Assembly (NCBI GenBank): GCA_025060505.1 | Contig: JANXBU010000005.1 | Coordinates: 91,351 to 155,350 of the forward strand | Origin: Candidatus Calescibacterium sp. | Lineage (GTDB): Bacteria > Calescibacteriota > Calescibacteriia > Calescibacteriales > Calescibacteriaceae | Length of the DNA stretch: 64,000 nt | Direction of reading: 5' to 3' | Part shown: positions 1-64,000 of the stretch, piece after piece | How the letters are laid out: each line of letters starts with the position of its first letter | Position numbering within the stretch: the stretch's first letter is position 1 | Program-made: the position numbers and the translations under genes | The notes under the pieces: model-generated | The model's input: only the letters and a program-made list of their open reading frames with translations | Databases searched by the model: none | What the model was told of the DNA's origin: nothing

Positions 1-2285
1 ATGTTAGAGCTTGGCCTGCGGACAATATAATAAACGATCCGCTACCACAGGAAAAAATAAATATGTCAGCTATCGGAGCCTTTCAGACAACACTAATAAA
101 ATCAACAAGAAAACAAGCTTACCTCTGTGATATAACCTATGGAACAAACAACGAATTTGCGTTTGATTACTTGCGAGACAACATGAAATACTCCTTGGAT
201 GAGATCAATCAGAGAGAGCTTTACTATGCAATAGTTGATGAGGTTGACTCAATACTGATTGATGAGGCACGAACACCGCTTATAATATCTGGACCAGCTG
301 AAGAAGATGTTTCTCTTTACTACAAAGTCGACAAAGTCGCGCGTGTTCTGAAACAGGGAGAAGACTTTGATGTGGATGAGAAATCAAAACAGGTTCTACT
401 CAAAGAAAAAGGAATAGAAAAGGCAGAGAGATTTTTGGGAATCTCAAACCTTTATGACCCAGTTAATGTTGAAATTTTACATCATCTCATTCAATCTCTC
501 AGGGCCCACAGGCTTTTCAGAAGGGATGTCGATTATGTTGTGAAGGACGGCAAAGTTGTGATAGTAGATGAGTTCACAGGAAGGCTGATGCCAGGAAGAA
601 GATGGTCTGATGGACTCCACCAAGCAATAGAAGCAAAGGAAGGTTTGAAAATAGAAGCAGAAACACAGACTCTCGCTTCAATCTCATTTCAGAATTTTTT
701 CAGAATGTACAAGAAGCTCGCAGGCATGACTGGAACTGCTGAAACAGAAGCTCTTGAATTCAAAGAAATATACAATCTTGATGTTATAGTTATTCCGACT
801 CACAGACCCATGATAAGGGAAGACTATGATGATGTAGTTTATCTTACCGAGGAGGAAAAATTTGAAGAGGTTATAAAAGAAATTCAGGAAAACTGGGAAA
901 AAGGAAGACCTGTTCTTGTTGGAACAACTTCAATAGAGAAAAGCGAAAAGCTATCATCAATGCTCAGAGCCAAAGGCATACCTCATCAGGTGCTGAACGC
1001 CAAAAACCACGAAAAAGAAGCATACATAATTGCTCAAGCTGGAAGATTGAAAGCTGTTACAGTTGCTACAAACATGGCTGGAAGAGGTGTTGACATTATA
1101 CTTGGTGGAAATGCTGAGATGCTCGCAAGACAGAAGGTCGGCTTTGATGCCACTCCTGAGGAGTTTGAAAAAGCTCTGAAAGAATTCGAGCAAATTTGTT
1201 CAGAAGAAAGAAAAAAAGTTGTTGAGCTCGGAGGATTACACGTAATAGGAACAGAGAGGCATGAGTCAAGAAGAATCGATAATCAGCTTCGCGGAAGATC
1301 TGGGAGGCAGGGGGATCCGGGATCATCAAGATTCTATGTATCTTTGCAAGATGATCTTATGAGAATTTTTGGTTCAGACAGAGTTGCCCCACTTATGAAA
1401 AGGTTTGGTATGAAAACAGGAGAACCCATTGAACATAGATGGGTTACAAAAGCCATACAGAACGCTCAAAAAAGAGTTGAAGCTTATAACTTTGAAATAA
1501 GAAAACACCTTCTTGAATACGACAATGTTATGAACAAACAGAGAGAAACCGTTTATTCTCTCCGTAGGAAGGTTCTTTCAAGAGAAAACACAAGAGAGAT
1601 AGTTTTTAATTTTATTGAAGATGTAATAAGTCATCTCACAGAAAAATATATGCCAAAAAAAGGAGAACCAGATCTTGATGGATTTGAAAAAGAGTTTTTC
1701 AGCATATTTGGCTTCAAACCAGAAAACATAGAAGAAAATCTAACAGAACTCGTTAAAGAAAAATATGAAAAAAGGTTTTCCGGATTGAATGATGATATTG
1801 TTCGCAGAGTTGAGCAGTTTATAATTTTGAACACCCTAGATACTATGTGGAGAAGACATCTGTATGCTATGGATCAGCTCAGAGAATCTGTTAGTATGAG
1901 AGGGTACGGACACCTTGATCCACTTGTAGAATACAAAAAGGAAGGTTTCTCTCTGTTTTTAGATATGATAACAAAGTTCAAGATATCCACTATTTCAAAG
2001 CTCTTTATGATGAAGGTTGAGAGAGGAGAAGAGGAAGAAAAAGAGATTTCAGAAGCTATGACAAACCTTTCAAGGAGAGCCCAGCGCATATCTCCTTATG
2101 CTTCTGTTGGAGGTTATCAAATTGCATCCGGAGGATCTGCAATACAAAGAACTCCAACAATTGCAGGAACACAAACTACAGGAACCCAGAGGACATCTAT
2201 TCAAAATAGAAAGGTTGGAAGAAACGATCTTTGCCCGTGCGGAAGCGGGAAAAAATACAAAAAATGCTGTGGAAGAGCTAACTGA
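1..2285 (+). CDS. secA: Protein translocase ATPase SecA (5' end outside window)
   Basis: SecA is the motor ATPase that pushes unfolded preproteins through SecYEG. The frame is open back to base 3, upstream of the first ATG at 63. The visible part lacks the N-terminal ~100 residues with the Walker A site, so the gene is cut by the window edge rather than starting at 63. Seen in order: the DITYGTNNEFAFDYLRDN segment, Walker B DEVD (about 237-248), the preprotein cross-linking region, AGMTGTA (about 720), NMAGRGVDIILGG (about 1072), the Arg-finger motif QLRGRSGRQGD (about 1285), helical scaffold/wing, and a C-terminal zinc tail CPCGSGKKYKKCC (about 2232-2273) that binds SecB or ribosomes in other bacteria. 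Everything visible is intact. There is no linked sec or ribosomal gene, so the neighbourhood adds nothing to the call. Confidence 0.97.
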   Translation, partial: VRAWPADNIINDPLPQEKINMSAIGAFQTTLIKSTRKQAYLCDITYGTNNEFAFDYLRDNMKYSLDEINQRELYYAIVDEVDSILIDEARTPLIISGPAEEDVSLYYKVDKVARVLKQGEDFDVDEKSKQVLLKEKGIEKAERFLGISNLYDPVNVEILHHLIQSLRAHRLFRRDVDYVVKDGKVVIVDEFTGRLMPGRRWSDGLHQAIEAKEGLKIEAETQTLASISFQNFFRMYKKLAGMTGTAETEALEFKEIYNLDVIVIPTHRPMIREDYDDVVYLTEEEKFEEVIKEIQENWEKGRPVLVGTTSIEKSEKLSSMLRAKGIPHQVLNAKNHEKEAYIIAQAGRLKAVTVATNMAGRGVDIILGGNAEMLARQKVGFDATPEEFEKALKEFEQICSEERKKVVELGGLHVIGTERHESRRIDNQLRGRSGRQGDPGSSRFYVSLQDDLMRIFGSDRVAPLMKRFGMKTGEPIEHRWVTKAIQNAQKRVEAYNFEIRKHLLEYDNVMNKQRETVYSLRRKVLSRENTREIVFNFIEDVISHLTEKYMPKKGEPDLDGFEKEFFSIFGFKPENIEENLTELVKEKYEKRFSGLNDDIVRRVEQFIILNTLDTMWRRHLYAMDQLRESVSMRGYGHLDPLVEYKKEGFSLFLDMITKFKISTISKLFMMKVERGEEEEKEISEAMTNLSRRAQRISPYASVGGYQIASGGSAIQRTPTIAGTQTTGTQRTSIQNRKVGRNDLCPCGSGKKYKKCCGRAN

Positions 2286-2316
2286 TTGAAATTCAAGAAA
2301 TTACAGCAAATATAAT
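2286..2316 (+). promoter_or_regulatory. Possible promoter for the epimerase gene
   Basis: TTGAAA (2286-2291), a 19-bp spacer and TATAAT (2311-2316) lie directly behind the secA stop and 32 nt before the next ATG. The -10 matches the bacterial consensus. The spacer is long, and a second AT-rich box (TATATT, 2331-2336) closer to the start is an alternative. Confidence 0.35.
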
Positions 2317-2348
2317 CAAAGAAACAAAAATATATTAACACAAAGATT

Positions 2349-3674
2349 ATGAAAACGGGAGAACAAAAAGGAAAATCTAGAAAGAAGACGCAGAAGAAAA
2401 CCGAAGAACTTCTCAAGTTTTCAGAGAAGGAGAGCGAACAACAGGAACAGGTTAAAGAAAAAACCGAAGAAAAAAGCCTGAAGGCTGAGGAAATCAAAGA
2501 AGAAGTCAAGGAAAAAGTATTTGAAGAAGAAGTCAAAGAAAAAGCAAAAGAGAAAATAGAACAAGAGCAAAGGGAAGAGGTCAAAATTCAAGTATCCACT
2601 GTAGAGAAGAAAAGGGAAGAAAAAAAACCGCTTCTGGTTATAACCGGTGCTTGTGGTTTTATAGGCTCTTACGCTGTTGAAATTGCAAAGGAAGAGGGCT
2701 GGAGAGTTAGAGCTTGCGATCTGCCTTCTGCTTTTCGAGGTTCAGATGAGTTCGGTAGAGCAAGGTATCCAGAACTTGTAAAAAAATTAGCAGATGAGGT
2801 CGCTGAGGTTGATATAACCAAACCCGAAACTCTCGGAGGAGTTTTTGATGATGCAGACTATATTTTCCATATAGCTGCAATACTGAAGTACGATGTTCCT
2901 TGGGAACTTCTGTACAATGTTAACGTCAATGGCACAAAAAATGTTTTTGAGGAAATTCTAAGGAGTAAAAATTCTTCTCTCAAAAAAATTGTCGTCTGGA
3001 GCACAAACGGTATATATGGTGTTCCAAAAGACGGTGAAGTAATAATGGATGAAAAATCACCGGTTAGGCCTGTAACAAAATATGCATTGTCAAAATTTCT
3101 CGAAGAAAAAACAGCAATGATCTACCACAAAAAGTATGGAATACCCGTGACAATTATAAAGCCAACTGCTGTGTATGGTAAGCGCGAATCATATATGTTC
3201 TTCAAATACCTAAAAACAATAAGAGATTCAAAGGTAGTACTTATATTTTCTAATTTCGATTTCTACTTTCCAAGCATTCATGCAGCCGATGTTGTTCGCG
3301 CAGCAATTCATCTCTCTAAAATCAAAAATACAGACGGAGAAGACTACATAGTTGATGATGACAGTAAAAACACAGTAATAGATGTCATGAGATTTTTGGC
3401 TGAAACTTTTGACAAACCCTTCTACATCCTACCACCAGTACCAATACCAATCGCGAGAATTGGGCTTATTTCTGTATCATATTTAATGAAATTTTTATCA
3501 GACAAATTCAGAATTAAGAAACCACTTGAAGAGGAGTTCTCTCTGATGTTCGGATACAGTATGAGATATTCAAACCAGAAACTTAAATCAACAGGATTTC
3601 GGCTAAAATATCCGAGATTTCAAGATGGAATGAGAGAAACAATAAAATGGTATCAGGAGGAAGGACTGCTATGA
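2349..3674 (+). CDS. NAD-dependent epimerase/dehydratase (extended SDR) with K/E-rich N-terminal tail
   Basis: The enzyme part begins near residue 93 and has the extended-SDR Rossmann motif GACGFIG (residues 100-106). It also has the HIAA segment and the catalytic pair Tyr245/Lys249 in KYALSK, with a preceding Ser/Thr in WSTNGIYG. Such proteins act on nucleotide sugars, sterol-like or other hydroxy substrates using NAD(P); the substrate cannot be told from sequence. The first ~92 residues are almost entirely Lys, Glu and Gln, probably a coiled coil or disordered tail, which is unusual for this family. The next gene begins inside the stop region of this one, so the two are probably co-transcribed and functionally linked. 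Confidence 0.8.
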   Translation: MKTGEQKGKSRKKTQKKTEELLKFSEKESEQQEQVKEKTEEKSLKAEEIKEEVKEKVFEEEVKEKAKEKIEQEQREEVKIQVSTVEKKREEKKPLLVITGACGFIGSYAVEIAKEEGWRVRACDLPSAFRGSDEFGRARYPELVKKLADEVAEVDITKPETLGGVFDDADYIFHIAAILKYDVPWELLYNVNVNGTKNVFEEILRSKNSSLKKIVVWSTNGIYGVPKDGEVIMDEKSPVRPVTKYALSKFLEEKTAMIYHKKYGIPVTIIKPTAVYGKRESYMFFKYLKTIRDSKVVLIFSNFDFYFPSIHAADVVRAAIHLSKIKNTDGEDYIVDDDSKNTVIDVMRFLAETFDKPFYILPPVPIPIARIGLISVSYLMKFLSDKFRIKKPLEEEFSLMFGYSMRYSNQKLKSTGFRLKYPRFQDGMRETIKWYQEEGLL

Positions 3675-4201
3675 GCGCGGAGATGACTTTTTTTGATCTT
3701 TTAAAGGTTCCAGAGTTCATACTGGAATCGCTAATGGTTTCCGGCAAAACACCAGATATACAAAAACTAATTGGATGGGAGTTCAGGGGACACAATGTTG
3801 GAATAATACCAAAAATGGGAAGAATACTTAAATTCAAGAAGGGATTCAGAAGATCCGGAGACGAAGTACACGGATACAATGTTCTTATAAAGCAAAATTC
3901 ACCCGAAGAACCGTGGATAGCTCTACCATCTGAGATAAACCCAAAAAGACATGGATTTTACAAAGTTTATCCAGCAAAATTCTCTCCGAAATACAACCAC
4001 TATCCACATGCCCTTATGCTTGACTATGGTAAGGGAGGAAACCCTATATATGATCCATCACAGTTTCTGCGCGATTACCTTGTGAAACCCTTCGAAGATA
4101 ACGATGACTTATATCTTGGGAAGGCTTACGTCGAGTTATTTGGAAAGCTGATACCAGTTGGATACTTTGTTATAGAAAGGTATAACAAAGCTGAAATTTG
4201 A
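3671..4201 (+). CDS. Conserved-looking hypothetical protein, 176 aa
   Basis: Not recognised. The ATG at 3671 was chosen over an in-frame ATG at 3647 because AGGAGGAAGG (3655-3664) sits just upstream of it. The start overlaps the stop of the epimerase gene by 4 nt, a typical coupled arrangement. The protein is soluble, without signal peptide or membrane segment, rich in aromatic residues and Gly/Pro (FRGHNVGIIPKMGR; HYPHALMLDYGKGGNPIYDP), and looks like a compact globular domain. Coupling to the SDR gene suggests a shared pathway or a partner protein. No catalytic motif is evident. Confidence 0.7.
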   Translation: MSAEMTFFDLLKVPEFILESLMVSGKTPDIQKLIGWEFRGHNVGIIPKMGRILKFKKGFRRSGDEVHGYNVLIKQNSPEEPWIALPSEINPKRHGFYKVYPAKFSPKYNHYPHALMLDYGKGGNPIYDPSQFLRDYLVKPFEDNDDLYLGKAYVELFGKLIPVGYFVIERYNKAEI

Positions 4202-4360
4202 TAATTGCTTCCCTGAATAAGCGATTTGCTTGACTCATATGCTGGTTTCAAAAACCATTCTCTCGCAGATAGCAAAAGGCAGAAATTGAACTCGAGAAAC
4301 ATTCAGAAATCTCTTATAAATGTAATACAAGTCATAATTGTTTTTGTTATTCTTCTAGTT

Positions 4361-4795
4361 TCATTTTCTTTTCAGTTCTCTACAGAGCTTTGCCATATAT
4401 ATAGCGTTTTCGGCAAAATCATAGCCCTTGTTTCCAAATTTTCCACCTGCTCTATCTATTGCCTGATTAATGTTTTCAACAGTTAGTACTCCAAATATCA
4501 CAGGTTTTTCTTTCTGAAGCGATACATCTACTATACCCTTGACGACACCGTCAACAACAGCTTCAAAGTGGTATGTTTCTCCCCTTATTATGCAACCAAG
4601 AGCAAGAATTGAGTCAAATCTATCTGCAATAATTTTGGCCACCACAGGAATCTCAAAGGCTCCCGGAACCTCAAATGTCTCATATTCTACAGATCTCTCC
4701 TCAAATTTTTTCTTTGCACCTTCATACAAAAGCTTTGTTACAAATTCATTGAAAGTCGAAAGCACGACTCCTATCTTTATGTTCTCCTCATACAT
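4361..4795 (-). CDS. ribH: 6,7-dimethyl-8-ribityllumazine synthase
   Basis: Catalyses the penultimate step of riboflavin synthesis, condensing the ribityl-aminouracil intermediate with dihydroxybutanone phosphate; the family forms pentamers or 60-mer capsids. At 144 aa it has the usual family length. Diagnostic segments are VLSTFNEFV near the start, VPGAFEIPVVAK, the active-site loop GCIIRGETYHFEAV with the catalytic His, PVIFGVLTVEN, and the C-terminal RAGGKFGNKGYDFAENAI. No other rib gene lies nearby, so the gene stands alone next to a glycan cluster on the same strand. Confidence 0.95.
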   Translation of the reverse strand: MYEENIKIGVVLSTFNEFVTKLLYEGAKKKFEERSVEYETFEVPGAFEIPVVAKIIADRFDSILALGCIIRGETYHFEAVVDGVVKGIVDVSLQKEKPVIFGVLTVENINQAIDRAGGKFGNKGYDFAENAIYMAKLCRELKRK

Positions 4796-4840
4796 ATTCT
4801 CAATAATCGTATCAAAAAAATAATAATTAAACCTCTTTAA

Positions 4841-7795
4841 CTAAACATAAAGATAATCTATTTCTTGCAATAAATCTCTGAATAAAAAAGCACAAAGCCC
4901 CTGAATATACCTTTCAAAAAGTTCCATATTTGGACTCAAAATAAGGTTTATCTTCATTATGTTCATATATGTTCTTAAATCAACTTTTTGGCCTGGTTTT
5001 GGAATATCTATTGAAGCAAGTTCTTCAAAAACATTTTCTCTGCTCCTCTCAAGTTCATACGGTATTTTCGCATTCTTCCCCATTCTCCCATCAAAAAAAT
5101 CAAAGATGCCATGAATCACAGCTCTGGCACTCTTATCAAAACTCAAGCTCAAAACAGTAAAGTATATTGCTCTTAACTTATCCAAAACCTCAAAAAAAGC
5201 TCCTTTCTTAAATTTTCCATTCAAAACCTGTTCCGAAAAGAAAAATAGAATGTTCCTGGTGAAATAGTATAGGTTTATTGGCTTCTCCAATATACCATAG
5301 TTCCCTCTTACCTTGTGATATATGAATGTATAGGGCGTATATATTGGATATATTCTATTGACCTTCAATCTCTCAAAAAAATCATTATCTTCAAAGTAAA
5401 GGAAAAAATCCTCTCTCAACATCCCAACTCTATCAAAAACCTCTGAGCGTAAAAATATGTTTGCTCCGGAAAGAAAGTTTGCTCTGAATAAACCGTAATC
5501 TTTTTCTTCAAATGGTTGCTCTGATGCTCTGACTCCGTCGTACTGAGCATAATTCGTCCCGTATATCTTGATCTTACAGGTTGCAACTGGAACATCTGTA
5601 TAAAGCACAGTTTTCAGGAGCTCAAATGTTGTATCTTCAACTACTACAGTATCTGGATTCAGAAGCCATATATATTCAGTTCTCAACACTTCCCTTGCAT
5701 ACCTTATACCTATGTTGCATCCTGCAGCAAAGCCTTCATTTTGTGTCCTTATGATGTGAAAGTTATCTCCGAAAATCTTTTTTATCTCCCTAACTCTTTC
5801 ATACTCATCTTCACTCTCGGAATTATCAACCACAACCATATTGATTTTTGGATATCTAGACTTCAGAACAGACTCAGCAAGTTCTCTTAAATCCTCAGAA
5901 GAGTTATAGTTCACCGTAACAATGCATATCTCTGGCTTTGAACTGAGAACCTTTGCTCTGCTCACGAAAAATTCTTTGGTTTTCTTAGTTCCAGAAAAAT
6001 CAAAAAGGAACCTAAACCTCGTTAGCTTCATATGTTCGTAAGGATAAAAATGGAATACTGAATTAGTAAAAAGCTTTTCCGGAAGCGGAACGTTACCGTA
6101 TCCGTATTTATCAGATAATTTCTTAGCAAAGTTTATTATAGATAATTCATTTATCTTCCACGAATCTATGTTTGATTTGAATGAAACTCCCCAAACATGC
6201 CTTACAAAAACAGAAGGAACAACTTTCATTTTCATACCCATCTCCGAAAGCCTCAAGCAAAAATCAAAGTCATCCATCCCAAGAATAAGTTTCTCATCAA
6301 AGTATCCCAATTTCTCAAGCACATCCTTTTTGGTCGCTATACAAAAGCCAGAAAGAAGCTTCTGATCTTCCTCTACCCCATCAAAAAAGTATCTCATCCA
6401 TACAGGAGTATATTCCCAATTTAAACTTGAGTAGATTCCAACATTATTACCAGACATAGCCTTATCAGATACAGGACCAACAGCTCCAACATCTTCTTTT
6501 TTCAGTGTTTCATAAAAAACCTCAAGCCAATCTGGTGTTAGAATCACAGTATCTGGATTCAAAAAGACTACATACTTATTCCTACTTGCTCTTGCTCCCA
6601 CATTAGCAGCTTTCGCATAAAAAATATTTTCTTTGTTGAAAATACACTTTACAAACTTAGAGCTTGTTTCAAATCTTTTGAGTATATCCTGAGTTTTATC
6701 TTCCGATGCATTATCTACAACTATAATCTCATCACCTTCCTTCAAAGTTTTCAGAACACTTTCCAGACACTCCTGAATAGTATGCTGATTGTTGTATGTG
6801 ACTATTACTACTGAAAATGGCTCTCTTGTTTTTCTAGAATTGATGTATAATAAATATGAAGCATCCTTACGAATTTTTTCAGCAAAACTCAAGATTATAC
6901 TGTTCAATCTCTCAAGGAGATCTTTACGATTATTTTTGATAAGCATATCTCTTATGAGAAAGGCGTTAAGGATTACCTTTTCAATAGCTTGAGCTCTTTC
7001 TCTTTTTGAAAATTTAACATTCAAATACTCCAAAAACTCCTCTGAGAGAAATATCAGTTTTTCCTTAATTCCTATAATAGCTTTTTCCAAACTAAGCTGT
7101 TCATTCTCGTCAATTCTAAAGCCAAACAAATTTTTACTTGAGAGAAATATTTTTCCTCCTTTTCTTAAAACAGACATCCACAAAAACCAATGAAAGTTCA
7201 CCGTAAAATCAAATTCACGAAATTTAAGACCATTGAGATCAATTTTTTTCTTTTTTATAAAAGGAAAAGCAACACATAGGTTTAAAGAACAAATAAGAGA
7301 TTCTCTTATAAAATCCTGACCGTCCATAACAGTATCATTAAATAACCTGAAATACTCTAAATAGTAACTTCCCCAAAAACCAGGGTATTGTACAATTGGA
7401 TTCAACTTTCTATCAATAAAAATAGTTCTTGAACATACCACATCAACTTCTGGAAAATCTAAGAAAGCTTTCTCAGAGGTTTCTATAGCTTGCGGGAAAA
7501 ATATATCATCATCTCCCATAAGTCTTATGACGTCTCCCTCCAGTATACTCAGAAGTTTCCTGTAGCTCTGGAAAGCTCCAAGATTAACTTCATTCCTCAA
7601 ATACTTTATGAATGGAAAATCTTTCTGAAACTCCAGAACCACCTTATAGTTTTCATCGGTCTTAGGATTATCATCTAAAACAATCACCTCATCTGGCAAT
7701 CTTGTTTGAGAAGCTATTGAATACAGAGCTTGTCTCAAATACTTAGGACGATTATACGTCGGTATACCGACAGATATTTTCAACCTCCTGCTCAT
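4841..7795 (-). CDS. Glycosyltransferase with three family-2 (GT-A) domains
   Basis: 984 aa containing three consecutive GT2-type catalytic domains. Domain 1 (about 5-130) starts ISVGIPTYNRPKYL and carries GDDD at 94-97. Domain 2 (about 326-540) starts FSVVIVTYNN and carries NPDT at 413-416 and the acceptor-side motif GMDDFDFCLRL. Domain 3 (about 621-850) starts ICIVTVNYNSS and carries NPDT at 713-716 and LYFEDNDFFERL. Domains 2 and 3 resemble rhamnosyltransferase-type enzymes. There is no membrane segment, so it should act in the cytoplasm building a surface glycan. A GAGG box lies 7 nt before the ATG. It is followed (in transcription upstream) by methyltransferases and a sulfotransferase on the same strand, consistent with one decorated polysaccharide or glycoprotein. 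Confidence 0.88.
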   Translation of the reverse strand: MSRRLKISVGIPTYNRPKYLRQALYSIASQTRLPDEVIVLDDNPKTDENYKVVLEFQKDFPFIKYLRNEVNLGAFQSYRKLLSILEGDVIRLMGDDDIFFPQAIETSEKAFLDFPEVDVVCSRTIFIDRKLNPIVQYPGFWGSYYLEYFRLFNDTVMDGQDFIRESLICSLNLCVAFPFIKKKKIDLNGLKFREFDFTVNFHWFLWMSVLRKGGKIFLSSKNLFGFRIDENEQLSLEKAIIGIKEKLIFLSEEFLEYLNVKFSKRERAQAIEKVILNAFLIRDMLIKNNRKDLLERLNSIILSFAEKIRKDASYLLYINSRKTREPFSVVIVTYNNQHTIQECLESVLKTLKEGDEIIVVDNASEDKTQDILKRFETSSKFVKCIFNKENIFYAKAANVGARASRNKYVVFLNPDTVILTPDWLEVFYETLKKEDVGAVGPVSDKAMSGNNVGIYSSLNWEYTPVWMRYFFDGVEEDQKLLSGFCIATKKDVLEKLGYFDEKLILGMDDFDFCLRLSEMGMKMKVVPSVFVRHVWGVSFKSNIDSWKINELSIINFAKKLSDKYGYGNVPLPEKLFTNSVFHFYPYEHMKLTRFRFLFDFSGTKKTKEFFVSRAKVLSSKPEICIVTVNYNSSEDLRELAESVLKSRYPKINMVVVDNSESEDEYERVREIKKIFGDNFHIIRTQNEGFAAGCNIGIRYAREVLRTEYIWLLNPDTVVVEDTTFELLKTVLYTDVPVATCKIKIYGTNYAQYDGVRASEQPFEEKDYGLFRANFLSGANIFLRSEVFDRVGMLREDFFLYFEDNDFFERLKVNRIYPIYTPYTFIYHKVRGNYGILEKPINLYYFTRNILFFFSEQVLNGKFKKGAFFEVLDKLRAIYFTVLSLSFDKSARAVIHGIFDFFDGRMGKNAKIPYELERSRENVFEELASIDIPKPGQKVDLRTYMNIMKINLILSPNMELFERYIQGLCAFLFRDLLQEIDYLYV

Positions 7796-7812
7796 CCTAA
7801 AACCTCAACAAA

Positions 7813-9660
7813 TCATACCCTCTGCAAGAAAGTCCAGAACCAGCTTGGATCCTTAAGATTGAGTAGCTTTTCTTTATTTTTCATAAGCCCCCAGAAATCC
7901 AAATTTTGAATTTCCTCATCTGTCATATCTATGGTAGATTCAGGCTTTCCTTTCATAACTATTCCAACTCCAAAGTCACAGTTAAGAACAGCACAGAAAA
8001 GATCACCTCTTCTTCTGATGTTTATAACAGATTTATACACCTCACCAGACCATGCGCCCTGAAAATCTGGGTATTTTATAGCATCCTCCAAAGTAGGAGC
8101 TGCACAGGATGGAGATATAGGCAGACAGTCGTGTAAAATCATAATTCCGCCATCATTCAGATAATTCAAGCAATTCAGAATATCCTTCAAAGACTGCTTA
8201 TACGTATGACCCCCATCTATAAGAGCTATATCTATGCCGTTTTTCAATAGTTCATCAGGAGGATTTCTGAAAAAATCATCGGACGAGATTTCAAAAAAGA
8301 CTTCATTTTCCGAGTTTCTGAAACCACCAGGTATTTTGAAGTTCAAATCCACAGCTATTTTCTTTGGACACTTTATCTGGAAGAAATTCAAACCTCTTTC
8401 AACTCCTATCTCAACATAATTTCTGTATTTCTTTTTATCGATCAGATGTTGAATTACCGTTGTTCTATTTAATATTCTGTTTTTCATCTGGTATTCGAGA
8501 ATCTGTTCAAATCTTTTCTGAGATGTAGTAACGAATCCATATCCTCTTGGTAAAACAGCCCACATAAGTTTTGCTCTTATATATTCGCTAGTATTTGCTT
8601 GATTCAAAAATGATATTTTATCCCAACACTCCTCAGCAAGTATCCAAAATCCTATTTTTTGAGAAAAATCTGAGAGCATGTGCACGTATGAAACATTCTC
8701 ATCAACTATTTTTTTACATTCAATGCGAACAGATTCAAGAAAATTTCTTACAACTGTATTGATATCACCAGTTAAAAGGTTGGACTGAACGAAATTTATA
8801 AGATTATTGATGAAATTACTTACGTAAACAAGATTGTTTTGTTCTACTGGTCTTGAAGAAAGAATGTTAAGAGATAACTCCATACCAGGCATCAGATTCT
8901 TATTTTCCCAAAATATTTCTAGTGCTTTTAATTTCAGTGTAAAATTTTCCGGATGGGCACGAATTCCTGTTGTTATGTAGGATTCAGCGAGTTTGCCCTG
9001 TTTAGCTGAAATGAGAATATCAGCTGAGTTTATAAAATACTCCGGAGATAAAATGTGATCAGGTCTCTGTGGTATATTTATAGCGGAAAGATAAGCCTTG
9101 TATCCTGCTCTTTTGTTTTGAAACTGCTTGGAACCCGATTTCTTCTTCATAACTCCGAATGTGTGTTGCCATGGTAAAACACCAGCAGCTAAATGTGTTT
9201 CAATAACTTCAAAATTCCCCCACTTTGCCAGAGCATTTATTCCATCTGGTAATATACGCCAGCAATCAACAGGATGCCTGTGAGCTGGACCAGATGACGG
9301 GGCAATAATACAAAACAAACCATCAGGCTTCAGAATTCTAGAAATTTCCCTTATGGTGATCCAAGGAAACTCAATATGCTCAAACGTAGCAGATGTAATA
9401 ACAACATCTGCAATATTATCTTCAAGCTCCTTCCAGTTGTAAGGATCAGATAAAACAATATCAACATTATTTTGTTTTTCCAAATCAACTCCTATATACT
9501 TCCAATTTGGCCTGTTGAAAAACTGACGCAAAGTTCCTAAATCCTCTTGACCTGCCACAAGAGCAGAACCAATATCAATTATAGTAATCTCCTGATCTTT
9601 CACATCATCTAAATAATTTTCCACAAATGATTTGCCATACAAAAGAGACATTGGATCCAT
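7813..9660 (-). CDS. Two-domain SAM-dependent methyltransferase
   Basis: 615 aa with a class I methyltransferase at each end. The N-terminal one (about 24-150) shows the SAM-binding start IIDIGSALVAG, an acidic GVDLEK and VVITSATFEHIEF, a type-11 pattern. A helical linker of about 200 residues follows. The C-terminal one (about 395-580) resembles the methyltransferase-24 group: YVEIGVERGLNFF, KIAVDLN, IDIALIDGGHTY and ILHDCLP. GGAG lies 10 nt before the ATG at 9660. Placed between a triple glycosyltransferase and another methyltransferase-like protein, it probably methylates sugars or lipid-linked intermediates. Substrates are unknown. Confidence 0.8.
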   Translation of the reverse strand: MDPMSLLYGKSFVENYLDDVKDQEITIIDIGSALVAGQEDLGTLRQFFNRPNWKYIGVDLEKQNNVDIVLSDPYNWKELEDNIADVVITSATFEHIEFPWITIREISRILKPDGLFCIIAPSSGPAHRHPVDCWRILPDGINALAKWGNFEVIETHLAAGVLPWQHTFGVMKKKSGSKQFQNKRAGYKAYLSAINIPQRPDHILSPEYFINSADILISAKQGKLAESYITTGIRAHPENFTLKLKALEIFWENKNLMPGMELSLNILSSRPVEQNNLVYVSNFINNLINFVQSNLLTGDINTVVRNFLESVRIECKKIVDENVSYVHMLSDFSQKIGFWILAEECWDKISFLNQANTSEYIRAKLMWAVLPRGYGFVTTSQKRFEQILEYQMKNRILNRTTVIQHLIDKKKYRNYVEIGVERGLNFFQIKCPKKIAVDLNFKIPGGFRNSENEVFFEISSDDFFRNPPDELLKNGIDIALIDGGHTYKQSLKDILNCLNYLNDGGIMILHDCLPISPSCAAPTLEDAIKYPDFQGAWSGEVYKSVINIRRRGDLFCAVLNCDFGVGIVMKGKPESTIDMTDEEIQNLDFWGLMKNKEKLLNLKDPSWFWTFLQRV

Positions 9661-9710
9661 GCTATATCTTCTCCTTTAGCTTACACTCCCAAAACTCTCA
9701 TGCTTAAAAT

Positions 9711-10352
9711 TCATCTTATCCTTAACAAATATCCCTTCGGATTCCAAGTTATCGGGAACTCAAGGTCTCTATCTATCTCAAAATCTTTATTTTCCTGTAG
9801 GAAAACTTCTATAGCTTCATATGGACCCGGAAAAGGTCCCAAAGATAAACCATGCCAGCATATTGAATCCTCAATAATTATATAACCACCGGGTTTGACT
9901 ATTTGGCTGTATAACCTCAAAATCTTCAAAGTATTATCATAGGTGTGAGAACTATCTTCTATAACAATACAAAATGAGTCTCCAACTATATTCTTAACTT
10001 TTTCAAAAAGATCACAAGCATCTCCCTCCATAAGCGTTATTCTCGGGTGTTCCCTCACCTGGGAAGGTATATTTTTTTGATTTATATCTATTCCTATGAT
10101 CTTTCCTTTTCCAAGAAGGTCACAGATGTGAGCCAGAGCAAGCGTTGAACCCCCCATATAGTTTCCTATCTCAATAACATAATCTGGTCTCAGACACCAA
10201 AGTATCTCCTGATATATCCAAAAATCATATGGATGCTTTTGAGTCTTAACACCAAACCAAGTGTTTCTTTTTGTAATCCTATCTTGTATAATAGGCAAAA
10301 TCTCATACAAAGGATTACTGAGCATCTCTTCCATAAATTTCCTCACTTTCAT
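9711..10352 (-). CDS. CmcI-like (cephalosporin hydroxylase family) methyltransferase
   Basis: 213 aa. The fold motifs YVIEIGNYMGGSTLALAHI, IIGIDINQKNIP, VIEDSSHTYDNTL and YIIIEDSICWHG match proteins annotated as cephalosporin hydroxylases, which are SAM-binding methyltransferase-fold proteins common in O-antigen and glycan clusters. The N-terminal KHPYDFWIYQEILW is also typical of the family. A TTG at 10358 is possible, but the ATG at 10352 is preferred because TAAAAT lies 9 nt before it. Probably acts with the adjacent double methyltransferase on the same glycan. Confidence 0.78.
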   Translation of the reverse strand: MKVRKFMEEMLSNPLYEILPIIQDRITKRNTWFGVKTQKHPYDFWIYQEILWCLRPDYVIEIGNYMGGSTLALAHICDLLGKGKIIGIDINQKNIPSQVREHPRITLMEGDACDLFEKVKNIVGDSFCIVIEDSSHTYDNTLKILRLYSQIVKPGGYIIIEDSICWHGLSLGPFPGPYEAIEVFLQENKDFEIDRDLEFPITWNPKGYLLRIR

Positions 10353-10677
10353 CTTCAATTAATTTTATAATTTAGCATATGTTTATACCAGATCTAAATC
10401 AACTGGAGTTTCTGATCATTCCTCCACTGAAATAACAATTTGATTCTGAACGCCGGTTTTAAACTCTTTACCATAGTACAGCAAAACAGCCAAGAATTCT
10501 CGAAATCTCTTATATTTTTTGTATATTTCCCCACAGAATCCTAACTCTGCAATAAGTTCCGAAAGTCAACTTAAGGTAAAAACCTATAACTTTAACAAAA
10601 CAGGCTGTTTTCAGAATTGTACAAATGTAATATAATTGATGGGATAGTACAATCTCCGAGTGTTCCAAACAAGCGAT
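10353..10677. other. Intergenic region, 325 bp
   Basis: No convincing gene in either strand. TAAAAT on the minus strand (10362-10367) is the probable -10 of the CmcI-like gene. A perfect 15-bp palindrome-like hairpin, seven A/T-rich pairs around one base (AAAACAG-G-CTGTTTT, 10597-10611), lies downstream of the sulfotransferase gene and may act as a weak terminator. A TATAAT on the plus strand (about 10631) has no gene behind it. Confidence 0.4.
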
Positions 10678-11742
10678 TCATAGAATCAAATTCCTTGAAC
10701 TCTGTAATATAATAAAATCAACAACAGCATTATGTCTTTTGCGAATTTCTTCTTTTATAATTTTGCTGTTCCGCATAACAAGAGTTTCATGTTTCCTAAA
10801 ATTTTCTATGTCTTCATTGTTCAAAACAAACCTGTTTTCGGAATTGAAAAATTCTTCAAATAACCTTTCATTAGATTCTCTATAATAGTCTATAATCTTG
10901 ATTCTCTGATCAGTATTGATCAGATACTTCAGAACACTTCCATTCTTCTGATCTATTGTCAGAAGTAAATCTATTATCTTCTTTCTAATTCCAGAAGGAA
11001 CATTGTGATTCAAATTAAATTCGTATAAAACTATGGTAGACTCTGGAGAAAGAGATGTGTAAACATCGGAGTATTCTTCTTGGTGGAAATTAATGCTTAT
11101 TCCGATAATTCTTTCAAAGAAGTCAGAAACAATATTACCATTTATAAGAATTTTTCTATCATATATCAAAGGTATTACATCTATGTCCTCACCCTCGATA
11201 TACTCTTTCAAACGTAAAATGTATTCATAGTATTTTGGTACTTCTTTATAGTCCTCAATAAAATCCTTTATATCTATTGCCAATCTCAAAGTATCATCTC
11301 TTACTGTCTGCTTATAATAAGATTCCAAGAATTCATCTTGCCTACGAACATACAATACCAATTTCACCTTCTGAAATTCCTTGGAAAGATCTTTGACAAA
11401 ATCTGCAAGGTTTTTTAAAGGAGTTAATACAAAAAATTCTGAACTTAACATAAGAATTTTTGGTTTCACAGATTCAACTTCAGATAAAACGCATTTCATT
11501 ATACTCTGATAATCTGCTAGCTTATGATATTCAACAACATATCCACCGATCGGGATCATATTTTGTCCAAGAGAAAGAGCAAGAGGATAGTGAGACTCTG
11601 AAAAACATTCACCTAACGCTGCTCCTGAGATCGGGTACAAAATACCATAATTTTGCAACAGTTGAACTCTATTTCTTGTAAGGAATGACTGTAGCGCAGT
11701 CGTTCCCGTTTTAGGATAACCTATGTGAATAATGCAATCCAC
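10678..11742 (-). CDS. Sulfotransferase family protein
   Basis: 354 aa. The N-terminus has the 5'-phosphosulfate binding loop of PAPS-dependent sulfotransferases (HIGYPKTGTTALQSFL, about residues 6-21). The second PAPS-contacting segment is LVLYVRRQDEFLESYYKQ, near residue 130. The family transfers sulfate from PAPS to sugars, proteins or lipids. A GTG start is used, with TAGATT three nt upstream and no Shine-Dalgarno site. It is the outermost member of the minus-strand glycan cluster, which makes a sulfated surface glycan plausible. Another sulfotransferase lies at 33.6 kb. Confidence 0.78.
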   Translation of the reverse strand: MDCIIHIGYPKTGTTALQSFLTRNRVQLLQNYGILYPISGAALGECFSESHYPLALSLGQNMIPIGGYVVEYHKLADYQSIMKCVLSEVESVKPKILMLSSEFFVLTPLKNLADFVKDLSKEFQKVKLVLYVRRQDEFLESYYKQTVRDDTLRLAIDIKDFIEDYKEVPKYYEYILRLKEYIEGEDIDVIPLIYDRKILINGNIVSDFFERIIGISINFHQEEYSDVYTSLSPESTIVLYEFNLNHNVPSGIRKKIIDLLLTIDQKNGSVLKYLINTDQRIKIIDYYRESNERLFEEFFNSENRFVLNNEDIENFRKHETLVMRNSKIIKEEIRKRHNAVVDFIILQSSRNLIL

Positions 11743-12064
11743 ACTTTAATCTATCGGAAAAAGTTTGCAAAAAATAAAGAATATTCGGGAAATCTTGAAA
11801 GTATTCGAAGAGCTATCTACAAACTGATTTGCTACTAATGCACAATTATAACTTCTACTTTTAACTTTTTTAACCTTCAAAGAGCTCTTTTATATTGATA
11901 CACCCAAAACTATTTAGCAACAAAGGACAGAATTCAACTACGAAGTCGTCTTTACAAAGTATTCAAATATTACAAACTTTCCAAAGTTTTACATCTACAA
12001 AAGAGCAATAAATTTTATTTAAAGCGAAAAAAGATTCCAGCTCAATATTAAATTCTTTACCTAT
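11743..12064. other. Intergenic region between divergent genes, 322 bp
   Basis: Lies between the sulfotransferase (leftward) and nadD (rightward) and must hold both promoters. It is strongly AT-rich and no ORF looks coding. TAAATT 11 nt before the nadD ATG is a candidate -10. I see no riboswitch-like or repeated structure. Confidence 0.4.
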
Positions 12065-12643
12065 ATGAAAATAGGTCTTATTGGCGGAACATTTGATCCT
12101 CCGCACATTGCCCACCTTGTTGGAGCAAGAAGAGCGCTTGAGCAGCTAAAACTTGATAAGGTTATATTTGTTCCAAACAATATACCTCCTCACAAGCCAC
12201 AAGCTGTTGCGAGTCAATCACAGAGATTAGAGATGGTAAAACTTGCTGTAGAATATGAAAAAAACTTCGAAGTCTCTGACTTTGAAATACAGAAGGGAGG
12301 TGTTTCGTACACAGTTGAAACAGTCGAACACTTTTACAAAAAGGGATACGAAATATTTTTACTTATAGGTCAAGATTCACTAGTAAACTTCCATACATGG
12401 AAAGAATATGAAAAAATATTACAGATGTGCAAACTTGGCTGGTTTCCGAGAATGAACGAAAACAGCAAAACAGAAAAAAAAATAAACCAAAAAGTTCTTG
12501 AAAAATCTATAAGAATAAACTCCGAAATCATCGAAGTTTCTTCATCAAGAATAAGAGAATACATAAAGAAAGGCATATCTATAAGATGGATCGTTCCAGA
12601 CAAAGTTATAGAATACATAAACCAAAAACAATTGTACAAATAA
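12065..12643 (+). CDS. nadD: Nicotinate-nucleotide adenylyltransferase
   Basis: Adenylates nicotinate mononucleotide to deamido-NAD, a central step of NAD synthesis. At 192 aa it has family length. Diagnostic motifs: GLIGGTFDPPHIAHL at the N-terminus (nucleotidyltransferase HxxH), VPNNIPPHKP, LIGQDSLVNFHTWKEYEKI, and the C-terminal ISSR-type motif SSSRIREYIKKG. It stands alone; NAD kinase is encoded at 55 kb. No Shine-Dalgarno sequence precedes the ATG. Confidence 0.95.
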   Translation: MKIGLIGGTFDPPHIAHLVGARRALEQLKLDKVIFVPNNIPPHKPQAVASQSQRLEMVKLAVEYEKNFEVSDFEIQKGGVSYTVETVEHFYKKGYEIFLLIGQDSLVNFHTWKEYEKILQMCKLGWFPRMNENSKTEKKINQKVLEKSIRINSEIIEVSSSRIREYIKKGISIRWIVPDKVIEYINQKQLYK

Positions 12644-12655
12644 AGAGATCACAAA

Positions 12656-12683
12656 TGTTATTAATCGCGATATATTAACAACA
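12656..12683. terminator. AT-rich hairpin between convergent genes
   Basis: TGTTATTAAT (12656-12665) and ATTAACAACA (12674-12683) pair at 9 of 10 positions around an 8-nt loop. It sits between nadD and the convergent secreted-protein gene and could terminate both. The stem is weak and there is no clear U-tract. Confidence 0.35.
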
Positions 12684-12691
12684 CGATGTAG

Positions 12692-13840
12692 TCAGTATAT
12701 ACTCAATTTTATTTCCTGTGAATCTATTGAGCTGGAGTTGATTGAAAAAACCCGAGCCTTTATTCTCTTCTGACCAGATAAAGCTCCCCACCAATTCGAT
12801 ACAACAAATGTTCCAATAGCCGGAAAAGTAGAGTTCATCGGAAAGATATTTCCAACCTTTACCTGTGAATCATCGACAAGCAGAACAACAGATGTAGCCT
12901 GCTCAGGCATAGCATAGAAACCAAAAACATTACAGTAGGGAGTGATGTTGCAAGTAGTTTTCTGCAAACTCATGCCATCAAAGGGATAAACCACAGAAAC
13001 AGTCCCCGCAAACGGATACGTGACATAAATCGGATAGGTCACATAAACTGTCTGACCAGATGGAAAAGAAACTCCACCACTATATATGAAAGGTATAATA
13101 TTTATCGCAGTAGTAATACCTGATGTATGTGAAACAAAAGCTCTTATTGTGGCTGAACTTGACAGACCTGTTTCATCTGTTGCTACAATCCTCAAAATGT
13201 TTTTTCCCTCCTGAAAATCTAAAGTGTTCCAAAGAAAAGACCAAACATATGTAGCTCGCAAGTTGTAAGTGTTTTTAGTACCGTTCTCAGAATATATTTC
13301 CAATTTCACATCCGTGATTTTGCTCGGATGTAGAGACACGCCGACAACAGGAAAAACTCCAAAAACATCTTGCCCATCTTGCGGTAATATGAAAGACGAA
13401 AAAACTGGTATATACATCAAAATAGAGCTAACATCGTTCAGATCAAAAGAATTTCTTATAGTGACCTCAACCGAATCAGAGCTGGTGTTCCCAGAGGAAT
13501 CATATGTTGTAGCTTTCAGAACATATCTTCCATCAGAAAAATCTTTTGTTTTGAGCACAAAATACCATCTTTTTTCCTTACTCACTTCAAGACCAAATGT
13601 TTTTGAGATTTGATCTGAACTAACAGATAAAACAACTTTGGTTATCTCATCGGGATGCAATGATACTCCAACAACCGGAGTATCGCCAAAAATAACAGCA
13701 CCGCTGTAAGGATATATGAACAGGCTGTAGCAACTCTGACAAGATTTTACCTCTTGATTTCTCTGCGTACATTCCGAAACGAAAAATATTAAAATGATAA
13801 AAACAAAAAGAGATACTGCTCCATAAACTTTTCTGTTCAT
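12692..13840 (-). CDS. Secreted protein with Ig-like repeats
   Basis: 382 aa from the ATG at 13840. This start was chosen because the sequence from it forms a clean signal peptide (MNRKVYG then a hydrophobic stretch). TATACT also lies 8 nt upstream. Cys24 after FVSE is a poor lipobox, so lipid anchoring is uncertain. Two related repeats are visible, about residues 50-135 and 145-230. Each opens GDTPVVGVSLHPDEIT or VFPVVGVSLHPSKIT and ends with an ATD/ATT-type strand before SSS, typical of bacterial Ig-like folds in surface proteins. The function is probably structural or adhesive at the cell surface. Not assigned to a named family. Confidence 0.7.
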   Translation of the reverse strand: MNRKVYGAVSLFVFIILIFFVSECTQRNQEVKSCQSCYSLFIYPYSGAVIFGDTPVVGVSLHPDEITKVVLSVSSDQISKTFGLEVSKEKRWYFVLKTKDFSDGRYVLKATTYDSSGNTSSDSVEVTIRNSFDLNDVSSILMYIPVFSSFILPQDGQDVFGVFPVVGVSLHPSKITDVKLEIYSENGTKNTYNLRATYVWSFLWNTLDFQEGKNILRIVATDETGLSSSATIRAFVSHTSGITTAINIIPFIYSGGVSFPSGQTVYVTYPIYVTYPFAGTVSVVYPFDGMSLQKTTCNITPYCNVFGFYAMPEQATSVVLLVDDSQVKVGNIFPMNSTFPAIGTFVVSNWWGALSGQKRIKARVFSINSSSIDSQEIKLSIY

Positions 13841-13848
13841 ACAAAAAT

Positions 13849-13854
13849 AGTATA
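13849..13854 (-). promoter_or_regulatory. -10-like box of the Ig-like protein gene
   Basis: TATACT on the minus strand ends exactly 8 nt before the ATG, leaving no room for a normal 5' UTR. No -35 of good quality is seen. One of at least seven genes here with this 8-nt spacing. Confidence 0.45.
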
Positions 13855-13906
13855 ATACACAGCTTATGGAACCGGCAAACAAATCATTATAGAATTGTCC
13901 AAAAAA

Positions 13907-15217
13907 TTACCTATTTTGAATCAATTTTATAAGGTAGTCATCTGGTGGTATGTGTTGAACATCTTTACACATATTTGAGAGAAGATTTCTAAAAGCAGAT
14001 TCTAAAGATTCACGAGGGCTGCTTCCCCCTCCTTTACCATATTTCGTTGTTTTGAAAACTGTTTCTTTTCCACCCTTGAGAACCGATATTTCTGCCGATA
14101 TACCGACTATGTAAAATGGATTTCCTCTAAAATCTTTTCCTGCACTCTCCACCTTAACGTTGGGAGATGCCTGTAGAATGTAATCCGGATTAGAAGACAG
14201 CTCAATTCCGTATTTAGAAAGACAACTTGCCAGAAAATCTTGAATAGCCTTGCTCTCACTTGAAACCTTAAAATACTTTTTATCTCTCAAAGATACATAA
14301 ACGTAAGCCGTAGATTTGACCTCTGGCATAGCAGAACTTATCTCTATTCTGTTTCTGTTTGCTACAAAAATTGGAGAGGAAAAACTAGCAAGCCCCTTAT
14401 CATCTGTTGACTGAAAAAGATCTGAACCTACAAGAAGATCCTGAAATCTTGCAACAATCGGAAAGTTTTTCGCAGGTTTTCCGTCTTTTGTCAAAACCCT
14501 GACCCGAATTGAAACAAAAGTAAATGGCTCTGAGAAAATCAGCTCCTCATTCTCAACCTGAATACTCAGAATATCAGAAAAATTTAATATTTTTGTATTA
14601 ATCATTTCCTGAAACGAAGGAAAGAGACTGCCAGATAGCATAGATAAAAGAGCTACTTCCGGTTCAAGCTCAGCATATCTTTTCTTTGCATCTTTTAGTT
14701 TTGATATAGCCCTGAAAACCTCTCCATTCGCTATATCTTCTTCGACTGTTTTGAACATTTTGGTCACTTCAAGCTCCTTTTCAGATAGCCTCATTCTTAT
14801 TTTCTTTGAGTACTCAGCCTTATCAAGAATAGCAAGGGAATACCAAATATTCTCTTTCTTATCCTCATATCTTTGAACCAACTGAATTCCTGCCATCTCC
14901 CCCTCAATCATACTTTCTATTTTTCCTACAACTTGCTCCTCCATCTGAAAACTCTCCTGTTTTCCTGTTCCCATCTCCATCTTAGCTCTATGCTCAAGCT
15001 TAGATTTCATCTGCAACCTTATTTGTTTGAATATTTCCTGCCTAGCAGAATCATCTGCCTGATTGATATTCATACCATATCCTACTCCAACTATATATCT
15101 CTTTGGATCATAAAGCTTATAAGGTTCATAAACCCACTGAGGTCTGGAGGAACCTCCGCAAGCGAAAGGAATTAAAGCATAAACATGAAGAAAAAACAAA
15201 TAAAACTTTTTAATCAT
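13907..15217 (-). CDS. LPP20-like secreted protein
   Basis: 436 aa. A short hydrophobic N-terminal segment ends FACGG, a degenerate lipobox with Cys20. Residues about 25-130 match the LPP20 domain pattern: PQWVYEP, RYIVGVGYG, then an amphipathic region with alternating A, Q and I (DSARQEIFKQIRLQMKS). A helical TPR-like stretch (about 150-190), a beta-rich middle and a C-terminal alpha/beta domain follow, perhaps like CsgG-associated lipoproteins. A role in outer-membrane assembly or surface export is plausible from the family but not demonstrated. TATAAT (15219-15224) lies only 1 nt before the ATG, so either the box is not a promoter or the true start is internal. Confidence 0.65.
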   Translation of the reverse strand: MIKKFYLFFLHVYALIPFACGGSSRPQWVYEPYKLYDPKRYIVGVGYGMNINQADDSARQEIFKQIRLQMKSKLEHRAKMEMGTGKQESFQMEEQVVGKIESMIEGEMAGIQLVQRYEDKKENIWYSLAILDKAEYSKKIRMRLSEKELEVTKMFKTVEEDIANGEVFRAISKLKDAKKRYAELEPEVALLSMLSGSLFPSFQEMINTKILNFSDILSIQVENEELIFSEPFTFVSIRVRVLTKDGKPAKNFPIVARFQDLLVGSDLFQSTDDKGLASFSSPIFVANRNRIEISSAMPEVKSTAYVYVSLRDKKYFKVSSESKAIQDFLASCLSKYGIELSSNPDYILQASPNVKVESAGKDFRGNPFYIVGISAEISVLKGGKETVFKTTKYGKGGGSSPRESLESAFRNLLSNMCKDVQHIPPDDYLIKLIQNR

Positions 15218-15537
15218 AATTATAGTTTCGCTACGCTGTCAAACACCCGATGAATTTTTTGTTATTTTTTGCTTGTTGTAATCCTTTGAGACTTTTTTGA
15301 GTAAATTTTTCGGCTGGATATTTTTCCTAAAGACTGACTCATACCTACATCAAATCTCTCGGAAAACTTATCAAAAAAATTCTCAGTGGTTGAAATTCCA
15401 TTTTTCTGCTGTTGGATCATCCAAATATTCCGAAACTCAATAATATAAACCCAGATCTATTTCTTTGTATTCTTGAAGATCTATGAAATACCGGAAAGAA
15501 TCAAATATCAAGTACGCGCTATGATTCTACAAGATTA
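15218..15537. other. Intergenic region, 320 bp
   Basis: Lies upstream of the LPP20-like gene and downstream of the SDR gene, both on the minus strand. T-rich tracts (TTTTTTG near 15256 and 15296) and scattered AGATCT palindromes are visible. I see no coding sequence, tRNA or repeat family. Confidence 0.35.
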
Positions 15538-16326
15538 TCACCCTGTTGCAAAGTATCTTTTCATAAATATTTTTCCTAATTTTGCAATAAATCCTTTTGG
15601 CACAAGGCTTGCCAAAAATCCGTATATTTTGTTGTTGGTTCCGGGAATGTATGGAGATTTACCCTTGTTTATAGCTTTCCACATAAGATCCACAGCCGTA
15701 TTTACATCCATATAATTTTGCATTGTGTATATGTTATCTGGAACACCTGCTCTTTTCTGGAACTCTGTTTTTATACCTCCTGGACATATTGTTATAACCT
15801 TTATTCCAAAATCCTCCACCTCTCTTCTTATCGCTTCTGAGAAGCTCAGAAGGAAGCTCTTTGTAGCAGCGTAAGTTGAAAAGTATGGTATAGGTAAAAA
15901 TGCGGCCAAAGATGCTATGTTTATTATCGTGCCCTTGACTCCATTTTTTATCCAGTCTTTCAAAAAATATGATGTAAGCTCTACCGGAACTCTGACATTT
16001 AGCTCAACCATATTTACCTCACCCTTTGTGTCAAGTTTGTAAAACGGACCTATTGTTCCAAATCCAGCATTGTTCACAAGAATATCAATACTGTGCTCTG
16101 ATGTTATATCGTGGTAAAGCTTTTGTAGATCCGCGGTTATCAGGTCAGCTCTGTACACATACGATCTTGACTTTGTTGAGCTTTCTATCTCCTTTTTCAC
16201 AAGCTCTAATTTTTCTCCGTTCCTAGCAACAAGAACAGTATCTATACCATTCTGAGCGAATTTCTTCGCAAGAGCTTCTCCTATTCCAAAGCTTCCACCA
16301 GTTATCAGAGCCTTTTTTCCTATCAT
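15538..16326 (-). CDS. Short-chain dehydrogenase/reductase
   Basis: 262 aa classical SDR using NAD(P). Cofactor loop ALITGGSFGIGEALAKKF; NNAG at the fourth strand (VNNAGFGTIG); catalytic Ser in INIASLAAF; YAATK carrying the Tyr and Lys of the active site; and PGGIKTEF after the sixth strand. The Arg in VLVARNGEKL suggests NADPH preference. Similar proteins (DltE/YqjQ-like) have varied or unknown substrates, so no specific role is given. It is a single gene divergent from gcvPA. Confidence 0.85.
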   Translation of the reverse strand: MIGKKALITGGSFGIGEALAKKFAQNGIDTVLVARNGEKLELVKKEIESSTKSRSYVYRADLITADLQKLYHDITSEHSIDILVNNAGFGTIGPFYKLDTKGEVNMVELNVRVPVELTSYFLKDWIKNGVKGTIINIASLAAFLPIPYFSTYAATKSFLLSFSEAIRREVEDFGIKVITICPGGIKTEFQKRAGVPDNIYTMQNYMDVNTAVDLMWKAINKGKSPYIPGTNNKIYGFLASLVPKGFIAKLGKIFMKRYFATG

Positions 16327-16363
16327 ACAATTCTGAAATTAATTTTACTTCCACAAATAAAAA

Positions 16364-16369
16364 TAAATT
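16364..16369 (+). promoter_or_regulatory. -10-like box of gcvPA
   Basis: TAAATT ends 8 nt before the gcvPA ATG, and no Shine-Dalgarno sequence lies between. The divergent SDR start is only 51 bp away from the gcvPA start. Confidence 0.4.
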
Positions 16370-16377
16370 GCAATAAA

Positions 16378-17682
16378 ATGGACTTTATACCGCATTCCGA
16401 AAGAGACATAAAGGAAATGCTCGATTTTATCGGTGTAAATTCCATTGAAGAGCTATTTTATGATATTCCAGATGAATTCAAGATAAAAACTCTTGGTCTT
16501 GGCAAGGGTATGGACGAAATGGAGATTTTTCTGAAAGCCTACGAAATCTCAAAGAAAAATAAATCTATACCATTATCTTTTGCCGGATGCGGAGTTTATT
16601 TTCACTATGTACCTGCTGTGTGCGACTTTGTATCGTCTCTACCCGGATTCTTCACTTCTTATACTCCATATCAGGCAGAAATGAGTCAGGGAGTTATGAA
16701 ACTGATATACGACTTTCAAACAAGCATGACCGAACTGTTTGATATGGATGTATCAAACGCCGGAATGTATGGTGTAGCGTCCGCTCTGTCTGAAGCTTGT
16801 CTTATGGCATCAAGAATATCCAGAAAGAATAAAGTATATGTCTCCGCAGGGGTCAACCCGAACTGGCTTGAGGTGATAAGATCGTACCTGAATATTGCAG
16901 AAGTAGAACTAGAAATCATACCACTTGAAAATGGAAGAACCCAGATCAAAAACAGGTATGAGATCCTTGTTGTTCAATACCCAAACTTCCTTGGAGTTAT
17001 AGAAGATCTGGAAGAAGCTCGAAAAAATTCCGATTTTCTCATAGTAGCTGTTCCGGACCCAATTGCTCTAGCTCTACTTCCTCCACCGGGTCAATTTGGA
17101 GCAGACATAGCTGTTGGAGAAGGACAACCACTTGGAAACTACCCATACCTAGGTGGAGCAAAGTTAGGAATATTTCTTTCAAAGAAAGATCTCATAAGAA
17201 GTATGCCCGGAAGAATAATAGGAAAAACACTTGACACAGAAGGAAAAACTTGCTATGCTATGATACTTCAAACAAGAGAACAACATATAAGAAGAGAAAA
17301 AGCAACATCAAACATATGCACATCCACATCACTTCTTGCAATTAGAGCCTCCGTGTTTCTCAAATATTACGGAGCAGATGGACTAAAAAACATAGCAACA
17401 AAATCTATACAGAACTCACAGATGCTCAGAGAAAAAATAAAGCCTGTATTCAGCGCTGAATATTTCAACGAGTTTCCATCTTACATTGAAGTCGACGAAA
17501 ATAAATTTATATCAGAAGGATACCTACCACCAATCAAAGTAGAAAAGATAATACCAAAATTCTTGGACCCAGTTGAGTTTGAAAAACTTACAGGAATAAA
17601 AAGAAATGCGTTTCTGTTCTGCACAACTGAGATGCTCTCAACACAAGATATCAAGAATGCTCTGTATTTACTGAACTTGTGA
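16378..17682 (+). CDS. gcvPA: Glycine dehydrogenase (decarboxylating) subunit 1
   Basis: The N-terminal-half subunit of the split P-protein of the glycine cleavage system, which decarboxylates glycine and passes the aminomethyl group to lipoyl-GcvH. 434 aa, normal for the subunit. Signature parts: DFIPHSERDIKEML at the start, SFAGCGVYFHYVPA, FTSYTPYQAEMSQG, PGRIIGKTLDTEGK, LQTREQHIRREKATSNIC. The PLP lysine normally resides in subunit 2 (gcvPB), which is not in this window, nor are gcvT and gcvH. In most genomes these genes are adjacent. Confidence 0.95.
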   Translation: MDFIPHSERDIKEMLDFIGVNSIEELFYDIPDEFKIKTLGLGKGMDEMEIFLKAYEISKKNKSIPLSFAGCGVYFHYVPAVCDFVSSLPGFFTSYTPYQAEMSQGVMKLIYDFQTSMTELFDMDVSNAGMYGVASALSEACLMASRISRKNKVYVSAGVNPNWLEVIRSYLNIAEVELEIIPLENGRTQIKNRYEILVVQYPNFLGVIEDLEEARKNSDFLIVAVPDPIALALLPPPGQFGADIAVGEGQPLGNYPYLGGAKLGIFLSKKDLIRSMPGRIIGKTLDTEGKTCYAMILQTREQHIRREKATSNICTSTSLLAIRASVFLKYYGADGLKNIATKSIQNSQMLREKIKPVFSAEYFNEFPSYIEVDENKFISEGYLPPIKVEKIIPKFLDPVEFEKLTGIKRNAFLFCTTEMLSTQDIKNALYLLNL

Positions 17683-17784
17683 AGTCGCATACAAAAACTA
17701 AAACAAAAAGAAACTGAATAAAAAGATGAGAACTTTACTTCTGAGCATAACAAAATAGAAAGAAAAAGATACAAAAATTAAACT

Positions 17785-18408
17785 ATGACAAAAATAAAGA
17801 TATGTGGAATTACAAGAACAGAAGATGCCCTTTTTTGCGATTCACTTGGTATTGATTTTTTAGGTTTCATTTTTGTTGAAAAAAGTCCGAGATTTGTTGG
17901 AAATCCAGATAAGTTCAGAGATATTAAAACGAAAGCGAAAAAAGTAGCAGTTTTTATGAACCAAAAAATAGAGTTCCAGAAACTAACTAATTTTGAGTTT
18001 ATTCAACTTCACGGATTTGAAGGAGAAGAAATCATCACAGAAGCAAAATCAAAAGGATTTGGAATAATCAAGACAATATTTCCAGAACTAAAAGAATCTG
18101 TAAAATTATGCGAAAGAATTGCAGAGTTAGTTGATTATTTTCTCGTCGACTCATCATCTAAGCTCGCAAGCAAATCTGGGAAATTCGATGAAAAGAGTTT
18201 GAATGGAATCCTGAACGACGGAAAGATATTCAATAAAGCTTTCTTTCTGTCCGGTGGAATTAACACAGAAAATGTTTCATTCTACATAGAGAAAATAAGA
18301 CCCTTTGGAGTAGATGTGTCATCTGGAGTCGAAGAAATTCCGGGGATAAAGTCACATAAAGAAGTTGAGAAATTTGTAAAAACAGTTAGATCTAAAACAA
18401 TTGAATAA
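17785..18408 (+). CDS. trpF: Phosphoribosylanthranilate isomerase
   Basis: Third step of tryptophan synthesis, an Amadori rearrangement on a TIM barrel. 207 aa. Diagnostic: KICGITRTEDA with the catalytic Cys, GFIFVEKSPRFV, VFMNQ, EFIQLHGFE, a VDYFLVDSSS strand with the catalytic Asp, FFLSGGINTENV, and GVDVSSGVEEIPGIKSHKEV. No other trp gene is present, so the trp operon is dispersed. A 102-bp A-rich gap separates it from gcvPA. Confidence 0.94.
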   Translation: MTKIKICGITRTEDALFCDSLGIDFLGFIFVEKSPRFVGNPDKFRDIKTKAKKVAVFMNQKIEFQKLTNFEFIQLHGFEGEEIITEAKSKGFGIIKTIFPELKESVKLCERIAELVDYFLVDSSSKLASKSGKFDEKSLNGILNDGKIFNKAFFLSGGINTENVSFYIEKIRPFGVDVSSGVEEIPGIKSHKEVEKFVKTVRSKTIE

Positions 18409-18466
18409 AGATAACAAAATAATAATTCAAAACGAATAAAGATACAACAATCTTGAGATAAAAAAT

Positions 18467-18664
18467 ATGAAAATTAATATAAGACAAAATCATATCATTC
18501 TACAAGCCAATACGAAACTACCAAATCTTTTGCAAGCATATCTTGAATTTCAAATTTCAAAAATGATGCAAAACTTCATATTGCAACAGGATAATTCAAA
18601 ACAATCAGATTTTCAATCAATGTTTATGTCCTTCGAACAAGACTTTCATTGCATCTTCAAGTGA
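18467..18664 (+). CDS. Possible small protein, 65 aa
   Basis: A short ORF downstream of trpF, rich in Gln, Asn and Phe, without a recognisable domain. Its last 48 nt are antisense to the end of the next lipoprotein gene. No Shine-Dalgarno site or clear -10 box at the 8-nt position supports it. It may be noncoding, and is listed only because the gap before 18617 otherwise holds nothing. Confidence 0.2.
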   Translation: MKINIRQNHIILQANTKLPNLLQAYLEFQISKMMQNFILQQDNSKQSDFQSMFMSFEQDFHCIFK

Positions 18665-21600
18665 ATAACTTTTATCTTTCTGTTTAGATAAAGTTGGAGC
18701 AGTTCTTTGAACCTCTGCATAAGTTGGTGGAGGAGGAGCAAACTTACCATCTCCATCAAAGTCAACGTATATAGCATTTGTAATCATTATTGGTCTTATA
18801 TTTTTGTTTGGAATCACGGGAAACATAGTGTTTTTATCTCTGTTGCACTTTTTGTTGGAACATTCAACAACAACAGCGACCCAAAAATCTTGTGATTGGA
18901 AGTTTATTGGGAGCTCTAAATCTAAGTATTTCTGGCGGAATGAAAAACCAGCAACTTTTACCTCTTTGACAAAGGACTCAACATAGATCTCAGAAATCTC
19001 AGACGGATAACCGATAACCTTATATCCGCTTCTTGCCGCAGTTCCAGAGGCATTAGAGAAGACTCTTACAGTGTCAAAATCAATCCAATCAGGCGATTTA
19101 ACTTTAAGTTTTAGTTTGAATGGAGGACTTATCCTTTTCTGCTCCGAAAAACCCATGCCCAAACAGGTTTCAGATGATCCAATAAATCCACATATCTCAA
19201 ATTTTTCAAGAATAATTCCGTTTGATACAAAAACTTTACCATCAGCCAGATTCTGTATGAATAAGTTGCGCAACTCCTCATCCTCTCTGAACTCGCTCGG
19301 TAAATCTTTGTCTTTTCCAACGAAAACAAAAGTTCTACCTATGCCAGATATATCTGATATTTTCTTATGTGTATCAGAACAACCCACCGCAGTTATATGT
19401 ATGCCGTGATTCAGAAACGTAAACCAATCATTTATCACCGCGGTTATTTCACTATAAGAGTTGTACAGCTCTACCGCATCAAACCTTTCGAGATTGTTCA
19501 ATTCTCTCATGATTTCATAAGGAACGAAAAGCTGTGTATCATCTACTCCGAGCTCAGATGCGCTACCACATTTGCCAAGAGGTGGAAAAATTCTGTGAAC
19601 ACAAGGATCAGCAGCCGTTCTGAAATTTTTCGTGTCTAACTTCACATAATCAAAATATCCCATTCCACCTGATCTCGGATGATTAACCTGCACAACATTT
19701 CTCTTGAAAGAATCCGGTTTCATTGTATGAGCTTTTTTGAATATTTCTCTTGGATGCAGAGATCTAAGAAATCTGTAATCTTCCTTATTATGCTCTATAC
19801 CATACTTTTCTGGCCTATCGTATTTTTCCGACCAATCAAGAGCACCAGCGCTTGGAGCTCGATTATCTTGCTTCACAGGATATGAGTTGAAATGACCGTA
19901 AGAAAAAGTAGTTATCTCCTGACCAACCAGAGAAGATATGAAATCCTGTGCGTCAAGTATCCTTATAGCAGGTTCATAATCTGTAAGCCAATCGTGATCC
20001 GTCGAAATTATTATGTCCACACCCTCTGCTGCAAAAGTAATAACTCTATCTATAAGAGCAACTGGGCTATCCGGAGAATTTACAGAGTGAACATGTGTAT
20101 CTGTCGAAAGCCAACCATCAGAATCTGCAATACGATACAAAAATGCTTTGATACTCTTTCTTTCTCCAGATTTAACCTCAAATTCTGTTTCATATCTTGA
20201 ATATTCCATACCGCGTGAAACAACTAACTTATACCTACCTGAAGGAATATAGACATCAAAAGGTTTTCCGTTAGCGGAGAACACAACTTCCTGTACATCT
20301 TCCGGAAGCGGATCAAATGTAACATCCCTGAAAGATGATGAAAGGAATTCACATTTACCAGAATCAACACAATAATTTTTCTTGCAACCATCAATACAAA
20401 TAAAGGAAATCTTTCCTGGAATGTTTCGTTGAGAATCTTGCACAATTTCAACAATCTCAACAGAGATTTTTGCAGGTTCATCCAAAACTATCTCAATATC
20501 AGATCTATCCGAAGAAATCTCAAAGATTTTCGGTTCCGATATTTGCGAATATTTAGCTTCCGCTGCAAAAATATACTTGCCCTCCGGAAGCAGAAGGCTG
20601 AATTCTCCATATATACCGGATATCAAAGATGTAACAAAATTCTTGTTTTCATCAAAAACAGCTATTCTTACTCTTCCGGGGACTTCACCCGAACTGTTTT
20701 CAACCTTTCCAGAAACCGAAAATAACTTGATTCCTTCCTTTTTACTTATGATTTTCAAGAACTCATCTGCAAGAGAAGAAGGAGAAGCACTCCCAACAAC
20801 AAAGTATTTTTCTCCAGACACACACTCGTTTGGCTGAATTTTTATAAGCTTTTCAGAATTTCCGCGCACCACTCCAATAAGTGTTGAAATAGGATCGTTC
20901 TTCTCAAGAATTCCATAAGAAAGCACAGCGACACCTGAAACTATAAAAGCTAAGTTATCATCTGAAAGTGGAAAAATTCCATATGAAGAATCAAGTTTCT
21001 CGGAAACAAAAGCAAGATGTTTTGCAGAAAAAATTCCAAGACCAAAGGGAAGTCCGGGTGCATTGTACCCATATCCTTTGAGAACAGATGAAGGAATATA
21101 AAACTCCCCATCACCTCCCGAATCAATCATATCTGCAAAAAAGAAATAGGGAACTTCCTGATCTGATGTGTTGCAAACAACATCTATTATCTTTATCCAT
21201 CTTTGATCTGAGAAAACAAAATATCTTTCAACTTTCAATGGTTTTACCTCATCTACTTTGAACGGAAGAGAAAAATTAGGTATGAATCTACCGATTATAT
21301 CAAATAGTCCGGTTGCATTTATAAAATCTAGCAAATCTAGTTCGCCATAAGCAACAATAACATTATCTCTGAAAATTCCGACCTTTTGCGGTTTCAAAGT
21401 CTGTCCCAAAAATACAAAAAGACTCTGCTCCCCAAGTATATCATGGAATCTTCCGTCTTCTCTTTTTATATCTACGTCTATCAGATTACCTCCATAAGTA
21501 AAAGGACCTATCTCCCTTGATGGTGATTGAATTACAGCTCTTATCTTTTCTGTCTCTACATATATATCACCTTCTCTGGCCTTGAAAGCACCTCCTTCTT

Positions 21601-21832
21601 CAGCCGGAACTGGGTTAAGCTTTTCTATATCATCCCAAGTAAGTTTTTTTATACTAATCTTGTTTGGCCTTTGAACTTCATCTATAATTTTGATAATATC
21701 TTCCGGAATCAAAAGCTCCTCGGGTGATATAGATAATTCAGAGCTCTGACTTTTCCTTTTACTACACGAAAGTACTACGACTGATAGAAGAAAAATTAAT
21801 ACCCAAAATATAAAAGATTTTCTGAAATCCAT
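18617..21832 (-). CDS. Lipoprotein with CehA/McbA-type PHP metallohydrolase domain
   Basis: 1071 aa from the ATG at 21832; a TTG at 21850 is also in frame but lies upstream of the TAAAAT box. The signal peptide ends VVVLSC, a good lipobox with Cys23. Residues about 80-360 form a beta-rich domain. About 370-450 resembles a carboxypeptidase regulatory-like fold (GRVRIAVFDENKNF, GEFSLLLPEGKY). From about 572 there is a PHP-like metal centre: DGWLSTDTHVHSVNSPDSP, IIISTDHDWL, VNHPRSG and GCSDTHKK, as in CehA/McbA metallohydrolases. It is probably surface or periplasmic; the substrate (phosphoester or carbamate-like in relatives) is unknown. Confidence 0.8.
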   Translation of the reverse strand: MDFRKSFIFWVLIFLLSVVVLSCSKRKSQSSELSISPEELLIPEDIIKIIDEVQRPNKISIKKLTWDDIEKLNPVPAEEGGAFKAREGDIYVETEKIRAVIQSPSREIGPFTYGGNLIDVDIKREDGRFHDILGEQSLFVFLGQTLKPQKVGIFRDNVIVAYGELDLLDFINATGLFDIIGRFIPNFSLPFKVDEVKPLKVERYFVFSDQRWIKIIDVVCNTSDQEVPYFFFADMIDSGGDGEFYIPSSVLKGYGYNAPGLPFGLGIFSAKHLAFVSEKLDSSYGIFPLSDDNLAFIVSGVAVLSYGILEKNDPISTLIGVVRGNSEKLIKIQPNECVSGEKYFVVGSASPSSLADEFLKIISKKEGIKLFSVSGKVENSSGEVPGRVRIAVFDENKNFVTSLISGIYGEFSLLLPEGKYIFAAEAKYSQISEPKIFEISSDRSDIEIVLDEPAKISVEIVEIVQDSQRNIPGKISFICIDGCKKNYCVDSGKCEFLSSSFRDVTFDPLPEDVQEVVFSANGKPFDVYIPSGRYKLVVSRGMEYSRYETEFEVKSGERKSIKAFLYRIADSDGWLSTDTHVHSVNSPDSPVALIDRVITFAAEGVDIIISTDHDWLTDYEPAIRILDAQDFISSLVGQEITTFSYGHFNSYPVKQDNRAPSAGALDWSEKYDRPEKYGIEHNKEDYRFLRSLHPREIFKKAHTMKPDSFKRNVVQVNHPRSGGMGYFDYVKLDTKNFRTAADPCVHRIFPPLGKCGSASELGVDDTQLFVPYEIMRELNNLERFDAVELYNSYSEITAVINDWFTFLNHGIHITAVGCSDTHKKISDISGIGRTFVFVGKDKDLPSEFREDEELRNLFIQNLADGKVFVSNGIILEKFEICGFIGSSETCLGMGFSEQKRISPPFKLKLKVKSPDWIDFDTVRVFSNASGTAARSGYKVIGYPSEISEIYVESFVKEVKVAGFSFRQKYLDLELPINFQSQDFWVAVVVECSNKKCNRDKNTMFPVIPNKNIRPIMITNAIYVDFDGDGKFAPPPPTYAEVQRTAPTLSKQKDKSYSLEDAMKVLFEGHKH

Positions 21833-21840
21833 AATAATCA

Positions 21841-21846
21841 ATTTTA
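21841..21846 (-). promoter_or_regulatory. -10-like box of the CehA-type lipoprotein gene
   Basis: TAAAAT (minus strand) ends 8 nt before the ATG at 21832. It supports that ATG over the TTG at 21850, which lies upstream of the box. Confidence 0.45.
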
Positions 21847-21988
21847 ACAACAGTTGAAATGTTTTTGGTCAGTTTGTCGAAGGCTAAATTCTTCCTAATA
21901 GACCAAAGAATTATAAAGTGTTCAAGTTTTATCTGGTCGTTCAGTAGGAAGAAATTTTTCTGCAAACAAACAACAGAAATTTTTGCAA

Positions 21989-23128
21989 CTAAACAATAAG
22001 TTTCTTCAAAACCTCGTCTCGCATCTCCTCTTCTTCTTTTATAAGTTTAGTTATCAGAACCGATTTGACATCTCCGGATTTTCCCGGTATTCCCTTGAAC
22101 TTTGGGACATCTTGAATAAAAACTATTGCACAATCTTCGTCTGGAGAAGTATTTAATCTCAAAGTATCCCCTGGTTTCAGTTGCAGAAGTTCTCTTATTG
22201 TTATTTTCGCTTTCCCTATTTCGACTCTGATTGAAGCTGGACATTCCTTTATTCTGGTTATCATCCTATCTATCCAGTTTTTATCTACTTCAAGTGTTGT
22301 TGGCTGATATGCAGACTGTATCTGAGATTTTATCGGTTCAAGTATAGCGTAAGGTATTGCCATATACATTTTACCGGAGATCATACCCATATCTATTGTA
22401 TAACGGGTCGAAACAACTAAATCAGACTCTGGAACAATTGAAACAAACTGTGGATGACTTTCTATTCTAACTATCTCCGGGTGAAGCCTTATGACAGGCT
22501 CCCATGCTTCTTGATATGGTTTAAGCATGGTATTTATAACTCGGCGAATCAATCTCTGCTCTATTCTTGTAAATTCTCTACCTTCGGCTTTCTTTGGTTT
22601 TCCCACTCCGCCAAGAAGTATATCAACCATTACTATGGCAACGGTCGCATCGAATGCCCAGACACAAAATCCTCTCAAAGGCCTCATAGATATAACGGTA
22701 AACACAGCAGGCAATGGAACACTATCCATAAAATCCCTGAACTCAATAACAGATGTATCTGTCATTGAAACATCAATAAGACGTTGTAGAGCAACAGAAA
22801 GTATAGAACGAGAATCTGTTGCGAATCTCCTGTGAATAACTTCAAGAGAAGGAAGACGCATTTTAGATATAAAGCGTCCAACCTTCCTGAAATCGTATCT
22901 CGGATATTTTTCTCTGGCTTTTTCTTCCTCCCTTGGTTCTATCTTTATCTCTCCACCCCTCAAACTTCTTAAAAGGGAGTCTACCTCCTCCTGCGAAAGC
23001 AAAGGTCCCTGATCTTCTACCTTCTTTTTCTCCTTCCCCTCCTCTTTTTTTTCCTCTTCTTCCTCTTCACTCTTTCTCTCCTCCTCTCTCTTTATCTTCT
23101 TAGGTTCAGTTTTCGGTTTTCCTATCAT
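21989..23128 (-). CDS. fliM: Flagellar motor switch protein FliM
   Basis: Part of the C-ring that switches rotation direction on binding CheY-P. 379 aa against a usual ~330. The CheY-binding peptide LSQEEVDSLL lies at residues 44-53 rather than the extreme N-terminus, because of a ~42-residue Lys/Glu tail. The core follows: YDFRKVGRFISKMRLPSLEVIHRRFA, the CheC-like middle domain (PLPAVFTVISMRPLRG, DILLGGVGKP), and the C-terminal SpoA domain (VRIEVGKAKITIRELLQLKPGDTLRL). No fliN, fliG or other fla gene is adjacent, so motility genes are scattered; flagellin appears at the far end of the window. Confidence 0.93.
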   Translation of the reverse strand: MIGKPKTEPKKIKREEERKSEEEEEEKKEEGKEKKKVEDQGPLLSQEEVDSLLRSLRGGEIKIEPREEEKAREKYPRYDFRKVGRFISKMRLPSLEVIHRRFATDSRSILSVALQRLIDVSMTDTSVIEFRDFMDSVPLPAVFTVISMRPLRGFCVWAFDATVAIVMVDILLGGVGKPKKAEGREFTRIEQRLIRRVINTMLKPYQEAWEPVIRLHPEIVRIESHPQFVSIVPESDLVVSTRYTIDMGMISGKMYMAIPYAILEPIKSQIQSAYQPTTLEVDKNWIDRMITRIKECPASIRVEIGKAKITIRELLQLKPGDTLRLNTSPDEDCAIVFIQDVPKFKGIPGKSGDVKSVLITKLIKEEEEMRDEVLKKLIV

Positions 23129-23206
23129 AACTTATTTAATTTTAAACATTTTACCTAAATAGATTAAGATTTCGATTCAAAGAATGAAAAGAATCTTTTC
23201 CAAAGA

Positions 23207-24082
23207 TCAATCTTGAACCAAAAGCATAGTTGGGTCAATAGGTCTTCCTCTGAACGAAATTTCAAAATGCAGGTGCTTTCCTGTTGCTCTTCCCGTCGAA
23301 CCAACCAATCCTATAATTTCTCCTTTCTTAACATAATCTCCTTTTGAGACAAAAACTTTTCTCAGATGAGCATAGGTAGTATATATACCGTTTATATGCC
23401 TGATTCTTACATAAAGTCCATTCAGGTGATTTGCTGCAACCTCTACCACCTTACCGCTTGCGGAAGATAAAACAGGAGTTCCCTCCGGAGCAGAAATATC
23501 AATACCACTGTGAAACTGATACTCTCCATCAACTGGGTTGACCCTATATCCAAAACCACTTGTTATTCTACCCTTTACCGGCCAGAGTGTTGGTAGATGT
23601 TCAAACGATTCCTTCTCTTTCTGAAGTTCATCATAAATCATTTTCAGACTTTCCGATACTATACTTATATTTTGCAGTATGTAATCACCCTCAAAGTCAG
23701 CACTGATGATCTCTGGATAAACCTGATCTCCTCCAAAAACGAGTGAAACAAGAGCTTCATTCATATCTTTTAGTTTTTTTATCTCCTTTTTGAGTTCGGA
23801 AACCTTTCTGGCAAGACCATCTGGACTGCTTTCATAAAATGTGCTATATACAGCGTCAAAACTACTGTTGTTAATTCTTAGCTTCAACCAGTCAAAAACG
23901 AAAATGAAGATCACAAAAATCAAAGGAAAAAAAAACAAATATTTCTTCTTATAAGATAGATCTATTTCATATTCATATCTATCTGTTTCTATTTTTATCT
24001 TGAGAATATTCTTCTTATAAGAAGTTTTCTTCCTTGATTTTTCCTCCTTTATCTTTTCATCTATTTCTCCTTCAAAAAGCAT
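23207..24082 (-). CDS. M23-family peptidase with one membrane anchor
   Basis: 291 aa. A charged cytoplasmic N-terminus is followed by a single membrane segment (YLFFFPLIFVIFIFVFDWL, about 48-66), a coiled coil (VSELKKEIKKLKDMNEAL) and a C-terminal LytM/M23 domain. The zinc-site pattern is complete: HSGIDISAPEGTPV with His and Asp, and HLHFEISFRGRPIDP with HxH. It should cleave peptidoglycan cross-links or act as an activator of other hydrolases in the periplasm. TAAATT lies 9 nt before the ATG. Downstream of it on the same strand is fliM, so a role in flagellar insertion is possible but unproven. Confidence 0.88.
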   Translation of the reverse strand: MLFEGEIDEKIKEEKSRKKTSYKKNILKIKIETDRYEYEIDLSYKKKYLFFFPLIFVIFIFVFDWLKLRINNSSFDAVYSTFYESSPDGLARKVSELKKEIKKLKDMNEALVSLVFGGDQVYPEIISADFEGDYILQNISIVSESLKMIYDELQKEKESFEHLPTLWPVKGRITSGFGYRVNPVDGEYQFHSGIDISAPEGTPVLSSASGKVVEVAANHLNGLYVRIRHINGIYTTYAHLRKVFVSKGDYVKKGEIIGLVGSTGRATGKHLHFEISFRGRPIDPTMLLVQD

Positions 24083-24181
24083 TACGATAACAATTTAATA
24101 ATCTTCTGATATTTTTTGTGTTGTTTTTTCTAAATTTTTATGTAAAATTCAATACTGAAATCCAATAAAACTTTAAAAAAT

Positions 24182-24598
24182 ATGAAATTCGCCTACATAA
24201 GACTGATGATAAAAGCTTCTTTGTTCTGGCTAATCTTTGGGAGCACAACAGGTATCATACTTTTTCTCCAAAGAAAGTATATTAATGTGCCTTTGTATAT
24301 CTTACCATCTCACTCACATATTATTCTTGTTGGATTTCTCATACAGTTTATATTTGGAGTTGCTTTCTGGATGTTTCCTCGTATGCCGGGTGGTGTTTTT
24401 ACTTCTCCCTCAAAAGGTTGGTTGATCTTCGCCTTAATAAATCTCGGGACCTTGACCAGAGGTATTTTTGAACCCATTTTTCAAAAAAGCGAGATAGTCT
24501 TCTGGTTTGCTTTTTTGGGCGGAATTATGCAGTTTTTTTCAATATTTATCGGAGCACTTGAAATATCAAAAAGAGTAAGAAATCCTTCATATTCGTAA
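24182..24598 (+). CDS. Four-helix membrane protein resembling a fragment of an oxidase subunit I
   Basis: 138 aa with four predicted membrane segments. The second contains SHSHIILVGFLIQFIFGVAF, a His-x-His pattern followed by WMFPRMPGG. This recalls the haem-ligand helix HxHxxxVG..YG..Y.MFP of cbb3-type and NO-reductase-like proteins. Small stand-alone proteins of this kind occur in other bacteria; their role is unclear. I would not assign oxidase activity. It precedes folD on the same strand with a 107-bp gap. Confidence 0.6.
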   Translation: MKFAYIRLMIKASLFWLIFGSTTGIILFLQRKYINVPLYILPSHSHIILVGFLIQFIFGVAFWMFPRMPGGVFTSPSKGWLIFALINLGTLTRGIFEPIFQKSEIVFWFAFLGGIMQFFSIFIGALEISKRVRNPSYS

Positions 24599-24705
24599 AA
24601 AGCAATACACAAACAAGAATTATAAACAAACAAAATCATAGACGAAATCAGAAAAGCAAACTGAAATTAAAAAACACATCTTTTATATTTTTATCAATTT
24701 TGTTT

Positions 24706-25635
24706 ATGGCAGAAATTGTGAATGGAAGGGAAATATACAATCAAATAATAGAAGAAACAAAAAGATACATACATGAATTTAGAGCTAATATAGAAAAAAT
24801 AAAAGCCAAAATCTCTCCGAAGCTCTCAATAATTGCTATAGGGGAAGACAAAGAAATGGAAGTTTACATAAGAAACAAAAAAAGAGCAGCAGATATATGC
24901 GGAATAGAAATAAACTTGGTACATTTCCAAAAAGATATATCACAAAGATTGCTTGAAGAGAAAATAGAGGAAATAAATGAATCTGATTCTTGTGGCGTAA
25001 TTGTTCAACTTCCTCTTCCAAAACACATAGATAAAAAAGTTCTTGATAAAATACTTCCATCAAAAGATGTGGATTGCTTAACCTCAGAGAATTTGGGAAG
25101 CGTCTTGAAAGATATTAGAAAAGCTCGCTTCATACCTTGCGCCTGTCTCGCTATGCTTGATGTTTTTGATAGGTTCAAGATTGATGTTAAAGGAAAGTAT
25201 GCAGTTGTTATAGGTGCCTCAGACCTGGTTGGGAAACCGTGTGCATCTGTTCTTTTGAACCTTGGAGCAACTGTTACAGTATGCCACAAGTATACAGAAA
25301 ACATAGAAAAATTCATAAGTGAAGCAGACATAGTTGTATCGGCTGTTGGAAAACCGGGATTAGTAAAAGGAAACTGGATAAAAAATAAAGCAGTCATAAT
25401 AGACATAGGAACAAGAATGGTAGATGGAAAAATACTCGGGGACGTTGAATTTGATTTAGCAAAAGAAAGAGCATCAATTATAACGCCAGTTCCCGGTGGA
25501 ATTGGACTTATAACGGTTGCCGAACTTATGAAAAATATAGCAAGAGCTCTTTATTTGAATGCAGGTACTGAGCTTACCTACTCTATATCTGCTATTGGCT
25601 CTCCTTCACCAACAGATCCGCCCTCAGAAACATAA
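24706..25635 (+). CDS. folD: Methylene-THF dehydrogenase/cyclohydrolase (divergent FolD)
   Basis: 309 aa. Catalyses the reversible oxidation of methylene-THF to methenyl-THF and its hydrolysis to formyl-THF. Conserved: VYIRNKKRAADICGI with the catalytic Tyr and Lys, VQLPLPKHIDKKVLDKI and KDVD. Several normally strict positions differ: KDVDC for KDVDG, PCACLA for PCTPxG, VIGASDLVGKP for GRSxxVGKP, and PGGIGLITVAELM for PGGVGPMTVAML. The last ~19 residues extend past the usual end and are encoded antisense to the biotin carrier gene. The ATG at 24706 was chosen over a TTG at 24700. The activity is probable, but cofactor preference may differ. Confidence 0.85.
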   Translation: MAEIVNGREIYNQIIEETKRYIHEFRANIEKIKAKISPKLSIIAIGEDKEMEVYIRNKKRAADICGIEINLVHFQKDISQRLLEEKIEEINESDSCGVIVQLPLPKHIDKKVLDKILPSKDVDCLTSENLGSVLKDIRKARFIPCACLAMLDVFDRFKIDVKGKYAVVIGASDLVGKPCASVLLNLGATVTVCHKYTENIEKFISEADIVVSAVGKPGLVKGNWIKNKAVIIDIGTRMVDGKILGDVEFDLAKERASIITPVPGGIGLITVAELMKNIARALYLNAGTELTYSISAIGSPSPTDPPSET

Positions 25636-25793
25636 AGTTTCTTTACAACTCCATTAACGGGGGAATCAACAGGAATTTCCATTTTCATAGATTCAAGAAT
25701 TACAATGGTCGTTCCCTCTGAAACTCTGTCTCCCTCTTTAACTAAAACCTTCCAGACATTCGCAGTTATCGGAGAAAGAACCTTCTCTGCCAT
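25578..25793 (-). CDS. Stand-alone biotin carboxyl carrier (biotin/lipoyl attachment domain)
   Basis: 71 aa, entirely one biotinyl domain: VLSPITANVWKVLVKEGDRV, then ESMKMEIPV with the biotinylated Lys37, then NGVVKKLYVSEGGSVGEGEPI. It would carry CO2 between a biotin carboxylase and a carboxyltransferase (acyl-CoA carboxylase or similar), but no such subunit is nearby. Single-domain carriers of about 70 aa are a known type. Its last 58 nt overlap the folD 3' end in antisense orientation. Confidence 0.9.
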   Translation of the reverse strand: MAEKVLSPITANVWKVLVKEGDRVSEGTTIVILESMKMEIPVDSPVNGVVKKLYVSEGGSVGEGEPIADIE

Positions 25794-25967
25794 ATCTTTG
25801 ACTATGGTATGAGCAGTTATTATTTTTTCCTTAAAAACAAAAATTTGTCCAGTTGTTCAAATTAGATTGAGCTCATATCTCTTAAATTTAAAAAGCTTGC
25901 AATATTAAGTTTTCATAGAAGAAAATATATAGAAAAGACATCCAAATACACAGATTGTATGACCAAT

Positions 25968-26777
25968 TCAAGATCTTAAATGTTCCAGAGCATCCTTGTG
26001 CATATCACATAAAAATATCTTTCCTTTCTTTGTAGATATAAGTTCATCAGTTGTGTGAGAATCACTGAGAAAACATCTGGGAGAAGAGCAAAAAGGAACA
26101 CCCAAGTTGTTCCATAACAGGGCTTCAAGAATATAAGCTCTTGCAAAAATTGGTATGTTTTTGTATATATAATTTTTTAGATCCTCTGCCTTTATCAGAG
26201 CAACGTCTTCGCTGACCATTTTTGTTAGATGGTACTCAACCGGTTTGGCCGGTGCAGAAAAAAAGCCATTTGTCGATATGATTGAAGGAACTGAAAAAAC
26301 TCCAATTCTTATGTGGTATCTTCCATCTTCTCCGAATGTTGCTATTTGCCTGTTCGTTATAACCACGGGGAGAATTCTTGAAGATTTCAGATCCGTTGGT
26401 AGGAATTCAAAGATTATGCCACAAAATAGGAATCCATCGTAAATTATACCAAATGGATTTATTTCTCCCCTTATCTTCTTTAATTCAAAGTTTATTTCAG
26501 CTGGAGAGACAAAATCGTGAACTGTTTGCTTACTCCAGTTTGTAACTCTTATTCTAACGAGTTTGTAGGAGACATTTTGTAGAGATTTCTGATCCAAAAG
26601 GCTCCAAACACTTCCAACATACTCAATTTTCGATTTCAACTTGAAATATCTGAAAAGTTCAGATGTAGCATATTGAATTTTTCTTATTTCAGAATCCTCT
26701 ACACCATCTGACAGAAATAGTACTTCTATATTACTTTGATTTTGCTTTATGCTCTTTCTGTGGTTTTTTGATCTCAT
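25968..26777 (-). CDS. Cys/His-rich protein, possible metallopeptidase (DUF6775-like)
   Basis: 269 aa. The stretch PVVITNRQIATF...DGRYHIRIGVFSVPSIISTNG and APAKPVEYHL resembles, from memory, proteins annotated as DUF6775 putative metallopeptidases found mainly in archaea and thermophiles. I cannot verify this here. The C-terminus has CSSPRC (Cys-x4-Cys) and later CDMH (Cys-x2-His), together a likely zinc site. No signal peptide or membrane segment. Its first 47 nt overlap the thi4 3' end on the same strand, so translation should be coupled to thi4. A function alongside thiazole synthesis is inferred from that coupling only. Confidence 0.6.
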   Translation of the reverse strand: MRSKNHRKSIKQNQSNIEVLFLSDGVEDSEIRKIQYATSELFRYFKLKSKIEYVGSVWSLLDQKSLQNVSYKLVRIRVTNWSKQTVHDFVSPAEINFELKKIRGEINPFGIIYDGFLFCGIIFEFLPTDLKSSRILPVVITNRQIATFGEDGRYHIRIGVFSVPSIISTNGFFSAPAKPVEYHLTKMVSEDVALIKAEDLKNYIYKNIPIFARAYILEALLWNNLGVPFCSSPRCFLSDSHTTDELISTKKGKIFLCDMHKDALEHLRS

Positions 26778-27552
26778 TAAGTATAATCTCAGCAGCTCTT
26801 CTTCCAGACATCAGAACTCCACCGAAAGTTGGTCCCATTCTTGGGAGCCCATAAGTTTCAGAAACAGACATACCTGCAACATAGAGTCCGGGAAACACTT
26901 CACCTGTATGTTCCACGATAAGGTCTTCCGACATCTCTACCCACATGGCTCCCATACCTTTTGTTTTGACCAGACCTCTTGCTTCAAGGCTTTTGACCGC
27001 GTAAGCATCGTGTCCTGTTGCGTCTATTAGAAACCTACATTCAAGAGCAACCGGGTCAACACAGGTTATCTCTCTCGGAAGAGCAGAAACAGGGGTCCAG
27101 TTGACAACAACTCCCTGAACTCTCTGATCACGCAGAACAACATCATCAAAGGAAGTCATTTGCAAGAATTTCACACCCGCATCGCAAGCAGCTGAGATGA
27201 GTTTCGCAACAGCCTCAGGTCCATATGATACATAAAGCCCGGGTTTCACCTGATCAAGCTTCACTCCTATCTCTCTTAGAACCTCATCACCCGGAGATCT
27301 GACCGTTATTGTGTTCATAAGAAATCCACCAATCCAAAAGCCTCCACCAAGATAGTTGTTTCGCTCTATAACGAGAACTTTGACACCATTTTTAGCAAGA
27401 TCCTTTGCGGCAACAAGTCCGGCCGGACCCCCACCGAGTATTATCACATCTGAGTAAGAATAATCTTGAAGCATACTCATAAAACCACTAACTATTGTAT
27501 GTGTTATATCCTTTTCTCCTATTTCGGAGAATATTTTTTTCTTTTTGCTCAT
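26731..27552 (-). CDS. thi4: THI4-type thiazole synthase
   Basis: 273 aa. Makes the adenylated thiazole precursor of thiamin from NAD, glycine and sulfur. The start at 27552 is fixed by GGAGGAAGG just upstream. Seen: dinucleotide-binding DVIILGGGPAGLVAA (GGGPAG at 40-45), ERNNYLGGGFWIGG, GVVVNWTPV, DATGHD with the iron-ligand His, and the FAD/NAD-like end GLPRMGPTFGGVLMSGRRAAE. The residue before VDP is Cys164, the position of the sulfur-donating Cys205 in yeast Thi4; in methanogen enzymes, which use sulfide, it is His. No TPP riboswitch-like sequence is visible upstream. Transcribed with the Cys/His-rich gene. Confidence 0.9.
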   Translation of the reverse strand: MSKKKKIFSEIGEKDITHTIVSGFMSMLQDYSYSDVIILGGGPAGLVAAKDLAKNGVKVLVIERNNYLGGGFWIGGFLMNTITVRSPGDEVLREIGVKLDQVKPGLYVSYGPEAVAKLISAACDAGVKFLQMTSFDDVVLRDQRVQGVVVNWTPVSALPREITCVDPVALECRFLIDATGHDAYAVKSLEARGLVKTKGMGAMWVEMSEDLIVEHTGEVFPGLYVAGMSVSETYGLPRMGPTFGGVLMSGRRAAEIILNEIKKPQKEHKAKSK

Positions 27553-27555
27553 ATA

Positions 27556-27564
27556 CCTTCCTCC
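27556..27564 (-). promoter_or_regulatory. Strong ribosome binding site of thi4
   Basis: GGAGGAAGG, with the GGAGG core 7 nt before the ATG at 27552. It rules out the in-frame ATG at 27570, which lies upstream of the site. Such sites are uncommon in this window. Confidence 0.8.
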
Positions 27565-27669
27565 TTTCATTTGAAGATACTCATTTTGCGGTTAGGTATC
27601 ACAAACTTCTGTATATTTTGAAAAACCGTACATTTCCAAATAGCAGCGCAGATTCCAAAAATTTCATAT

Positions 27670-28233
27670 ATGTCAGATGAACTCAAAGAGAAAATAATAA
27701 GATTAGCAACAATTCCCGCAAAGCTTGAAACAGCTATCTCAAAAAGCAAAGGCATAAAGATAAAAGAGAGAAATATAGATAGATTTACCTTTGATGAACT
27801 AGAAAAAGCAATGCAAGAGATTGATCTTCCAAAAAGAGGACAGAAAATAATATCTGAATTTCTGGAATACCTCAAATCAAAAGGCGAAACTATTATGAAG
27901 TCAAAACCCTATTACATAAACATAAAATTCAAAGTCAAAGATCTGGATAAAATCAACAAGTATATAAGTTCCAGAAAAGATATAAAAAGCTTCAGAAGCT
28001 TTGTCATATCAAAACTATATAGTGAATTCGGCATCACGCCGCCAAAAAATTTCTCAATATTTTCAAAGAAAGAAATAAAGTCCCCGCAAATTCTTATCCC
28101 AGAGGACCTCGTTTACAAACTGAGACAAAAAATTATGAAAAGAAACAGAAAAATCAGAGACAAAGAATTAAGATCACTTATAAGAAAAAAAATCGAATCA
28201 ATCGCAGAAAAAATCGAAAAAGAGCAGATTTGA
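27670..28233 (+). CDS. Lysine-rich hypothetical protein, 187 aa
   Basis: Not recognised. Very rich in Lys, Ile and Glu and predicted mostly helical, with no signal peptide. The N-terminal ~75 residues look helical (FTFDELEKAMQEIDLPKRGQKIISEFLEYLKSKG region). A middle part (about 80-115: YYINIKFKVKDLDKINKYI) may be a small alpha/beta unit, and a basic C-terminal helix follows. Divergent from thi4 with 117 bp between starts. The highly basic composition (many KK and RK) would suit nucleic-acid binding, but no motif proves it. Confidence 0.6.
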   Translation: MSDELKEKIIRLATIPAKLETAISKSKGIKIKERNIDRFTFDELEKAMQEIDLPKRGQKIISEFLEYLKSKGETIMKSKPYYINIKFKVKDLDKINKYISSRKDIKSFRSFVISKLYSEFGITPPKNFSIFSKKEIKSPQILIPEDLVYKLRQKIMKRNRKIRDKELRSLIRKKIESIAEKIEKEQI

Positions 28234-28291
28234 TTATTCCATTAAGCGTTTATACATATAATTTTTCTCTCCATATGTATCTCAATAATAC

Positions 28292-28312
28292 AATCTGCCT
28301 TACAGATTTTTT
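28292..28312 (+). terminator. Rho-independent-like terminator
   Basis: AATCTG (28292-28297) pairs with CAGATT (28303-28308) around CCTTA, followed by TTTT. It lies 59 nt after the stop of the lysine-rich protein gene. The stem is short (6 bp). Confidence 0.5.
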
Positions 28313-28394
28313 GGATATTTCTCCCAGAAATTACTTGGCGTTCGCAACAGAGCAACATGAAAATTTTCCGATCAATAAGACTCTCATCTGTAAA

Positions 28395-28679
28395 TCATCT
28401 TCTTTTTAGTATAAAAAACAAAACAACAGAAAAGACTATAAAGATTACAAGCGAAAGAATAACACCGTAAATAAAATATATGGTCAGCCCAAAAAATTTT
28501 GATATGAACCATATCAAAACAACATAGAGCAAGAATTTCAGGGGGTATAAAACACCAGATATTATTTTTCCAGCTCTTGAATAGCCGAACTTGGATAAAA
28601 CAGCGGATGTAATCATAATATTTAGAGCTATCGCTGATGAGAATATCAAGAATCCAGAGATGACTTGAACAAACTCCAC
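28395..28679 (-). CDS. Small three-helix membrane protein, 94 aa
   Basis: Nearly all hydrophobic, with three predicted membrane helices and a Lys/Arg-ended C-terminus (FFILKRR). A GTG start is used; TAAAGT lies 7 nt upstream. No family recognised; the size and layout recall AtpI-like or small conserved integral membrane proteins, but no motif supports either. Single gene between oppositely transcribed neighbours. Confidence 0.55.
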   Translation of the reverse strand: MEFVQVISGFLIFSSAIALNIMITSAVLSKFGYSRAGKIISGVLYPLKFLLYVVLIWFISKFFGLTIYFIYGVILSLVIFIVFSVVLFFILKRR

Positions 28680-28832
28680 AATTTAAACTTTATCTTGTAT
28701 AGGAAAAAATTGCTTTTTATAGTGTTTTTGTTCAATAAAAAACGCAAAACCAACATGACAGATTTTCAACTCTTTTCTCTCAAATCAAAAAATCAAAAAT
28801 CTCAACAAATGATAAAGATTACATAACTTCAA

Positions 28833-29471
28833 ATGGTGTATCCGATTTTCCTCCGTATAAATGGTAAAAAATGCGTTGTAATTGGCGGTGGTAAAGTTGG
28901 AGAGAGAAAAGTAAAAAGATTGCTCAAAGACAAAGCAAAAATATTAGTAATATCAAAAGACTTCACGAACTATCTTGTGAAGCTGAACAAAATAAAAAAA
29001 ATAGAACTTGTTCAGAAGAGTTATAAATTTGGTGATATACCTGATGATACTTTTCTAGTGTTTGAATGCACTGGACAAAAAGATGTTGCAGAAAATATTG
29101 CAAGAGAATGTAGAGAAAAAAGAAAAATACTGAACTCCGCTTCATTTCCTCAACTATCTGACTTCTTTGTACCCTCATCTTTGAGCAAAGGCGGAATAGA
29201 AATAGCAATTTCAACTTATGGAAAATCATCCTCTATATCTCGGGCTACAAGAGAAAAAATAAGCAAAATCTTTCCAAAAGAGCTTTCAAAAAAGGTCAAA
29301 CTCGTGGAAAGAATGCGAAAAATAATGAAATCAAAAGGTAAGAAAACAAAAGAACAAGACAAACTCCTACTTGAACTATCAAGAATGATATTTGAAAAAC
29401 CAGAACTATCTTACAAAGAGTTTCTCAACATAGCTAAAAACGAAGCGCAAAAAATTGGAATAAGGATATAA
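28833..29471 (+). CDS. Precorrin-2 dehydrogenase / sirohydrochlorin ferrochelatase (Met8/SirC-like)
   Basis: 212 aa. NAD-binding Rossmann motif VVIGGGKVGERKVKRLL follows the typical start YPIFLRINGKKC. FVPSSLSKGGIEIAISTYGKSSSISRATREKI is the family hallmark, with the catalytic Asp region before it (LSDFFVPS). It oxidises precorrin-2 to sirohydrochlorin for siroheme, or for the early-cobalt B12 branch. This equals the N-terminal half of CysG. CobU at 52.4 kb shows that cobamide metabolism exists. The C-terminal helical part is basic and longer than usual. Confidence 0.88.
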   Translation: MVYPIFLRINGKKCVVIGGGKVGERKVKRLLKDKAKILVISKDFTNYLVKLNKIKKIELVQKSYKFGDIPDDTFLVFECTGQKDVAENIARECREKRKILNSASFPQLSDFFVPSSLSKGGIEIAISTYGKSSSISRATREKISKIFPKELSKKVKLVERMRKIMKSKGKKTKEQDKLLLELSRMIFEKPELSYKEFLNIAKNEAQKIGIRI

Positions 29472-29609
29472 CTGAAAATCAAATACAAAAACATAGATCC
29501 AAAAAAATCCAATCAGAAAATAGAATCAAAAGTTTGGGCTTAATGAAAAAATTCCTCGAATAGTTGTGAAAAATCACAAATAATAGATTAAAATTTAGAA
29601 AAGTAGCTC

Positions 29610-31085
29610 GTGTTAAAATTCAGAATAAAGTATCTTATGTTCATATTGTTTGCTTTATGTTCAGAGAAAGGAGAAAAGAAAAATGAAATATATCATCCGT
29701 ATTTATCTCGTAGTGCATGGCCTATTGTTCATAAAAACCCTGCACAGCATGCAGGAACCGAGTTTGCAGGTCCAGAACAAAACTTTGAAGTAGAAATGTT
29801 TGATCACCGTGGCCCCGGTTGGATACTATTTGACTCACAAGGTAATATAATATTTGGGAATGTAGATGTATTTTCTAACAAACATGAGTTCAAGAAATTC
29901 AACAACAAAATGGAACTTGTGGCAAGTGCTTCACTATCGTACAAAAATCTCACAGGTATCTTAGGTGGAATTTACAGTTTTATTGATCATCAAGATTGCA
30001 TTTGGACATCAACCGATGCAACGATACACAGATTATGCGAACGAGACTCAAAATTCGAAGAGGATATGAGATTCGAAATAAACAAGATCAAACCGGATTT
30101 GTTTTCAGAAGATGAAACTATTTTAAGCCTGATGCCGCTTTACAGAACATCTGGAATGATCTCCATAGCTTTTCTAACACTTGGTATAAATTACATAAGA
30201 GAAGAAGATATTCTGAAACCGCAGGTCACAGGTGCAAAGCTTGGAATAATAAAAATCAACAACAGGGAATCAGTAGATCTGCACTCCCTAAAATTTGAAG
30301 GAGAAGCTATACAAAACGCTTTAGCACTTGACAGAGAAGACAACATATATGTAGTAACCAACAGGAAAGCTTACAAGATAAAGTTCAGAGAGTCAGACGG
30401 AAGCTTTGAGATAAAGTGGGCATACACTTATGATTCCGGCGAGCCGCCAGAAAATATCAGATGTGAGGGGAACATCTCCGACTTTAACTGCTTGCTTCTG
30501 AATTACCTTGAAAGAGTGAGATTCTTTGATGGATCCGGAACAACACCAACTCTTATGGGAGATAATGAGGAGTATGTTGGATTTGCAGATGGATCCAGAC
30601 CAATGAAAGTGATAGTTTTGAGAACGAAAGATGGAACACCAGTTGAAATAGATCAACCTATCCCTTTCATATATGACCAGCTATCTCAAACAGAAAACAC
30701 ATTCGCATATATTAACAAAAAATTTGTGATAGAAAACAACAATCCGAATGAAAAAGGAGTAGCATGTTACCAGATCAAAGGTGAATACGGAAGAGAAAAG
30801 ATCGAGCTTATCTGGGTGAACAGAGATGTATTTGCTCCAAATGCTGTTCCACTGGTATCCGGTTCGTCAGAGCTTGCTTATTTTTATGAAATGTTAGAAT
30901 CTCAAAAATGGTTTCTAACAGCTCTTGACCTGAACAACGGAAAAATAAAGTTCAGATTACCAATAGGTAATGGGCTGGAATTCAATAGCCTGTACTCACC
31001 GCTTAATCTCAACGATAAAAAAGAAATATATATACCACTTTTTGGAAAAATTCTGAGAATAAAAGAAAAGAGCAATAAAAATTAA
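29610..31085 (+). CDS. Secreted beta-propeller-like protein
   Basis: 491 aa. The GTG start is preferred because it gives a complete export signal (KFRIKYLMFILFALC); an ATG at 29637 would leave only seven residues before the Cys. Cys17 may be lipidated, although the lipobox (FALC) is weak. The rest is a series of short beta-strand units with WILFDSQGNIIFGN, GGIYSFIDHQDCIW, DREDNIYVVTNRKAYKI and GKIKFRLPIGNG, as in PQQ/SMP-30-like propellers. Similar secreted proteins opening SAWPIVHKNPAQHAG are known only as hypothetical. No enzyme function is claimed. Confidence 0.65.
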   Translation: MLKFRIKYLMFILFALCSEKGEKKNEIYHPYLSRSAWPIVHKNPAQHAGTEFAGPEQNFEVEMFDHRGPGWILFDSQGNIIFGNVDVFSNKHEFKKFNNKMELVASASLSYKNLTGILGGIYSFIDHQDCIWTSTDATIHRLCERDSKFEEDMRFEINKIKPDLFSEDETILSLMPLYRTSGMISIAFLTLGINYIREEDILKPQVTGAKLGIIKINNRESVDLHSLKFEGEAIQNALALDREDNIYVVTNRKAYKIKFRESDGSFEIKWAYTYDSGEPPENIRCEGNISDFNCLLLNYLERVRFFDGSGTTPTLMGDNEEYVGFADGSRPMKVIVLRTKDGTPVEIDQPIPFIYDQLSQTENTFAYINKKFVIENNNPNEKGVACYQIKGEYGREKIELIWVNRDVFAPNAVPLVSGSSELAYFYEMLESQKWFLTALDLNNGKIKFRLPIGNGLEFNSLYSPLNLNDKKEIYIPLFGKILRIKEKSNKN

Positions 31086-31344
31086 TCTATCATTAAACGG
31101 TTTATCGGATTTGATCTGGAGCAAATGTTAAAATCTCTTTGATTGATAGTTCCACAAAACTTCATCAAGACGAAACTCCAAATTACACCAGAAAATCAGC
31201 AGAAACGATAATTTTTGAGTTTTTTAGTATTCTTGTTTAAAGCGTAAATCTACATTCACATATAGAGCATTTGTGGAAGCTTTCTGAAATCCTGAATGAT
31301 TTAATTTTTTATAAATTCATTATAAGTAAACCATTCGAGAGTCT

Positions 31345-32031
31345 TTATCTTTTGGATTGCAATATATCAAGAAGTTTTTTGACTTTTGATTTATCTACTT
31401 TTGTGAAAGAAAACCCTCCTCTGTAAAAACCTTTTGAGTCTACTGTATAATGTTTCAAAGCAGCAGAACCGTCTATCTTTATTTTTGATTTTCCTCTTGG
31501 AAAATCAAGTGAAAATCTCACTTCTTCGTCTATCATTGGTAAGAAGTACTCAATCATCTTATCCTTCATCTGAATCTTCATTGAGAAACCTCCCAAACTC
31601 ACATCCCCAAGATCACCCGAGAGAGCATATCCATTTTCTCTTTTTATAACCAAATCAGCTTCCTGTTTAGGTTTAACTCTGTAATACCTTCTTCTTTCAC
31701 ATACAAGTATTTCACTTGGTTTTTCAAAAACATAAATATTTGGTTGAATTCCTATTACAATTTCATCAACCTTAGTATTTATCAGAACTATTCCTCTTCC
31801 CGAAACAAATCTGATCTCGTATTTTTCATTTTTTTTCAGCTTCTCATCAGATCTTACAACTATTTTACTTTCATCCTTCAGACCTATTATGTATCCCCTA
31901 ATAGCACCTTTGAATTTCTTGTTCAGTATAGATACCTCAAAGATATTGTCTTTAAATTCCTGGATCAGATTAATTACACCACTTCCGGATATTCTTAAAT
32001 TAAAAAGCCCTTTCGGAAATGTTTCAATCAT
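31345..32031 (-). CDS. PilZ domain protein (YcgR-like)
   Basis: 228 aa. An N-terminal YcgR-N-like beta domain is followed by a PilZ domain (about 110-225) with both c-di-GMP binding motifs, RRRYYR (RxxxR type) and DVSLGG (DxSxxG). In flagellated bacteria such proteins brake the motor or alter secretion when c-di-GMP rises. The presence of fliM, flagellin and an HD-GYP enzyme in this window fits that role. TAAAAT lies 6 nt before the ATG with no Shine-Dalgarno site. Confidence 0.85.
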   Translation of the reverse strand: MIETFPKGLFNLRISGSGVINLIQEFKDNIFEVSILNKKFKGAIRGYIIGLKDESKIVVRSDEKLKKNEKYEIRFVSGRGIVLINTKVDEIVIGIQPNIYVFEKPSEILVCERRRYYRVKPKQEADLVIKRENGYALSGDLGDVSLGGFSMKIQMKDKMIEYFLPMIDEEVRFSLDFPRGKSKIKIDGSAALKHYTVDSKGFYRGGFSFTKVDKSKVKKLLDILQSKR

Positions 32032-32037
32032 ATCTAT

Positions 32038-32043
32038 ATTTTA
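32038..32043 (-). promoter_or_regulatory. -10-like box of the PilZ gene
   Basis: TAAAAT on the minus strand, 6 nt before the ATG, the spacing expected if transcription starts at the A of the start codon. A second TAAAAT is directly adjacent upstream. Confidence 0.5.
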
Positions 32044-32132
32044 ATTTTACCTTTTCATATTTTTGTTTATTTTTTCTATTGTTATCAATATTCATTGTTA
32101 AATTTACCTATTAATATGACCATAAAATCTTT

Positions 32133-33593
32133 ATGAAAACATTCGCAAATCTTCTCAAAAAACTAAAATCTAAACTTGAGACAAAAGATGTCACAGAAAA
32201 ATATCAGGAATTTTACAAGTATGCCCTTTACATCATAAATTCATTTGTTTTCTCTGCATCTGTGCCTGCTCTTCCCTTCCATATTACATTTTTAGGATCT
32301 CTTCTAATTTATGTGTTTGTATTTTCAAACGTCGCAATAAGAGACTCCATAATAATATCAGGTTATTCAATCTTCTTCTTTCTATCGTTATTTGGACTTA
32401 AAGAACTTGTTCTGGAAGAATATTTAGCCTTATCAACATACCGGATATTCTTTATCTTCCCGTACTTCATTATACCTTCAACACTGTTTTTTCTAATAGA
32501 AAGAAAAAAAGCTACCTACCTTTGCACAATATTGCCGGTTTTTGCTATCGGGATAATAGACCAACTGAACGATAGCATACTTTCTGTTTCGTTGTCTTGG
32601 ATCTTCGGATCTATGCTTTCTTTTCCTTTTCTTTCAAAAAGCAGAAGAAGATTTTCTCTTTTCAAGGTAGCATCTATTTATGGAGTTTTTGGAGCAATCC
32701 TCCTTATGGTTTTCAAAGGTGGAATAACTGAATCCGCTTTATTCATATTATCTGCCATTATTTCACCATTCATATCAATATCTGTACTCTATTTTTTCGA
32801 AAGAGTATTCAATATTCTCACTCCGTTTTATCTTTTTGATCTTCAAGATATAGAACATCCTCTTTTAGTGCAGCTAAGACAGAGGGCACCAGGAACTTTT
32901 CATCACAGCTTAGTTGTAGCAGATATAGCATATATAGCGGCAAAGGAAGTAGGTGCAAATGCAGAACTTGTAAGATGCGCGGCACTTTACCATGACATTG
33001 GAAAAATGGTCAGACCAGAATACTTCATCGAAAATGTCGGTGGTATGACAGCTCATATGAAAATAAACATACCAATGAGCTCAAAGCTTGTCATAAGACA
33101 CGTTGAAGATGGAGAAAAACTTGCGAGATCTTATTCACTTCCACAAAGAATAATTGACTTCATACTTGAACATCATGGAACAACATATCCAGAATACTTT
33201 GTAAAAGCTGCCAAAAAGCTCGATATACAACTTGATTCAAGATATCCGGGGCCATCTCCAAGAAGTCTGGAAACCGTTATAATGATGATATGTGATTCCT
33301 CAGAAGCAGCTGTCAGATCACTTGAAGAATACAAAGTAGAAAAAATAAATGAAATAATCTCAAAAGTTATAAAATCGAAACTCGAACAAGGGCAGTTTGA
33401 TAATGCTCCCGTGACCATACAACAACTCAAGAGAATTCAGGAAGCAGTAGTGAAAGCTCTTACTGATTTCTACCACCTGAGAATAAGCTATGATGAAAAA
33501 AGCATCGAAAAATATATTGAAATGAAAAAACAAACAAACATCAACGGAGAAGATAAAGAGATTTCAGAACAAAAGAGAAAAAAAACCGGCTGA
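32133..33593 (+). CDS. Membrane HD-domain phosphohydrolase, PgpH-like
   Basis: 486 aa. Several membrane helices (about 30-245) are followed by an HD domain. The domain reads EHPLLVQLRQRAPGTFHHSLVVADIA, then ALYHDIGKMVRPEYFIEN, then ILEHHGTTYPEYF, the pattern of PgpH/YqfF c-di-AMP phosphodiesterases. Full-length relatives have a large extracellular 7TMR-HDED sensor before the helices; here only ~30 residues precede the first helix, so the sensor is absent. TAAAAT lies 4 nt before the ATG. It is followed 15 nt later by a sulfotransferase gene, probably by chance. A small C-terminal charged tail ends the protein. Confidence 0.85.
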   Translation: MKTFANLLKKLKSKLETKDVTEKYQEFYKYALYIINSFVFSASVPALPFHITFLGSLLIYVFVFSNVAIRDSIIISGYSIFFFLSLFGLKELVLEEYLALSTYRIFFIFPYFIIPSTLFFLIERKKATYLCTILPVFAIGIIDQLNDSILSVSLSWIFGSMLSFPFLSKSRRRFSLFKVASIYGVFGAILLMVFKGGITESALFILSAIISPFISISVLYFFERVFNILTPFYLFDLQDIEHPLLVQLRQRAPGTFHHSLVVADIAYIAAKEVGANAELVRCAALYHDIGKMVRPEYFIENVGGMTAHMKINIPMSSKLVIRHVEDGEKLARSYSLPQRIIDFILEHHGTTYPEYFVKAAKKLDIQLDSRYPGPSPRSLETVIMMICDSSEAAVRSLEEYKVEKINEIISKVIKSKLEQGQFDNAPVTIQQLKRIQEAVVKALTDFYHLRISYDEKSIEKYIEMKKQTNINGEDKEISEQKRKKTG

Positions 33594-33608
33594 ACTATAA
33601 AAACAAAT

Positions 33609-34394
33609 ATGTCCGAAATTTTCTTTCACCTTGGAATTGGAAAAACTGGAACTAAATTCCTACAATATGATTTCTTTCCGTTCCTAAAGAACACAATGTA
33701 CATACACAGATGGAGAATCCAAAAAGCAACAGAATTTATCTCATCAATCAAATCATCAAAAATACCTAAAAAAATTCTTTACTCCGGGGAATATGATGTT
33801 GAAATAGAAAAAATCGTAAAGCTTATATCAAAATCTTTCCCTCATTCCGGAATAATACTTGTTTTCAGAAGACAGGATGAATGGATTTTATCTCAATACA
33901 AAAGATTTATCAAAAACGGCTACCACCTGAAATTTAAAGATTTCTTCAATCTTAAAGATGGCTTTTACTACAAGCCAAATGATTTATTTTTCTACCCCAA
34001 AATAGAGCTTATCTTATCGGAAATGAAAAAAGAACCCCTTTTCCTAAACTATGATTCATTGAAATCAAAAGGTATTGACTTTCTGTCAAAAATATCAAAA
34101 TACATTGGAGTTGATTTTTTTCCGGTCAGACTTAAGAGAAGGCATACTTCTTATTCTGAAAAACAGCTCAAGTACTCTTACATATTCTCAAAGTTTCTGA
34201 AATTCACTCCATCAGAAAGTATACTAAAGAGATTCACCTATGTTTTACCAACAAGGTATTCAATTCTGTATCTTGGAGCTCTGTTGCCATCACCCAATTA
34301 CGATCATATATTTCCTTCAGAACAGGAACTTGAAGAGATAAGAGAATTTTATAGAGAAGATTGGGAAAAGTGTTTATCAGCCTTTGCCCTCTAA
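33609..34394 (+). CDS. Sulfotransferase family protein
   Basis: 261 aa. PAPS-binding loop FHLGIGKTGTKFLQYDF (residues 5-21) and the second contact segment GIILVFRRQDEWILSQYKRFIK. It is shorter than the 354-aa homologue at 10.7 kb and shares the RRQDE motif, so the two are distant members of the same group. The acceptor is unknown. Its last 18 nt overlap the thiolase-like gene on the other strand. Confidence 0.72.
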   Translation: MSEIFFHLGIGKTGTKFLQYDFFPFLKNTMYIHRWRIQKATEFISSIKSSKIPKKILYSGEYDVEIEKIVKLISKSFPHSGIILVFRRQDEWILSQYKRFIKNGYHLKFKDFFNLKDGFYYKPNDLFFYPKIELILSEMKKEPLFLNYDSLKSKGIDFLSKISKYIGVDFFPVRLKRRHTSYSEKQLKYSYIFSKFLKFTPSESILKRFTYVLPTRYSILYLGALLPSPNYDHIFPSEQELEEIREFYREDWEKCLSAFAL

Positions 34395-35588
34395 TATAAA
34401 AACAACAGCTCCGTTGAGCATTCCATGTTCCGCTTGAACCAATCCGAGATCACATTTACCTTTCTTTTGCGCTTCACCAGCCTCACCTCTAAGTTGTCTG
34501 ACAACTTCTGCAAACTCTATTAAGGGAGTAGCACCAGCTGGATGACCAAAAGCAATTCTTCCCCCAGTTGGATCAACATATAAAGAAGAGTCAATACCAA
34601 CTTTTCCTTCCTTGAATGCATAAACAGATTTTCCCTCATCAAAAAATCCTATATCTTCAAGTATAGTTAGCTCCGTCGTTGAAAAAACACCATATATTTC
34701 AGCAACATCTATATCAGATCTCCCAACACCCGCTGATTCAAAAGCTTCTTGAGCTGCTTTTGATACCGCTTTAGACTTATATCCACTGTATTCAAACTGA
34801 CTTGGTAAAAAAGATGTTGGAGTATGATATTCACCATATCCCCTTATCTGGACTCTCCTTCTTCGGTTTCCCCGAGACTTCTCAAATCTTTCGGAAGATA
34901 GAATAACACAAGCAGCACCCGATGCGAAAACAGAACAGTCATAAAGATACAGTGGGGGACATATCTCCTTAGATCTCGTCACATCATCAGGAGTTATAAG
35001 CTCTCTCAAAAGAGCCTTTGGATTCCTTGATGCATTTTCTCTCAACCGAACAGCAACATAATTCAAATCATCTCTGCTAACCTTGTGCTCATACATATAT
35101 CTTTGCCCAGCCATAGCGTAGTAAGGTATTGGAGCACCTATGCCATACAGAGCATCATACGGACCATACAAGTTCACCTGAGACATAGCCACAGAGTATA
35201 TAAAGTGATTGAAGTCCATACTTTCAAGTGGTCTATCTGATCTCTCATCAATTCCAATGACCGCAACAAGATTGCATCTGCCAGATATAATCTCAAGCAT
35301 GCCGTATCTTATTGCAAGAGCGGCGGTGCTTCCACCATTCTCTACCATTACTTCTGTTTTGAGCTCCTTCCCAAGGTAGTGTCCCATATGATGCGCATGC
35401 ATAAAATAGTTTATACCAATGCTTCCAAGAACTGGTGGAGTAAAGACCATACCATCAAGATCATCAGCTGAAACTTCGGCATCTTCAAGAGCTTTTTTCA
35501 GGACTTCAAGTATAACATCTTTATATGGAACTCCAAACCTCTCCTTAACAACTTCTTTGTAAAAGGCTCCAGCTACGTATACATTCAT
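34377..35588 (-). CDS. Thiolase-fold protein lacking the nucleophilic Cys
   Basis: 403 aa, similar to SCP-x/archaeal-type acetyl-CoA acetyltransferases. Seen: LYDCSVFASGAACVIL, the glycine/proline region DPTGGRIAFGHPAGATP with the conserved His, and the thiolase N-domain core. The motif that normally reads (A)C(A/S)SG with the acyl-accepting Cys is VENGGSTAALAI here, and the C-terminal Cys-Gly-Gly motif is AEHGMLNGA. Claisen chemistry by the classical mechanism is therefore unlikely; a scaffolding, aldolase-like (compare steroid aldolases of this fold) or partner-dependent role is possible. No DUF35 partner is adjacent. TATAAT lies 8 nt before the ATG. Confidence 0.75.
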   Translation of the reverse strand: MNVYVAGAFYKEVVKERFGVPYKDVILEVLKKALEDAEVSADDLDGMVFTPPVLGSIGINYFMHAHHMGHYLGKELKTEVMVENGGSTAALAIRYGMLEIISGRCNLVAVIGIDERSDRPLESMDFNHFIYSVAMSQVNLYGPYDALYGIGAPIPYYAMAGQRYMYEHKVSRDDLNYVAVRLRENASRNPKALLRELITPDDVTRSKEICPPLYLYDCSVFASGAACVILSSERFEKSRGNRRRRVQIRGYGEYHTPTSFLPSQFEYSGYKSKAVSKAAQEAFESAGVGRSDIDVAEIYGVFSTTELTILEDIGFFDEGKSVYAFKEGKVGIDSSLYVDPTGGRIAFGHPAGATPLIEFAEVVRQLRGEAGEAQKKGKCDLGLVQAEHGMLNGAVVFILEGKG

Positions 35589-35596
35589 TTTCAATG

Positions 35597-35626
35597 ATTA
35601 TACAGAAAAATCGAACGATTGTTCAA
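35597..35626 (-). promoter_or_regulatory. Promoter of the thiolase-like gene
   Basis: On the minus strand TTGAAC (35621-35626), an 18-bp spacer and a perfect TATAAT (35597-35602). The -10 ends 8 nt before the ATG at 35588, so the transcript would have almost no leader. The -35 lies within the 3' end of murJ. Confidence 0.6.
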
Positions 35627-35629
35627 ATT

Positions 35630-37144
35630 TCAACTATTTTCCACTTTTGCTTCCAGATAGTCTTTACTCTTATTTTTCGTCAGCAACTTTGCAAAAAATA
35701 AAGTTATAGCGAAAGAAAATACTACAACAAACATCATCAGAACAAATTCCAGCAAGCGCGAGAATACATAGTTCTTCCAAAGGAATATGTATCCGGAACA
35801 AAATAACAAAGTTATCAAAGAAGGAAGCAAAGTTATCTTCAATCCATCAATGAAACTCCTAAAGAAAATCTCTTTCTTATCTGAATTAACAATCAAAGGA
35901 ATAAATCCGAATAATGCGGAAACAGATGATGCAAGAGCTATTCCACTGTGTTGCATTCCCAAGAGAATAAAAATTACACACAAAACAGTGTTTGAAACGA
36001 ATGAAAAAACCCCAGCTATAACAGGAACTTTAAGCTTTCTTGTTGCTTGAAAATCTGAAACGAGTATTCTCGATATGGCAACCGGTAAAAGCCCCAGAGA
36101 ATACATAGATAGAGCCTTTGAAGTTTCAACAACATCTTGAGCAGTAAACTTTCCGTAACCAAAAACGAGATTAATTATTGGTTCAGATAGAACAAAAAGT
36201 CCAACAGTAGCTGGAATTATAATAAGAGTTGTAATATATACAGATGTTGAAAAACTCTTGGTACTTTTTTTACCTGCAAGAAAAGGTAAAGCAACATAAG
36301 ATATTGAATAAACAAAAACACCAAGTGGAAATTCAAAGAATCTTGAAGCATATGTTATGAATGAAACAGTTTTCTCTCCACCGAACGAGGCTATTGCTCG
36401 TGAAACCAGAAAATTTATCTGATATATAGCTCCTCCTACTATTACAGCAGGTATGGCAGTCCATATCATCTTTGAGTACTCTGTATTCCTGAAGGTAAAA
36501 CCAATTCTCGTTATCTTTGATGAACTCCAAAGATTGATAATATTCTGAAATATAACTCCCAAAAACACACCAAAAATAAAACCCAACTCTGGTCTACGGT
36601 ATAAGTAGTAGAAAGAAACTATGCCTGCTATATTTATCACATTGAATATAAACATTGTAGAAGCCGGAACACCAAAAACATAGAATGAATTTAAGAAAGC
36701 TGAAAGAACAGTAGCAACAGATATGAATAAGATATATGGCGATAGCGTTGATATGAAAAAAGATGAAAGGTCTTTAGCATTCTCCTCAAAACCCGGCGCT
36801 AAAATAGCTGTTATGTAATCTGAGAACACTATAAGCACAAAAGATACTATTCCTGTTATCAAGGAAATCTGACCCAAAGAAGACGAAAGTGCATCTTTTA
36901 TTTTTCCATCTTCTTTTGCTTTAACAAAAGCTGGAACAAACGCTGGAGCTACAAGACCTTCCGCAAGAAATCTTCTGAGAGTATTTGGAACAGCCCAACC
37001 AACAAAAAGAGCATCTGTAATGTAATTTGCACCAATGAAAATAGCTATTGACATCTCCCTGAAAAGTCCAGTTATTCTGCTCAACAAAATAAAGAAGGAG
37101 ACCTTACCAGCACCCTTTATCAATACTTCAGATTCGTCTGACAT
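35630..37144 (-). CDS. murJ: Lipid II flippase MurJ
   Basis: 504 aa with about 14 membrane helices; flips lipid II for peptidoglycan synthesis. Family hallmarks: SRITGLFREMSIAIFIGANYITDALFVGWAVPNTLRRFLAEG near the N-terminus (Arg and Glu of the central cavity), APAFVPAFVKAKEDG, an LAPGFEENAKDLSSFF loop, and NFLVSRAIASFGGEKTVSFITYASRFFEFPLGVF. Complete. TACAAT lies 8 nt before the ATG. Upstream of the thiolase-like gene on the same strand, 36 bp apart, but with a separate promoter for the latter. Confidence 0.94.
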   Translation of the reverse strand: MSDESEVLIKGAGKVSFFILLSRITGLFREMSIAIFIGANYITDALFVGWAVPNTLRRFLAEGLVAPAFVPAFVKAKEDGKIKDALSSSLGQISLITGIVSFVLIVFSDYITAILAPGFEENAKDLSSFFISTLSPYILFISVATVLSAFLNSFYVFGVPASTMFIFNVINIAGIVSFYYLYRRPELGFIFGVFLGVIFQNIINLWSSSKITRIGFTFRNTEYSKMIWTAIPAVIVGGAIYQINFLVSRAIASFGGEKTVSFITYASRFFEFPLGVFVYSISYVALPFLAGKKSTKSFSTSVYITTLIIIPATVGLFVLSEPIINLVFGYGKFTAQDVVETSKALSMYSLGLLPVAISRILVSDFQATRKLKVPVIAGVFSFVSNTVLCVIFILLGMQHSGIALASSVSALFGFIPLIVNSDKKEIFFRSFIDGLKITLLPSLITLLFCSGYIFLWKNYVFSRLLEFVLMMFVVVFSFAITLFFAKLLTKNKSKDYLEAKVENS

Positions 37145-37152
37145 TTAAACTA

Positions 37153-37158
37153 ATTGTA
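37153..37158 (-). promoter_or_regulatory. -10-like box of murJ
   Basis: TACAAT on the minus strand ends 8 nt before the ATG; the intervening bases are not purine-rich, so no Shine-Dalgarno site exists. Confidence 0.45.
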
Positions 37159-37257
37159 AAATTTTTAGGCTCAAAGCAATTTTGAGAGTTTTCAGCAAAT
37201 TCCTATACAAATATACAAAACACAGCGAACAAATCAAATTTGCAATAAACAAATTAG

Positions 37258-38055
37258 ATGATAACAATTGTTAGAATGAAAAGTATGTTTAAGAAGAAAC
37301 AAGAATATGAACCAGTAATAGCAAAAGGTAAAAAGAGAGAATTCTTAAAAGATAGCCTTTTTGATATAGGAGAAAATATTCTAGACTTCGTATTTGAGAG
37401 ATGGAAAGAGATACTTTCTGTATTGGTTTTTGCCTTAGCATCTGTTCTTATAGTTTCACTTATATTGAGCAGGTCGAGTCAGAAAAAACTTGAAGAATTT
37501 ATGAATTTTGAAAGAGCGTCAAATATAGTGGCATTTGCACCAAATGATATCACACAAATCCAAAATGCTCTGAGCCTTATTCAGAACGCAAAAGAACCAC
37601 AGCACATATCAAATATATACAAAGCTTGGATGTTGTTCAAACTTGAAAGAAAAGAAGAAGCTGTAAATGAGCTTTCACAGATACTGAACAACGAAAAAGC
37701 TCCTGCTGACGCAAGAAAATTAGCCGGAATAATGAAAATAAATATAGTTGGAGATTGCAAAGAAGTAATCAAGACCTATGAGATACTAAACTCACTAATA
37801 CCAAGACATGATCCTACCAAAAAGGATGAGAGTAAAGGTTATATCTCAACAATACCTATAAGAACACTTTTTGAAGTTGCAAAATGCGCCAAAGATAGAC
37901 CAGATATAATTCAGAAAATTCAGGTAGAACTCGACAATATGTATCTCATAGAACAGTTCCTCGCTCCAGAACGTGCCAAAAACATACTCATCGCAAAACA
38001 AACAATAAATGAGATTGTATCAAAAAGCAAACAGCCAAATCAAGAAAACAAATAA
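37258..38055 (+). CDS. YfgM-like membrane-anchored TPR protein
   Basis: 265 aa. A basic cytoplasmic N-terminus, one membrane helix (ILSVLVFALASVLIVSLILS, about 63-82) and a periplasmic helical-repeat domain (IYKAWMLFKLERKEEAVNELSQIL and following). This is the layout of YfgM and related tetratricopeptide-like proteins, which associate with SecYEG and periplasmic chaperones. The next gene encodes an exported beta-propeller, giving the yfgM-bamB order seen in proteobacteria. Homology to YfgM is structural in outline only; identity is low. Confidence 0.6.
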   Translation: MITIVRMKSMFKKKQEYEPVIAKGKKREFLKDSLFDIGENILDFVFERWKEILSVLVFALASVLIVSLILSRSSQKKLEEFMNFERASNIVAFAPNDITQIQNALSLIQNAKEPQHISNIYKAWMLFKLERKEEAVNELSQILNNEKAPADARKLAGIMKINIVGDCKEVIKTYEILNSLIPRHDPTKKDESKGYISTIPIRTLFEVAKCAKDRPDIIQKIQVELDNMYLIEQFLAPERAKNILIAKQTINEIVSKSKQPNQENK

Positions 38056-38164
38056 GAACAATCCGAACAAAAAAATTGAAGATAACACAAGAAACAAATG
38101 ATAAATTCTCAGAAATACTTCCTGAACTCTCACCAAATCAAACTTAACCCAAAAAATCTTCAAA

Positions 38165-38194
38165 TTTACAATAGACCAGAATAAATCCTATAAT
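38165..38194 (+). promoter_or_regulatory. Promoter of the exported propeller gene
   Basis: TTTACA (38165-38170), 18-bp spacer, TATAAT (38189-38194); the ATG follows 16 nt later after a purine-rich leader GAAAGAGAGAAAAA. One of the few genes here with a conventional short leader. Confidence 0.55.
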
Positions 38195-38210
38195 CTGAAA
38201 GAGAGAAAAA

Positions 38211-39350
38211 ATGAAAATAAAAGAAAGAAAAACATTTAGCCTAAAAAATACCTTCTGCATTTTTGTATTAGCTATTCTGTTGAACATCAAATACTCTTAT
38301 GCAATAGAACTATATCTTGACTTTTTCACAAGACCCACTAAAGCGGAAAATGTTCTCCTACAAACACCGGAATATTACGATGGAAGATTCTTTTTTATAC
38401 AAGATGGAAAAATGTTCCTATTTGAGAAGAACAGAATACAAAATCCAATAGAAATCACAATCGGGCAAACTCCAATGAGTGAAATATACCGCTCAAAAAA
38501 TTTTCTATTCTGTTCAGATGATAGCAAAGTTGTTGAAATAAGTAGATATGGTGTAGAAAAAGAAGAAGATATACCATTCCCATGTATAACTCCGCCCGTG
38601 CAAATCAACGGAAAAATTTACTCAGTTGATCTCAAAGGTAATGTTTGCTATATCTCGGAATCAGAAAAAAAATGCATAAAACTCAGAGAAGAAAAATTCG
38701 GAGAAATAAAACTACTTGAAATATCTGATCCAAAAATTCTTGAATACAAAAAAAATATAATAGTTCCTTACGAAAACGAAATATTCATTGTTTCAGAAGA
38801 CCTACGAGTAAGATACAAAGTTTTGGAATTCGAAAAATCAAATCGTATCAACTCAATTTCTGTAATCGGAAACAAACTGTATGTTTCTACAAAAAATAGT
38901 ATATCGGTATTTAACCTACAAAAAGAAGGAGAAGTAATAAAAACCATAGAAATTTCAACTACAAAAATTGAAGAAATAACCGGAGCGGATTTCACAGAAG
39001 ATCTGATTGTCTTTACTTACAAACAAGGATTCGGTGTGATCAGAAACGGTAAAATATTTTTAAAACCCATAAAAGGTATAATAGATATATCGTATCCAGC
39101 AATACAAGGCGAAAATCTTTTCTTTATTGCCCAATTTGGAGAAAAAGTAGGAAGAATATTTGGTCCAAGAAAAAATTCACTTATTGTTGTATCACTGAAA
39201 GATAAGAAACCAAAAATAAAGAAAGAGTATATACTGCACGCATTCTCAAGAAAAATAAAAATATCCGGAAGCAGGTTATATTTTCTAACCGATGATTCAA
39301 CATTATATGTTTTCAGAATTTTCTCTGGAAAAGAAGAAAATTTATTGTAA
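38211..39350 (+). CDS. Exported beta-propeller protein (BamB-like position)
   Basis: 379 aa. A signal peptide (KNTFCIFVLAILLNIKYSYA) ends at an AxA-type site, so the product is periplasmic, not a lipoprotein. The remainder consists of repeated beta units (GRFFFIQDGKMFLFEKN, KNFLFCSDDSKVVEIS, GNKLYVSTKNSISVFNL, GSRLYFLTDDSTLYVFRI), matching a PQQ-like propeller in size and pattern. Position after a YfgM-like gene suggests a role like BamB in outer-membrane protein assembly, but BamB is a lipoprotein and no BamB-specific motif is visible. Otherwise unknown. Confidence 0.6.
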   Translation: MKIKERKTFSLKNTFCIFVLAILLNIKYSYAIELYLDFFTRPTKAENVLLQTPEYYDGRFFFIQDGKMFLFEKNRIQNPIEITIGQTPMSEIYRSKNFLFCSDDSKVVEISRYGVEKEEDIPFPCITPPVQINGKIYSVDLKGNVCYISESEKKCIKLREEKFGEIKLLEISDPKILEYKKNIIVPYENEIFIVSEDLRVRYKVLEFEKSNRINSISVIGNKLYVSTKNSISVFNLQKEGEVIKTIEISTTKIEEITGADFTEDLIVFTYKQGFGVIRNGKIFLKPIKGIIDISYPAIQGENLFFIAQFGEKVGRIFGPRKNSLIVVSLKDKKPKIKKEYILHAFSRKIKISGSRLYFLTDDSTLYVFRIFSGKEENLL

Positions 39351-39513
39351 TCTTCTCTATTGCAAACAATTGAAAATTTCATGGAGTAAATAACACATAA
39401 ATCCTACCGCAATAATCACAACTACTTGCTCCATTTCAAAATTTACTCCGCAAGAATGTGAAAATTAAAGAACTCCCACAAATTTCCTTTTGATAGGGAA
39501 TAAAGAAATAGAA

Positions 39514-42500
39514 TCATCTACCAAATCTGTAATTTACGACAATCCTACATATCTCAGGTGTTACCAAAGGATCTCCGGACCTCAGATTAGCTCTCCACAT
39601 AAGTGAAGTTCCAGTAGAGCCAAAAGGAAAGAAACCGGAATTTGGAGGAACATCTACCCAAGTCGCTCCGCCATTATTTGAAAGTTGAAAAGAAACATTA
39701 CAACCAACCTTATCACAGTTCAAAGATTGAGACTCACAGAAAGAAACAACGAGTTGAGCATCTTTTATTGAAACTTTAAGATCTGGTGTTAGATTCTTTG
39801 ATTTCGCTTTAGATTCCGAAAGATACATGAACTTCTCCCGAGCAAACCTTATTACCTTTGCCTTACCATCTTTATCAGCAACAACGGCCAGCGGTCCAAA
39901 AATACCTCCTTGCGAAGATTTCACCGCCGATGACCAAACCTCTCTCAATCTATCAATATAAGTATTATCTACCAAAGTCGTGTAATCATCTCTGAGCAAC
40001 AATGTGTAATAACCGAAGTTTTTAACACCTACAACCTGTGATAGCGGAACCGTTCCTATTTGAGCCAATCTACCGAAGATAATTTGACTAACATCATAAG
40101 CTATAAGTCCAGATATACTCTGAGCTGTGAGCAAATACCTTCCAAAAGGTACTATCTCATAAACAGAAGCGGAGACAAGATTATCAAGTAATAAAGAAAG
40201 TGCACCTTGTCCTATTCTCAAAGCAACGACTTTTGAATTTCTTGTTGAGACATAAACAATATCTCCGGAGTAATCTATATCGTAGGCCTGAACATCATAT
40301 CTTACAACAGAGCTCTCAGAGAGATTTGCTATATCAGAAAGTGGTACCACAAAAACAGAATTTTCCCCCGCAACAAGAGCATGATCACCCCAAGCAACTA
40401 TTTCTCTTATCCTAACACCGGAGCGAATCAAACCGAAATCAATAGCCTTTATCTGACTTATAGATCCAAAAGGTAGGAACTTAAATATTCTCAGAATATT
40501 ACCATCGCCAACAAGCAGTTTGTTTCCCCAAACAAGATAAGAATGCGGATCTGATATGGGAGAATTGACAGATGTTAGCACCTTTGGGTTGAACGGATCA
40601 AGTATATCATATATGTTTATTCTATTACTTTTAACAGTACCAGCAACAAGTCCATCAACAAAGACTGTTCTCACAGAAGTATCAAAAACGGAAAGCTCAC
40701 TCGCTCTTGAAGAAGGAGCAGCAATTTTGTAAACAAAAAGACCAGAGTTTCCATCACCCACAAGAAACCTGTCTCCATAGGGTAGAATATAGAAAGATGG
40801 TCCCCTGTTATTCTGATATAAAACAGAAGGATTCTCAGGATCGCCAACATCTAATATCTTTACACCTTGATTATCTGCTACAAGAAGATATTTTTCCCAA
40901 AGTTCAATGTGATTTACAGGAATACCAGAACTCAGAAGAACAGATGATATCTGCTGAACATTCGTTGGGTAAGATATACTCATAAGATAGATATTTCCAT
41001 TGTTCGTCCCAACAGCAACATAAGGGAAGAAAATTTTAACTGCTGTAGCTATCTCTCCGGAACCGAGAAATGAAGAGAAAGATGTAACACCTTGTGGAGT
41101 AGAAGGTTTCTCTATTGAAATAAGCCGAAGTCCCCCTGCACCTTCTGCAACCGCAACAATATTGCCAAAAACATCTAAAAAGTTTGAAATAGCTCCTCCA
41201 CCAGATGGACTTATACCACCTTCTCTTTCAAATGAAACTGATCTTGTAGCTGTTGTTTGATTATGTGTCATCCGAACTAAAACAACACCTGCGTTTCCAG
41301 CAGAAACTACTAAATATCTACCCCATACTTTTATCTGATTTGCCTGATTCTGTGGAATAGCAAGATCTGTTGTAAGTGAGGCATTTCCTACCCTTCTGGG
41401 AGAGCGCGGATTTGATATATCATAAGCTTCCAATGTAGAGTTTGTCAGCAAAAGTAATATATCGTTCCACAGCTCAGCAGAACGAACCTGAGTGTTCTGA
41501 ATCTGAGAAACTATACCCGGTGCAGCCGGAGATGAAATATCAATAATTTTAACACCAGTTCCCTGATCTACAATTATCGCCAACTTTCCGTATACATCAA
41601 TATCAATTGTTCCGGTTCCCTGAGTATCAGCACTACCATCTTCTGTAATTGAGTCTCTTTTGATTGTAAGCTTTCCTCCGCCCCAGGAAGCATCTGTTTC
41701 TTTTTCATCCATATTATCTTGATTTACGAAAGTCTCAACATATCTTCCAGAAACTTCGCAGTCAGATTTCTTAACCTCTGTTTTGTTTCCAGCCTGATCT
41801 ATACCACAGTAGAAAACAAAAGATGGAACATCTATCACTATTCCTGTAACAGGGACTGTTCCAGAAAGTATCTCGGGAGATGTAGCAGAGCAAGTATCCA
41901 TACCGCATCCTGGGAGCTCCTTATCACATATACGCCATAGAACTCTGACCCTTTCCTCATTTGATTTTATTGTTGCAGAAATAGGTCCAGCATCTGAAAA
42001 GCAGCTTGCAGGCTCGAGAGAAACATCCGGTGCATTTAAATCTATTGTAAAGTCAGCTCTTCTCTGCTCATCAAAAAGCCCACCTTTGAATGCTCTGAAC
42101 AGAACAATATTCTTACCTTCTTTATCAAGCGTAATCTCACACGGAGATTGACAAGAGTTAGAGAAAGCAGTTGTTGCATCTGGAAAACTCACATTGTAAC
42201 TTATAGTAGCATCTTGAGGTATTGAGTAAATTCTAACTTTCAGAGGAACGCTATCTTTTCCAAAAATTCCACCTGTTGGAACAGCATATGCAAAAGGTCT
42301 ATCTCCTATAAGAACAATCGTTGTCTTCACTACCTCTTTATTACCAGCTAAATCTTTTGAGAAGAACTTTAATATTGTATGGCTTCTCACAGCAATATCA
42401 GCTGAGTCCTTACCTTTGTATGTATTGCCCCCAGCTTCAACGAGAGCTGAGACATCATCTTTTGGTTCAACACCATCGATTGACCAAAAGATCTCTGTCT

Positions 42501-43284
42501 GAGGTGATTTATCGTCAACAGCTATTAAGCTTACAGTAGTCTCTCTCTTACATCTGACAACCTCCTTTGGGTCTTTATCACATCCAGATATACAAGTACA
42601 ATCCTCTATTCCCAAAACTCTTGTGTTCGGCGCATTTTTATCAATATAGTATTCTTGTTTTATTATTTCAGATTTTATTCCTATAGCTTTATCTTCTGAA
42701 TAGACTTGCAAGATTGTATCATCTTTGATGTCAAGAATGAAACCATCCTCTACTTTTTCCTTTGGCTCAGATCCATCTGTAGAGTAATACAAGAAACATG
42801 GCTTATTACAACCAATAGCAACAGTTATCTCTTTTGAATAAAATCCTCCCGGCGGTGTGATGTTTATAAAAGGAACAAGTATAATTTCGTATCTGGAAGA
42901 AGTTATAACCTCCTCTCCGTCTTTTGATTTAGCAAATATCTTCAGGAAAAAAATTCCTGACGTTGAGCCTTCGGTGAATTCAGGAGTAACAGGAATAGTC
43001 AGAGGTTTTCCAGCTTCAGCTAATGCTTTGAAAACAAATTCTCTCTCACATGGCTTTGGATTATCTTTTTCTCTTACCGTATAGCACAAATCAGCATCTT
43101 TATTAACCTCAACTGTGACATAAAATGTGCTGTACTGAGGATAGGAACCCTCACGCGGCGAAATCTTTACAAACAAAGAACCTTGAGATAAAGTTTCATT
43201 GTTTTTACTTTTACATGATACAATAACTATGAAAGCCAAAGCGAAAAGAACATAAACTACCAGTCGTTTGCCTATTTCCTGCAT
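39514..43284 (-). CDS. Large lipoprotein with CHB_HEX-like and LVIVD-type repeats
   Basis: 1256 aa. Signal peptide ending FIVIVSC (Cys24, good lipobox). Residues about 130-330 contain chitobiase/Ig-like units of the 'TDGSEP' type (FLYYSTDGSEPKEKV, IFWSIDGVEPKDDV). From about 560 to 1150 there are many LVIVD-type propeller blades: KLAIIVDQGTGVKIIDISSPAAPG, LLLLTNSTLEAYDISNPRSP, KYLLVADNQGVKILDVGDPENPS and others. Such proteins sit on the outer surface and bind ligands or mediate adhesion in other bacteria. It heads a minus-strand group of three secreted proteins. TATTTT lies 4 nt before the ATG. Confidence 0.78.
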   Translation of the reverse strand: MQEIGKRLVVYVLFALAFIVIVSCKSKNNETLSQGSLFVKISPREGSYPQYSTFYVTVEVNKDADLCYTVREKDNPKPCEREFVFKALAEAGKPLTIPVTPEFTEGSTSGIFFLKIFAKSKDGEEVITSSRYEIILVPFINITPPGGFYSKEITVAIGCNKPCFLYYSTDGSEPKEKVEDGFILDIKDDTILQVYSEDKAIGIKSEIIKQEYYIDKNAPNTRVLGIEDCTCISGCDKDPKEVVRCKRETTVSLIAVDDKSPQTEIFWSIDGVEPKDDVSALVEAGGNTYKGKDSADIAVRSHTILKFFSKDLAGNKEVVKTTIVLIGDRPFAYAVPTGGIFGKDSVPLKVRIYSIPQDATISYNVSFPDATTAFSNSCQSPCEITLDKEGKNIVLFRAFKGGLFDEQRRADFTIDLNAPDVSLEPASCFSDAGPISATIKSNEERVRVLWRICDKELPGCGMDTCSATSPEILSGTVPVTGIVIDVPSFVFYCGIDQAGNKTEVKKSDCEVSGRYVETFVNQDNMDEKETDASWGGGKLTIKRDSITEDGSADTQGTGTIDIDVYGKLAIIVDQGTGVKIIDISSPAAPGIVSQIQNTQVRSAELWNDILLLLTNSTLEAYDISNPRSPRRVGNASLTTDLAIPQNQANQIKVWGRYLVVSAGNAGVVLVRMTHNQTTATRSVSFEREGGISPSGGGAISNFLDVFGNIVAVAEGAGGLRLISIEKPSTPQGVTSFSSFLGSGEIATAVKIFFPYVAVGTNNGNIYLMSISYPTNVQQISSVLLSSGIPVNHIELWEKYLLVADNQGVKILDVGDPENPSVLYQNNRGPSFYILPYGDRFLVGDGNSGLFVYKIAAPSSRASELSVFDTSVRTVFVDGLVAGTVKSNRINIYDILDPFNPKVLTSVNSPISDPHSYLVWGNKLLVGDGNILRIFKFLPFGSISQIKAIDFGLIRSGVRIREIVAWGDHALVAGENSVFVVPLSDIANLSESSVVRYDVQAYDIDYSGDIVYVSTRNSKVVALRIGQGALSLLLDNLVSASVYEIVPFGRYLLTAQSISGLIAYDVSQIIFGRLAQIGTVPLSQVVGVKNFGYYTLLLRDDYTTLVDNTYIDRLREVWSSAVKSSQGGIFGPLAVVADKDGKAKVIRFAREKFMYLSESKAKSKNLTPDLKVSIKDAQLVVSFCESQSLNCDKVGCNVSFQLSNNGGATWVDVPPNSGFFPFGSTGTSLMWRANLRSGDPLVTPEICRIVVNYRFGR

Positions 43285-43351
43285 AGTTAAAATATTTATT
43301 TAACGAAAATAGCAAAAAATTTAAACGAAAATCTTATCTTCAAAGAAAATT

Positions 43352-45778
43352 TTACCTGTACGGATAATTCTCCAAGACTCCTATCGTAGCAATTCCTTTC
43401 CAAATAGTCCTGTGCAATAAAGCATTATCTGTTAGAACTTTTCCATCTTTGTTTTTGACAACGCCTCCCTCTCCTTTATAAAACCTCAAAACACCGGAAA
43501 AAGTAGGATCTGGGAAAAGAAAATAGATCGTATCTATTACCTCTTCGCTATCTCCACCATAGACACCAGTTCTACACAAAATTCCACCTGCTCCTATTGT
43601 ATTTTTGGGATCTACCTTACCATCTGGCCAGTAGTGTTCGGAATCACATATATCAAACTTGTTGTTACCCACAACAGCCAAATTATCGCAATTACCCCCT
43701 TTACCGTTCATGATACCAAAGTCATCATTCCATAACTCAGTTATATCACCCTTATCTGGAATTTTGTTACCGTTTCTATCTTTCCAATCAAAAAGAAAAT
43801 TTCCTTCCGTACCAAAGTCAAAATCATCTATACCCGACCCAACAAATTTAATACAGTCTCTTTCTGACTGTGGTTCTTCACCGCTGTTTTTTCTTTCCCA
43901 AGCTGTATAAGCTTCTTGGTTAGCACACTTTCCATCTCCATCTGTATCAACACCATCTGTTTCATTTAATCCAATATCATCTTTTTCTGGGTCAGAGTTA
44001 GAAAGAGGATGGTATCCTGAGTAATCCCATGAAAATTTTCCATCTAATCCTGTATCCGAAAACATCTCCGTATCTCTCTGAATAATTATATCTTTCTTAT
44101 TCGGATCCCAGCGTGGAAGCATATCTCTTAGAGATGTTGGAGAAACGAAAAATTCCCATAATCTCACCTCCGGAAAAGATATACCAAGAGAACACAATAG
44201 GTCTCTTAAAGATTCATTTGATTGACCAATAATTCTTCCTATATCAAGAACTCCTCCAACTAAATTTTGAGCTATGATGTCAAAAACCTTTCGTTGAAAT
44301 ATGATTTGATAGAGCAAACTTCCCGTACTACCAGAGATATTAAGAAATAGACCATCTTCATTCCCCGTAAATTTTATTTTTTCGGTACCAATCATTTCTC
44401 CTATATCATATCTTTTATTCCCTTCACCTTCATCTGCGGCAGACCATGCTGAATTCCATTCACCATTTCCATTCAAATCAAGGTAAGGTTCATTGTTATC
44501 TCTTTTGTTGTCTGAATTTATGTCAGCATAGGGATCTCCTGCATCCCCGGGACAAATTTTATCCTTACCGCAATCCCAGTATCTTATAATATCGTCAGTC
44601 TGGTCATCTCTTTCCTCTTTTAGAGAATCGAACATTCTTTGAACATTTCTGAAACCGTTATAAAGCGCAGACTGAGCCTGCTTCAAGCGAGAATACGCGT
44701 CAACAGAGAGTCCTAAAAAAGCGGGATTAGAAACAAGATAGTTTATAAATTCCTCAGCAATTATACGATTAAGAGGAACTCCCTGCTCTATTCTCTGGGA
44801 AGCTTTTGGAGGTAAATCCAACAAGAATTCAATAGATAAATTAAGAGAAAGTATTATATCAAAGACACCAGCAATAAATTCAACAAATGATGTAAGAAAA
44901 TAAAAATCTGTTAGATCGTGCTCCCCGCTCAGATTCAGATATAGTTTTTCAACAATATCTGATTCTGGAAAATCTCTTATAACATAAATTTGAAGATTTT
45001 TAACCCTAAAAGAAAAATCAGAAGGTAAGGAACCAGAGTTTATTATTGCTTCAAGGTCTTGTCTTGCAGGTTTAACTCCGGTATCTATTATAATCAGAAT
45101 GTCATTTTTCGTCAGTGTTCCCGTAAAATATTCAACAACGAGATTCTGAAGTTCAGAAAGTATAGCTACCACCTTTCCAAGAGTCAGAGCATAAACTGCC
45201 TCAGCATCACATGAATTTTCGACGTTTACATAAGCCTGTAAGGAAAGAAGAGCGGAAGAGAGTTTCTGCAAAACTTCTCTGTCTTGAGTTCTATCTACTC
45301 CAATAATAAGAACATCGTTCTTGAAGATGTCAAGAGCCCTTTGAACTTCATCAGATCTCTTGATATCTGATCTAGAGATAGAAAAATTTAAATTGAACTG
45401 CTCAATCTCGTTTCCATCTACACCAATGACCCTGAATAATAAGTTTTCATTTCCGTCTTGACAGAATACTATATTCAAATCTGTTCCCACTCCAAGTAGA
45501 TTTTCACCTTTTTTCCACTCAAATGAACAGTCTGAGCAGTCTTTATTCTTCCCTTTATATCTTATAGATAATTTTTTTCCCGTTGGTATGGTCTGACTCT
45601 GAGGATCTACTCTAGTTTCTCTATCTGTTCCAGAATATATTACGAAATCAAAGACACCACTTTGGCTGTTCTCCTGATTATCGCCTCCACCGCATGAGAT
45701 ACCTGAAAAGAAAACAAAAGATAGAGCAAAAAGGTATAAGAATAGATTTATACTGTTGCCTCTACTATTTTGAGTCAT
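43352..45778 (-). CDS. Large lipoprotein with Asp-rich calcium-binding-like repeats
   Basis: 808 aa. Signal peptide ending FFSGISC (Cys29) followed by GGGDNQ, a classic lipoprotein tether. An Ig-like N-terminal domain is followed by a mostly helical region (about 130-390). The second half has Asp/Asn-rich loops: DINSDNKRDNNEPYLDLNGN, DTDGDGKCANQEA, DWKDRNGNKIPDKGD. These resemble EF-hand or thrombospondin-3-type calcium sites found in bacterial surface proteins. No enzymatic motif. Transcribed next to the LVIVD lipoprotein with 67 bp between; possibly the same surface structure. Confidence 0.75.
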   Translation of the reverse strand: MTQNSRGNSINLFLYLFALSFVFFSGISCGGGDNQENSQSGVFDFVIYSGTDRETRVDPQSQTIPTGKKLSIRYKGKNKDCSDCSFEWKKGENLLGVGTDLNIVFCQDGNENLLFRVIGVDGNEIEQFNLNFSISRSDIKRSDEVQRALDIFKNDVLIIGVDRTQDREVLQKLSSALLSLQAYVNVENSCDAEAVYALTLGKVVAILSELQNLVVEYFTGTLTKNDILIIIDTGVKPARQDLEAIINSGSLPSDFSFRVKNLQIYVIRDFPESDIVEKLYLNLSGEHDLTDFYFLTSFVEFIAGVFDIILSLNLSIEFLLDLPPKASQRIEQGVPLNRIIAEEFINYLVSNPAFLGLSVDAYSRLKQAQSALYNGFRNVQRMFDSLKEERDDQTDDIIRYWDCGKDKICPGDAGDPYADINSDNKRDNNEPYLDLNGNGEWNSAWSAADEGEGNKRYDIGEMIGTEKIKFTGNEDGLFLNISGSTGSLLYQIIFQRKVFDIIAQNLVGGVLDIGRIIGQSNESLRDLLCSLGISFPEVRLWEFFVSPTSLRDMLPRWDPNKKDIIIQRDTEMFSDTGLDGKFSWDYSGYHPLSNSDPEKDDIGLNETDGVDTDGDGKCANQEAYTAWERKNSGEEPQSERDCIKFVGSGIDDFDFGTEGNFLFDWKDRNGNKIPDKGDITELWNDDFGIMNGKGGNCDNLAVVGNNKFDICDSEHYWPDGKVDPKNTIGAGGILCRTGVYGGDSEEVIDTIYFLFPDPTFSGVLRFYKGEGGVVKNKDGKVLTDNALLHRTIWKGIATIGVLENYPYR

Positions 45779-45847
45779 AATATAGTTTTATGGATTTTGA
45801 TGTTGATTTTGCAAGTTTTCTGTAATGTTGTTTTATGAATAGAGTAT

Positions 45848-45891
45848 GAGGGGAGGTAAGAGCAATTGAAATTTTTCCTTTTCCTCCCCTC
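45848..45891 (-). terminator. G/C-rich hairpin after the 125-aa secreted protein gene
   Basis: GAGGGGAGG (45848-45856) and CCTCCCCTC (45883-45891) pair perfectly over 9 bp with a 26-nt loop, immediately after the stop of the gene read leftward. The stem is exceptionally G/C-rich for this genome. There is no strong U-tract, so it may instead stabilise the mRNA 3' end. Confidence 0.5.
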
Positions 45892-45897
45892 ATTATA

Positions 45898-46275
45898 TTA
45901 TTGTGGCTGAGCTGGAGAAGGAGGTGTTGCCGCCTCTGGAGCTGCTTGTTGCTGCTCTTGAGCCTTTGCTGCCTCTTCCTCCTTCTTCTTTTCTTCTATT
46001 TTCTGCTTAAGAGTTGGAGCTAGCGATATTATAGAAGAAAGAAGCTCACGGGCTTCCTTGTACTGTCTTCTATCTACCTTTGCCTGAGCATCCTCCAACT
46101 TAGATTTCAATGCTTGCCACTCGTCTGGAATATATTGAGGAGCTCCCATCTCCTCAAGCTCCTTAACCGCTCCCTGAGCGTCCTGTAGTTCCTTCTCCGG
46201 CTTCTTCTCACAGTAAGAAAAGACAAGACCGAAAAGCGCCAAAACTAAAGAGTTATATATTATGCCTTTTTTCAT
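45898..46275 (-). CDS. Small secreted, probably abundant helical protein, 125 aa
   Basis: A signal peptide (about 1-21) is followed by Cys22 in FSYCEKK; Tyr at -1 is not a standard lipobox, so anchoring is uncertain. The mature part is helical and charged (WQALKSKLEDAQAKVDRRQYKEARELLSSI), similar in pattern to DUF4398-type lipoproteins. It ends in an Ala/Pro/Gln-rich tail that could span peptidoglycan. A textbook AAGGAGG site 9 nt before the ATG and a G/C-rich 3' hairpin are rare here, suggesting high expression. Confidence 0.75.
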   Translation of the reverse strand: MKKGIIYNSLVLALFGLVFSYCEKKPEKELQDAQGAVKELEEMGAPQYIPDEWQALKSKLEDAQAKVDRRQYKEARELLSSIISLAPTLKQKIEEKKKEEEAAKAQEQQQAAPEAATPPSPAQPQ

Positions 46276-46284
46276 GTAATTTTA

Positions 46285-46291
46285 CCTCCTT
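46285..46291 (-). promoter_or_regulatory. Consensus Shine-Dalgarno site
   Basis: AAGGAGG on the minus strand, 9 nt before the ATG at 46275. It shows that the organism can use Shine-Dalgarno initiation although many neighbours lack it. Confidence 0.8.
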
Positions 46292-46369
46292 ATTTTATAA
46301 ATTATTTTGATTTTGCAAATAGCACATTTCTTTTTCTCTTTTTTCAGATTTTTATAGATTTTTAAATTT

Positions 46370-47203
46370 TCAAGCAAAATCCTTGAAAAAACCATCCAAA
46401 TTGCTGAAAAATTCCTGAGTCATACCAGAAAATGAAAATGGAACTTTGACAACATTAAAACCTAAGTCTATAAATTTCTGATAAAATTTCTCTGAACTTT
46501 CCGAAAAAAATTTTTCAAAAGAAAGCATATCCTTAAACTCCTGTCTTTCCTTTTCGTTTAGCTTTCCCTCAATTAAAATCATTTCTATCCAATCTAAATC
46601 TTGCTCCAGTAAATTCCTACGGTAAAACTTATTCAAAAATACCGTATCAAGATTTAGTCCATATTCTCTGGCAGAAGTAATAAACTCTTCAGATTCTTCA
46701 TAAACAATTTGCTCTGGAACTGAAACAAGTATTAATCTTAAATTTTTCACAAAATCATACATTTTCTCAAAATCAGACCTGACAACTCCGCCCACATCAG
46801 ATTTGAGTCCTGCCTCTGGTATTTTCAACATAGATAGAATCTGACCTGTTGGAAAAGCATCAAAAACATAAAAATCATATTTTTTGTTATAAAAATCATA
46901 CCACATCTTTCCAAGAATAATGAGCTCAGAAAATCCTGGGATAAGCCGAGAAAAAACTCGGAAAATAGAAGATCTTGAAAGCGGATACCAAAGAAAAAAC
47001 GGAAGCTTGATTTTCAAATATTCCTTAGATTCTTCCTCAACATCAAGATAATACATCTTAACTCTACGATCTACAAATCTATAAACTGGTGATACTGAGT
47101 AGTGATAAAGAACGGTGCTCCCTTTATAGGAAAGATAATTTGCAAGAAGAACCGAGCAAGTTGATTTACCAACTCCTCCCTTCCCGGTTATTATAAAAAA
47201 CAT
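46370..47203 (-). CDS. ArsA-like P-loop ATPase
   Basis: 277 aa. Deviant Walker A GKGGVGKSTCSVLLANYL (residues 7-24) at the N-terminus, the mark of the ArsA/MinD/Get3 group. FYVFDAFPTGQILSMLKIPEAG corresponds to the switch II/Walker B region (D-x-x-P-T-G), closest to ArsA/Get3-type anion-transporting ATPases. Only one ATPase domain is present. Members handle arsenite, tail-anchored proteins or CO2-linked metal processes; no ars gene is near, so arsenite export is unlikely. TATCTT lies 10 nt before the ATG. Confidence 0.75.
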   Translation of the reverse strand: MFFIITGKGGVGKSTCSVLLANYLSYKGSTVLYHYSVSPVYRFVDRRVKMYYLDVEEESKEYLKIKLPFFLWYPLSRSSIFRVFSRLIPGFSELIILGKMWYDFYNKKYDFYVFDAFPTGQILSMLKIPEAGLKSDVGGVVRSDFEKMYDFVKNLRLILVSVPEQIVYEESEEFITSAREYGLNLDTVFLNKFYRRNLLEQDLDWIEMILIEGKLNEKERQEFKDMLSFEKFFSESSEKFYQKFIDLGFNVVKVPFSFSGMTQEFFSNLDGFFKDFA

Positions 47204-47232
47204 TTAAGACAACAAGATATTGAGAAAAAATC

Positions 47233-47307
47233 TGGTGCGCCTGGTGGGACTTGAACCCACGACCTCCGGATCCGCAATCCGGCGTTCTTCCACTGAACTA
47301 CAGGCGC
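47233..47307 (-). tRNA. tRNA-Arg, anticodon GCG
   Basis: A 72-nt cloverleaf plus encoded CCA. Acceptor GCGCCTG/CAGGCGC is perfectly paired with discriminator A. D stem GTTC/GAAC, anticodon stem CCGGA/TCCGG with loop TTGCGGA (anticodon GCG, reading CGC and CGU), and T arm GTGGG-TTCAAGT-CCCAC. The 5-nt variable loop is AGGTC. Most bacteria read CGN codons with an ACG anticodon edited to ICG, so GCG is unusual. Confidence 0.92.
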
Positions 47308-47316
47308 TCAAACTCT

Positions 47317-47344
47317 ATTGTAATGAATTAATACAAAAATACAA
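47317..47344 (-). promoter_or_regulatory. Probable promoter of tRNA-Arg
   Basis: On the minus strand TTGTAT (47339-47344), 16-bp spacer, TACAAT (47317-47322), ending 9 nt before the mature 5' end of the tRNA. Upstream DNA has short AATACAAAAAT direct repeats. Confidence 0.45.
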
Positions 47345-47588
47345 TTTAATACAAAAAATCTTTGTGACTAAATAAATAGTTTGCCAAAGAATCCTATACA
47401 ATACCCCATCATCGCCCAGAAATAGTGTGATGAATTGCGCAATAAACCGTTATAAATTTTCCAGAATTCTCGTTATCTCATAATCTTGAAAAATCGGATA
47501 AAACAAAAGAATATTCTAAACTCAAAGATATTTCGTAACTTCTATAACAAATAAACATAAACTAGCATAATTAAAATGAATAGTCAAT

Positions 47589-50318
47589 CTACATAGAAAC
47601 AAATTCAAGACACCTTTTGCATAGCTGATCTTTGTTATTTTTTTGCTCATGATATTTCCAACACCTTGGACACTTCACAGCATCTTCATACTTCTCAAGA
47701 ACAAAAGATTTATCTGTATCAAACTTTTCAGAAAAAATCTCAACTTTTGAAATTATAAAAAGCTCCTCCAAAATCTTTTCTTGATTTTCAATGTTTCGTG
47801 TAAGATCAGGTGGAACGAAAACTTTGGCCTTCAGTTCAAGAGAGCTACCCACCTTACCACTTTTTCTCATTGAATCTGCTATTTCGTTTATCTTCTCACG
47901 AATCTCAAGAGAATATTTAAAGAACTCCGATATACCGGTTATATCAAGTTCATTCTTGCTCAAAACGGAAGAAACGAGGTTGTTTTCAAATCTCTCAAGA
48001 AAGACACTCTTTTTCTTCTTAAAACCAAACACCTCTGGTATTTTCTGATAAGCCTCCTCAGCAAGAAAAGAGAAAATTGGAGATATAAGAATAATCAGCG
48101 AACGCAAAATCAAAAATACTGCGTACTGCGCACCTTTTCTCCTCTCTGAAGTTTTAGAATCACAGTATATAGTATCTTTTATAACATCAAGGTAGATTCT
48201 TGAAAGAGTTCTATCGCAGAAACTGTGTATTCTTCTGACGATCTTGTGGTACTGCATATGTTTGTAATCTTCAAGAACTTCCTTTTCAAACTCAGATGTA
48301 GAAAAAAGAATGTATCTATCTATTTCGTTAAAAACCTTCGGTTTTTCCTGGGGATTGTCTCCAAGAACACCTAGCATAAATCTTATTGTGTTTCTGACCT
48401 TCCTGTAAATGTCTTTGACTTCCGATAAAATTTTCTCAGATATTTTTACATCCTCCGATGGATCAGAATACACACTCCATATTCTTACTATCTCTGCTCC
48501 ATCTTCCTTTATTATGTCCTCCGGAGATACAACATTTCCGAGAGATTTTGACATTTTTCTTTTGAACTCATCAAGAATGAAGCCATGCGTAAAAACAGAT
48601 CTATATGGTGCTTTTCCTTGTAGCAAATATGAAAGAATTAAGGAGCTCTGAAACCAACCCCTATGCTGATCTGTTCCTTCTATGTATATATCAGCCACGT
48701 CTGAGATTTTCAAAACATCTGAAGCATAAAGAAAACTTAAACCCGAGTCTATCCAAACATCAAGTATATCTTTCCCCTTTTCAAACTCAGTTCCGCCACA
48801 CCTTGAACACTTGAAACCTTCGGGAAGAAATTCATAAACAGGTTTTCTCCACCATGATGAACCATCTCCATCAAGAGTATCTTTTATAATTCTTTGAGCA
48901 ACAAAGTCGCTCCATATATATTCTGAACAGCTTTTGCACTTGACATATGGAATAGGACATCCCCAGAACCTCTGACGAGATATGCACCAATCTGGTCTTG
49001 ATAAGACAGCAGAAGAAATCCTCCTCTTTCCCTCCGGAGGAATCCAATTTACCTTCTCTATTTCTCTGATAAGATCTTCTTTTATATCGCTTACTTTTAT
49101 AAACCACTGCTTTGTCGCTCTGAAAACTATAGGATTTTTACACCTCCAACAGTGTGGATACGAATGCTGATATTTCCCTGCTTTAAAAAGGAGGCCCGAG
49201 CTTCTCAGATCCTCTACTACACTTTCATTGATTTTCTCATAGAACAATCCTTCATATTTCATAGAATCCCTAGTGCCTTTCCCAAACTCATCAAGAACAC
49301 TGACAACAGGAATATTATACTTTATTCCAACCGAAAAATCTTCATCTCCATGACCCGGAGCTATGTGAACTATACCTGTTCCCTCTTCCTCGCTCACAAA
49401 ATCTGCTATAACGCCGACCGAATCTCTATGGAATATAGGATGTGAGAAAACTTTTCCTTCAAACTCCTGACCATTCAATTCAAGAACAATCTCGCACTCA
49501 CCAAGAGCATCTTTTAGCTTTTCCGCTACTATAAAATTCTGAGAGTCCCTTTTGGCTACAACATATTTTATAGAGGAACCAAAAGCCAAAGCAAAATTGC
49601 CAGGAATAGTCCAGGGAGTAGTTGTCCAAACCAAAGCAAAAAGGTTATCGAATTTTTTACCTTTCAGTTCAGAGAATTTAGCAGGAAAAAGAACATATAT
49701 TGAAGGTGAAGTTTTATCTTTGTATTCAACCTCTGCTTCAGCCAGAGCAGTAACACAATGAGGACACCAGAACACGGGCTTGAAATGATCATATATCTTG
49801 CCCTTCTTCCAGATCTCATTTATCGCAGAAACTATAAGTGCTTCATAGTCAGGAGACATCGTGATGTATGGCTTATCCCACGATCCGAAAACTCCAAGCC
49901 TAATGAAATCTTTTTTCTGTATCTCTATGAACTCTTGCGCGTATTTTCGTGAGAGTTCTCTTATCTCTGTTGGAGATATATTCTTTCCATATTTTTTTTC
50001 TACCTCTTTTTCTATGGGTAGACCATGGCAGTCCCAACCCGGGACAAAAAAGACCTTTTTTCCGTCCAAAATGTTGAACTTAACGGTAATGTCCTTTATG
50101 ATTTTGTTCAAAGCATGTCCCAAATGGATTTTACCGTTAGCATATGGCGGACCATCATGTAGGAAGAAAACCTGATCTCGCTGTTCTTTCTGAGTTTTCT
50201 CAAATATCTTTTCATTCTGCCAAAATTCTATAAAAGCAGGTTCCGTACTCGGTAGATTCGCCTTCATCTGAAACTCTGTTTTTGGAAGAAAAATAGTTGA
50301 TTTGTAATCCGTACTCAT
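47589..50318 (-). CDS. ileS: Isoleucyl-tRNA synthetase
   Basis: 909 aa class Ia synthetase charging tRNA-Ile. Motifs: the HIGH-type HLGH in PYANGKIHLGHALNKIIKD; the editing domain (VWTTTPWTIPGNFALAF; GTGIVHIAPGHGDEDF); DWCISRQRFWGCPIP; KMSKS in FKRKMSKSLGNVVSPEDI; the anticodon domain; and a C-terminal zinc finger CPRCW...CKRC. Intact and full-length. No T-box-like leader is apparent in the 314 bp upstream, which instead hold a small mobile-element-like insertion. Confidence 0.97.
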   Translation of the reverse strand: MSTDYKSTIFLPKTEFQMKANLPSTEPAFIEFWQNEKIFEKTQKEQRDQVFFLHDGPPYANGKIHLGHALNKIIKDITVKFNILDGKKVFFVPGWDCHGLPIEKEVEKKYGKNISPTEIRELSRKYAQEFIEIQKKDFIRLGVFGSWDKPYITMSPDYEALIVSAINEIWKKGKIYDHFKPVFWCPHCVTALAEAEVEYKDKTSPSIYVLFPAKFSELKGKKFDNLFALVWTTTPWTIPGNFALAFGSSIKYVVAKRDSQNFIVAEKLKDALGECEIVLELNGQEFEGKVFSHPIFHRDSVGVIADFVSEEEGTGIVHIAPGHGDEDFSVGIKYNIPVVSVLDEFGKGTRDSMKYEGLFYEKINESVVEDLRSSGLLFKAGKYQHSYPHCWRCKNPIVFRATKQWFIKVSDIKEDLIREIEKVNWIPPEGKRRISSAVLSRPDWCISRQRFWGCPIPYVKCKSCSEYIWSDFVAQRIIKDTLDGDGSSWWRKPVYEFLPEGFKCSRCGGTEFEKGKDILDVWIDSGLSFLYASDVLKISDVADIYIEGTDQHRGWFQSSLILSYLLQGKAPYRSVFTHGFILDEFKRKMSKSLGNVVSPEDIIKEDGAEIVRIWSVYSDPSEDVKISEKILSEVKDIYRKVRNTIRFMLGVLGDNPQEKPKVFNEIDRYILFSTSEFEKEVLEDYKHMQYHKIVRRIHSFCDRTLSRIYLDVIKDTIYCDSKTSERRKGAQYAVFLILRSLIILISPIFSFLAEEAYQKIPEVFGFKKKKSVFLERFENNLVSSVLSKNELDITGISEFFKYSLEIREKINEIADSMRKSGKVGSSLELKAKVFVPPDLTRNIENQEKILEELFIISKVEIFSEKFDTDKSFVLEKYEDAVKCPRCWKYHEQKNNKDQLCKRCLEFVSM

Positions 50319-50504
50319 TGATTTTTTATTATTAATAACTGATTTACTCCAAAGTATTTTTTCACATAAGAGTTAGAAAAATCTAATCATTTCTTCGCGG
50401 TCGTAGATTTTTGTTGTGTTTTGGTCTTTTGCCTTAATTTTCAGGGAATAATCAATGTTCGTGAAAAAATGGCTTTGTTGTTGAGAAGATAAGTTATATC
50501 TATC
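50319..50504. other. Intergenic region upstream of ileS
   Basis: Together with the adjoining small element this gives a 314-bp gap. No ORF or RNA gene is evident. A short TTAGA-AAAA-TCTAA stem occurs around 50380. The left copy of a 9-bp target duplication (ATATCTATC) is at 50496-50504. Confidence 0.4.
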
Positions 50505-50625
50505 TGCTGTGTCCAGTAATGCTCTCTGATGTCTGATATTCAGCTACTTCAGAATTTGAGTCTGACATTTTATAAAACCATCACAAATCAGGTACGAAAT
50601 TATTAGGCAATTTTTGGACACAGTA
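50505..50625. mobile_element. 121-bp MITE-like element with 9-bp target duplication
   Basis: Left end TGCTGTGTCCA (50505-50515) and right end TGGACACAGTA (50615-50625) are inverted repeats matching at 10 of 11 positions, with partial similarity continuing inward (AAT at matched positions). Identical 9-bp direct repeats ATATCTATC flank it exactly at 50496-50504 and 50626-50634. No coding capacity, so it would be a non-autonomous insertion or the deletion remnant of an insertion sequence. It lies between rplO and ileS; the right target copy includes two bases of the rplO stop codon. No second copy is visible here. Confidence 0.65.
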
Positions 50626-50632
50626 ATATCTA

Positions 50633-51073
50633 TCAAGTTTTTATCAGTTCGACCTTTCCGCCAGCCTGTTCTATTTTTTTTCTTGCGGGTTCAGATATTG
50701 CATGAACCCTTACAGAAATTTGCCTTGAAATTTCGCCGTCACCGAGTATCTTTACAGGCTTTGATTTGGAATCTATCAAACCAGCCTGCCAGAGAATCTG
50801 TGGATCGATCTCGGAAAAGTTTAACTTATTGAGATCCTTCAGATTCACTATTTGATATATATTCGGAAATTTTGATCTGAATCCTCTTTTTGGAACCCTT
50901 CTTATAAAAGGGGTCTGCCCTCCCTCAAATCGTGGTGGAGGTGTTGTTCCCTTTTGTCCCTGTCCCTTATGCCCTCTTCCAGATGTTTTACCGTGCGTGC
51001 CGTATCCTCTCCCAACTCTCTTCTTTTTATGTGTCGCTCCCTTTGGAGGCTTCAAATTCTCAAGAATACCCAT
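50633..51073 (-). CDS. rplO: 50S ribosomal protein L15
   Basis: 146 aa. N-terminal signature ENLKPPKGATHKKKRVGRG followed by GTHGKTSGRGHKGQGQK, then RFEGGQTPFIRRVPKRGF; the C-terminal half binds 23S rRNA. The stop codon TGA overlaps the target duplication of the inserted element, yet the protein ends normally (VELIKT). In most bacteria rplO lies in the spc operon between rpmD and secY; here it follows a glycosyltransferase gene and no other ribosomal gene is present. No Shine-Dalgarno site precedes the ATG. Confidence 0.96.
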   Translation of the reverse strand: MGILENLKPPKGATHKKKRVGRGYGTHGKTSGRGHKGQGQKGTTPPPRFEGGQTPFIRRVPKRGFRSKFPNIYQIVNLKDLNKLNFSEIDPQILWQAGLIDSKSKPVKILGDGEISRQISVRVHAISEPARKKIEQAGGKVELIKT

Positions 51074-51172
51074 AAGTCTTCTATATAGAAAGTGTCCGGT
51101 AGCTTTTTATTTTTTTCTGAATGTTTTTAGACATACAAAATTTGATTGGCTTGAAACTTGTAAAATCCAGAT

Positions 51173-52384
51173 TCAAACCACCAGCGATTCATTAAATCTT
51201 ATTGCTTCTTCGTACAAGGAAATAAGCCTTTTGTAAGCTGTGTCTTCTGTGTAATTCCTTGCAAACTCTTTGATTGAATTTTCACTTAGGTACCTGATAA
51301 GCTCATCTCTGCCAAAAACTTCTCTTACCTTCCGAGCTATAGCACTGGGCTCCGGATCGAAGAAGAAACCAGTTTTACCTTCTACAACTATATCCTCAAA
51401 AGCACCTATTTTACTTGCAAGAACAGGTGTTCCAACAGCGTAAGATTCAATAATTGATCTGCCAAAAACTTCATAACATATAGATGGAACTACTGTAAAA
51501 CTCGCTTTTGCCATAAGCTCCACAAGATCTTTTTTCTTCACAAATCCTAGAACTTCCAGAAGTTCGTTGTTTTTTGCTCTGTCTTTTACATATCTCATAA
51601 GCCGACCGTCACCAGCTATCTTGAGCTTGATCTTTATGTTCTGCGACCTCAGAATATCCCAGGCCTCAAGCAGAGGTTTTATACCTTTTTCTTCACTCAA
51701 CCTTCCAGCAAACAAAATGTAACTTTCCTTCTTAACATTTTTGAAACTGGTCTCAAATGTTTTGACAAATTCATCTTCAACATAGTTCGGTCTGACAAAA
51801 ATTCTCTTTGAATCCAATCCGAACTCAGCAAATTTTCTCTTTACAAATCCAGATGGCGAAATAAAAAGTGTAATCTTTCTCGTCCAGGTTTTCAGCTTCT
51901 GATGAGCGAATATCATAAGCGAAACAGGCAACGTCTGAATCAAAGAATTTCTGTAACATCTGTAAATAAGACCATAGATCGGAGAAGAAAAACACTTTTC
52001 ACAGATTCTTGATGAACGAAGTAAAAGTCCGTTTGCACATATTATTCGGAAATCGTGAAGAGACATAACAACTGGTATCTTCATCTGAGCTCCAGCATAT
52101 ATAATAGATGGAGATATAAGTGGGAAAAAATTGTTTATGTGGATTATATCTGGTTTAAAATCTTGTATTTTTTTCTTTATCTCATAGTAAGTCTTCAAAG
52201 AGAAAACGGGTTCGTAAAGCAGAGTTGCTTTCTGAAACAAATCGTAGTTCTTTATATCATTGTTGTGTCTTGAAAAAAATAGAACTTGATTACCTTTCTT
52301 TCTCAGAAGGTTCGTGTCAAGATCTGCCATCTCATCTTCTCCGCCCCTGAACTGATAGTAGTTATGGACAAAAATTATCTTCAT
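51173..52384 (-). CDS. Family 4 glycosyltransferase
   Basis: 403 aa GT-B enzyme. N-terminal KIIFVHNYYQFRGGEDEM with a Gly-rich acceptor-side loop; PDIIHINNFFPLISPSIIY; C-terminal donor-binding YILFAGRLSEEKGIKPLLEAW, LKIAGDGRL, LGFVKKKDLVELMAKASF, and the EX7E motif around EVFGRSIIESYAVGTPVLA. Probably transfers a sugar from a nucleotide donor during surface glycan assembly. TATACT lies 8 nt before the ATG; the start is only 21 bp from that of the divergent cobU. Confidence 0.88.
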   Translation of the reverse strand: MKIIFVHNYYQFRGGEDEMADLDTNLLRKKGNQVLFFSRHNNDIKNYDLFQKATLLYEPVFSLKTYYEIKKKIQDFKPDIIHINNFFPLISPSIIYAGAQMKIPVVMSLHDFRIICANGLLLRSSRICEKCFSSPIYGLIYRCYRNSLIQTLPVSLMIFAHQKLKTWTRKITLFISPSGFVKRKFAEFGLDSKRIFVRPNYVEDEFVKTFETSFKNVKKESYILFAGRLSEEKGIKPLLEAWDILRSQNIKIKLKIAGDGRLMRYVKDRAKNNELLEVLGFVKKKDLVELMAKASFTVVPSICYEVFGRSIIESYAVGTPVLASKIGAFEDIVVEGKTGFFFDPEPSAIARKVREVFGRDELIRYLSENSIKEFARNYTEDTAYKRLISLYEEAIRFNESLVV

Positions 52385-52392
52385 GTGATAAA

Positions 52393-52400
52393 AGTATATT
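52393..52400. promoter_or_regulatory. Overlapping divergent -10 boxes
   Basis: The 21 bp between the two starts (52385-52405) hold TATACT on the minus strand (52393-52398, 8 nt from the glycosyltransferase ATG) and TATATT on the plus strand (52395-52400, 5 nt from the cobU ATG). The boxes overlap by 4 bp, so two polymerases could hardly bind at once. Any -35 would lie inside the opposite gene. Confidence 0.5.
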
Positions 52401-52405
52401 TAAAC

Positions 52406-52951
52406 ATGAAAATGAAGATATTTATAACAGGTGGGATCGGTAGCGGAAAGAGCTCTTTCGCTTTACATCTTGCGGAAAAAATATCGAAGCAAAAAGGTTT
52501 TAGGAAAAAGATTTTCATAGCACCAGCGGAACCAAGAGATGAAGAAATGACCGAGAAAATCAAAAAACATAAAGAAGAAAGAGAAAAACTTGGAAATTGG
52601 ATGACCATAGAAGAGCCCTATGAAATACACAAGCAGCTGAAAGATGAATACGAAATCATTGTTCTCGATTGCCTGACGATGTGGATAACAAATATATTCT
52701 TCAAATACCAAAGTGATACAGAGAAAATAAACTCAATAAAAAAAGAATTTATTTTGAGTCTCAAAAAATTCAAAAATGTAATTCTTATTGTTTCAAATGA
52801 AACCGGTCTTGGTATAATTCCGTCAGACAAGCAAACAAGAGAGTGGTCAAAACATTTATCACATATTAATAGAGAAGTAGCTAAAATCTCCAATCAAGCT
52901 TATCTGATTGTTTCTGGAATACCTATAATACTCAAAGGGAATTCACTTTAG
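52406..52951 (+). CDS. cobU: Adenosylcobinamide kinase / guanylyltransferase
   Basis: 181 aa. Phosphorylates adenosylcobinamide and then adds GMP during cobamide lower-ligand assembly and salvage. P-loop FITGGIGSGKSSFALHLAE at the start, IFIAPAEPRDEEMTEKIKKHKEER with the catalytic His, WMTIEEP, and IIVLDCLTMWITN; the end NEVGLGIIPS-like NETGLGIIPSDKQTREWSKHLSHINREVAK is typical. The ATG at 52406 is chosen because upstream in-frame sequence is antisense to the glycosyltransferase. No B12 riboswitch is possible in the 21-bp leader region. Confidence 0.92.
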   Translation: MKMKIFITGGIGSGKSSFALHLAEKISKQKGFRKKIFIAPAEPRDEEMTEKIKKHKEEREKLGNWMTIEEPYEIHKQLKDEYEIIVLDCLTMWITNIFFKYQSDTEKINSIKKEFILSLKKFKNVILIVSNETGLGIIPSDKQTREWSKHLSHINREVAKISNQAYLIVSGIPIILKGNSL

Positions 52952-53013
52952 GTCAAACCAGATATATAAATCAAGCTATACAAAATCTCAAAAGAACATT
53001 GAAAATTCCAGAA

Positions 53014-53538
53014 CTATTTTTCATCTGTATTAGGCTTTACGTTTTTAATGCTGGTGTTATCTTTGTCATGCTTTCCTTCTTGATTTTTTCTTGAATCCAT
53101 AAGAAGTTCAATTATTTCTCTTGCCTGTCTGTTCTCCGGGTTGATTGATATAACTCTCTTTGCTATCTGAAGTCCAAGCTCCTGATGTCCTGAATGAATC
53201 AAAAGTACAGCAAGATTTAAGAGAGCCTGCTCATCTTTAGGATCACGTTCTATTATCTTCATATAAACTCTTATAAGTTCTGGAATATTGCCTTCCGCCT
53301 GATAGATGTGAGCAAGCATGTATAGGTCTTTTATACTGGAGCTGCTCTCGAGTTTGCTTATCAATGTCTGCCTTTCATCCTTAAGAACGACAAATAGAGC
53401 TATACCAATTATAAGTGTAGCAAAGAAATAACTAATTTTTGATTTGATCTCACGATATATGAAATACGAAATGACCACAGCGAAAGCAACTATAAATACA
53501 CCTACCAAGGAAAAAAGATTTGAAAATTCAAAATGCAT
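53014..53538 (-). CDS. Membrane protein with TPR-like domain, 174 aa
   Basis: Two N-terminal membrane helices (about 8-28 and 37-51) are followed by a short TPR solenoid (about 66-145: AHIYQAEGNIPELIRVYMKIIERDPKDEQALLNLAVLLIHSG and following) and a charged tail. Probably a scaffold at the membrane, similar in outline to LapB-like or heme-lyase-adjacent proteins, without a specific match. TAAAAT lies 8 nt before the ATG. Divergent from rdgB with 56 bp between starts. Confidence 0.65.
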   Translation of the reverse strand: MHFEFSNLFSLVGVFIVAFAVVISYFIYREIKSKISYFFATLIIGIALFVVLKDERQTLISKLESSSSIKDLYMLAHIYQAEGNIPELIRVYMKIIERDPKDEQALLNLAVLLIHSGHQELGLQIAKRVISINPENRQAREIIELLMDSRKNQEGKHDKDNTSIKNVKPNTDEK

Positions 53539-53546
53539 AAGTCAAA

Positions 53547-53552
53547 ATTTTA
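53547..53552 (-). promoter_or_regulatory. -10-like box of the TPR protein gene
   Basis: TAAAAT on the minus strand, exactly 8 nt before the ATG; no Shine-Dalgarno site lies between. Confidence 0.45.
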
Positions 53553-53594
53553 CCTTGTTATCCTTATTTTTTTTATTGTAAGGATTTTTTAAAC

Positions 53595-54191
53595 ATGAAA
53601 ATATTTGTTGCAACACAAAACAAAGGAAAGATAGAAGAAATAAAGCTCATACTAAGCAAAATGTTCTCAGACCAAATAGAGATTCTACTACCTGAATTAA
53701 AACAGAACATACCAGAAAACGGAAAAAATTATTACGAAAATGCACTCTTAAAAGCTCTTTGGTGGAAAGAAAGAATAAGCGGAATACCAATACTCTGTGA
53801 GGACTCTGGTCTTGAGATTTTCGTTCTGGGTGGATACCCCGGAAAAGATTCAGCAGTTGTTCCAAGACCGGATTCAACCGACTACGAAAGATGCATGCAC
53901 ATTCTGGACATGATGGAGAACAAAACAAGAAGAACTGCAAGATATGTATCTTGTGCCCTGATTTTTTTCAAAGATGTATGGTTTTATGACTTCGGTTACA
54001 CTTACGGTGAGATAACTTATACACTACGAGGAACAGGAGGTTTTGGATATGATCCTATATTTTTCTCACCAGAACTAAACAAAACATTTGGAGAATCCTC
54101 AATTGATGAAAAAACAGAAGTATCACATAGAAAAAGAGCGATTGAAAAACTTAAAAATGTGATACAGAAAATATGGCAAGGGTCTTTATAG
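53595..54191 (+). CDS. rdgB: XTP/dITP pyrophosphatase (RdgB/HAM1)
   Basis: 198 aa. Removes non-canonical purine triphosphates (dITP, XTP) from the nucleotide pool. Motifs: FVATQNKGKIEEIKLIL at the start, GKNYYENALLKA, CEDSGLEIFVLGGYPGKDSA, GFGYDPIFFSPELNKTFGE and the C-terminal SHRKRAIEKL. All nucleotide-binding parts are present. The gene overlaps the next one by 19 nt, making a two-gene unit. Confidence 0.94.
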   Translation: MKIFVATQNKGKIEEIKLILSKMFSDQIEILLPELKQNIPENGKNYYENALLKALWWKERISGIPILCEDSGLEIFVLGGYPGKDSAVVPRPDSTDYERCMHILDMMENKTRRTARYVSCALIFFKDVWFYDFGYTYGEITYTLRGTGGFGYDPIFFSPELNKTFGESSIDEKTEVSHRKRAIEKLKNVIQKIWQGSL

Positions 54192-54727
54192 CAATAAAAA
54201 TACCAGAAGAAATCTCAGAGAAAATAAATCAATTCGCAAAACAAAACTTCTCCAAAATCCCTGGAATAAAATTGGTTGAAAAGGAAAATCTCCATATAAC
54301 GATGAAATTCCTTGGGGAAATCAATGATGAGATGGTTCCGAGAGTCTCAGAGAAGATAGAGAAATCGAGTCAGCTAGTAGAACCTTTTGAGATTTCCGTT
54401 GAAGAAATAGGAGTTTTTCCTTCATTCAATACTCCCAGAGTAATCTGGATTGGTGCTCTCTCACAAAAAATATATGACGTAAAAAAAGCGGTTGATGAAA
54501 CTCTATCGGAGCTTGGTTTTGAAAAGGAAAACAAATTCGTATCTCACATAACGATCGGAAGAGTAAAGAGTGGCAATCCCTCTGAAAAAATAAATAGACT
54601 TGCAAAAACAAAAACTGAATTTGGAAAGTTTATCGCCAATTCGATAACGATCTTTGAAAGCACTCTAACTCCACAAGGACCAATATACAAAGTTATAAAG
54701 GATATCAAGTTTGGAAAACATAAGTAG
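54173..54727 (+). CDS. thpR: RNA 2',3'-cyclic phosphodiesterase (ThpR/LigT)
   Basis: 184 aa 2H phosphoesterase that opens 2',3'-cyclic phosphates on RNA. The two HxT motifs are HITMKFLGE and HITIGRVK, symmetric in the fold; the N-terminal RVFIAIKIPEE is typical. Translation is probably coupled to rdgB through the 19-nt overlap. The physiological substrate is not defined in the family. Confidence 0.92.
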   Translation: MARVFIAIKIPEEISEKINQFAKQNFSKIPGIKLVEKENLHITMKFLGEINDEMVPRVSEKIEKSSQLVEPFEISVEEIGVFPSFNTPRVIWIGALSQKIYDVKKAVDETLSELGFEKENKFVSHITIGRVKSGNPSEKINRLAKTKTEFGKFIANSITIFESTLTPQGPIYKVIKDIKFGKHK

Positions 54728-54780
54728 TTGCTACCTTCTTGTTATTTCACTATTTTTAACCTAACCCTGCTCAGCAATAT

Positions 54781-55569
54781 TTATTCAAGCTTTCTTCTTA
54801 GAACATCGAAGAAATTAAAATTTACACTTCTTAGGATCTTTATAGATTTGTGTGAATAGAAAACTTCTATTTTGCTGGTCTCTCTTACAAATCTTCCATC
54901 GGAGTAAAGTTTTGCAGGTTTCTTCGAACTCAATCTAATTTTTCTTTTCGGACTTACAACAAGTGGTCGCGCAGAAAGAGAAAAAGGTGCAATGAAAGAT
55001 ATAACAAAAACATCTATGCCTGGTAAAACAAGAGGGCCTCCAACAGACAGATTATAGGCTGTGGAACCGGTTTGAGAAGAAACAATAACACCATCAGCTC
55101 TGACTCTTACAACATCATGCACATCTGTTCTTATTTCGAATTCGTAGAGATCATCTGACCTAACAACAACATCATTGAGTGCAAAAAGCTCTTCATTATC
55201 AGATGAGAAACCCATCAGAGTCTTGTTATCTACAACAAAGTTTTCTCTCATTATCATATCAAGAGTTAATTCAAGAGAATCTTCTCCAAAAGTTAGAAAC
55301 CCAACCTTTCCCATATTAACTCCGACTATCGGAGGTATATCGTCAATCTTTATTATTCGCTCAACCGTTCTCAAAATAGCCCCATCTCCTCCGAAAACAA
55401 AAATAGCATCCATCTTTTCTCCGCTGAATACCTTCACACTATTAGAAAACGGAAAGTCATCAAAAGCGAAAACACTTATAGATCTTTCTTCAAAAATTCT
55501 GAGTATATCTAAGATCTTCTCTTTGTCTATATACGGCTTCAGGGAAACGAGAATTTTCTCCAATTTCAT
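54781..55569 (-). CDS. nadK: NAD kinase
   Basis: 262 aa. Phosphorylates NAD to NADP. GGDG in FVFGGDGAILRTVERI, VGVNMGKVGFLTFG, ALNDVVVRSDDLYEFEIRTD (the usual NE is ND here), VRADGVIVSSQTGSTAYNLSVGGPLV and PFSLSARPLVV. All core motifs are intact. TAAATT lies 10 nt before the ATG. Together with nadD at 12 kb it covers two steps of NAD(P) synthesis. Confidence 0.93.
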   Translation of the reverse strand: MKLEKILVSLKPYIDKEKILDILRIFEERSISVFAFDDFPFSNSVKVFSGEKMDAIFVFGGDGAILRTVERIIKIDDIPPIVGVNMGKVGFLTFGEDSLELTLDMIMRENFVVDNKTLMGFSSDNEELFALNDVVVRSDDLYEFEIRTDVHDVVRVRADGVIVSSQTGSTAYNLSVGGPLVLPGIDVFVISFIAPFSLSARPLVVSPKRKIRLSSKKPAKLYSDGRFVRETSKIEVFYSHKSIKILRSVNFNFFDVLRRKLE

Positions 55570-55603
55570 TTTATTTCTTAATTTATGGAAATCAGATCAA
55601 ACT

Positions 55604-56473
55604 TTATTCTTTCAAGATTTTCTCAAACATAAGGTAAACCGAAGAAAAATCAAGCTGTGATAACCCAAACTGCTTTGCTCTATCGTAAACGCTGTATATG
55701 CTTTGAGCTAAAAATTTTTTCTCATCTGATGCAAAAGCATAATCAATAAGATAATCAAGATCTTTCCTTATAAGAGCAACAGAGAAATGTGGAGAAAAAT
55801 CCTTGTTTACAAGTTTTGATCTTTTAGCATCAAGTATAGCAGATCTACCCGCACCATGCGAAAGAACATCAATCAAAGTATCTTTGGACAGTCCAAGTTT
55901 CTCACCCACGGCTAAAGCTTCGGCAAGAACAGCCATAAATCCACCAAGAACAAGGTTATTGACCAATTTCATCTTCGAAGCATTGGGAATATTGTTTCCA
56001 AAGAAAAATATTTTTGAAGCAATAGCAGATAATATACTTTGAACTTTAAGGTAAGCTTTCTCCTCACCCGCAACAAGAACGGTCAGCCTCCCTTCCATAG
56101 CTGGTATAACACTACCTAAAACCGGAGATTCAAGATAACTTCCTCCTCTGTTTGCTACCGTGTTGTAGAACTCCGGAGTTCTTTTTGGATGGTTTGTGGT
56201 GAGATCAACTAAAATTTTCCCGGAAACGTCTATCTTATCAATAACAGATGCAACAGCATCACTATCAAAGAGACAAATCAAAACAAATTCAACATCTTTT
56301 GGTATATCAGATAGATCTTTTAGAGGAACAGCAGATGTTTCTGAAACAAATAACTCAACCTTTGTTCTGTTCCTTGACCATACAAAAAGATTCATATCTT
56401 TGCCAAAAAAAAGTTTTATTCTTTTCGCAATGGCTCGTCCGAGATTTCCGAGTCCCAAAAAAGCAACATTCAT
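55604..56473 (-). CDS. NAD(P)-dependent beta-hydroxyacid dehydrogenase family protein
   Basis: 289 aa, in the 3-hydroxyisobutyrate dehydrogenase/glyoxylate reductase family. Cofactor motif VAFLGLGNLGRAIAKRI directly after the Met at 56473 supports that start over an ATG 13 codons upstream. Then VDLTTNHPKRTPEFYNTVANRGG, ESPVLGSVIPAMEGRLTVLVAG (substrate-binding GS motif) and the catalytic Lys in KMKLVNNLVLGGFMAVLAEAL. It reduces small beta-hydroxyacid/semialdehyde-type substrates; specificity is unknown. 35 bp separate it from nadK on the same strand. Confidence 0.85.
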   Translation of the reverse strand: MNVAFLGLGNLGRAIAKRIKLFFGKDMNLFVWSRNRTKVELFVSETSAVPLKDLSDIPKDVEFVLICLFDSDAVASVIDKIDVSGKILVDLTTNHPKRTPEFYNTVANRGGSYLESPVLGSVIPAMEGRLTVLVAGEEKAYLKVQSILSAIASKIFFFGNNIPNASKMKLVNNLVLGGFMAVLAEALAVGEKLGLSKDTLIDVLSHGAGRSAILDAKRSKLVNKDFSPHFSVALIRKDLDYLIDYAFASDEKKFLAQSIYSVYDRAKQFGLSQLDFSSVYLMFEKILKE

Positions 56474-56608
56474 AAATTCTGATGTTTGTATTCCAAAATC
56501 GCTTTGCTGCAATGTCAGAAAAATTCTAGAGATAAATAAAGTTTCTATTTTGATCTCAGCAAAATTAAGATACGCTATATATTGATCTACAAGGTACGTT
56601 CAGCTGAC

Positions 56609-57658
56609 CTACACTGATTTTATGTTGATACTTTCTTGAATAATCTCTAAAACAGCTTTCTCAACTTCCTGATGAGGAACATAAGTGCATAGCCAATGTC
56701 CAGATGGACAGTAATTCTTCCCGTGCAACGAGCATGGACGACACCGTACATTACTCTTCATAATAACCTTCGAATTGATAGGATAAAAACCCATACGAGG
56801 ATCAGACGAAGTGAAAACTGAAATTACCTTAACTCCCAACGCAGACGCTATATGAGAAATAGCAGAATCAACAGAAACAACGCACAAAGACTTGCTTAAA
56901 ATGTATTTGAGATCTCTCAGAGAAACTTTCCCGAAAAGCTTTACTCCGACATCAAAAACATCGTTAAGATAGGTATTTTTACCAACCAAAACTACATTGA
57001 TTCCTTTGCTTTCCAGAGATCTTACAAGTTTTTTGCATTCAAAAATATTCCACATCTTAGTTCTCCACGCAGATTCCGGAGCAACAACAACATAATCAGA
57101 AAGAGAAAGAAGATTCTTGTTCTGAGGTTCATCTGGTGGAAATATTTGTGGTAGAAACCTTAGGTTATCCTCCAAAGATTCATATTTCGGATTGTAAGAC
57201 AGATCTCCCAAAACTCCCTCTCGCTCAAGAACATTGAAAGCAACATCTGAGAATCTCTTAAAAACAGGTCTTATACGCGAAAAATCCTTTGATAAAATAG
57301 ATAACCTTCTTTCTATTCTCTGCGAATCCCAAACAAAAGTTTTGCTTCTCAAGGGATCAAGAAGAAATCTTATCATAGAGGTAATTGGTTTATCTTGCAG
57401 ATCAATTATATAATCTGGAGAAATAATCGTGAGCCTGTAAATCAATCTCACAAGCTCCCAAACAGAATAATTTCGCAGAGTTAAAACTTTTATATATGGA
57501 ATATCTTGGACTATATCGGAGAAAATCTTTTTAGTCAGAAAATAAACATCAAAATAGTCTTTCAGAATGCTTGGGACAACTGTTGATATAACTACATCAC
57601 CCAGAGAACTTAGTCTTATTACAAGAACCTTTTTTCTTTTTCCCGAAATCTGCCTCAT
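56609..57658 (-). CDS. Family 9 glycosyltransferase (heptosyltransferase-like)
   Basis: 349 aa GT-B enzyme. Starts KKVLVIRLSSLGDVVISTVV, the family hallmark. Later segments are PDYIIDLQDKP (DxQ), VVAPESAWRTKMWN and DSAISHIASALGVKVISVFTSSDPRMGFYP with the ADP-heptose-type donor site. A C-terminal Cys cluster (CRPC, CPSG, C) resembles the CMR..C....C..C end of some GT9 members. It probably builds the LPS core, supporting an outer membrane. Its ATG overlaps the dsbB-like stop (ATGA), so they are coupled. Confidence 0.86.
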   Translation of the reverse strand: MRQISGKRKKVLVIRLSSLGDVVISTVVPSILKDYFDVYFLTKKIFSDIVQDIPYIKVLTLRNYSVWELVRLIYRLTIISPDYIIDLQDKPITSMIRFLLDPLRSKTFVWDSQRIERRLSILSKDFSRIRPVFKRFSDVAFNVLEREGVLGDLSYNPKYESLEDNLRFLPQIFPPDEPQNKNLLSLSDYVVVAPESAWRTKMWNIFECKKLVRSLESKGINVVLVGKNTYLNDVFDVGVKLFGKVSLRDLKYILSKSLCVVSVDSAISHIASALGVKVISVFTSSDPRMGFYPINSKVIMKSNVRCRPCSLHGKNYCPSGHWLCTYVPHQEVEKAVLEIIQESINIKSV

Positions 57659-58095
57659 TTACTTCCACCATGCAGAGTTCGATTCCTGGTCTCTCTAATT
57701 TTCTGTATCGTATCAAAAACAAATAAGAAAAGTATTGCAGATAAGATCATCATAGCCCAAATAGAAAGTCTTATTCCCAAGAATTCCGGAGTTTGACAAA
57801 CATCGCCTTCGCAAACATAGTTTTTCGGAAAAAACTCAGCAGACATTATTTTGTAATCTGCCCAAAGAGCAACAGATATTGGTATAACCATAAGAAAACT
57901 CAACCATTTCCAGAACAGACTCAAAAAAGATATAAAAGAAATTGCGATCACGCTATACCTTATGATCAAACAAAAATTACAAGGAGCTGATTGAAAAATT
58001 TCAGTATAAACACTACCGAATATTCCGGCAAGAGAAAGAAACAATATAGCAATCATTCTCGCTTTGTAGTTGTTCTGAAACATACCATAACACAC
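57655..58095 (-). CDS. DsbB/BdbC-like disulfide bond formation protein
   Basis: 146 aa with four membrane helices. First periplasmic loop contains PCNFCLIIRY, the CxxC plus Arg pattern of quinone-reducing DsbB/BdbC proteins. The second loop has CEGDVC with FLGIRLS after it, the second Cys pair. It would pass electrons from exported thiols to quinone. A GTG start at 58095 is supported by TAATTT 6 nt upstream. Coupled to the GT9 gene. A DsbA partner is not in the window; a TlpA-like thioredoxin lies at 59.4 kb. Confidence 0.85.
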   Translation of the reverse strand: MCYGMFQNNYKARMIAILFLSLAGIFGSVYTEIFQSAPCNFCLIIRYSVIAISFISFLSLFWKWLSFLMVIPISVALWADYKIMSAEFFPKNYVCEGDVCQTPEFLGIRLSIWAMMILSAILFLFVFDTIQKIRETRNRTLHGGSK

Positions 58096-58101
58096 TTAAG
58101 T

Positions 58102-58107
58102 AAATTA
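58102..58107 (-). promoter_or_regulatory. -10-like box of the dsbB-like gene
   Basis: TAATTT on the minus strand ends 6 nt before the GTG at 58095, supporting that start over the ATG four codons inside. Confidence 0.4.
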
Positions 58108-58215
58108 GAAAATGAAAGAATCCTCAGATGTATATCCAAAAATTTTCTGAGATTTTCTGTTCCGTTCATGATTCGCAAGAAGGTTCAGAAGATCAATAAA
58201 CTCTTTATGTCCTGA

Positions 58216-58239
58216 AGAAGTTTCAAAAGAAGTTTCAAA
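58216..58239. repeat. Two-copy 12-bp tandem repeat
   Basis: AGAAGTTTCAAA occurs twice head to tail just beyond the stop of the MBL-fold gene. No function is apparent. Confidence 0.8.
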
Positions 58240-58256
58240 ATTGTACGGATTTGTTT

Positions 58257-59333
58257 TTATTGTTTGAAGTCAAAGTCATCTCTTGAAGTTACCCAAAGTG
58301 CATCTACATCATCATTTTCTATAAATTCCTGAATATTCTTTATAGAAAGGTAACCTCTATCCCACAAATATTCAACATGAGCTCCAACTTCATCAAGAGC
58401 GAGTATAAACTGATAACCTTGCTTATCTGGGAATAGTTCATGTACAATTTGAACCATCGTCTTTGGTTCCTTACATATTTTGAGTATTTCCTTCAATCTA
58501 TTAAAGTGATGAATTTTTATTTCCTCTGCTCTCTGATTTACATCCTGAACTATGGTGTAGTGTGCAGGAAGACCATATGAAATTTTCTTCTCAATGACCA
58601 ACCTCTGTATCTTTTCAAGAGATTCAATATAGTGACCCGTTCCCGTGTACTTCATTATACTTTCTGGGAACTGATGAGGAGTAATATAAGGAAGAATGTG
58701 ATCCCCAGTAAAAATTACATCATCTAGTACCAAACATATATGTCCCGGACTATGCCCCGGTGTATGAACGACAAGAAAATCTTCAAGCTTCTCCATATCT
58801 TTCAGAGGCTTTGAAACCTTCACAGATTTCAAAAACTCCTTTGAAGCTGAATACATACTGATATGTGTTCTGACACCTTCTTCATCTAGTCCCGCTCTTC
58901 TGAGAAAAACCGCAAAATAATGCTTTGCATATATGAATGTTTCCTCAAATCTCTCAACAGCTTTTGAATCAATTTCGTGAACAAAAACTTTTATATTAGG
59001 ATTAACACTAAGCAATTCTGAAAGTCCTCCGAAGTGATCGATATGAGCATGAGTTACTATAACACCGTATATATCTTTTATATCAACCGAATATTTTTTC
59101 GTTATATCTCTTTCAAATTTCTCAAAAAACTTTTGAGGTTTTAATGAAAATCCAAAATCAATGAGAAAAACTTTGTCATCAAGGAAAACGACATAGATAC
59201 TGTTGAAAAGGCGCGGTAAAGTATTTACCGAAAGACGAACTATTTTTCTACCTCTTGATGTTTGATGCTCGATTGTTGGGAGCTCCTCTGTTATTTTCTC
59301 CCTATGGTCTTCAAGTTCCGCTGTTGCTTTCAT
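58257..59333 (-). CDS. MBL-fold metallohydrolase
   Basis: 358 aa. Metallo-beta-lactamase fold with zinc motif VTHAHIDHFGG (His95, His97, Asp99, His100), then TPGHSPGHICLVLDDVIFTGDH and a C-terminal winged-helix-like part (EDFHELFPDK area; LALDEVGAHVEYLWDRGYL). Similar proteins act on thioesters or glyoxalase-like substrates, but the substrate is unclear. No signal peptide. It lies upstream of a dsbB-GT9 unit on the same strand, separated by 161 bp. Confidence 0.85.
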   Translation of the reverse strand: MKATAELEDHREKITEELPTIEHQTSRGRKIVRLSVNTLPRLFNSIYVVFLDDKVFLIDFGFSLKPQKFFEKFERDITKKYSVDIKDIYGVIVTHAHIDHFGGLSELLSVNPNIKVFVHEIDSKAVERFEETFIYAKHYFAVFLRRAGLDEEGVRTHISMYSASKEFLKSVKVSKPLKDMEKLEDFLVVHTPGHSPGHICLVLDDVIFTGDHILPYITPHQFPESIMKYTGTGHYIESLEKIQRLVIEKKISYGLPAHYTIVQDVNQRAEEIKIHHFNRLKEILKICKEPKTMVQIVHELFPDKQGYQFILALDEVGAHVEYLWDRGYLSIKNIQEFIENDDVDALWVTSRDDFDFKQ

Positions 59334-59414
59334 ATCTGATTATGTTAATACCTGAATATATCTTTTTAAAATTCGCAAAACATCGCAAACAAAACAATAT
59401 AATAAACGAATTAT

Positions 59415-59942
59415 ATGAAGAAGGTCCTTGTTGGTGCAATATTTGGAACATTAATAGCCCTGATTTTCTTACCAAGCCTCTTTCGTTCAAAGAAACTTTT
59501 TGAAAAATCTACACTTATTGGAAAAGTTCCTCCAGACTTCGTATCGGAAGATTTCTCAGGTAACCAGAAAAAAATTTCAGATATTTCAAATGGAAACACA
59601 GTTTTTATAAATTTCTTCGCTTCATGGTGTAAAGAATGTTCAGCTGAAAGAGAAAAATTGATTGAGCTAAAATCAAAAACAAAAAATATAGTTATAGTTG
59701 GCGTAGCCTTCAACGACTCAAAAGATAAAATAGATAAATATCTACAAGAAATCAACCCTTACGATTATATAGCCTATGATAAAGGAGAAATCGCTTTAGA
59801 TTACGGAGCAACCGGTGTCCCAGAAACATACATAGTCATTAATGGTAAAATAGCAAGAAAAATAATAGGTCCAATAGAATTCTCAGAAATAGCTCAGATA
59901 ATTGAAAATCAGAAAGTAAATGAAACTCCTGCTGAAAGATAA
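59415..59942 (+). CDS. TlpA/DsbE-like membrane-anchored thioredoxin
   Basis: 175 aa. N-terminal membrane anchor (about 4-22), then a thioredoxin fold with the active site FFASWCKECSAE (CxxC) and the cis-Pro segment YGATGVPETYIVINGKIARKIIGP, typical of the CcmG/DsbE/TlpA group. It reduces or isomerises cysteines in the periplasm, for example for cytochrome c maturation; no ccm gene is near. TATAAT lies 11 nt before the ATG. Its last 34 nt overlap the convergent beta-barrel gene. Confidence 0.88.
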   Translation: MKKVLVGAIFGTLIALIFLPSLFRSKKLFEKSTLIGKVPPDFVSEDFSGNQKKISDISNGNTVFINFFASWCKECSAEREKLIELKSKTKNIVIVGVAFNDSKDKIDKYLQEINPYDYIAYDKGEIALDYGATGVPETYIVINGKIARKIIGPIEFSEIAQIIENQKVNETPAER

Positions 59943-61525
59943 AAAGAAGAAAAATCAAAGTAATTTGAACGTCTGAACGAAAACGATCCCTTCTTTCTCA
60001 CAAGGTTCACAAAAAAAATAGTTCCTCTTACAAAAACGAACGAATCTTGAATTCCATAATCTGATCTTGCTACAGCTTCCGATCTTCTGTCAAGGAAATC
60101 AAGAAGAAAATTTCCACCGAATGAAAAAGATGGACCTAAAACAACTCCCAATTTAGAGCCATCCGGATAACTTTCAAACAAGAGATTACCAGATAGAAAG
60201 CCTCCGCCACTTGGAACAAAAATCTGATCTTCTACGAACCTTAAAAATATCTCAGCACCCAAGCTAACAGGCAAAAGAATAAGAGTAGAATACTGCTCAT
60301 CTGTTCTAATAATTTCTCCGGAATCGGAAAAAATCAATCTTCTTCCCTGCAAAATTGATGGATTTGTTCTCACAGATATATAGAAAGGCAAAAATGAAAT
60401 AATTTTTCTTCCAACCAAAAAATCAGCAAGAATTAACCTGTTTCCATAAGCTAACTTGAATATATTTTTACCCTGAAAAATTCCAAGTTTATTGAAACTT
60501 GTTATACCGGCACCAACAAATACAACATAATCATCAGCATAAAGGTTTCTTGGAGAAAATAAAAGGTCTATAAGCGAAACAAAAGTTCTACTCGAAAAAG
60601 AATGATTACCTGAAATTTTTCTCACAAATTTGTTCCAAAAAGTCAAAATCTTATATGAAAGCTTATAGTAAATTCTCACCAATGAATATCCACCCGGAAC
60701 TTTCAGTACAACATCTCTGAAAACGCGAAGGTATTTTGTTATAATGGATTCCCCAAAAACGTTAGCAATAACACATCCAAACTCTTCGGCTTCTGCAAAT
60801 CTGAATGTTTTGGCTGGTATAACATAAAATTTATCTGAACTTTCTGATATCTTCCCACCGTTATCTATAGCTTGAACGAATCCACAATATTTAACACCAT
60901 TTTTTATAGGTTCTCCAGCAACGGTAGTTACGGTTATCTCATATGTTGATGTTTCAACAAAATCAGAAGAGCATGAATCTGGAAAACCATAATAGACTCT
61001 GAACTTTGCGATGTCTCTATCAACAGGTTCATTCCATCTTATAGAAAAAGCAGATTCTCTGGGAACAGCCTGAACACCAGATGGCACTTTTGGATAATCA
61101 TCATAGAAAACCTGACACGAAAAATCTGAAACGATTTGATATCCAGATGTTCCAGTAGATGATTGCTCAAAGAAAACAGAAATCAGACCATCTGAAATGT
61201 AAAAATTCTGCAAATCTATTTTGTAACTTTTCTGACCATCTTGAGATATACTTTCTTCTTTTATATATTTTTTACCCCTTGTATCATCAAAAGCTATACG
61301 TATAGTATATCCAGAACAATTTGAGCAAGATAATGTAACATCAAAAGAATAAATTTTACTTCCATCAACAAATCCTATCTGTGTTATGGAGGAACAGAAG
61401 TTATCTTGACAACTATCACAAGATATTTCTGCAAAAACTCTTGAGCTTTGAGCTAAAAGTATTGAAAAAAATAAATGTGTAAAAAAAAAGGATTTATAGG
61501 AGAAAAATTTAAAAGACATATTCAT
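59909..61525 (-). CDS. Exported FN3-domain protein with C-terminal beta-barrel
   Basis: 538 aa. Signal peptide ending SSRVFA. A Cys-rich segment (CDSCQDNFC; CSNC) is followed by a fibronectin type III-like domain (about 150-245: VPSGVQAVPRESAFSIRWNEP, AKFRVYYG). The C-terminal ~250 residues alternate hydrophobic and polar in strands (KLGVVLGPSFSFGGNFLLDFL) and end in Phe (SAGVSFTF), as outer-membrane barrels do for Bam recognition. It strongly suggests an outer membrane. The function is probably structural or export-related. The 3' end overlaps the TlpA-like gene by 34 nt. Confidence 0.7.
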   Translation of the reverse strand: MNMSFKFFSYKSFFFTHLFFSILLAQSSRVFAEISCDSCQDNFCSSITQIGFVDGSKIYSFDVTLSCSNCSGYTIRIAFDDTRGKKYIKEESISQDGQKSYKIDLQNFYISDGLISVFFEQSSTGTSGYQIVSDFSCQVFYDDYPKVPSGVQAVPRESAFSIRWNEPVDRDIAKFRVYYGFPDSCSSDFVETSTYEITVTTVAGEPIKNGVKYCGFVQAIDNGGKISESSDKFYVIPAKTFRFAEAEEFGCVIANVFGESIITKYLRVFRDVVLKVPGGYSLVRIYYKLSYKILTFWNKFVRKISGNHSFSSRTFVSLIDLLFSPRNLYADDYVVFVGAGITSFNKLGIFQGKNIFKLAYGNRLILADFLVGRKIISFLPFYISVRTNPSILQGRRLIFSDSGEIIRTDEQYSTLILLPVSLGAEIFLRFVEDQIFVPSGGGFLSGNLLFESYPDGSKLGVVLGPSFSFGGNFLLDFLDRRSEAVARSDYGIQDSFVFVRGTIFFVNLVRKKGSFSFRRSNYFDFSSFYLSAGVSFTF

Positions 61526-61538
61526 AATTGATAGATCT

Positions 61539-62651
61539 CTATTCGTATTGCTTCTTTATAGCAAGAATTTTATGAATTACATTTTTGAAAGCTTGAACAA
61601 CATTTGGATCGAAATGTTTTCCGGATTCATCTTCTATCATTTTTACAGCTTGTTCGACAGGAAAAGCTTTTTTATATGGTCTTTCAGATGTAAGAGCATC
61701 AAAAACATCAGCTACAGCTACAATCCTTGCTTCAATTGGTATCTGTTCACCTTTCAAACCATAAGGATATCCAGAACCATCATATTTCTCATGATGAGCT
61801 ATCGCTATGTTGGAGGCCATCCTTAGAACTTCGATATCGGAATCTTTGAGAATTTCATATCCAAACACAGTATGTTTTTTCATCTCCTCAAATTCCTCAT
61901 CTGTGAGTTTTGCTGGCTTAAGAAGTATTTGATCTTTTATACCAAGTTTTCCTATATCATGCATAGGCGCAGCAAGTCTGAGCTTTTCACACCATACTTC
62001 GTCAAAACCCATCTCCTTAGCGATAACATAAGAGTAGTTTGCCATACGAATAAGGTGATTGTATGTTGTTTCATCTCTGAATTCAGCAGCAAGAGATAAC
62101 CTAAAGACAATCTCATCCTGTGTTCTTTTTATTTCATCATACAAAAGAGCGTTTTCAATAGAATTCGCCGCATAAACAGAAAGTATTTTAACAAACTTTA
62201 CATCATCTTCCACAAAATTTCCATCAAGCTTGTTTATACACTCAAGAACTCCAACCGTTCTTCCGGAGTATGTCTTCAAAGGAAAAGCAAGTATGTTTTT
62301 TGTAACATACCCGGTCGCTTTATCTATCTCTTTATTGAACCGAGGATCGGAATAGGGATCAGATATTATAAGCTCACGAGAATTCAAAAAAACCCAGCCA
62401 ACAATACCCTTGTCTTTTGGAACTTCTATTTTATCAGCAACTCCGTGAGCAATTTTTGTCCAAAGAGTTTCTTTCTTTTTGTCGTATATAAAAATTGAGA
62501 CTCTATCGCATTCAACAATCTTTGCGGTTATATCTGCTATCTTAACTAAAACATCATCAATAGACCTGAGCTCACCTATCTCTAAAAATCCATCAATAAG
62601 ATCAGGAATTTTTCTATCCCCGAAATCTGAATAAAATTTCGGATCTATCAT
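61539..62651 (-). CDS. GAF plus HD-GYP cyclic di-GMP phosphodiesterase
   Basis: 370 aa. A GAF sensor (about 25-175: ISIFIYDKKK-like strands, DKGIVGWVFLNSRELIISDPYSDPRF) joins an HD-GYP domain (about 185-360) with HDIGK (231-235), HHEKYDGSGYP (286-296) and RIVAVADVFDALTSERPYKKA. All metal ligands and the GYP motif are present, so it should degrade c-di-GMP. With PilZ, FliM and flagellin it gives a complete outline of c-di-GMP control of motility. Only 13 bp from the beta-barrel gene; co-transcription is likely. Confidence 0.92.
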   Translation of the reverse strand: MIDPKFYSDFGDRKIPDLIDGFLEIGELRSIDDVLVKIADITAKIVECDRVSIFIYDKKKETLWTKIAHGVADKIEVPKDKGIVGWVFLNSRELIISDPYSDPRFNKEIDKATGYVTKNILAFPLKTYSGRTVGVLECINKLDGNFVEDDVKFVKILSVYAANSIENALLYDEIKRTQDEIVFRLSLAAEFRDETTYNHLIRMANYSYVIAKEMGFDEVWCEKLRLAAPMHDIGKLGIKDQILLKPAKLTDEEFEEMKKHTVFGYEILKDSDIEVLRMASNIAIAHHEKYDGSGYPYGLKGEQIPIEARIVAVADVFDALTSERPYKKAFPVEQAVKMIEDESGKHFDPNVVQAFKNVIHKILAIKKQYE

Positions 62652-62744
62652 CTATGAAAAGTTTATAACTACAAAACAAACAAATCTGTTTAAATGTTAT
62701 TTTTATATTTTATGGTTCCTGTTTATGGGAAGAAATATTGAAAA

Positions 62745-63755
62745 CTACCTTCTGAGAGAACACAGATAGCACAGATATTTTGAACATCTGTTATTAAAAA
62801 TTTCCATTATTCCTTGTCCCTCTACGAGATTAATTTTCTTCAAATTCAAAATTTTCATCCCAGTTTTAATTACCCTATTGATCTCCTCCGGGGGAAACGA
62901 AGAAAAAAATAATAAAGCATCGTGTTTATCTCTGTAATTCATTATGTATGGCAACAAAACATTTGCTACAATTGTTCTGAATCGACCATAGCCAAGTCCT
63001 TTGACTAAAAATTCATTTTGCCAATCCCTATATGGTTTCTTTTTGTCAAAAAATTCGAGTATCTTTTCTGATATTGGATGATTTTTCTTCAAAAATTCAA
63101 GAAGAGATTTTATTCTTCTCTTTGGATCATTTTGTGGTCGCGATGGTAGATTCTTTACTAATCTGAAAGAAGAGATAAAATATTCTATGATATCAGATCC
63201 ACCAGCTCTCAAAACGGTTTCATAACTATATCTTCTTGCGAACATAACGAGAGTGTTTCTAAACTTCTCATAACCAAACGCTTCGGCCAAAAATTCATAA
63301 AGTGACTGCTCATCTCCTACTTCCCTTGCCCTATCACTTATTCTCTGAGCTTTTCTTGATAACCTAACAAAAGCTGTGCGCAAAAGTTCTGCTCTTTTTT
63401 CTTCTTCCGATGCCCCAACACACAAAAATGAATTTGAGCTATTCAGAGCTCTGATTTTACTCAGCGATATAGTTATGCCATCAAGATTTACATCCTCCTG
63501 CCAAACAATATGTATCTTTACTGATGAGAAATTTGGATCTTGATTATGTTTATGCCTGAACCAATCCGATGAGAGAACATGGCACTCAGCATCCCCTTCT
63601 ATTTTGATTCCATCAACAAAAACAACAGCGGAACGGAAATCTGGTCCAAACTTTGACCTCACCCCCGTAAAAGCTATAAAAATTCTTGCGTTACCATAAG
63701 ATATATTAGAACCAGAGAGTCCCTCCCATATTGCTTTTATCTCCTCCTCAGTCAT
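62745..63755 (-). CDS. DUF2851 family protein
   Basis: 336 aa. The N-terminal pattern GDAECHVLSSDWFRHKHNQDPNF and SSVKIHIVWQEDV is characteristic of the DUF2851 family, with later EFLAEAFGYEKFRNTLVMFARRY and the repeated GYGRFRTIVANVLLPYI; the Cys-rich end is CSKYLCYLC. The family has no known function; its conserved acidic and His residues suggest a nuclease-like or metal-binding role, but this is not shown. TACCTT lies 3 nt before the ATG. Confidence 0.75.
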   Translation of the reverse strand: MTEEEIKAIWEGLSGSNISYGNARIFIAFTGVRSKFGPDFRSAVVFVDGIKIEGDAECHVLSSDWFRHKHNQDPNFSSVKIHIVWQEDVNLDGITISLSKIRALNSSNSFLCVGASEEEKRAELLRTAFVRLSRKAQRISDRAREVGDEQSLYEFLAEAFGYEKFRNTLVMFARRYSYETVLRAGGSDIIEYFISSFRLVKNLPSRPQNDPKRRIKSLLEFLKKNHPISEKILEFFDKKKPYRDWQNEFLVKGLGYGRFRTIVANVLLPYIMNYRDKHDALLFFSSFPPEEINRVIKTGMKILNLKKINLVEGQGIMEIFNNRCSKYLCYLCSLRR

Positions 63756-63841
63756 CTGAAGGTATTAATCAAACTAGCTAATTCTATGTTTGCTATATCT
63801 GAGATTGTACTGAACACTAAATATAAATAAATTAAGAATTA

Positions 63842-63863
63842 GGGGGAGTATGAAACTCCCCCC
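63842..63863 (-). terminator. Terminator of the flagellin gene
   Basis: GGGGGAGT and ACTCCCCC form an 8-bp stem with a 5-nt loop directly after the flagellin stop. The G/C-rich stem stands out in an AT-rich region. The sequence read leftward after the stem is T-rich (AATTCTTAATTTATTTA). Confidence 0.75.
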
Positions 63864-63871
63864 ATTAATTT

Positions 63872-64000
63872 TTATCCTCCAAGTAGCTGTAGAACAAGCT
63901 GAGGTGTGAGCCTTGCTATAGCAACCATAGCGTTTGCACTTTGCTGAATAACCTGAAGAGCTGTGAGCTCAAGAGCATCTTCATCAAACCTTGTATCTAT
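63872..64000 (-). CDS. Flagellin, C-terminal end only
   Basis: The last 42 residues before the stop are visible; the rest lies beyond the window edge. FDEDALELTALQVIQQ and the following ANAMVAIARLTPQLVLQLLGG match the C-terminal D0 helix of flagellins, which packs in the filament core and interacts with the chaperone FliS. The segment is intact and in frame to the window end. A strong hairpin follows the stop. Glycosyltransferase and sulfotransferase genes elsewhere in the window could modify flagellin, but nothing here shows it. Confidence 0.93.
   Translation of the reverse strand: MDTRFDEDALELTALQVIQQSANAMVAIARLTPQLVLQLLGG

Follow-up and report, generated by a model that had tools for sequence, protein, structure and literature searches.

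In the window, a 64,000-nucleotide stretch of a Candidatus Calescibacterium genome, the ribosomal-protein gene rplO stands between a glycosyltransferase gene and ileS, whose start lies approximately 315 bp downstream. The space between rplO and ileS contains a 121-bp segment with inverted ends, which is bracketed by two identical copies of a 9-bp sequence. The features of this part of the window are the following:

47589..50318, minus strand: ileS, 909 aa, follows rplO downstream on the same strand; in relatives, not found next to rplO
50496..50504, no strand: left copy of the 9-bp target duplication ATATCTATC
50505..50625, plus strand: 121-bp miniature inverted-repeat element (MITE), one of five near-identical copies in the genome, which also has three diverged ones
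50505..50515, plus strand: left terminal inverted repeat TGCTGTGTCCA; the IS5-type remnants on other contigs have identical ends
50615..50625, minus strand: right terminal inverted repeat TACTGTGTCCA, 10/11 against the left repeat
50626..50634, no strand: right copy of the 9-bp duplication ATATCTATC, overlapping two bases of the rplO TGA
50633..51073, minus strand: rplO, encoding ribosomal protein L15 (146 aa), intact; 72-77% identity in four relatives

A second reading of the sequence confirms the layout given in the preliminary description, with exact coordinates: a 121-bp segment, inverted ends (TGCTGTGTCCA and, read inward from the right, TACTGTGTCCA) that agree at 10 of 11 positions, and perfect 9-bp repeats. 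The same description held that the insertion hit the last codon and kept the protein intact. The second half of this statement stands, whereas the first does not: the target lies at the stop codon (50633-50635, minus strand) and the bases behind it, and no sense codon is changed. Since the right copy of ATATCTATC covers two of the three bases of the TGA, the 146-aa L15 protein is untouched. No open reading frame of 60 aa or more is present inside the 121-bp element; the closest one (50614-50832, plus strand) overlaps its last 12 bases only. By definition, prokaryotic MITEs are short (<500 bp) and have terminal inverted repeats that measure 4-30 bp (PMC10969869); the rplO-adjacent element, with its 121 bp and 11-bp inverted ends, falls within these bounds.

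The gene rplO is present in all four genomes of the same family that were compared. Their L15 proteins are 72-77% identical to that of the window, so that, as far as rplO shows, the window contig is not an Aquificaceae contaminant. None of the four has a copy of the MITE behind rplO. A syntenic empty site is likewise found in none of them, because the downstream neighbours of the gene differ: argS in G003 and, by its sequence, in G001, an AcrB-type gene on the other strand in G002, and nothing evident within 300 bp in G004. As far as the neighbours were read, rplO lies apart from other ribosomal-protein genes in the family genomes, and its neighbours differ nearly every time.

The proposal that the insertion separated rplO from an operon partner finds no support: ileS follows it in the window, and the rplO genes of the relatives stand alone with different neighbours. 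Promoter-like and terminator-like sites in the element are at chance level, with none above it. Because the stop codon is kept and no such site exceeds chance, the insertion at rplO is probably neutral, and its likeliest effect is none.

Copies in the same genome

The genome is a 2.28-Mb draft in 115 contigs, estimated to be 86% complete. Eight copies of the MITE were counted in it by blastn and by a sequence-only profile (R1), and both methods agree. Five copies, on five contigs (C71, which carries the window, C19, C93, C32 and C60), are young and 95-100% identical; the three others (C20, C25 and C28) are diverged, with approximately 75% identity. The copy on C93 has its own perfect 9-bp duplication, GAAAATTAC. 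At C28, the flanks AACAACAGG and AACAGCAAG match at 7 of 9 positions, as expected of an older copy. A clean 9-bp duplication is not found at the C19 copy, and one is absent at the older copies on C20 and C25. The other copies and the related elements are all intergenic except for a single overlap at C19, which amounts to 11 bases at the edge of a probably over-extended open reading frame. Different ends (left TGCTTTATCCA, right similar to ATATTAGACACAGCA) are seen in the older members, both here and in Aquificaceae, and the young subfamily ends in TTTGGACACAGTA. The recent amplification of the young subfamily may have been accompanied by better-matching ends.

The genome-wide search for the same termini that the preliminary description had proposed yielded both other copies and an insertion-sequence (IS) remnant. 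The motif TRCTGTGTCCA occurs 18 times in the 2.28 Mb versus 2 times for the reversed control, mostly at the MITEs and related elements. Lone matches to TACTGTGTCCA at C44:739 and C60:12992 lack a partner end and appear to be chance matches. Besides the window copy, five elements bounded by terminal inverted repeats have perfect 9-bp repeats (on C93, C27, C104, C32 and C60).

These elements bear directly on the simplest alternative, namely that chance alone produced the repeat and the inverted ends in AT-rich DNA. The region does have a GC content of 35%, but a given 9-bp pair would match at all nine positions with a probability of about 8e-6 at the base composition of the window. The strongest reason for rejecting chance is that other copies and elements in the genome share the layout: five more elements repeat it, and the dispersed identical copies refute a chance origin, the probability of which is negligible.

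According to another alternative, the space between rplO and ileS holds a conserved element, regulatory or a small RNA, that only resembles an insertion. Its transcript folds better than shuffled sequences on both strands (z about -2.7); the terminal inverted repeats close this fold, however, and any element of the kind would have them. Furthermore, identical copies adjoin unrelated genes, no Rfam family scores above chance, no terminator is present, the promoter-like sites remain at chance level and the element is absent from the relatives. Such a function is thus very improbable. The MITE reading of the preliminary description, in contrast, is supported by the eight copies, the 9-bp duplications and the IS remnant with the same termini. 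A segment without other copies in its genome and fixed in relatives, which would have spoken against mobility, is not what is observed, since in none of the four family genomes is rplO followed by a copy. Judged by its sequence, the rplO-adjacent element is a real, recently mobile MITE.

Deleted insertion sequences, composites and the presumed transposase

Elements with the same ends as the MITE, but with IS5-type content, occur on four contigs:

C27, 257 bp: internally deleted IS5-type element, perfect 9-bp duplication TCATTATTC
C104, 333 bp (L049:4101-4433): internally deleted IS5-type element, perfect 9-bp duplication AAAACTACC
C32, 439 bp (L047:3283-3721): composite of a MITE and a transposase fragment, perfect 9-bp duplication TACACAAAC
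C60, 445 bp (L048:5316-5760): composite of a MITE and a transposase fragment, perfect 9-bp duplication GAAATCATA

On C27 and C104, the left 77-80 bp and 180-odd bp from the right side of an IS are retained and the middle is missing; these elements are 90% and 84% identical, respectively, to the IS of locus L078. Within the C104 element, part of its right end occurs a second time, which points to a local duplication. The composite units on C32 and C60 are 95% identical to each other. In both, a complete MITE is followed without a gap by the final third of the transposase gene and the right end of the IS, and at both sites the outer 9-bp duplication encloses the whole composite. A composite that combines a MITE end with an IS end has thus moved as a unit to two sites, and this is the strongest indication that both kinds of end are served by the same machinery. 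The composite may have originated from the insertion of a MITE in the transposase gene, followed by loss of the 5' side.

The 86-aa open frame in the C60 composite matches the Pfam family DDE_Tnp_1 (PF01609, E 2.6e-5). In the 86%-complete assembly, neither an intact transposase nor its N-terminal half is found, and no complete IS with an intact transposase is present; all that occurs are truncated IS5-type copies with matching ends. The earlier statement that the mobilising element must be elsewhere holds, within the limit that the assembly has only such truncated copies. One IS right end begins contig C34 (C34:1-77), as would be expected if full IS copies broke the assembly, so that an intact copy may be unassembled. 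Ten relatives of the transposase fragment, 73-91% identical, occur in Aquificaceae metagenome-assembled genomes (MAGs). Several of these relatives end in TGGACACAGCA or near variants, and in 4 of the 10 (L077, L079, L081 and L082) the IS runs off the contig end. The longest of the ten has 226 aa, stays open up to the edge of its contig and scores 190.6 bits with the IS5-family equivalog NF033579, above the cut-off of 140 bits. No relatives of the transposase were found in viral contigs.

The interior of the MITE has no similarity to the IS, and the terminal 11 bp are the only sequence common to both. With no shared subterminal sequence, a simple internal deletion of the IS is ruled out as the origin of the MITE; the elements on C27 and C104 do fit such an origin. 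The unlike interior also leaves room for a different, unseen transposase. The MITE would then be real, its true parent would be a different IS absent from the assembly, and the IS5-type remnant with similar ends would mobilise it at most occasionally. The older members with their other ends are consistent with this, as the young subfamily may have come by the IS ends through convergence or capture. On the other hand, the young MITEs, the deleted IS copies and the composite have exactly the same left end and duplications of the same length, 9 bp, and the movement of the mixed-end composite to two sites argues that one machinery recognises both ends. A separate parent is possible, though rather unlikely.

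Collectively, the genome contains multiple MITE copies with common ends and 9-bp duplications, near identity among the young copies, and truncated IS5-type transposases with the same ends. The segment at rplO is very probably a non-autonomous MITE, which would be moved in trans by the DDE transposase of an IS5-family insertion sequence with TGCTGTGTCCA ends. Such a transposase would mobilise the 121-bp element by making 9-bp staggered cuts in intergenic, AT-rich DNA, and an intact copy of it would exist, or have existed, in the cell and would have been lost in assembly.

Distribution, known systems and significance

The distribution was followed by blastn over 41 relatives and by the profile over 64 Aquificaceae genomes. 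Blastn over 40 other genomes returned only short, chance-like matches, the outcome likewise for the four others of the window's family, and no copies of the MITE were found in plasmids, phages or viral contigs. Any profile match at all is restricted to 4 of the 64 Aquificaceae genomes; five Aquificaceae MAGs gave at least 149, 10, 3, 1 and 0 matches, the first figure coming from 150 scored out of 521 candidates. The rich MAG is SKYG61 (G043, Aquificaceae, 1.3 Mb, loci L142-L201), and its copies are mostly decayed. In 40 of its contigs chosen by number (206 kb), the profile gives 34 matches, and an independent nhmmer search of the sample gives 33 versus 0 in the reversed sequence. Linear extrapolation leads to approximately 215 copies in the 1.3 Mb, an estimate for a fragmented MAG. 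Open frames of at least 100 codons hold 2.5% of the matched bases versus 88% of all bases. Duplications matching at 8 of 9 positions are kept in 4 of the 28 copies tested, a level that random pairs reach in at most about 0.5% of cases. Between the genes of SKYG61, groups of two or three successive copies are frequent; copies hardly ever fall in open frames, and some look nested.

Two phyla therefore harbour the MITE family: one Aquificaceae lineage has a large population of old copies, and the population here is small and partly young. Transfer of the family between the two is plausible, and any direction given to it is an inference. There is about an even chance that a MITE lineage passed between phyla of hot-spring bacteria: it would have reached hundreds of copies in an Aquificaceae lineage and, in the small phylum of the window, would have gained exact IS5-type ends, undergone recent re-amplification and joined a fragment of a transposase to form a composite capable of moving as one.

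Among described systems, the pair of SM3/SM3A and ISC1058 in Sulfolobus comes closest: there, too, the host lives in hot springs and a MITE relies on the transposase of an IS5-family element. Transposition of SM3A depends on ISC1058, and three strains have SM3A without a functional ISC1058 transposase (PMC3718332), which resembles the situation of a lost parent proposed here. A 1057-bp IS5 element on the S. islandicus plasmid pYN01, which by its length is probably ISC1058, carries TGCTTTGT at its ends and lies within the 9-bp duplication CACACGACC; its transposase passes NF033579. This transposase is 31% identical to the Aquificaceae relative over 197 aa, and the ends differ from the TGCTGTGTCCA of the MITE. 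SM3A, moreover, measures 164 bp versus 121 bp here, and SM3 is set beside the present element by description only. By analogy, the MITE and IS described here may work like SM3 and ISC1058; membership of the same family is not claimed.

IS903-like elements of the IS5 family are also comparable: an ISAte1-family copy on a Comamonas plasmid has the ends GGCTTTGTTGCACAAA and a transposase 34% identical. The terminal bases differ, and the identity is low. IS903 itself generates a 9-bp duplication. By description, Correia and ERIC elements are also alike in being short, gene-free, intergenic and present in many copies (Correia >120 in N. gonorrhoeae, ERIC up to 711; PMC10969869). A high copy number of this kind is seen in the Aquificaceae MAG, whereas the window genome has only eight copies.

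The MITE is new in sequence, as far as searched, and belongs to a well-known kind of element; no paper on MITEs in Aquificaceae was found in the open-access literature searched. The insertion in the window is in itself ordinary and probably neutral. What it adds is a parent type, an end sequence and a target length for a MITE family not described so far, from a bacterial phylum about which little is known; the family extends to Aquificaceae, where one MAG is peppered with decayed copies. Together, the young MITEs, the deleted IS copies and the mixed composite form a compact case in which to study the way small elements take on ends that an active transposase recognises.
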